DNA of 27,910 bases from a virus. Position numbers and translations under genes: made by a program. The stretch lies in the IMG/VR virus record IMGVR_UViG_3300037070_002175, positions 1-27,910 of that record; one strand, given 5' to 3'. A model generated the notes under the pieces. The model did no database searches, was not told where the DNA came from, and worked only from the letters and a program-made list of their open reading frames with translations. Shown here in pieces: positions 1 to 27,910 of this stretch. Numbering within the stretch: position 1 is the stretch's first letter; each line of letters starts with the position of its first letter.

Positions 1-161
1 ACTTCCTTCCTTGATGCGTTGAGGATGGCCGCGAACGCCGCACCCACCTTGGCCCGACGCTCCGCGTCACGAGCACGACCCTTGAGGATGGCCTGTGCCC
101 GACGCTCGGCGTCGACCGCCCGCTTGTGAGCGAGCAGCTTGTCGTTGTCGATGTTCTTCAT
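1..161 (-). CDS. Small basic, Ala/Arg-rich protein, 3' end off the window
   Basis: An open leftward frame starts with ATG at 161 and has no stop before the window edge, so at least 53 residues are present. The visible protein begins MKNIDNDKLLAHKRAVDAE and is rich in Arg, Lys and Ala, with a helical, coiled-coil-like pattern. A Shine-Dalgarno-like AAGGAAG lies just upstream. The same 13 bases that carry this ribosome binding site (170-182) recur at 3-15, so another leftward gene probably starts just outside the window and this gene probably ends close to the edge. It belongs to the leftward small-gene operon. No function is recognised. Confidence 0.7.
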   Translation of the reverse strand, partial: MKNIDNDKLLAHKRAVDAERRAQAILKGRARDAERRAKVGAAFAAILNASRKE

Positions 162-182
162 GAGGGTGTTTCCTTCCTTGAT
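3..182. repeat. 13-bp direct repeat carrying a ribosome binding site
   Basis: TTCCTTCCTTGAT is found at 3-15 and again at 170-182. Read leftward it is ATCAAGGAAGGAA, a strong Shine-Dalgarno sequence. The copy at 170-182 serves the gene starting at 161. The copy at the window edge probably serves the next leftward gene. Confidence 0.7.
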
Positions 183-200
183 TCTTCCTGGTGGATGACC

Positions 201-215
201 GACTAGGACCTAGTC
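201..215. promoter_or_regulatory. Palindrome type B, copy 1 (GACTAGGACCTAGTC)
   Basis: This is a perfect 7+1+7 inverted repeat, identical over 15 bases to 19304-19318. It lies in the short gap between two leftward genes and overlaps the stop codon (214-216) of the upstream membrane protein gene. There is no T-tract, so it looks like a protein-binding site rather than a terminator. Confidence 0.6.
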
Positions 216-375
216 AGCCTTGGCCCCGTTGAATGACGGGGATGAACGCCGTGCACACGAGCACGAACACGGCAGCGAGCAGCCACACCGCCCGGATCGG
301 ATCCCGAGTGACCGCGACGAGCGCGAACCCGGAGACGATGACGGCGAGCGCGAGGAGTACCCATGCCGGAGTCAT
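214..375 (-). CDS. Small membrane protein, two predicted transmembrane helices
   Basis: This 53-residue protein starts MTPAWVLLALAVIVSGFALV and has two hydrophobic stretches (about residues 4-22 and 29-47) separated by a short charged turn (TRDPIR). It looks like a helical hairpin in the cytoplasmic membrane. Its ATG overlaps the TGA of the preceding gene by four bases (ATGA), which supports both the start and translational coupling. The stop codon touches a palindrome that recurs upstream of the glycosidase-like gene at 19344. No family is recognised. Small membrane proteins in such operons can affect lysis or superinfection, but nothing here shows that. Confidence 0.75.
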   Translation of the reverse strand: MTPAWVLLALAVIVSGFALVAVTRDPIRAVWLLAAVFVLVCTAFIPVIQRGQG

Positions 376-650
376 GACGACTCCTTGTGTGTCTCGTGTG
401 CGGACACCGCTGCCTCTTGGGTGGCCCGTCGACCCCCGATGGCACCGCAGTAGCAGTACCAGAGCCAGTACGGGGTGACCGGCTCATAGATGGGGGTCTT
501 CCCACCGTGCTCGGTCGAGTGCCACCCGACCCGCTGCTCGTCGAACATGACCGTGTCCTTGAGCAGGTGGTCCTTCATCGCCTGCTCCCACTCCTCGTTG
601 GACAGCACGACCCACCCCTCTTCCGCGAGGACGGCCACCTTGTCCGTCAT
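372..650 (-). CDS. Hypothetical protein with C-terminal CxC...HxxxH pattern
   Basis: This gene encodes 92 residues. I chose the ATG at 650 because AAGGAG lies eight bases upstream and the ATG overlaps the previous stop; the in-frame GTG at 659 sits too close to that ribosome binding site. The N-terminal half (GWVVLSNEEWEQAMKDHLL) is acidic and probably helical. The C-terminus has CYC followed about 17 residues later by HETH, which may bind zinc. It overlaps both neighbours by four bases in the leftward operon. Function is unknown. Confidence 0.75.
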   Translation of the reverse strand: MTDKVAVLAEEGWVVLSNEEWEQAMKDHLLKDTVMFDEQRVGWHSTEHGGKTPIYEPVTPYWLWYCYCGAIGGRRATQEAAVSAHETHKESS

Positions 651-835
651 GACCGCCACTCCTTGAGCATGAGCCGTGGACCTCCGGCGATGTAGAGGAT
701 CGCCTGCTCCAGCGTCATGCCCTTGTCCCGGATCAGGTACTCGATCGCCCTGTTCCCGTAGTCGGTCATCTGGAGTCGGTTGCCGTCGCTGAACTTGAAC
801 TCAGTGACGGTCCACTCCGGCGTGACGATCTTCAT
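647..835 (-). CDS. Hypothetical small protein
   Basis: The product has 62 residues and starts MKIVTPEWTVTEFKFSDGNR. A predicted beta-rich N-terminus is followed by a helical segment (NRAIEYLIRDKGMTLEQAIL). Both ends overlap neighbours by four bases (ATGA), so it is read as part of a tightly coupled leftward operon. The small mixed alpha/beta fold and charged surface suggest a soluble cytoplasmic protein. I do not recognise a family and assign no function. Confidence 0.75.
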   Translation of the reverse strand: MKIVTPEWTVTEFKFSDGNRLQMTDYGNRAIEYLIRDKGMTLEQAILYIAGGPRLMLKEWRS

Positions 836-1146
836 GACAGACCCATCCCTTCGTTGAAGCGCTCCTGGTCGATGTGCCTCTGCCAGGGTGAGCGGTGATC
901 CGAGAGGCTCGGACTTGGTGGCTTGACCTCGACCATGACGACGGCCAGGTCCTCGACCGCGCACGCCACACATCCCGACGGGTCGTCGGGGTGCATCCCG
1001 AGACAGTTGGGGATGCCCGCGTCCATCGCTTCGAGGTGCGCGTTGCCCCGGTACATGACCTCGGGCTCGTCGATCCCGAAGATCATGACGGCGGGCCAGA
1101 GTGCGCCCTTCCATGACTCGACCTTGGACAGGACCCGCGTGGTCAT
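832..1146 (-). CDS. Hypothetical protein with a Cys/His cluster
   Basis: The product has 104 residues, starting at the ATG (1146) that overlaps the upstream stop codon. The mid-region contains CLGMHPDDPSGCVAC, a C-x3-H-x6-C-x2-C arrangement that could hold a metal ion. The C-terminal third is polar and probably disordered. It sits fourth from the visible end of the leftward operon, coupled by ATGA overlaps to the genes on either side. I recognise no family. Confidence 0.75.
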   Translation of the reverse strand: MTTRVLSKVESWKGALWPAVMIFGIDEPEVMYRGNAHLEAMDAGIPNCLGMHPDDPSGCVACAVEDLAVVMVEVKPPSPSLSDHRSPWQRHIDQERFNEGMGLS

Positions 1147-1502
1147 GACGGGACCGTGACGTAGTGCGGGGAGCCGTCGCGGGTGACGTAGTACGACAGC
1201 CCGTTCCGGTTCGAGTCGAAGTTCCATGAGCAGGGCAGCGGACCGGACGAGGCGTCCTCGAACCTGCACGTCGGCAGGTGGGAGTAGCGGACGACGTGAC
1301 GGGGACCGACGACGAGCCGTGACCAGACCGTCCATCCGTGACTGCGGCACCATGCCGCACCCTCGGACCTCGGTGCCTGCCAGGCCTCGTCGCACCCGCC
1401 GTAGGGCGGGACTGCGTTGGCCGGCTTGGAGTTGGCGAGGGTGAAGATGACCACCACCAGCGCCAGCATGAGGGTGCCGACCACTCGGTTGAATGTGAGC
1501 AT
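1143..1502 (-). CDS. Secreted Cys-rich protein with signal peptide
   Basis: The product has 119 residues, starting at ATG 1502 with GGAAG eight bases upstream. It begins with a classic Sec signal: a short charged start, a hydrophobic core at about 8-23, and SKPANA before a probable cleavage near residue 30. The mature part is about 89 residues, with four cysteines (37, 52, 79, 91) suited to two disulfides and many aromatic residues. An exported phage protein made from an early-type operon might act on the envelope or receptor, for example in superinfection exclusion. That role is inferred from topology only. A copy of palindrome A lies just upstream (1525-1539). Confidence 0.75.
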   Translation of the reverse strand: MLTFNRVVGTLMLALVVVIFTLANSKPANAVPPYGGCDEAWQAPRSEGAAWCRSHGWTVWSRLVVGPRHVVRYSHLPTCRFEDASSGPLPCSWNFDSNRNGLSYYVTRDGSPHYVTVPS

Positions 1503-1524
1503 TGGACTCACTTCCTATCTGCCC

Positions 1525-1539
1525 GATAAGCGGCTTATC
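1525..1539 (-). promoter_or_regulatory. Palindrome A, copy 1 (extended)
   Basis: GATAAGCGGCTTATC on the plus strand reads GATAAGCCGCTTATC leftward. The symmetry extends to 1521-1543 (GCCC...GGGC arms), giving a 23-bp perfect inverted repeat around a central base. It lies 22 bases upstream of the ATG of the leftward secreted-protein gene. Its central C points in the direction of transcription. Confidence 0.75.
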
Positions 1540-1564
1540 GGGCATCGGTTGTGCAGTGATTGAC

Positions 1565-1570
1565 CGTCAA
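1565..1570 (-). promoter_or_regulatory. Possible leftward -35 element (TTGACG)
   Basis: TTGACG on the minus strand lies upstream of palindrome A copy 1 and of the gene starting at 1502. No convincing -10 follows at 17-18 bases (CGATGC/GATGCC), so this is only a weak candidate promoter. Confidence 0.2.
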
Positions 1571-1582
1571 CCACTCGGACCC

Positions 1583-1611
1583 GTTCGAGCATGGTGTGAG
1601 CACGCTCGAAC
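1583..1611 (-). terminator. Hairpin downstream of leftward gene, possible terminator
   Basis: GTTCGAGC (1583-1590) pairs with GCTCGAAC (1604-1611), and two or three further pairs are possible through a G-U pair when read leftward. It follows the stop of the gene ending at 1620. No U-tract follows, so it could be a U-less actinobacterial terminator, an attenuator or an RNA-processing site. Confidence 0.4.
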
Positions 1612-1619
1612 AGGACCGG

Positions 1620-1808
1620 CTAGTCACGGGCCAGGTGCATTGCCTCTACTAGCCACTCGCGCCGTCTGGCGGAGTAGGCCTGATCAGCCACGAGCCTTGA
1701 CGTGGCGATGTCCATGCCCTGGGCCCGGGCATGGAGGAACGCAACGCGGGCCGCACGCTTGGCGACCCGCGTCGCGGGTGTGTCGTCGTCGCTGACCGGG
1801 GAGTGCAT
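1620..1808 (-). CDS. Hypothetical small basic protein
   Basis: The product has 62 residues, starting MHSPVSDDDTPATRVAKRAA. It is largely helical and basic (VAKRAARVAFLHARAQ, AYSARRREWLVEAMHLA). The ATG overlaps the upstream TGA by one base (TGATG), which supports this start. It is the last gene before a gap of about 117 bp holding a hairpin and palindrome A. A small basic helical protein might bind nucleic acid or a host protein, but no motif proves that. Confidence 0.7.
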   Translation of the reverse strand: MHSPVSDDDTPATRVAKRAARVAFLHARAQGMDIATSRLVADQAYSARRREWLVEAMHLARD

Positions 1809-2155
1809 CAGCGACCCTTGTTCAACTCGGCGGCACGCTCGACGAGCACGGCGCCGACCGATCCCGGGGCGAAGGCGTCGCCCTGGTGGGCGGGCTCGTA
1901 CCGACGCCGCAGCATGATCCGTTCGAGTGCGCGTCTCTCGACGGGGCAGGCCTCGCCGTCCATCATGAGGCGGAGCTCCGTCTGGTTGATGGAGTCGTCC
2001 ACCTGCGCGGTGTGCTGACCGTCCCCGGGGTATCCGGTTCGGATGCACACACAGTCAGCGGGCCGGTCCTGCCAGGCCTGCCAGTAGTCGGCCACCGTGA
2101 GACCGACCGCCCACAAGGAGTGAACCTTGGGAGCGGCCGGATCCGTGGCGATCAC
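1808..2155 (-). CDS. Hypothetical protein, GTG start
   Basis: The product has 115 residues. The GTG at 2155 overlaps the TGA of the gene upstream (GTGA), consistent with translational coupling, although no strong ribosome binding site is seen. The N-terminal half contains a Trp-rich helix (ADYWQAWQDR) and CVC; the C-terminal half is helical and Arg-rich (ERRALERIMLRRRYEP). I recognise no family. It belongs to the first transcribed part of the leftward operon. Confidence 0.65.
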   Translation of the reverse strand: MIATDPAAPKVHSLWAVGLTVADYWQAWQDRPADCVCIRTGYPGDGQHTAQVDDSINQTELRLMMDGEACPVERRALERIMLRRRYEPAHQGDAFAPGSVGAVLVERAAELNKGR

Positions 2156-2247
2156 CGGACGAGTCCGATCAGGACGTAGCCGTGCCCGTGGTCGACGGCC
2201 AGGATGAGGCCGAGGACCAGGACGAGCGCGACCATGACGAGCCTCAT
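2152..2247 (-). CDS. 31-residue membrane peptide
   Basis: A short frame starts at ATG 2247 and encodes 31 residues with one hydrophobic helix (LVMVALVLVLGLILAV), followed by a His/Gly turn and a second short hydrophobic end. Its start overlaps the upstream TGA (ATGA) and its stop overlaps the next start (GTGA). This perfect overlap chain is the main reason to accept so short a gene. Probably a single-pass membrane peptide of unknown role. Confidence 0.6.
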   Translation of the reverse strand: MRLVMVALVLVLGLILAVDHGHGYVLIGLVR

Positions 2248-2399
2248 GACCCGGCCACCACGAGCAGCGCGGCCAGGATGGAGCCGGTCATGGTGGAGAG
2301 CAGGGTCCAGGTCAGACCCTCGCTCTTGTTGATGGTTGCGATCCCGGCCACACCGGAGACACCGGCGATGACCAGGAGCGCGATGAGCATTGCGTTCAT
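2244..2399 (-). CDS. 51-residue membrane protein, first gene of leftward operon
   Basis: It starts at ATG 2399 with CGGAG seven bases upstream. The protein has two hydrophobic helices (about 3-21, and 32-50 including ILAALLVVAG) joined by a polar loop (TINKSEGLT), so a two-pass membrane protein is likely. It is the promoter-proximal gene of the leftward operon: a consensus-like promoter lies at 2495-2524 and palindrome A copy 2 lies between promoter and gene. Its function is unknown. Confidence 0.7.
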   Translation of the reverse strand: MNAMLIALLVIAGVSGVAGIATINKSEGLTWTLLSTMTGSILAALLVVAGS

Positions 2400-2423
2400 C
2401 GTGTTGCTCCGATCTGACTCGGT

Positions 2424-2440
2424 TGATAAGCGGCTTATCA
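2424..2440 (-). promoter_or_regulatory. Palindrome A, copy 2, downstream of leftward promoter
   Basis: TGATAAGCGGCTTATCA is a perfect 17-bp inverted repeat around a central base. It lies about 50 bp downstream of the predicted start of transcription from 2495-2524 and 24 bp before the first ATG (2399). The position would suit a roadblock-type operator. Orientation matches leftward transcription. Confidence 0.75.
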
Positions 2441-2463
2441 GGTGAGTCGGTTGAGGGTGGAGA

Positions 2464-2490
2464 TCGTTCGGGCGGAGTGCTCCCGAACGA
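2464..2490. repeat. 9-bp inverted repeat at predicted transcription start
   Basis: TCGTTCGGG (2464-2472) and CCCGAACGA (2482-2490) form a perfect inverted repeat with a 9-base spacer, overlapping the predicted +1 region of the leftward promoter. It could be an operator at the start site or a 5' stem protecting the mRNA. Confidence 0.55.
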
Positions 2491-2494
2491 CACC

Positions 2495-2524
2495 ATTATG
2501 CCAGACGTGAGTCGGGTTAGTCAA
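2495..2524 (-). promoter_or_regulatory. Strong sigma70-like leftward promoter
   Basis: Read leftward, TTGACT (2519-2524), an 18-base spacer and CATAAT (2495-2500) give five of six matches at both elements. It is the clearest promoter in the window. It drives the small-gene operon from 2399 toward 1. An inverted repeat covers the predicted start point and palindrome A lies downstream. Confidence 0.7.
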
Positions 2525-2618
2525 GTGGGTCGATAGACATTGAATGGGGGAGGCCGGCGTCGGTTGGTTGGTTGATTGGTCGGCCAGGGCGCACGCGCTC
2601 CGCGCAATATCGGAGTGT

Positions 2619-2632
2619 CAGACGATCGTCTG
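2619..2632. repeat. 14-bp palindrome abutting palindrome A
   Basis: CAGACGATCGTCTG is a perfect even palindrome. Its final TG forms the first two bases of palindrome A copy 3, so two symmetric sites are fused end to end. It may bind a second dimer. Confidence 0.5.
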
Positions 2633-2646
2633 ATAAGCCGCTTATC
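2632..2646 (+). promoter_or_regulatory. Palindrome A, copy 3
   Basis: GATAAGCCGCTTATC lies between the terminator of the solitary gene (2684-2724) and the promoter of the leftward operon. Here the central base points rightward, opposite to the leftward genes on either side. Confidence 0.75.
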
Positions 2647-2683
2647 GGCCAGGTCCAGCTGCTCCGCACGAGGGCATAAAGAA

Positions 2684-2724
2684 AGGCGGGCAGGCTGATC
2701 CCATGGGAATCAGCCTGCCCGCCT
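2684..2724 (-). terminator. Strong intrinsic terminator of the solitary leftward gene
   Basis: A perfect 16-bp stem has arms at 2684-2699 and 2709-2724 (AGGCGGGCAGGCTGAT and its complement) with a 9-base loop. Read leftward it is followed by TTTCTTTATG. It lies 31 bases after the stop codon at 2756 and insulates that gene from the operon beyond. Confidence 0.9.
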
Positions 2725-2755
2725 AGGACAGGGAAGTCAGTCAGACAGACAGGGG

Positions 2756-3523
2756 TCACGCGGTCGCGCTCTCCTCGACGGGGTGCAGAATCCCTGCCAC
2801 CCTCACCGCGATGTCTTCGAGCATCGCGGTTTCCTTCGGGGTGAGGGCCGTCAGCGAGTCGAGAACCTCGCCGATGGTCCGCAGCCGCGTGCTGTTGTTG
2901 CGTCCGGCAGGGACGTAACCAGCCTTCCTCGCAGCGGCAGGGGTGAGGGTGGTGTCGTCGCTGGTCTCACTCTTAGCCTTCGCAGCCTTCGACCCCTTCG
3001 ACCCCTTCACCTTCGACGGCTCAGCCGGGACGTAGGTCCCGCCCTTGTAGACCGCGTTCACAGCCTTCGTAATCGCGGTCTTCGAGTGAGCCTCACGGAC
3101 CGGACCAGACACGCGCTTGTCGCTGTAGACGTGCGCGAGTCGTGCCACGGTCTCCGGAGTGCAGCCCATGGCGCGAGCCTTGCCACGCAGGATCCAAGCC
3201 ACCAGCGTCGGCTGAGAGACCGGACCATCGGACACCGGAGACTGGAAACGCGGGAACGTCTCCGCGTCACCCTTGTAGTCCGCCGGAACCTGCGAGCCGT
3301 CAGCGAAGACCAGCGCGGAAACGTAGTCGCGCTGCGTGCCGAGAGGCTTGCCCCTCCCGATCAGACCAGCCTTGTCCGCCGCGTAAGCGACATCCGAAGC
3401 CTTGTCAGCGATCCCCTTCAGGGTCCCGCCCGTGGTGTTCCACTCCGCCGACACCGCAGCCACGTCCAAGAGGAACGGGGCAGGGTCCAGCGTCGTGTTC
3501 TTAACCTTGTCTGTTGCAGTCAT
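2756..3523 (-). CDS. Hypothetical protein, solitary leftward gene; candidate regulator
   Basis: The product has 255 residues. I chose ATG 3523 because AGGTG lies six bases upstream; in-frame GTGs at 3532 and 3526 are worse placed. The N-terminal two thirds mix short strands and helices; residues about 105-160 (TLVAWILRGKARAMGCTPET and on) are basic and helical and could bind DNA. A Lys/Ser/Ala linker (about 172-190) leads to a helical C-terminus. It stands alone with a long hairpin-rich leader, its own terminator and palindrome A on both sides. That context would suit a phage repressor or an abundant host-interaction protein. No known helix-turn-helix was identified with confidence, so the regulatory role is a guess. 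Confidence 0.75.
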   Translation of the reverse strand: MTATDKVKNTTLDPAPFLLDVAAVSAEWNTTGGTLKGIADKASDVAYAADKAGLIGRGKPLGTQRDYVSALVFADGSQVPADYKGDAETFPRFQSPVSDGPVSQPTLVAWILRGKARAMGCTPETVARLAHVYSDKRVSGPVREAHSKTAITKAVNAVYKGGTYVPAEPSKVKGSKGSKAAKAKSETSDDTTLTPAAARKAGYVPAGRNNSTRLRTIGEVLDSLTALTPKETAMLEDIAVRVAGILHPVEESATA

Positions 3524-3543
3524 CACTAGCACCTATCTACGCC

Positions 3544-3579
3544 GCTCAGCCGCCCCAGACTGGGGCAGTGATGCTGAGC
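3544..3579. repeat. Nested hairpin in leader of the solitary leftward gene
   Basis: The outer arms GCTCAGC (3544-3550) and GCTGAGC (3573-3579) enclose an inner perfect inverted repeat GCCCCAG-A-CTGGGGC (3552-3566). It lies 21-56 bases upstream of the ATG at 3523, inside the likely 5' leader. It could be an operator or an RNA element. Confidence 0.55.
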
Positions 3580-3590
3580 GCCGTGACCGA

Positions 3591-3619
3591 CCCCAGAGAC
3601 GCTTAGAACGGCTCTGGGG
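3591..3619. repeat. Second hairpin in leader, sharing a motif with the first
   Basis: CCCCAGAG (3591-3598) pairs with CTCTGGGG (3612-3619) across a 13-base loop. The sequence CTGGGGCAGT follows both hairpins (3560-3569 and 3615-3624), so the two look like diverged copies of one element. Confidence 0.5.
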
Positions 3620-3807
3620 CAGTCACGCACAGGTGTCTGTCTGACTGACTTCCGCTGTTGAGGTTTGCCCACGACGCGCGTTCGGTCACCATCGGCGCTT
3701 GTCCTGTCTGTCTTCGACTCGGCAGGGCTCGCGCTTGCGTCGTGAGGTTCGGCCCGGAGTCGCGATCCGGGCTAGCCCTAGGTGCTGGCTGGGTGGTGCT
3801 GGGGTGA

Positions 3808-3837
3808 ACCATCCTCCCCGTGAGTCGAGTGTGTCAA
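3808..3837 (-). promoter_or_regulatory. Possible leftward promoter for the solitary gene
   Basis: Read leftward, a perfect TTGACA (3832-3837) is followed after 18 bases by GATGGT (3808-3813). The -35 is ideal and the -10 is weak. If used, the leader before ATG 3523 would be about 280 bases and would contain both hairpins. Confidence 0.35.
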
Positions 3838-3891
3838 TACCTAGGGGCAGACTGATCTGTTTCCGCAGGTCACAGCGCTGCAAGGGCAGGC

Positions 3892-3908
3892 TGATAAGCC
3901 GCTTATCA
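3892..3908 (+). promoter_or_regulatory. Palindrome A, copy 4
   Basis: TGATAAGCCGCTTATCA is perfect and extends by one pair to CTGATAAG...CTTATCAG (3891-3909). It lies in the divergent control region, upstream of the possible leftward promoter and oriented rightward. Confidence 0.75.
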
Positions 3909-4161
3909 GGGCACCAAGCTTCGAACAAGTGTTCGACCCCGCACCCTCTCCACTCCCCAGGTGCAGCCAGCCTCACAGGGCGTTCTCTGGCAGGCCGGAT
4001 ATCCACTATCCGCACTCAATCCCGACTCACCACCCGTATTCCGTATCGGATTAGCGATTCTGGGGGCCTCCTGGCGGATCGGTGGACCTGGGGGGCGGAT
4101 CTGGGGGTGAAATCCCGGGAGGGGGCGGTTCTGTGCGTCTCTCGGGGCGACTGGCGGGTTT

Positions 4162-4176
4162 GATAAGCCGCTTATC
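4162..4176 (+). promoter_or_regulatory. Palindrome A, copy 5
   Basis: GATAAGCCGCTTATC lies 27 bases before the first rightward start codon (4204), with orientation matching rightward transcription. The TTGATA formed at its left edge resembles a -35, but no -10 follows at normal spacing, so an operator role is more likely. Confidence 0.7.
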
Positions 4177-4203
4177 GGAAGGCAACGGGTGGAGGATGGG
4201 GGT

Positions 4204-4281
4204 ATGGATCAGCTGGTGTTCACGGTTTCCGCCACGTTCCTGTTCGCGGTGGTCATGTGGTGGCGGACCAGGCATCCCTAG
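4204..4281 (+). CDS. 25-residue membrane peptide
   Basis: A short frame starts at ATG 4204 behind GGAGG. It encodes MDQLVFTVSATFLFAVVMWW followed by a basic tail RTRHP: one hydrophobic helix ended by Trp-Trp and arginines, as expected for a single-pass membrane peptide with the tail in the cytoplasm. It ends exactly where the half-site array of the RHH gene begins. The good ribosome binding site argues for it and the length argues against. An overlapping ATG at 4196 in another frame gives a less plausible product. Confidence 0.45.
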   Translation: MDQLVFTVSATFLFAVVMWWRTRHP

Positions 4282-4372
4282 GCACACTCGTGTGCCGGAG
4301 TGTGTCATCGTGTGCCGGAGTGTGCGGCACACACCAGCACACTCGTGTGCCATAGTGTGCCTATGAGCACAC
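4281..4372 (+). promoter_or_regulatory. Phased half-site array, probable RHH operator and leaderless promoter
   Basis: GTGTG occurs at 4290, 4300, 4310, 4320, 4345 and 4355, and CACAC at 4283, 4328/4330, 4338 and 4368. Spacing of exactly 10 bases at several steps puts the sites on one face of the helix. The unit CGTGTGCCGGAGTGTG is present twice (4289, 4309), and a third time at 4344 with AT in place of GG. GCACACTCGTGTGCC occurs twice (4282, 4337). There is no Shine-Dalgarno before ATG 4363, but CATAGT (4351-4356) sits where a -10 would be for transcription starting at the ATG, suggesting a leaderless mRNA whose promoter is covered by the array. Confidence 0.65.
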
Positions 4373-4647
4373 GCATCCACATCATCCTCCCCGAGGACAC
4401 CCTCAAGGAGCTGGACTCCCTGCGGGGTGCGGTCCCGAGGAGCGCCTGGGTCCGGGAACTCATCGAAGGCACCGTCCACCTCCCCCAGAACTCCAACGGC
4501 GACCTCAACGGTGTCGCACACCTTCCCGTCACGACCCAGGTCGACCTCGACGACCCCACCAATACCCCCAAGGACGGACACATCCACAGGCGGGTCGGGA
4601 AGATCGGGCAGAAACACTGCCGCCAGTGCAAGATGCCGATGCCATGA
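4363..4647 (+). CDS. Ribbon-helix-helix DNA-binding protein
   Basis: The product has 94 residues. Residues 3-38 (TRIHIILPEDTLKELDSL, then a Ser/Ala/Arg helix ending RELIEG) fit the CopG/Arc-type RHH fold: a strand that enters the DNA major groove followed by two helices, active as a dimer. The remaining 55 residues are polar and end with HCRQCKMPMP, a short Cys pair. The start lies directly at the end of an array of 10-bp-phased half-sites, typical of co-operative, autoregulated RHH repressors. It overlaps the next gene, also RHH-like, by four bases. The fold is fairly sure; autoregulation is inferred from the array. Confidence 0.8.
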   Translation: MSTRIHIILPEDTLKELDSLRGAVPRSAWVRELIEGTVHLPQNSNGDLNGVAHLPVTTQVDLDDPTNTPKDGHIHRRVGKIGQKHCRQCKMPMP

Positions 4648-4817
4648 GCCCCCGGATCAACTTCCGCCTCGCACCCTCCGGGTTGCAGTGGATCGAGGAC
4701 CTCCAAGTCCTCCCCGGACTCGAAGACGCCGACAAGTCCGACATCATCCGGGCGGCGCTCGTCGTCGCACGACGACACGAACCCGAACTCATCGAGACCA
4801 TCAAGGAGCAGATGTGA
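4644..4817 (+). CDS. Second small ribbon-helix-helix protein
   Basis: The product has 57 residues, starting at the ATG (4644) that overlaps the previous stop (ATGA). It begins MSPRINFRLAPSGLQWIEDL, an RHH-type strand followed by a helix, then DKSDIIRAALVVARRH as second helix. The whole protein is about one RHH domain. Two adjacent RHH genes suggest a pair of related regulators, or subunits that could form mixed dimers on the upstream array. Function beyond DNA binding is not visible. Confidence 0.75.
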   Translation: MSPRINFRLAPSGLQWIEDLQVLPGLEDADKSDIIRAALVVARRHEPELIETIKEQM

Positions 4818-5098
4818 ACAACAAGGCCCCCGTTACCAGGACCACGAAGAAGACTGTCAACGCCGCACCCGAGCCTCAGGTGCTCACCGAGGAGGACTAC
4901 CAGATCGACCTCCCCCAGGTGATGCAGGCGGTGGGCGTGGACCCCAACACCGTCAAGGCCGAGTCCGCACACGTCGCGTTCCGCAACGGGGTAGCCATCC
5001 TCGAGTACACCGTCGTCAGAGCAGTACCTCCCCACATCCTCGGCCTCGCACTCATGCGGGGCGCACACAAAGGAGAAGCAGGTGAACAGCAAGGCTGA
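4814..5098 (+). CDS. Hypothetical protein, GTG start
   Basis: The product has 94 residues. GTG 4814 has AAGGAG five bases upstream and overlaps the TGA of the RHH gene (GTGA). The N-terminus is basic and disordered (VNNKAPVTRTTKKTV); the rest (LTEEDYQIDLPQVMQAVGVD, then a beta-rich HVAFRNGVAILEYTVV) looks like a small alpha/beta domain. It is co-transcribed with the RHH genes. No family is recognised. Confidence 0.7.
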   Translation: MNNKAPVTRTTKKTVNAAPEPQVLTEEDYQIDLPQVMQAVGVDPNTVKAESAHVAFRNGVAILEYTVVRAVPPHILGLALMRGAHKGEAGEQQG

Positions 5099-5234
5099 GG
5101 TCGTCGTCCACGGCCAGAGGGTCGGCGAGCACGTCCTCGTCGAGTGCTCCCTCTGCGGACCGGTCGGCATCCACAAGGCCCCCATGTACACCGCCATCGA
5201 GACCCACGCCCAAGAGCACAAGGAGGAACAGTGA
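5082..5234 (+). CDS. Small zinc-finger-like protein
   Basis: The product has 50 residues. GTG 5082 lies six bases after AAGGAG, and the frame overlaps the previous gene by 17 bases. The protein carries CSLC followed 17 residues later by HAQEH, a C-x2-C...H-x3-H pattern typical of a single zinc finger. It ends with a GTGA overlap into the next gene. It may bind DNA, RNA or a protein; the pattern alone cannot say which. Confidence 0.7.
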   Translation: MNSKAEVVVHGQRVGEHVLVECSLCGPVGIHKAPMYTAIETHAQEHKEEQ

Positions 5235-5425
5235 AGGTCACCGTCACCGAAGTAGCCATCACCGACGACGAAGGACGCGAGGTGCGAGCACGTCTCGAAC
5301 CCGGACCGGACGGCAAGGACCAGTGGCGCGTCATCCCGCCCCTCGGGTCAGGAAGGGACGCCGAACTCATCTGGGCCAAGACCGCGAAGGCCAGGGACAC
5401 CGAGGCGAAGAAGCTGATGAAGTGA
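5231..5425 (+). CDS. Hypothetical small protein
   Basis: The product has 64 residues, starting at GTG 5231 with AGGAGG upstream and a four-base overlap with the preceding stop. Beta-rich N-terminus (VKVTVTEVAITDDEGREVRA), then a Trp-containing middle and a Lys/Ala-rich helix at the C-terminus. It lies in a chain of overlapping small genes ahead of the terminase. No function is assigned. Confidence 0.65.
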   Translation: MKVTVTEVAITDDEGREVRARLEPGPDGKDQWRVIPPLGSGRDAELIWAKTAKARDTEAKKLMK

Positions 5426-5634
5426 AGCGCTTCCACCTGGAGCGCGAAGTCGATGTCTCCGGGATCAGCGGAGTAGGCACGGTCGCCCACGGCATCCAGT
5501 TCCCGGACGGCACCGTCGCCATCCGATGGTCCGCAGGCGATCACCACTCCACGGTGGTGTGGGACTCCATGTCCTCCGTCGTCGCCATCCACGGCCACAA
5601 CGGAGCCACCCGGATCGTGTGGTGGGACTCATGA
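5422..5634 (+). CDS. Hypothetical small beta-rich protein
   Basis: The product has 70 residues, starting at GTG 5422, which overlaps the previous TGA (GTGA). The sequence is almost entirely short beta strands with His, Gly and Trp (GIQFPDGTVAIRWSAGDHHS), suggesting a small barrel or sandwich. Its stop overlaps the ATG of the next membrane protein gene. No family is recognised. Confidence 0.65.
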   Translation: MKRFHLEREVDVSGISGVGTVAHGIQFPDGTVAIRWSAGDHHSTVVWDSMSSVVAIHGHNGATRIVWWDS

Positions 5635-5741
5635 GCGAACTGATCCTGCTCACCCTCTGCGTGCTCCTGGTCCTCGGCGGCATCGTCGGCCTCATCGCCC
5701 TCTCCCTCGCGCTGCGCGAGATGTTCGGGAGGGAAGGCTGA
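5631..5741 (+). CDS. 36-residue membrane protein
   Basis: The ATG at 5631 overlaps the previous stop (ATGA) and the stop overlaps the next ATG by one base (TGATG). The product has one long hydrophobic helix (LILLTLCVLLVLGGIVGLIA) and a short charged tail (LREMFGREG). It is a probable single-pass membrane peptide, one of several scattered through the early-type genes of this phage. Role unknown. Confidence 0.65.
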   Translation: MSELILLTLCVLLVLGGIVGLIALSLALREMFGREG

Positions 5742-6064
5742 TGGACGCCCGCAAGTTGTACTTCGAGGCCCAGACCGAAGCGGACTACCAGAAGAAGATC
5801 ACCGACTACTGCGACCTCCACGGACTCAAGTGGCACCACGAGACCGACAGCCGGAAGTCCAAGAAGGGCTGGCCCGACCTCGTGATAGCCGGCCACAAGG
5901 ACGTGATCTTCGTGGAGGTGAAGAAGGAGAAGGGCACCGTCACCCTCGACCAGAAGGAATGGCTCGAGAAACTCAAGTCCGCCGGAGCCACCACCTACAT
6001 CTGGCGACCCTCCGACTGGGTGGTGGCCGAGCGCATCCTCAAACGCCTCGCCCGGGATGCGTAG
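5741..6064 (+). CDS. VRR-NUC family nuclease
   Basis: The product has 107 residues. It matches the VRR-NUC pattern of the PD-(D/E)xK nuclease superfamily: an N-terminal helix with E13, then GWPDLVIA with catalytic Asp46, EVK with Glu59 and Lys61, and a conserved Gln71, followed by the family-typical helix and a WRPSDW end. Stand-alone phage members are short like this one and are thought to cut branched DNA, such as Holliday or replication junctions. Its place ten bases before the terminase genes suggests clearing branches before packaging, which is an inference. Confidence 0.85.
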   Translation: MDARKLYFEAQTEADYQKKITDYCDLHGLKWHHETDSRKSKKGWPDLVIAGHKDVIFVEVKKEKGTVTLDQKEWLEKLKSAGATTYIWRPSDWVVAERILKRLARDA

Positions 6065-6073
6065 TCTTCTGCC

Positions 6074-6634
6074 ATGGCGATCATCCAGGACTCCTCCCAC
6101 CCCACAGGCGTCACATCCACCGACAACGGAGGATCGAGCCTCGCCCGCGCACGCGCGAGGAAAGCATCAGCGGCCCTCGCCCTGCGGAAGAACAACGAGT
6201 CCTGGGAGGACATCGCCAGGGAACTCGGCTACCCCACACCACGAGCGGCGCTCATCGCGGTGGAGGGTGCGCTCGAAGCAGGGCTCGCCACCCCCGAGTC
6301 CCAGGACTTCATGCGCCAGATGGCCAGCGAGCAACTCCGCAGACTGCTCTACCCCACGATGAAGAAGGCCACCGACTCCGACGACCCCGACCAGTTGACA
6401 GCAGTCGGCAAGGCGAGGGAACTCGTCATGGACCACGCGAAGCTCAACGGGTACATGGCGCCCGCAGAACTCTCCATCTACAACCCTGCCGCCGGAGAGA
6501 TCGAACAGTTCGTCGCGGCCATCCTCCACGACCGCCAGCCCAGCACCCTGGAGGAAGCGGACATCTTCGAGTTGCACGAGGACGAGGACGGCACCTGGAC
6601 CACGGAGACCGAAGATGCCGTTCCGACTGAATGA
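6074..6634 (+). CDS. terS: Probable terminase small subunit
   Basis: The product has 186 residues. Residues 35-67 (RKNNESWEDIARELGYPTPR and on) resemble a helix-turn-helix of the type used by terminase small subunits to bind packaging sites. A helical middle (about 75-130) would suit ring formation, and the C-terminus is acidic. It precedes the large terminase with only small genes between. The role is to recognise the packaging site and hand DNA to the motor. Assignment rests on the HTH, size and position. Confidence 0.7.
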   Translation: MAIIQDSSHPTGVTSTDNGGSSLARARARKASAALALRKNNESWEDIARELGYPTPRAALIAVEGALEAGLATPESQDFMRQMASEQLRRLLYPTMKKATDSDDPDQLTAVGKARELVMDHAKLNGYMAPAELSIYNPAAGEIEQFVAAILHDRQPSTLEEADIFELHEDEDGTWTTETEDAVPTE

Positions 6635-6896
6635 CGAACGCGCCAAGATCCAGTGGGTCACCTACGCCGAGATGCCCCACCAGATCTACCAGGCCTGTCT
6701 CGCCAAGGGGACCGTCTCCAACACCCGCTACATCCAGGAAGCGGTCTGCAAGGCCCTTGCCGAAGACCTCGGCATCCCCTACACCTCGCTCCTGTCACGC
6801 CTCCCACCCAGCAAGGGGAACGCCGCCACCCTGTTCGACAAGGACCGCAAAGCCGCCGCCCGGGGAAGGCACCACACCCAAGAACAGGTGCGATAG
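6615..6896 (+). CDS. Hypothetical protein between terminase genes
   Basis: The product has 93 residues. The ATG at 6615 lies inside the end of the previous gene (20-base overlap). The protein is helical in its middle (YIQEAVCKALAEDLGIPYTS) with a basic C-terminus. Position between terminase subunits suggests a link to packaging, but no domain is recognised. Confidence 0.7.
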   Translation: MPFRLNDERAKIQWVTYAEMPHQIYQACLAKGTVSNTRYIQEAVCKALAEDLGIPYTSLLSRLPPSKGNAATLFDKDRKAAARGRHHTQEQVR

Positions 6897-6922
6897 GTGA
6901 AACACATGGGTACCCTGGAGAC

Positions 6923-7117
6923 ATGGCCAAGGTGCGGTACACCACCCGGTGCGCGAGATGCAGGAAGCGTCTGCCCTCCGGCGCCCAGGCCACCCACCTC
7001 CACGGCGGATGGTGGTGCGGCCCATGCCTGATAGCGCACAAGCCACAGTGCCGGACGTACGCGGAGCCGTCGACCGCTTCAAGCGGTGGAGGCCTGCTGC
7101 TCAGGAGCAGGCACTAG
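6923..7117 (+). CDS. Small zinc-ribbon protein overlapping the terL start
   Basis: The product has 64 residues, starting at ATG 6923 (CTGGAG upstream). It has CARC near residue 10 and CGPC near residue 33, a two-knuckle zinc ribbon, with GGWWC between. The last 22 codons are low-complexity (SSGGGLLLRSRH) and overlap the proposed terL start by 94 bases in another frame. The first 43 residues look truly coding. Either terL starts further downstream than I place it, or the overlap is real. Confidence 0.55.
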   Translation: MAKVRYTTRCARCRKRLPSGAQATHLHGGWWCGPCLIAHKPQCRTYAEPSTASSGGGLLLRSRH

Positions 7118-8613
7118 CAGCGGTCCGCGCCGCCGAACTCGCGGACTGGCACCCCTTCTACTGCACCAACACCAGGTGCAACGGCCAGCCCCACGTCTGG
7201 CCCGCCGACGAGAGGGAGTGCCCCAAGCCCTTCGGCCACGAGTGGCACCTCATCGAGGACACCTGGGCCTGCGCCGACCCCTTGGGACAGGACGACGAGC
7301 ACTTCTGCGGAGTGGTCGGCACCCTGCTGGACGACTGGGACTTCGGCCACGCCCGCACCGACCAGCGCCCACCGCCCTGGAAGAAGGACTGGCTCACCCT
7401 GTTCATGCGCGGAGGTAGAGGATCCGGCAAGACCAGGACAGGCTCCGAGATCACCAACCGCGTCACCAACCTCGTCCCCCGCATCACCCTCATCGGCCCC
7501 ACCGGACCCGACTTCCGCAACCTCATGATCGAGGGCGAGTCGGGGATCCTCGCCACCTCGCCCCCCGGCAAGCGTCCCCAGTGGGAACCCTCCAAGAAGC
7601 GACTCACCTGGCCCAACGGGTGCATCGCCGAAGGCTACTCAGCCGAGGAGCCCGACCGACTGCGAGGGCAGAACTCCTCGTTCATCTGGGCCGACGAGCC
7701 CGCCCACTGGGACCTCGTGCGGCAGTGCTGGGACAACATGTTGTTCGGTCTGCGGAAGGGCGACTACCCCAAGATCCTCGCCTCCTCCACACCCAAGCCC
7801 ACCGAGTGGGTCAAGGAGCAACTCAAGGATGACTTCACGATCGACCGCGTGGTCCCCACCTACGCCAACATGTCCAACCTGTCTCCCGTGTTCCGCCGCA
7901 TCATCATCGACCGGTTCGAGGGCACCCGCCTCGGGAAGCAGGAGCTGTACGGAGAGATCCTCGACGACGTGGAAGGCTCCATGTGGAAGTGGGAGATGCT
8001 CCGCTACACCAAGACCGAGGACGTGCCCGAACTCACCCGCATCGTCGTCGGCATCGACCCAGCCGGCACCGCCAACAAGAGGTCGGACGAGACCGGGCTC
8101 ATCATCGTCGGCATCGGCATCGACAAGAACTTCTACGTCCTGGCCGACCACACCGGCAAGTACTCCCCCGAGGGTTGGGGGTCTCTCGCCAACCAGCAGT
8201 ACGTCGAGTACCGCGCCGACGCCATCGTCCCCGAGGTCAACTTCGGGGAGGACATGGTGACCTTCGTCCTCGAGAACACGATCAACAACAAGGACCTGAT
8301 GCCCCGCATCATCGGCGCCAGGTCGAGGAGGGGTAAGAGCATCCGGGCCGAACCCATCGTCGCGCTCTACGAGAAGGGCAGGGTGTTCCACGTCGGGGAC
8401 GACAGGGGCTCCCTGGAGAAGCTGGACGACGAACTCTGCACCTGGGTGCCCGGAGAGGGCGCATCCCCCAACCGGGTCGACGCCCTGGTGCACGCCATGA
8501 CCGAGATCGGCAAGGTCGCCCTGCCTGCCGCGTTCGCGTTCCCCGGCGAACTCAAGGGTCAGGCGGCACTCCCCCTGCGCGGGCGTCCCCCGTTCGGGCG
8601 CACATATCCCTAG
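7024..8613 (+). CDS. terL: Terminase large subunit
   Basis: The product has 529 residues from ATG 7024. Residues 130-137 (GGRGSGKT) are the Walker A loop, 221-225 (IWADE) the Walker B segment with catalytic Glu225, and the C-terminal RNase H-like nuclease shows GIDPAGT with Asp345 and RVDALVHA with Asp486. This is the ATP-driven motor and cutter that fills the prohead through the portal. An N-terminal Cys-containing region (CTNTRC and on, about residues 42-100) precedes the ATPase and may bind zinc. The exact start is uncertain: in-frame starts also exist at 6949, 6958, 7009 and 7048, and the chosen one lacks a strong ribosome binding site. Confidence 0.92.
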   Translation: MPDSAQATVPDVRGAVDRFKRWRPAAQEQALAAVRAAELADWHPFYCTNTRCNGQPHVWPADERECPKPFGHEWHLIEDTWACADPLGQDDEHFCGVVGTLLDDWDFGHARTDQRPPPWKKDWLTLFMRGGRGSGKTRTGSEITNRVTNLVPRITLIGPTGPDFRNLMIEGESGILATSPPGKRPQWEPSKKRLTWPNGCIAEGYSAEEPDRLRGQNSSFIWADEPAHWDLVRQCWDNMLFGLRKGDYPKILASSTPKPTEWVKEQLKDDFTIDRVVPTYANMSNLSPVFRRIIIDRFEGTRLGKQELYGEILDDVEGSMWKWEMLRYTKTEDVPELTRIVVGIDPAGTANKRSDETGLIIVGIGIDKNFYVLADHTGKYSPEGWGSLANQQYVEYRADAIVPEVNFGEDMVTFVLENTINNKDLMPRIIGARSRRGKSIRAEPIVALYEKGRVFHVGDDRGSLEKLDDELCTWVPGEGASPNRVDALVHAMTEIGKVALPAAFAFPGELKGQAALPLRGRPPFGRTYP

Positions 8614-8640
8614 TCTGGTCCGCAACCACCAAGGAGCACC

Positions 8641-8952
8641 ATGTCAGAGTTCGCCTGGGTCGCCGCGTTCGTGTTCGCCATCGGCGCGACCGCTCGCATC
8701 ACGAGGCTGTTCACCTGGGACAAGTACCCGCCCATGGTGTGGCTGCGGATGAAGTGGGACGACCTCACCAACGACGGACCCTGGGCTCTGCTCATGCACT
8801 GCGGCTACTGCTTCGGCATGTGGGCAGGCGCCGTTGTCGTAGCATCGGGGTACCTGTCCGACTTCCACACCGCGTGGTGGCTGGTCTGCGGGTGGCTCAC
8901 GATCTCCTACTTCGGGGCGACATACATGGCACACGACGGAGATGACGACTGA
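8641..8952 (+). CDS. DUF1360-like membrane protein
   Basis: The product has 103 residues, with AAGGAG before ATG 8641. Three hydrophobic helices (about 4-22, 56-72, 78-97) and the motif CGYCFGMWAG resemble the DUF1360 family of small membrane proteins found in actinobacteria and their phages. An N-terminal RITRLFTWD segment faces the cytoplasm. It ends with a one-base overlap into the portal gene. What it does is unknown. Confidence 0.7.
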   Translation: MSEFAWVAAFVFAIGATARITRLFTWDKYPPMVWLRMKWDDLTNDGPWALLMHCGYCFGMWAGAVVVASGYLSDFHTAWWLVCGWLTISYFGATYMAHDGDDD

Positions 8953-10793
8953 TGGCGAAGCCCAAGCACGAGCCCCGCTCGAAGGAACTGGAGCCCGTCC
9001 CCGCTAGGACCGCCACCCAGTTGTTCGCCTCCCACTCCCTGGTCGCCTCCACCGCCCGGTACGCGGGCAACGTCGCCACCGTCTACTCCACGGTCAAGGA
9101 ATGGCAGCGCGAGGCCTACCGGCACTACGGCATCTGCGGAGAGGCCAGGTTCGCCGCCAACTACTTCGGCCACTCCATGTCGAGAGCCACCCTGTACGCC
9201 GCGCAGGACCTCAAGAAAGGCAGTGAGCCCCTCACCACCGGGACCGCAGCCGCCGCCCTCGACGACCTGTTCAACGGAGCGGACGGCCAGGCCCAGATGC
9301 TCACCGCCATGGGCAAGCACCTCACCATCGCCGGAGAGTGCTACCTCGTCGGGAGGACCGTCGATGTCACCGACTCCGACAACGAGGTCATCGGAGAGGA
9401 CGACATCTGGGAGGTCCTCTCCTGCCTGGAGGTGAAGAACAACGGTGGCAACTGGTCCATCAAGTCCGTCGACGAGGGCAAGCCCGACATCCTGCTCTCC
9501 GACGACGACGCCGTGATCCGCATCTGGCGACCCCACCCCGAGTACCGCCTCGAAGCCGACTCCCCGTTCCGGAGCCTGCTGCCGATCCTCCAAGAGATCG
9601 AGTGGCTCACCCTGCACATCTTCGCCCAGTGCTCCAGCCGTCTCGCCGGGGCAGGGCTCCTGTTCGTCACCCAGGGCATCGACTTCCCACCCCCCAAGGA
9701 CGACCAGGGACGGCCCGTCGAGTACGCCACCGCAGCCGAAGGCCTGATGGCCGCGATGACCGACTACATGATGTCCGCCATCCGCGACCCCGCCAACCCC
9801 GCCAGCCTCGTGCCCGGAACCGTCTCGGTTCCCGAGGAGGTCATGAAGTCCGGCAAGATCGCCGAACTCGTCCACTTCTGGACCGACCTCGACGCCGCCT
9901 CCCTGGAGATGCGCAACGCCGCCGTCCACCGGTTCGCCATCGGCATGGACATGAGCCCCGAGAAGATCGAGGGCAACAACTCCTCCACCGGGGGCGGGAA
10001 CACCAACGGCCCCAACCACTGGGGCATGTGGCAGACCACTGAGGAGACCATCACTCTCCACATCGAGCCCATGCTCGACCTCATCACCAACTCGCTCACC
10101 ATCGGCTACCTCCGCCCGCTCACCGGAGGCACCGAGGTGGTCCGCTACGAGACCTCCAAGCTTCGCCTCCGCCCCGACCGCTCCAAGGAGGCCATGGAAC
10201 TGTTCAACCTCGGACTCTTGAAGCCCGAGGTGGTCGTCAAGGAGAACGGGTTCGACCCCGAGAACGACATGCTCGACGACGACGACCGACAGACGTTCCT
10301 GCTGATGAAGATCGCCGGAGGATCGGCGACCCCCGATCAGGTGGGTGCAGCGCTCAAGGCCCTCGGAGTCGATCTCGGCCTACCTGTGGCGGTCCAGGGC
10401 CAGAGTCCCCGGGAGGCCAGGCCTGCACCCACCCTCGAAGACCACCCCGCGAGAGACATCCCCGAAGCGGCCAGTCTTCTCCTGCACGTCTGCGAGCCCC
10501 TCATCCTGCGCGGGCTCGAACGGGCAGGCAACCGGCTCCGGCAGACCCTCAAGGGCGGTGTCGAGATCGCACCCGGCACCAAGTCGTACGAGGTACACAC
10601 CGTCATCCAGGCCAACGGCACCCTCGGCGCTGTGACCACGGATGCGTTCGCCACCGCCGACATCTGTCTGAACGGGATCGTCGACCCCGCCAGGGTCCTG
10701 CCCCTCCTCGAAGGGCACCTGGTCGACCTCATCGCCAACCAGAAGCCCTACAGCAGAGAGGGCCTCGCCAAGGTGCTGGAGTCCGTCGCATGA
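8952..10793 (+). CDS. Portal protein
   Basis: The product has 613 residues. The N-terminal region has the actinophage portal pattern VKEWQREAYRHYGICGEARF, then NYFGHSMSRATLY. A wing domain follows (about 75-250), then a helical region with DMSPEKIEGNNSST, where a Gly/Ser/Asn loop suits the portal tunnel loop. The C-terminal 130 residues are helical with a beta-rich tail. Twelve copies form the ring at one capsid vertex through which TerL drives DNA. It lies directly downstream of terL and the membrane gene and overlaps the MuF/protease gene by four bases. Confidence 0.85.
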   Translation: MAKPKHEPRSKELEPVPARTATQLFASHSLVASTARYAGNVATVYSTVKEWQREAYRHYGICGEARFAANYFGHSMSRATLYAAQDLKKGSEPLTTGTAAAALDDLFNGADGQAQMLTAMGKHLTIAGECYLVGRTVDVTDSDNEVIGEDDIWEVLSCLEVKNNGGNWSIKSVDEGKPDILLSDDDAVIRIWRPHPEYRLEADSPFRSLLPILQEIEWLTLHIFAQCSSRLAGAGLLFVTQGIDFPPPKDDQGRPVEYATAAEGLMAAMTDYMMSAIRDPANPASLVPGTVSVPEEVMKSGKIAELVHFWTDLDAASLEMRNAAVHRFAIGMDMSPEKIEGNNSSTGGGNTNGPNHWGMWQTTEETITLHIEPMLDLITNSLTIGYLRPLTGGTEVVRYETSKLRLRPDRSKEAMELFNLGLLKPEVVVKENGFDPENDMLDDDDRQTFLLMKIAGGSATPDQVGAALKALGVDLGLPVAVQGQSPREARPAPTLEDHPARDIPEAASLLLHVCEPLILRGLERAGNRLRQTLKGGVEIAPGTKSYEVHTVIQANGTLGAVTTDAFATADICLNGIVDPARVLPLLEGHLVDLIANQKPYSREGLAKVLESVA

Positions 10794-13456
10794 TCGTCCT
10801 GGCGTTCGAGGAGTTCGCGGAGCACCGCCGCAAGCAGCAGGTCGACATCGAGAACAACCTCCGCCCCCTGGTCAGACGCGCCCTCGACGGCACCCTCAAC
10901 ACGGACGGGTACGGGGAACTCATCGACATGGTGCGGTCCATCTGGCGGGTCGTCCACACCCAGCAGGCCGGGTCCACCCGGGGCCACATCCCCGGCCAGT
11001 TCATCGACGAGATCCTCGACACCCTCCGGAAGACCGACCGGCCCAGCGGCAACAACACCACCATCAACCGGATCTCCACCTGGCTCGCCACCGCCATCCT
11101 CAGTCATGCCACCCTCACCGCAGCCGACGACGACCAGGACGACCTCCTCCTCGAGTGGGTCGACATGAACGACGACCACGTACGCCACGAGCACCACGTC
11201 GCCAACGGCCAGCGGGTGAAGCCCGGGGAGAAGTTCAAGGTCGGCGGACACGACATGCCCTACCCCGGCTACCCCGGCGTCCCCATCGAACTGTGGATCA
11301 ACTGCCGCTGCACCGTCAGGCCCATCCCCGCCGAGCAGTCGATCGCCGCCTCCGCGTTCATCATCACCCCCATCGAAGGAGACTTCGAGGCGTACTGCGT
11401 CCACGACGGCTGCCACGAGCGCGGCGAGTACTCCGTCTCATCCGACCACCCAGCCTGGTACGGGATCTTCTGTGCCGAGCACGCCCCCGAGCACGAGGAC
11501 AAGGCGCTGTTCAAGGACTACAGCCCCGAGCAGCGCAAGAAGGCCCACACCCTCCCGGACGGGTCCTACCCCATCGAGGACTGCGCGGACCTGGCGAACG
11601 CCATCCAGGCCATCGGACGCGCCAAGGACCCCGCCAAGGCCAAGGCCCACATCCGGTCCAGGAAGAACACGCTCGGCTGCCCCGACGTGCAGATTCCCGA
11701 GACCTGGGCCACCTACAGCACCGGCCCGGACTGGAACCACATCTACATCGGACCCGAGCGCATGACCACCACCGCAAGCGGCGGAATCATCAAGATCGAC
11801 ATCCCCACATGGTTCACTAACCAGCAGGAAACGCCTTCCGAAGGAGTCACCATGACCGACGAGACCACTCCCGAACTCGAGGAGACCGAGGTCGAAGCCA
11901 CTGACGAAGGTCCAGGCCTCATCCCCTGGCACGGTGTCATCACCGTCGAGGGCGTCACCTCCGGGGACGGCAGGAAGTTCGCCCTGGGCGCACTCCGCAC
12001 CCGGCCCCTCCCCCTCCCCATGACCCACCAGAAGATGTCCGGCGACGGACACAGCCAGGCAGCGGTGGTAGCGAGGATCGACCGCGCCGTCCGGGTCCCC
12101 GTCGACGGCTACAACGAGATCCGCGCCAACGGCGTCATGCTCGCCAACCCCGAGTCCGACTACGCCATCGGACTGATGGGCGAGTTCGGCAAGTTCGGGG
12201 TCTCCGTCGACGCCGACGACGCCACCATGGAGGTCGACGACGAGGCCGAGGAGATGGTGTTCACCGACGCCAGGCAGGCCGGCGCCTGCATCGTCCCCAT
12301 CCCCGCCTTCCACCAGGCCTACGTCCAGCTCGGCGAAGCGCCCGAGGACTTCTGGGACGGCGGCAAGGACCTGGAGACCGTGCACGGCGAACCCGACCAG
12401 GCCCTCGTCGCAGCCGACGCGCCCGTGGACGTGTTCGTCGACATCGCTCCCGGGAAGACCGAGGACGGACCCGGCTGGCTCACCCACCCCGTCGACACCG
12501 ACCGTCTCCGGGACTACTGGGTGCGTGGACCGGGTGCCGCCAAGATCGGCTGGGGCACACCCGGCGACTTCAACCGGTGCCGCCTCAACGTGGCCGAGTA
12601 CGTGAAGCCCCAGTACATCAACGGCTACTGCGCCAACCGGCACTACGACGCCCTCGGCATCTGGCCCGGACCTGACGCCCACGCTGCGGACACCCTGGAA
12701 CTGACGGACCGCACCCCCGCCCAGGTCCTCACCGTGACCGCAGCCGGGGAGTACGCCACCAAGGCACCGCACGAGTGGTTCGAGATGGAGGAGCCCGACC
12801 ACGTCCAGCCCCTCACCATCACCGAGGACGGACAGGTCTACGGCCACGTCGCGGACTGGAAGACCTGCCACGCCAACTCAGCTGCCTACGGCGAATGCTT
12901 CCTGGCACCCAGGTCCCCCAGCGGGTACGCCCACTTCCTGCTCGGGGAGGTCCTCACCGACAAGGGTCCGCTGCCCATCGGGCGTCTCACGGTCGGAGCC
13001 GGCCACGCCAACGGACGGCTCGGCCTGCGCCCCGCCACCGAGCACTACGACAACGCCAGCACCGTCTACGCGGCAGTGTCCTGCAAGGACGGCGAGCACG
13101 GCATCTGGGTGTGCGGCTGGGTCCCCCCCGGCACACCCGAGGACCTGGTGATCGCAGCCCGCGCCTGCCCGCCCTCCGGCGACTGGCGCAAGACCCCACA
13201 GGGGCTCGACATGATCGCGGCCCACTCCGTGGTCGCACCCGGCTACGCCATCCCCAGGGTCGCCGCCTCCATGCACGACGGGGAAGTCATCTCCCTCGTC
13301 GCCGCAGGAGCGGTCGAGGTGGAGCCCGAGGAGCACGCCGCGCCGGTCGACGTGGACGCTCTCGCTGACGCGGTGGTCGCCAAGATCGCCCAGGCCCAGG
13401 AACGCAAGGAGGGGTTCGAGGCCCTTCGTGCCCGCTACTCGGAGGAGGCAGTCTGA
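10790..13456 (+). CDS. MuF-like and capsid maturation protease fusion
   Basis: The 888-residue multidomain protein includes: residues 123-177, MuF-like minor head core (EWVDMNDDHVRHEHHVANGQ to ELWINCRC); 240-306, a DUF6582-like segment (KKAHTLPDGSYPIEDCADLA); 376-515, prohead protease-like (ALRTRPLPLPMTHQ, GHSQAAVVARIDRAV); 561-625, a domain with WLTHP and KIGWGTPGDFNRC; 684-823, a conserved C-terminal region (YGHVADWKTCH, EHYDN, SGDWR); then a coiled-coil tail. MuF proteins sit near the portal inside the capsid; the protease trims scaffold and capsid proteins during maturation. An internal SD and ATG at 11852 fall exactly between the MuF and protease parts. Confidence 0.8.
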   Translation: MIVLAFEEFAEHRRKQQVDIENNLRPLVRRALDGTLNTDGYGELIDMVRSIWRVVHTQQAGSTRGHIPGQFIDEILDTLRKTDRPSGNNTTINRISTWLATAILSHATLTAADDDQDDLLLEWVDMNDDHVRHEHHVANGQRVKPGEKFKVGGHDMPYPGYPGVPIELWINCRCTVRPIPAEQSIAASAFIITPIEGDFEAYCVHDGCHERGEYSVSSDHPAWYGIFCAEHAPEHEDKALFKDYSPEQRKKAHTLPDGSYPIEDCADLANAIQAIGRAKDPAKAKAHIRSRKNTLGCPDVQIPETWATYSTGPDWNHIYIGPERMTTTASGGIIKIDIPTWFTNQQETPSEGVTMTDETTPELEETEVEATDEGPGLIPWHGVITVEGVTSGDGRKFALGALRTRPLPLPMTHQKMSGDGHSQAAVVARIDRAVRVPVDGYNEIRANGVMLANPESDYAIGLMGEFGKFGVSVDADDATMEVDDEAEEMVFTDARQAGACIVPIPAFHQAYVQLGEAPEDFWDGGKDLETVHGEPDQALVAADAPVDVFVDIAPGKTEDGPGWLTHPVDTDRLRDYWVRGPGAAKIGWGTPGDFNRCRLNVAEYVKPQYINGYCANRHYDALGIWPGPDAHAADTLELTDRTPAQVLTVTAAGEYATKAPHEWFEMEEPDHVQPLTITEDGQVYGHVADWKTCHANSAAYGECFLAPRSPSGYAHFLLGEVLTDKGPLPIGRLTVGAGHANGRLGLRPATEHYDNASTVYAAVSCKDGEHGIWVCGWVPPGTPEDLVIAARACPPSGDWRKTPQGLDMIAAHSVVAPGYAIPRVAASMHDGEVISLVAAGAVEVEPEEHAAPVDVDALADAVVAKIAQAQERKEGFEALRARYSEEAV
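11841..11854 (+). promoter_or_regulatory. Internal Shine-Dalgarno and in-frame ATG for protease part
   Basis: AAGGAG (11841-11846), a five-base spacer and ATG (11852-11854) lie in frame inside the fusion gene, at codon 355. Initiation here would give a 534-residue product (11852-13456) containing protease and C-terminal domains without MuF. It is as good a start signal as any in the head operon. Confidence 0.65.
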
Positions 13457-13602
13457 TGGCGTGCGGGTGCAACAAGAACAAGGTCAAGGCCTACGTGTAC
13501 ACCGCCCCTGACGGGGCACAGACCCAGAAGGCCACCGAGGTCGAGGCCAACGCCATGAAGATCCGTGCCGGGAACGTCGGCAAGGTCGAAGCGAAGACGT
13601 AG
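13456..13602 (+). CDS. Small MACGC-type head-operon protein
   Basis: The product has 48 residues. Its ATG overlaps the previous TGA by one base. It begins MACGCNKNK, then a short beta strand (VKAYVYTAPDGAQ) and a Lys-containing helix. Small proteins with this Cys-Gly-Cys start occur beside head genes in many actinobacteriophages; their function is not known to me. The paired cysteines could hold a metal or form a disulfide. Confidence 0.7.
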   Translation: MACGCNKNKVKAYVYTAPDGAQTQKATEVEANAMKIRAGNVGKVEAKT

Positions 13603-13647
13603 TACCGTCAGAACCCACCGGATCAACCAACCAGCAGGAGAGTCCAC

Positions 13648-14034
13648 ATGGCAATCAAGGTCAACGATGTCAACGAGCGGGTCGGCACCGCTGCCGAGTG
13701 GGCTGCGTCCACTCTGGTGCTCGCCGCCGGAGAGCGCGGTGTCTCCTCGGACACCGGAGAGATCAAGGTAGGGGACGGCACCAACGTCTGGTCCGCCCTC
13801 ACCTCAGAGGGCCGCGAAGGAACCGCCGTGCTCGTCGGCGGCACCGTGACGGTCACCAACGCGACCATCACCGCGAAGACCATCGCGGTGGCCTCGTGCC
13901 AGGTCATCGGCACCGTCACCCGCCCCCAGGGCATCGGTGTCCACTCCCGGACCCCGGGCACCTCCATCGTGTTCCGGTCCACAGATGCGACCGACACGAG
14001 CACCATCGGCTACATCCTGGTCGAGGGCCCGTAG
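13648..14034 (+). CDS. Probable capsid decoration or fibre-head protein
   Basis: The product has 128 residues, with CAGGAG upstream of ATG 13648. Residues 10-52 (TLVLAAGERGVSSDTGEIKV then GDGTNVWSAL) match the small beta domain found at the start of many phage fibre, hyaluronidase and decoration proteins. The rest is a beta-rich domain (TVTVTNATITAKTIAVASCQ) suited to a trimer. Its position between protease and capsid genes, as the last gene before a terminator, favours a head decoration role. A fibre role is the alternative. Confidence 0.6.
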   Translation: MAIKVNDVNERVGTAAEWAASTLVLAAGERGVSSDTGEIKVGDGTNVWSALTSEGREGTAVLVGGTVTVTNATITAKTIAVASCQVIGTVTRPQGIGVHSRTPGTSIVFRSTDATDTSTIGYILVEGP

Positions 14035-14054
14035 TCTCAAGCACCCCCCATAGC

Positions 14055-14096
14055 AACAGCCCCCGAAGCCTCGACCCTCCGGGGGCTGTTCGCTTT
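14055..14096 (+). terminator. Terminator of the upstream head operon
   Basis: AACAGCCCCCG (14055-14065) pairs perfectly with CGGGGGCTGTT (14080-14090) over a 14-base loop, followed by CGCTTT. It lies 20 bases after the decoration-like gene and at the convergence with the leftward lysis genes, so the hairpin may stop transcription from both sides. Confidence 0.8.
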
Positions 14097-14112
14097 GATA
14101 AGCCGCTTATCA
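14096..14112 (+). promoter_or_regulatory. Palindrome A, copy 6, over the holin stop codon
   Basis: TGATAAGCCGCTTATCA follows the terminator directly, and its last three bases are the stop codon of the leftward holin gene. It sits exactly at the meeting point of two convergent operons. Confidence 0.75.
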
Positions 14113-14460
14113 GTCCGAGATCAGCGTGTCCTGCGCCTTCTGCTGGATCGCGGTCCCGTTCCACAGGCCGTAGTGCATGGCCACACCGATCACGAACGTG
14201 GTCAGGGTAGTGATGAGCGCCTGCTGCCAGTGGAAGTTCGCGCTGTTGATGTACTCGGTCAGGAACCCCGAGACCGCCGACAGGCCCAGCAGGGTCAGCG
14301 ACTTCACCGTCTTGTTGGTGGTCCGCTTGGTCACCAGGGCGACCAGGATCGGCAGGAACACCGCCACGAACAGCGAGGCCACCTGCACCGTGTCCAGCCC
14401 CGAGTAGGCGGTCGGATCAATCGTGTTGTCGAGGTCACCCTCGGCACCTAGGAACATCAT
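14110..14460 (-). CDS. Probable holin
   Basis: The product has 116 residues, starting at ATG 14460 with AAGGAG seven bases upstream. It has three likely transmembrane helices (about 25-44, 52-70, 80-100) separated by short polar segments (TKRTTNKTVK; INSANFHWQQ), and a polar C-terminus. Size, topology and the adjacent endolysin support a holin, which opens the cytoplasmic membrane on a timed schedule and releases or activates the lysin. It is transcribed last in the leftward lysis cassette. Confidence 0.75.
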   Translation of the reverse strand: MMFLGAEGDLDNTIDPTAYSGLDTVQVASLFVAVFLPILVALVTKRTTNKTVKSLTLLGLSAVSGFLTEYINSANFHWQQALITTLTTFVIGVAMHYGLWNGTAIQQKAQDTLISD

Positions 14461-14487
14461 TCGGTTACTCCTTCGTGTTGATGGTGG

Positions 14488-14601
14488 CTACATCCTGCCC
14501 CAGTACCAGCCCCAGACGTTCCACCAGCGTGGCGTCAGAGCACACGCGCCGATGTGGATGCCCCTCATGCAGCGCCACCCCTTGGGCTCCTGGCACCTCA
14601 T
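14488..14601 (-). CDS. Trp-rich 37-residue peptide in lysis cassette
   Basis: The ATG at 14601 overlaps the endolysin TGA (ATGA) and the frame ends 27 bases before the holin start. The product has 37 residues, including three Cys, several Arg, and a C-terminus packed with tryptophan (PRWWNVWGWYWGRM). Such a basic, Trp-rich tail would lie in a membrane interface. The overlap and its place between two lysis genes make a lysis accessory role plausible. It could also be a fortuitous frame. Confidence 0.5.
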   Translation of the reverse strand: MRCQEPKGWRCMRGIHIGACALTPRWWNVWGWYWGRM

Positions 14602-15260
14602 CGCTGCGGCATCTCTCGGAGGATCTTCCGGAGCTCTCTGCGCTCCCGCTTGATCTCCTCCAGGGCCTTCTGCGCCTTCACCCTGTTCTCGGGGGTGTCG
14701 CCCAGGAACGCGATCGCCGCAGACAACTCGTGCAGCGCACCCACGATGGCGTCGCGGGCCTTCGTCACCTTCGTCTCGGTAGGAATCTCGAGCCCACCCT
14801 TCATCACGAACTCGTACTCGGCACCAGTGAACACCGCCTTCGGGTTGGGGCGGTACGGGTAGGTGTCCTGGGTGTCCCCCACCAGTCCGTTCTCCCCCCG
14901 GTCGAACTTGCCGATCTGGGCGAACGCGCTCTCCGTCAGGTTCCGCCGGTTCACCCGGTTCTCGAAGATCAGTACCCCGTGCCCGTGCTCCGGCCACACC
15001 CCCGGCAGCATCTCGCGGGGCCAGTGCGCGAACCCGATGTCACGGAAGACCCGCATCTTCCGTACGTGGTCCCAGTAGGCGGTGTCCACGGCCCGGCCCT
15101 TCAAGTGGGTCCCACCCGAGGCCTCCGCGCCGCCGATGCCCTGGATGATCGTCAGCGGGTACCCCAACTTGTGCTCGGCCATCATCACCGCAGCGATCGT
15201 CGCGTTGTCCAAAGGCCGGCCCCGGTACTCACTGATGGAGTACGGATTCGGTACTGCCAT
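14598..15260 (-). CDS. Endolysin, M15-type peptidase
   Basis: The product has 220 residues, starting at ATG 15260 (GAGGAG upstream). Residues 49-59 (GGTHLKGRAVD) match the first metal motif of M15/VanY-like peptidases (His52, Asp59), and WPEHGH (89-94) supplies the catalytic Glu91 and metal His94 region. It should cut peptide bonds in peptidoglycan stems. The C-terminal 55 residues are helical and highly charged (RVKAQKALEEIKRERRELRK), probably a coiled coil for wall binding or multimerisation. No signal peptide is seen, which fits release by the neighbouring holin. Confidence 0.8.
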   Translation of the reverse strand: MAVPNPYSISEYRGRPLDNATIAAVMMAEHKLGYPLTIIQGIGGAEASGGTHLKGRAVDTAYWDHVRKMRVFRDIGFAHWPREMLPGVWPEHGHGVLIFENRVNRRNLTESAFAQIGKFDRGENGLVGDTQDTYPYRPNPKAVFTGAEYEFVMKGGLEIPTETKVTKARDAIVGALHELSAAIAFLGDTPENRVKAQKALEEIKRERRELRKILREMPQR

Positions 15261-15434
15261 GGCTGCTCCTCACTCGTCGGACGGTCACCGACACGCTACG
15301 CCTCGCCGCCCCCCTTCTCGCGGAACTCCCCGGATCCATGTACAGTCCGTCAGCAGAACGTCCAGCGGTCTTGGTGCCCGGTGACAGCCAGCGAGTCAAC
15401 CCTTAGGTCAACTCCCATTCACCAGGAGCCCACG
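15261..15434. other. Divergent gap between lysis cassette and capsid gene
   Basis: These 174 bp must hold promoters for the leftward lysis genes and the rightward capsid gene unless transcription reads through. GTCAAC is repeated (about 15395 and 15408), which read leftward gives two TTGAC-like elements, but no matching -10 stands out. TACAGT near 15340 fits a TANNNT -10 for rightward transcription with no clear -35. I cannot assign either promoter. Confidence 0.4.
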
Positions 15435-17093
15435 ATGGACAAGTTCAACGACATCACCGACGAGGCTCTCGCCGCGCTGCGCCAGGAGAAGCTTTCAGCC
15501 CTCCAGCCGCTCCTCGTCGAGAACGCCACCGCCGAGCAGCAGGCCCAGGCCCTCGCCCTCGACGCCGAACTCTCTGAGATCGACGCCGAGAAGGCCGAGC
15601 GTGCCGAGGCAGCGGCCAAGTTCGCCGCACTCCGCAGCAAGGACTTTTCAGAGGCACCCGCCGAGGTTGAAGCCGCCGAAGCGGTCGCCGAGGAAGCCGA
15701 CGAGGAGCCCGAGTCCGACGAGGAGCCTGAGGCTTCCGCCGACGACGAGCCCGAAGCCGAGGCCGAGACCGCCGAGGTTGCCGCCACCACCGAGACGAAG
15801 GCATCCAACGTGAAGAAGGTCGCCGCACAGACCAAGCGTCCTGCGGTACCGGAGACGCCTCAGCGTCACCTCACCGTGATCGCCGCCGCCGACGCGGGAT
15901 TCCCCGCCGGGTCCGAGATGGACTTGGAGGACCTCGCCCAGGGTGTGGTCAACCGCTTGAAGGGAATGCCGGAGCCTGACGGCAACGGAGAAGGGTACGA
16001 CCTCCGCAAGTTCGGGGTCGCCACCATCGAGAAGCCCTTCGACCCGGAGTTCATCGTCGACCGTGGCACGGACTCCGACGAGGTGTTCGAGCGGGCCAGC
16101 CAGGAGTCTCGCCTTCCGGGCGGCTCCCTGGTCGAGTCGCTCCGGCTCCGCTCCGACGACCCGAACTCCCTGGTCGCGGCCAACGGCTGGTGTGCCCCCT
16201 CCGAGACGGTCTACGACCTCACCACTGACGAGACCCTGGAAGGGATCCTGTCGCTGCCCGAGGTCCAGATCCGTCGCGGTGGCATCCGCTACACCATGGG
16301 TCCCCAGTTCGCGGACTTCTACACCAACGCAGGCTTCGTGCAGACGGAGGCCCAGGCCATCGCCGGGACCACCAAGCCCTGCTACGAGGTCACCTGCCCC
16401 ACGTTCACCGACGTGCGGCTCGACGCGGTGGGTGTCTGCATCAAGGTGCCGATCCTGCTCAACGCCGGTTACCCGGAGATGACGCAGCGCTTCGTCTCCG
16501 GCACCCTGGTGGCCCACGAGCACATGAAGAACGCCAACGTGATCGGGCGCATCGTCACCGCGTCCGGCGCCGCCCGCGTCTTCGCCGGTAACGGAGGCTC
16601 CTCGGCTGACGCCCTGGAGGCTCTGGAGATGGCAGCGGACCAGCGCAGGCAGACCTACCGCCTGGGCCTCAGCCACACGCTGGAGGTCGTGGTTCCGTTC
16701 TGGGTCAAGGGCATGTACCGCTCCGACCTGGGACGCCGCAACGGTCGCCCGCCGGAGGCTGTGTCCGACGCCGAGATCCAGGCGCACTTCGCGGCCCGCA
16801 ACCTGGCCGTGAACTTCGTCTACGACTGGCAGGTGCTCGACCCGACGGTGGAGGTCTACCCGACCACCTACCAGGTGCTCCTGTACCCGGCTGGAACGTT
16901 CGTGAAGGGCGTCTCCAACGTCATCAACCTCTCCGCCGTCTACGACGCGGCGAGCCTGGCCGGGAACATGTACACCGGTCTGTTCGTCGAGGAGGGCCTG
17001 CTGGTCGCCCAGAAGAAGTTCGGGTCCGACCTCCTCACCCTGCCGACCTGCAACGCCGGTCGCACGGGTGCCGCCAACCTCACCTGCGCGTGA
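15435..17093 (+). CDS. Major capsid protein with fused scaffold-like N-terminus
   Basis: The product has 552 residues from ATG 15435 (CAGGAG upstream); the open frame runs further back but lacks coding character there. Residues 5-70 form a coiled coil (EALAALRQEKLSALQPLL), 71-120 are almost entirely Glu/Asp/Ala/Ser, and about 145-552 carry an HK97-like capsid fold (DPEFIVDRGTDSDEVFERAS to the long C-terminal domain). The N-terminal part resembles a scaffolding delta domain, probably removed by the protease encoded upstream. Self-assembles into the prohead shell. A 12-bp hairpin follows the gene. Confidence 0.85.
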   Translation: MDKFNDITDEALAALRQEKLSALQPLLVENATAEQQAQALALDAELSEIDAEKAERAEAAAKFAALRSKDFSEAPAEVEAAEAVAEEADEEPESDEEPEASADDEPEAEAETAEVAATTETKASNVKKVAAQTKRPAVPETPQRHLTVIAAADAGFPAGSEMDLEDLAQGVVNRLKGMPEPDGNGEGYDLRKFGVATIEKPFDPEFIVDRGTDSDEVFERASQESRLPGGSLVESLRLRSDDPNSLVAANGWCAPSETVYDLTTDETLEGILSLPEVQIRRGGIRYTMGPQFADFYTNAGFVQTEAQAIAGTTKPCYEVTCPTFTDVRLDAVGVCIKVPILLNAGYPEMTQRFVSGTLVAHEHMKNANVIGRIVTASGAARVFAGNGGSSADALEALEMAADQRRQTYRLGLSHTLEVVVPFWVKGMYRSDLGRRNGRPPEAVSDAEIQAHFAARNLAVNFVYDWQVLDPTVEVYPTTYQVLLYPAGTFVKGVSNVINLSAVYDAASLAGNMYTGLFVEEGLLVAQKKFGSDLLTLPTCNAGRTGAANLTCA

Positions 17094-17099
17094 GTCTGA

Positions 17100-17132
17100 G
17101 GGCCGGGGTGGCGAGCGCAACCACCCCGGCCC
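17100..17132 (+). terminator. Hairpin after the capsid gene
   Basis: GGGCCGGGGTGG (17100-17111) and CCACCCCGGCCC (17121-17132) form a perfect 12-bp stem with a 9-base loop. No U-tract follows, so it may be a partial terminator or mRNA-stabilising structure that raises capsid expression relative to the genes beyond. Confidence 0.6.
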
Positions 17133-17155
17133 CCACCACCTGAGAGGAGGCGCAG

Positions 17156-18007
17156 ATGACGGTCACACAGATCGCCTACCCGGTCGCACCAGCGGTCGAG
17201 AGGCTCAGAGGAACACTCCTCGACGCAGCCACAGTCACCAACGACTTCAAGTGGCTCGACGGTGGAGACCTGTTCCTGTCCTGGAACGGACTCCAGTTCG
17301 CTGCCCGGGCCGGGATCTGCACCCCCACCGACAAGCAGCTGGACCAGACCTCCACCTGGGTCGACGGGTTCAGGTTCGCCGCCTACGGGGGCATCACCTG
17401 CAAGTTGACCGACATGGACGAGCAGGAGTCGGGCGCCATGGGGGCGTTCCTCAAGGGTGAGTCCATCGCGGTCGAGAAGGCCCTCATGGAACTCCGGTTC
17501 GCCGAGAACGCCGCCGCAGGCACCGACGAGCCCGAGGACGACATGACGGCTCTCAACATTCCCTACGCCTGGGCTGCCCCGGTCGATGTCACCCCTACCC
17601 CTGCGACAGCCGTGTCCCCAGGCGTCGGGATCGGCCTTCTCGAGGAGTACGCGGGATCGGTGTACGTGGGCGCTCCCACCATCCACGTCCCCCGGTCCAT
17701 CGGCTCCCTGCTGATGCGGACCGATGGGCTGGACTACGACGGCGACGTGCTCCGCACCACGCTCGGCTCCAAGGTCGCGGCAGGAGCGGGGTACGCCTAC
17801 CCCAACCTGGGGCCTGACGGCACCGAGCCCGCTGATGACGAGCGCTGGCTCTACGCCACCGGAGAGGTCTTCGTCGGCAGGTCCGAGGCCATCGCCCGCT
17901 CAGCGTTCAACCAGGAGACCAACGAGATGGTTACCCTGGTCGAGCGAGGCTACATCGTCGCGGTCGACACGTTCGTGGCAGCCGTACTGGTCAACCTGGA
18001 ATCCTGA
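17156..18007 (+). CDS. Virion structural protein, function unknown
   Basis: The product has 283 residues, starting behind AGGAGG. It mixes strands and helices; the C-terminal half includes LLEEYAGSVYVGAPTIHVPR and a final NEMVTLVERGYIVAVDTFVA, consistent with a folded structural domain. It lies directly after the capsid gene and has no signal peptide or membrane segment. Proteins of this size here are often minor capsid or vertex proteins. I do not recognise the family. Confidence 0.6.
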   Translation: MTVTQIAYPVAPAVERLRGTLLDAATVTNDFKWLDGGDLFLSWNGLQFAARAGICTPTDKQLDQTSTWVDGFRFAAYGGITCKLTDMDEQESGAMGAFLKGESIAVEKALMELRFAENAAAGTDEPEDDMTALNIPYAWAAPVDVTPTPATAVSPGVGIGLLEEYAGSVYVGAPTIHVPRSIGSLLMRTDGLDYDGDVLRTTLGSKVAAGAGYAYPNLGPDGTEPADDERWLYATGEVFVGRSEAIARSAFNQETNEMVTLVERGYIVAVDTFVAAVLVNLES

Positions 18008-18017
18008 GGAGAAACAG

Positions 18018-18365
18018 ATGAGCGAAGTTCACGTTCCCTTCGGGGACAGCGCGGCTGACACCGCCACACTGCTGCTCGCAGCCGCCGAGGAACTCGACGG
18101 TTTCGAGGCCAATGTGGTGAAGGTCAACCACGACAACGGTGGCGGCTTCACCGTCCCCGAGGAGGTGGCCAAGGCTGCCAAGTTGAAGCCCGAGGATCCC
18201 AACGCCGAGTTCCAGGCCGAGGTCGACTCCATCAAGGAAGGCTCCGAACTCCCGTCCCAGACGGTGACTTCGGAGGAGGCCGAGGTCAAGCAGCAGGCCG
18301 ACCTCGCCGCCAAGGCCCCGGCCAAGAAGGCCGCAGCCAAGAAGTCCACCGCGAAGGGGAAGTGA
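18018..18365 (+). CDS. Small protein with Lys/Ala-rich tail
   Basis: The product has 115 residues from ATG 18018 (GAGGAG upstream). The N-terminal 60 residues look folded (DSAADTATLLLAAAEELDGF and a short beta segment ending GFTVPEEVAKAAK). Residues about 88-115 are low-complexity (KAPAKKAAAKKSTAKGK), a strongly basic, histone-like tail that may touch DNA. It sits between capsid-type and tail-type genes. Function is not known. Confidence 0.65.
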   Translation: MSEVHVPFGDSAADTATLLLAAAEELDGFEANVVKVNHDNGGGFTVPEEVAKAAKLKPEDPNAEFQAEVDSIKEGSELPSQTVTSEEAEVKQQADLAAKAPAKKAAAKKSTAKGK

Positions 18366-18366
18366 C

Positions 18367-19233
18367 ATGCCCGAGCCGAAGTACATCCGGGGCAAGGCGT
18401 ACCGGGTCACCATGCTCGACGGATGTGGTGAACCTGTCCTGGGCCCCCAGTCCTCGGTGGCCAGCAACGGGTTCATCTCCGTCGCGCTCACCGCGAACAA
18501 CTCAGCACCCGAAGCCATCGTCGTCACCAACGCCAACGGTGTCGACCTGGTGGACGACACGCCGACCGCGAAGTTCCGCAACTGGGGCATCGAGATCAAC
18601 CTCATCGGTGGCAACCCGAACGTCCTCAACCTGTTGACGGGTGCACCGCTGGTGCAGAACGCCGACGAGGATGCGGTGGTCGGGTTCGACATCGACACCG
18701 CTGTGGATGTGGAGCTGCTCGGCTTCGCGCTCGAAGTCTGGACCGGGGTCTACCTCGACTCCTGCACTGACGGGGACGTGGAATATGGGTACTTCCTGAT
18801 CCCGTTCGCCAAGGGCGGCACCATCGGGAACGTCACCTTCGAGAACGCGGCCATCAACCTCACGGTGACCGGCGCGATCTCGAAGAACGGCACCGGCTGG
18901 GGCGTCGGACCCTACGATGTGGTCATGGACGAGTCCGACGTGGAAGGACCTCTCAACGTGGCCCTCACCACCACCAACCACTTCCACCACGAGGTCACGA
19001 CGGTTCCGCCGCCGAGCGACCTGGACGGCGGAGTGGCCGCGCTCGGTGTGCTGGACGCCTCGGCAGCCGCCGGTACGCCTTCGGTCATCGCCGCGAACAG
19101 CTACTACAACGCGGGGATGGTCGGCTCCACCGCCGCCCCGGGTACCGCCTGGACGGCGGGCCAGTACGCGGTCGACTGGGAAGGCAACGAGTGGCACTGG
19201 AACGCCACCACCTGGATCGCGGGCCGCGCCTGA
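18367..19233 (+). CDS. Probable major tail protein
   Basis: The product has 288 residues, beginning MPEPKYIRGKAYRVTMLDGC. The pattern of a conserved N-terminal beta strand, GFISVALTAN, FRNWGIEINLIG, NVLNLLTG and a later FALEVWTG strand resembles major tail tube proteins of actinobacteriophages. The C-terminal about 90 residues (after PPPSDLDG) form a separate small beta domain with Trp repeats (WEGNEWHWNATTWI), probably displayed on the tail surface. The unusual point is its place far upstream of the head-tail connector genes. It ends before a strong terminator. Confidence 0.6.
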   Translation: MPEPKYIRGKAYRVTMLDGCGEPVLGPQSSVASNGFISVALTANNSAPEAIVVTNANGVDLVDDTPTAKFRNWGIEINLIGGNPNVLNLLTGAPLVQNADEDAVVGFDIDTAVDVELLGFALEVWTGVYLDSCTDGDVEYGYFLIPFAKGGTIGNVTFENAAINLTVTGAISKNGTGWGVGPYDVVMDESDVEGPLNVALTTTNHFHHEVTTVPPPSDLDGGVAALGVLDASAAAGTPSVIAANSYYNAGMVGSTAAPGTAWTAGQYAVDWEGNEWHWNATTWIAGRA

Positions 19234-19252
19234 TCTCCTTCGGGGGAGACAC

Positions 19253-19290
19253 GGACCCCGAGCCCACCTCACCGGGCTCGGGGTCCTTTC
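19253..19290 (+). terminator. Strong terminator after the tail-tube-like gene
   Basis: A perfect 13-bp stem, GGACCCCGAGCCC (19253-19265) with GGGCTCGGGGTCC (19274-19286), has an 8-base loop and is followed by TTTCC. It separates the capsid/tail-tube genes from the accessory block starting at 19344. Confidence 0.85.
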
Positions 19291-19302
19291 CGGGTACCGT
19301 CC

Positions 19303-19319
19303 TGACTAGGACCTAGTCA
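19303..19319 (+). promoter_or_regulatory. Palindrome type B, copy 2 (TGACTAGGACCTAGTCA)
   Basis: This 17-bp perfect inverted repeat lies between a strong terminator and the glycosidase-like gene (ATG 19344), so it is placed to control a new transcript. Its 15-bp core matches 201-215 exactly. Confidence 0.65.
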
Positions 19320-19343
19320 AACGGGGCAACCAGAAGGAGCACC

Positions 19344-20489
19344 ATGAACGACAAGGCCAAGATCGCCGCCCTCGCTGGAGCAGGCATCCTGCTCGTCGGC
19401 GGCATCGTCGCCGTCTCGAACGCCTCGGACCCCGCAGACGAGGTATCCGCACTCGCCGCTGATGTCTGCGTGACCCCGCCGGACACGGCCACCATTCCCG
19501 AGGTCATCGACTACATCAACTGCCTGCACGGCATCGTCGACCCCACCCCCACCCCGACAGAGGAGCCGACGCCGACTCCTACGGAGACCACGACGCCGAC
19601 TCCCACCGAGGAACCTACCCCGACCCCCACGGAGACGCCCACACCGACTCCGACGCCCACTCCCACCCCTACCCCCACCCCGACCCCCACTGAGCCGCCA
19701 GCGGCCCTCAAGATCGTCGGCATGTCCGCCGGGGCCAGCCTGTGGAGCCAGCGTCTCGCCGAGGTCGGAGCCCAGGGCGTCACCGCACGCCGCATCTTCG
19801 CGGACCTCACCAGTGACTGCCGGAACCAGTCGAACCTGATCGCGCAGGCCGTTCAGCAGCGCATGATGCCGGTGATCTCGTACAAGGTCCCGAACGTCAC
19901 CACCCTCAACAGCAACGGCTACGACTCGTGGCTCAACAACTGCAAGACCTACCTGAGCGGTCTCGGGGTCCAGGTCACCGTCACGTTCAACCACGAGCCC
20001 TACCCCGAACTCACCGGGGCACAGTTCCTCGCCGGGTCCGCACAGTTCCTCGACCACGTACAGGGACCGAGGATCGCGGTGGGTCCGATCATGAACGGCT
20101 GGCTCCTGGACAACCGGGTCGCCGACTTCGACGACTACTCCAGCCCCGCCCTGCTGGACCGCTGGGACTTCTTCGGTGTGGACACCTACCAGGCAGGCAC
20201 CGTGGACAGCCCGGACGCCTCGAAGCCCGGTGGCCGCGCCATCCCGCTCCTGGAGACCTGGCTGGACGGGCAGGGCCACGGAGACATGCCCATCGGCGTC
20301 GGTGAGTACAACGGGTACACCGCAGCCGCCATCACCTACGCGGGCAACCAGATCATCACCGTCCCCGAGGTGTGGTTCGGGCTCGTGTTCAACTCCGACG
20401 TGGGCGCCAAGGGCTACCCGCTGGAGGGCACCCGGCTCCAGGCCTACAAGAACACGAAGGCCGACCCCAGGGTCCGTCAGACCGGCTGA
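19344..20489 (+). CDS. Membrane-anchored glycosidase-like protein with PT linker
   Basis: The product has 381 residues with AAGGAG upstream. Residues 7-25 form a hydrophobic signal or anchor helix, followed by a short Cys-containing segment and a 54-residue Pro-Thr-Glu linker (66-119). Residues 121-381 resemble a TIM-barrel glycoside hydrolase of the GH26/GH39 kind: FNHEPY with Glu218 as candidate acid/base, FFGVDTYQAG, and GVGEYNG with Glu321 as candidate nucleophile. It may degrade or bind cell-envelope polysaccharide, either as a tail protein or as a surface protein made by the infected cell. The anchor, the linker and separate regulation favour the latter; this is inference. Confidence 0.65.
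   Translation: MNDKAKIAALAGAGILLVGGIVAVSNASDPADEVSALAADVCVTPPDTATIPEVIDYINCLHGIVDPTPTPTEEPTPTPTETTTPTPTEEPTPTPTETPTPTPTPTPTPTPTPTPTEPPAALKIVGMSAGASLWSQRLAEVGAQGVTARRIFADLTSDCRNQSNLIAQAVQQRMMPVISYKVPNVTTLNSNGYDSWLNNCKTYLSGLGVQVTVTFNHEPYPELTGAQFLAGSAQFLDHVQGPRIAVGPIMNGWLLDNRVADFDDYSSPALLDRWDFFGVDTYQAGTVDSPDASKPGGRAIPLLETWLDGQGHGDMPIGVGEYNGYTAAAITYAGNQIITVPEVWFGLVFNSDVGAKGYPLEGTRLQAYKNTKADPRVRQTG
19538..19700 (+). repeat. Low-complexity DNA encoding the PT linker
   Basis: Repeated CCNACN codons encode Pro-Thr dipeptides interrupted by Glu-Glu and Glu-Thr. The tract is prone to slippage, so linker length probably varies between relatives. Confidence 0.85.
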
Positions 20490-20492
20490 GAC

Positions 20493-27851: not shown

Positions 27852-27910
27852 ATGGTGGGCCTCGGAGGAGAGTCGGTCGGGTCCGCCTATGTGCGGATCT
27901 ACGCCGATGG
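27852..27910 (+). CDS. Tape measure protein, N-terminus only
   Basis: The frame starts at ATG 27852 with AGGAG six bases upstream and runs off the right edge after 19 codons. The visible MVGLGGESVGSAYVRIYADG resembles the first residues of actinophage tape measure proteins (AYVRI...AD), and position after the tail chaperones supports this. The full protein would set tail length and is normally very long; nothing more can be seen here. Confidence 0.75.
   Translation, partial: MVGLGGESVGSAYVRIYAD

Follow-up and report, generated by a model that had tools for sequence, protein, structure and literature searches.

What a dense run of short repeats is doing across the start codon of a small phage gene was the question raised by this locus. 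The window, i.e. the whole stretch of DNA analysed, is a 27.9-kb virus record whose host is probably a soil actinobacterium. By terminase, its nearest named relatives are siphovirus-like phages of Arthrobacter, Curtobacterium, Microbacterium and Gordonia, all at <60% identity. One other contig was identical to the window over the 9.6 kb compared and runs further left; it does not count as independent evidence. Since only this identical contig exists for the window itself, the idea of an operator array was tested on relatives gathered by terminase-guided searches of viral contigs, with the window's terminase large subunit (6949–8613, +) as the query.

When RHH1, the ribbon-helix-helix (RHH) protein encoded at the repeats, was used alone as query against viral contigs and phage records, only the identical contig and chance matches came back. 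A match in Lysobacterales (L011) was rejected as chance: it was short, lay within an apparent long secretion-type protein and came without an array. With the RHH protein of the relative L157 as query, only itself was returned, and the RHH alignment A2 was too diverse to serve in a contig scan. Away from the locus, the window encodes a long protein (21736–24729) with near-identical repeats of ~22 aa (LDTENAHTSDSPAITQVHAIEP-like) and a DNA period of 66 bp, while the left extension of the identical contig (L140, 505–1356) encodes an ArdC-type anti-restriction protein with a zincin-like peptidase domain.

The GTGTG/CACAC array

The leftward genes of the window end near 3532 and the rightward genes begin at 4363, leaving a control region of ~830 bp with the array at its right edge (4281–4373). 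The array comprises ten distinct GTGTG/CACAC half-sites within 90 bp, in both orientations and mostly in 10-bp steps, with the consensus GTGTGCC. GTGTG was found at 4290, 4300, 4310, 4320, 4345 and 4355, and CACAC at 4283, 4328/4330 (overlapping registers), 4338 and 4368. Six of the steps are exactly 10 bp (4290-4300-4310-4320-4330, 4328-4338 and 4345-4355), in agreement with the original prediction of at least nine half-sites, several of them 10 bp apart. Two identical copies of a 15-mer palindromic unit, GCACACTCGTGTGCC, lie 55 bp apart at 4282–4296 and 4337–4351, the second supplying the TG of the predicted extended −10 described below. More generally, 15-mers are repeated within the array at 20 and 55 bp, and the spacers vary between the half-sites while the half-sites stay the same. 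The last half-site, GCACAC (4367–4372), is coded by codons 2–4 of RHH1, and GTGTGC-CTATGA-GCACAC spans the RHH1 start codon.

The array is real and far above chance. With overlapping hits counted, it holds 11 motif hits per 92 bp, whereas the highest count among 200 copies of the whole window simulated by a fourth-order Markov model was 5. The densest hexamer cluster of the window is GCACAC, present nine times in 90 bp (Poisson tail 4e-16). Six exact copies of GTGTGCC fall inside the array against four elsewhere in the 27.9 kb; this is a concentration in the array and not the stoperator-like dispersal of the Cluster A type. A scan for four 10-bp-phased GTGTG words gave more than 100 viral stretches, largely simple tandem repeats, and among those inspected none preceded an RHH start except that of the window's phage. 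Such phased words also occurred in ten unrelated viral contigs (L024, L027, L036, L038, L040, L048, L056, L102, L131 and L133), mostly followed by GACCATTTGAGCATAGCCT-like sequence and with no recognised RHH gene.

Two other features of the control region were recorded. A 25-aa hydrophobic ORF (MDQLVFTVSATFLFAVVMWWRTRHP) with a GGAGG site occupies 4204–4281, immediately 5′ of the array. Separately, a perfect 15-bp palindrome, GATAAGCSGCTTATC, occurs seven times in the window (1525, 2425, 2632, 3893, 4162, 14097 and 27135; expected 0.14), and twice more in the part of the identical contig that runs further left. This dispersed palindrome looks like the operator of another regulator.

RHH1, RHH2 and their family

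RHH1 (4363–4647, +) is a 94-aa protein with R4, H6 and I8 at the base-contact positions of CopG. An alternative in-frame GTG start exists at 4300; the homologues nonetheless begin at ATG. The second gene, RHH2 (4644–4817, +), encodes a 57-aa RHH-like protein with homologues in L223, L245 and L230, and overlaps RHH1 by four bases (ATGA, 4644–4647), as the original prediction had stated.

Neither protein reached the Pfam RHH cut-off singly, so that membership needs a family profile, and the original assignment of both genes to the RHH class stood by profile and comparison but not by Pfam. Against PHROGs, RHH1 matched a repressor family weakly (E 0.002). An iterated profile collected 21 relatives of RHH1 at E below 1e-10, although the values for seed members are good by construction; independent support came from phmmer (2e-8 for the second gene of L252 and 1.5e-4 for L251). 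A profile of 24 members matched 10 PDB sequences (E 1.4e-4 to 0.68), the informatively named ones being CopG, NikR, a CopG-family protein, MazE7 and MazE9, with three unnamed or designed. In the reverse direction, Pfam RHH_1 matched 5 of the 24 members, below cut-off. Taken as sequence evidence, these comparisons support RHH1 as a member of the RHH/MetJ/Arc superfamily. The single-sequence AlphaFold model of RHH1 had a mean pLDDT of 39.5; that of RHH2 (pLDDT 68) had helices at 13–21 and 31–45 and gave few structural matches, with no RHH chain among them. Neither model is counted as evidence on the fold.

The RHH genes of the relatives occupy the same place, upstream of the terminases, and the twin arrangement that had been pointed out in the window recurs as tandem RHH pairs in seven of them (L252, L251, L275, L232, L245, L230 and L152). 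The RHH1 tail carries an HxH...CxxC motif (4579–4629, +; from the alignment), and all 8 long homologues aligned (alignment A4) have CxxC near the C-terminus, usually after HxH. Possibly, this tail binds zinc.

A predicted leaderless start

The ATG at 4363 has no Shine–Dalgarno sequence. A predicted extended −10, TGC-CATAGT (4348–4356, +), ends 6 nt (GTGCCT) before it, which would place the transcription start at 4363 (+), the first base of the start codon. Comparable boxes were found in the relatives, where TANNNT ends 6–7 nt before an in-frame ATG or GTG in 13 of the 21 related RHH genes. The same strict box and gap occur in 2.4% of 2739 background ORFs, giving a binomial tail of ~1e-16 that is nominal and overstates independence, as the relatives share ancestry. 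When the gap was shifted to 2–5 or 8–13 nt, 0 or 1 of the 21 genes matched. Allowing C at box position 1 raised the count to 16 of 21 (5.4% of background ORFs) by adding the window, L007 and L171. By eye, L009 has CAGAAT with a 7-nt gap.

The −10 of the window itself, CATAGT, is imperfect in lacking the first T and is a weaker case than those of the relatives. In addition, a second hexamer, TAGTGT, overlaps this box with a gap of just 4 nt to the ATG, leaving the exact start uncertain by a base or two. For both reasons the leaderless call rests more on the relatives than on the window. The leaderless start proposed originally is supported, though not proven, by the spacing in the relatives and the missing Shine–Dalgarno sequence, less so by the window's own box; across the phage group such a start looks conserved.

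An alternative is that transcription starts upstream, for example near the palindrome at 4162 and serving the 25-aa ORF, and that the array acts within a 5′ leader as RNA hairpins or a roadblock. The position of this ORF and its GGAGG site directly 5′ of the array would fit, as would the mutual complementarity of parts of the array. However, the spacing between −10 and start codon is conserved in the relatives, no sigma-70 consensus promoter was found at 3500–5300, and a leadered mRNA would find no Shine–Dalgarno sequence to use at 4363. Such an upstream start was considered unlikely.

Putative operator arrays and predicted contact residues in the relatives

In the first six relatives, a look at upstream direct repeats gave no array, which told against the idea until closer relatives were reached. 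A word repeated at least four times and not reproduced by shuffles was found at 5 of 31 RHH starts, i.e. those of the window, L270, L242, the second gene of L275 and L157. The arrays of the four relatives consist of TGTACACA (five copies in L270 and four in L242), GATATCAC (four copies, L275) and CGTATACG (five copies, L157), each unmatched in 200 dinucleotide shuffles. A threefold 8-mer was present at the L240 and L245 RHH starts. Most relatives have a dyad at most, and the array is therefore not a constant part of the locus.

The array words are nearly confined to the promoters concerned. For TGTACACAC, the word of two relatives, 4 of 4 copies in a 59.8-kb record lie ≤140 bp from the RHH start and 5 of 5 copies in a 9-kb record lie at the RHH gene; the five copies of L270 all fall within 85 bp. 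In L275, GATATCAC is likewise almost restricted to the promoter of its RHH gene, and so is GTATACG in L157, apart from additional copies immediately 3′ of that gene. The word extends across the start codon in several cases, as GTACATGTAC does in L242 and L252. The original prediction of an autoregulatory circuit was borne out to the extent that relatives appear to carry arrays over their own RHH promoters, with words nearly confined there; autoregulation is supported on these grounds, not proven. Far above chance, largely confined to the RHH promoter and paralleled in the relatives, the array is probably an operator.

Hexamer clusters in L151, L174, L194, L199 and L206 were rejected, as they did not precede recognised RHH genes. 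In L151 (493–588), GGTAAG occurs six times in 96 bp near a divergent gene, these being all the copies that the locus has. In the relative L152, another dispersed palindrome, GTTCAGTNACTGAAC-like, surrounds the RHH genes, at 136, 282 and ~645.

The residues expected to contact the operator were mapped from an alignment with CopG, in which R4, T6 and T8 are the residues we take to face the bases. The closest homologue of RHH1 is the second gene of L252 (20 of 36 residues identical), which shares the predicted contacts R4 and H6. The predicted contacts are R,H,I in the window and R,H,Y in this L252 gene, and GTGTGCC is adjacent to the start in each. In L270 and L242 the predicted contacts are R,D,R and the word is GTACACAC; the first gene of L252 (R,E,R) has the word GTACGTAC, with TGTACGTACA present twice. 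Across 2.2 kb of the terminase region, the DNA of L242 is 82% identical to that of L252, and the word has therefore changed between close relatives. Across three very small groups, the operator word seems to follow the predicted contact residues, a pattern that an autorepressor predicts.

This pattern bears on a second alternative, that the array is bound by a different regulator, either another phage repressor or a host protein, with the RHH genes as mere targets. Binding by RHH1 is itself a prediction, and the GATAAGCSGCTTATC copy at 4162 indicates that another regulator may act nearby. Among the relatives, however, the word varies together with the predicted RHH contacts and occurs almost only at RHH promoters, which makes an outside regulator improbable.

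The operon downstream of the array

From RHH1 to 6896 the genes overlap or nearly abut, continuing to the terminase. RHH1 and RHH2 are followed by the rest of an apparently co-transcribed operon (4814–6896, +) of overlapping small ORFs, including a VRR-NUC nuclease (5741–6064, +) and then a gene in the position of the small terminase subunit (6074–6634, +), before the large subunit. A promoter at RHH1 would drive packaging and then structural genes, so that the most likely role of the array, judged from gene order, would be a self-limiting gate on this operon. Neither tyrosine nor serine integrases were found, and lysogeny is therefore not indicated, with the reservation that the records may be incomplete.

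The arrangement also invites comparison with plasmid partition. RHH proteins on arrays of short repeats overlapping their own promoters are already known from omega (ParB) of pSM19035 and from ParR/parC, and the 10-bp direct repeats bound by pB171 ParR and the mixed half-site orientations of omega both have counterparts in the window (PMC9426499, PMC9499535). The array could accordingly be a centromere or copy-control site at which the RHH protein recruits an NTPase to segregate or count the genome. Unlike the contiguous 7-bp units of omega, those of the window are 10-bp, and no replicon functions were seen. No ParA-type ATPase was found in any of 11 records (the window, the identical contig and nine relatives of up to 62.7 kb, which may be fragments), whereas the control for this search was positive in 14 of 14 genomes; a ParM search also gave no match, but its control was negative everywhere, so that this search carries no information. 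The operon, among whose genes none for replication was recognised, leads to a VRR-NUC nuclease and the terminase, and a single dyad, as in some relatives, would hardly make a centromere. A centromere or copy-control site was thus judged very improbable, and the copy-control module offered in the original prediction is not supported; the other option offered there, a switch, may apply. Neutral tandem duplication, to which the internal 15-mer repeats and the GTGTG tandem repeats of many viral contigs might point, is hardly credible given half-sites kept in both orientations among varying spacers, unlike the uniform arrays of those contigs, and arrays of unrelated words before the RHH genes of relatives.

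A proposed self-repressing operon gate

The array is thus probably a multi-copy operator bound by RHH1, and perhaps by RHH2 as well. It would overlie a leaderless extended −10 promoter from which the rightward operon towards the terminase is transcribed. RHH dimers would occupy the 10-bp-phased half-sites co-operatively, all on the same side of the DNA helix and perhaps with the palindromic GCACACTCGTGTGCC units filled first, so that bound protein would lie over the −35 region, the −10 box and also the start codon. Once enough RHH protein had been made, the operon would switch itself down. Binding and its co-operativity, repression, the precise point at which transcription starts and a role in timing the packaging and structural genes are what we infer from this arrangement.

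Autoregulation is a standard property of RHH proteins. As in CopG, Arc/Mnt and other RHH autorepressors, a small strand-helix-helix protein is encoded directly behind operators that overlap its own promoter. Unlike CopG and Arc/Mnt, the window has ten half-sites reaching over the start codon, a predicted leaderless mRNA and a CxxC tail; its RHH gene heads an operon to packaging genes, and the word differs between close relatives. In Cluster O mycobacteriophages, too, a divergent intergenic region lies ~5 kb from the left end, leaderless promoters are predicted on either side of it, and dispersed palindromes occur, whereas in the available text of PMC4351075 the term 'ribbon' is absent and no start-codon operator array is described. 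RHH genes are annotated upstream of the terminase in the Microbacterium phages BirdInFrench and OneinaGillian, and the gene in this position in the Curtobacterium phages Sunfish and Kithara is annotated 'DNA binding protein'. The genes of BirdInFrench, Sunfish and Kithara belong to the same family as RHH1, with −10-like boxes that end 7 nt short of the start codon; unlike in the window, no multi-copy array was found at them. Searches of open-access papers turned up neither the combination of array, leaderless start and RHH gene, nor its spread through a group of phages, nor the rapid turnover of the word.

The array is proposed as a point at which actinobacterial phages would control their late genes, and no description of such a point was found in the open literature searched. 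More tentatively, the phage group as a whole may possess fast-diverging, self-repressing RHH proteins whose private arrays across a leaderless start codon gate the packaging/structural operon. If true, close relatives would carry mutually blind late-gene switches, resembling immunity types but acting on late genes. In any case, one phage group offers a natural series, in which the kind of regulator and its place are the same, the word has changed several times and the leaderless layout is kept, making the rules of RHH recognition and the evolution of operator specificity directly testable.
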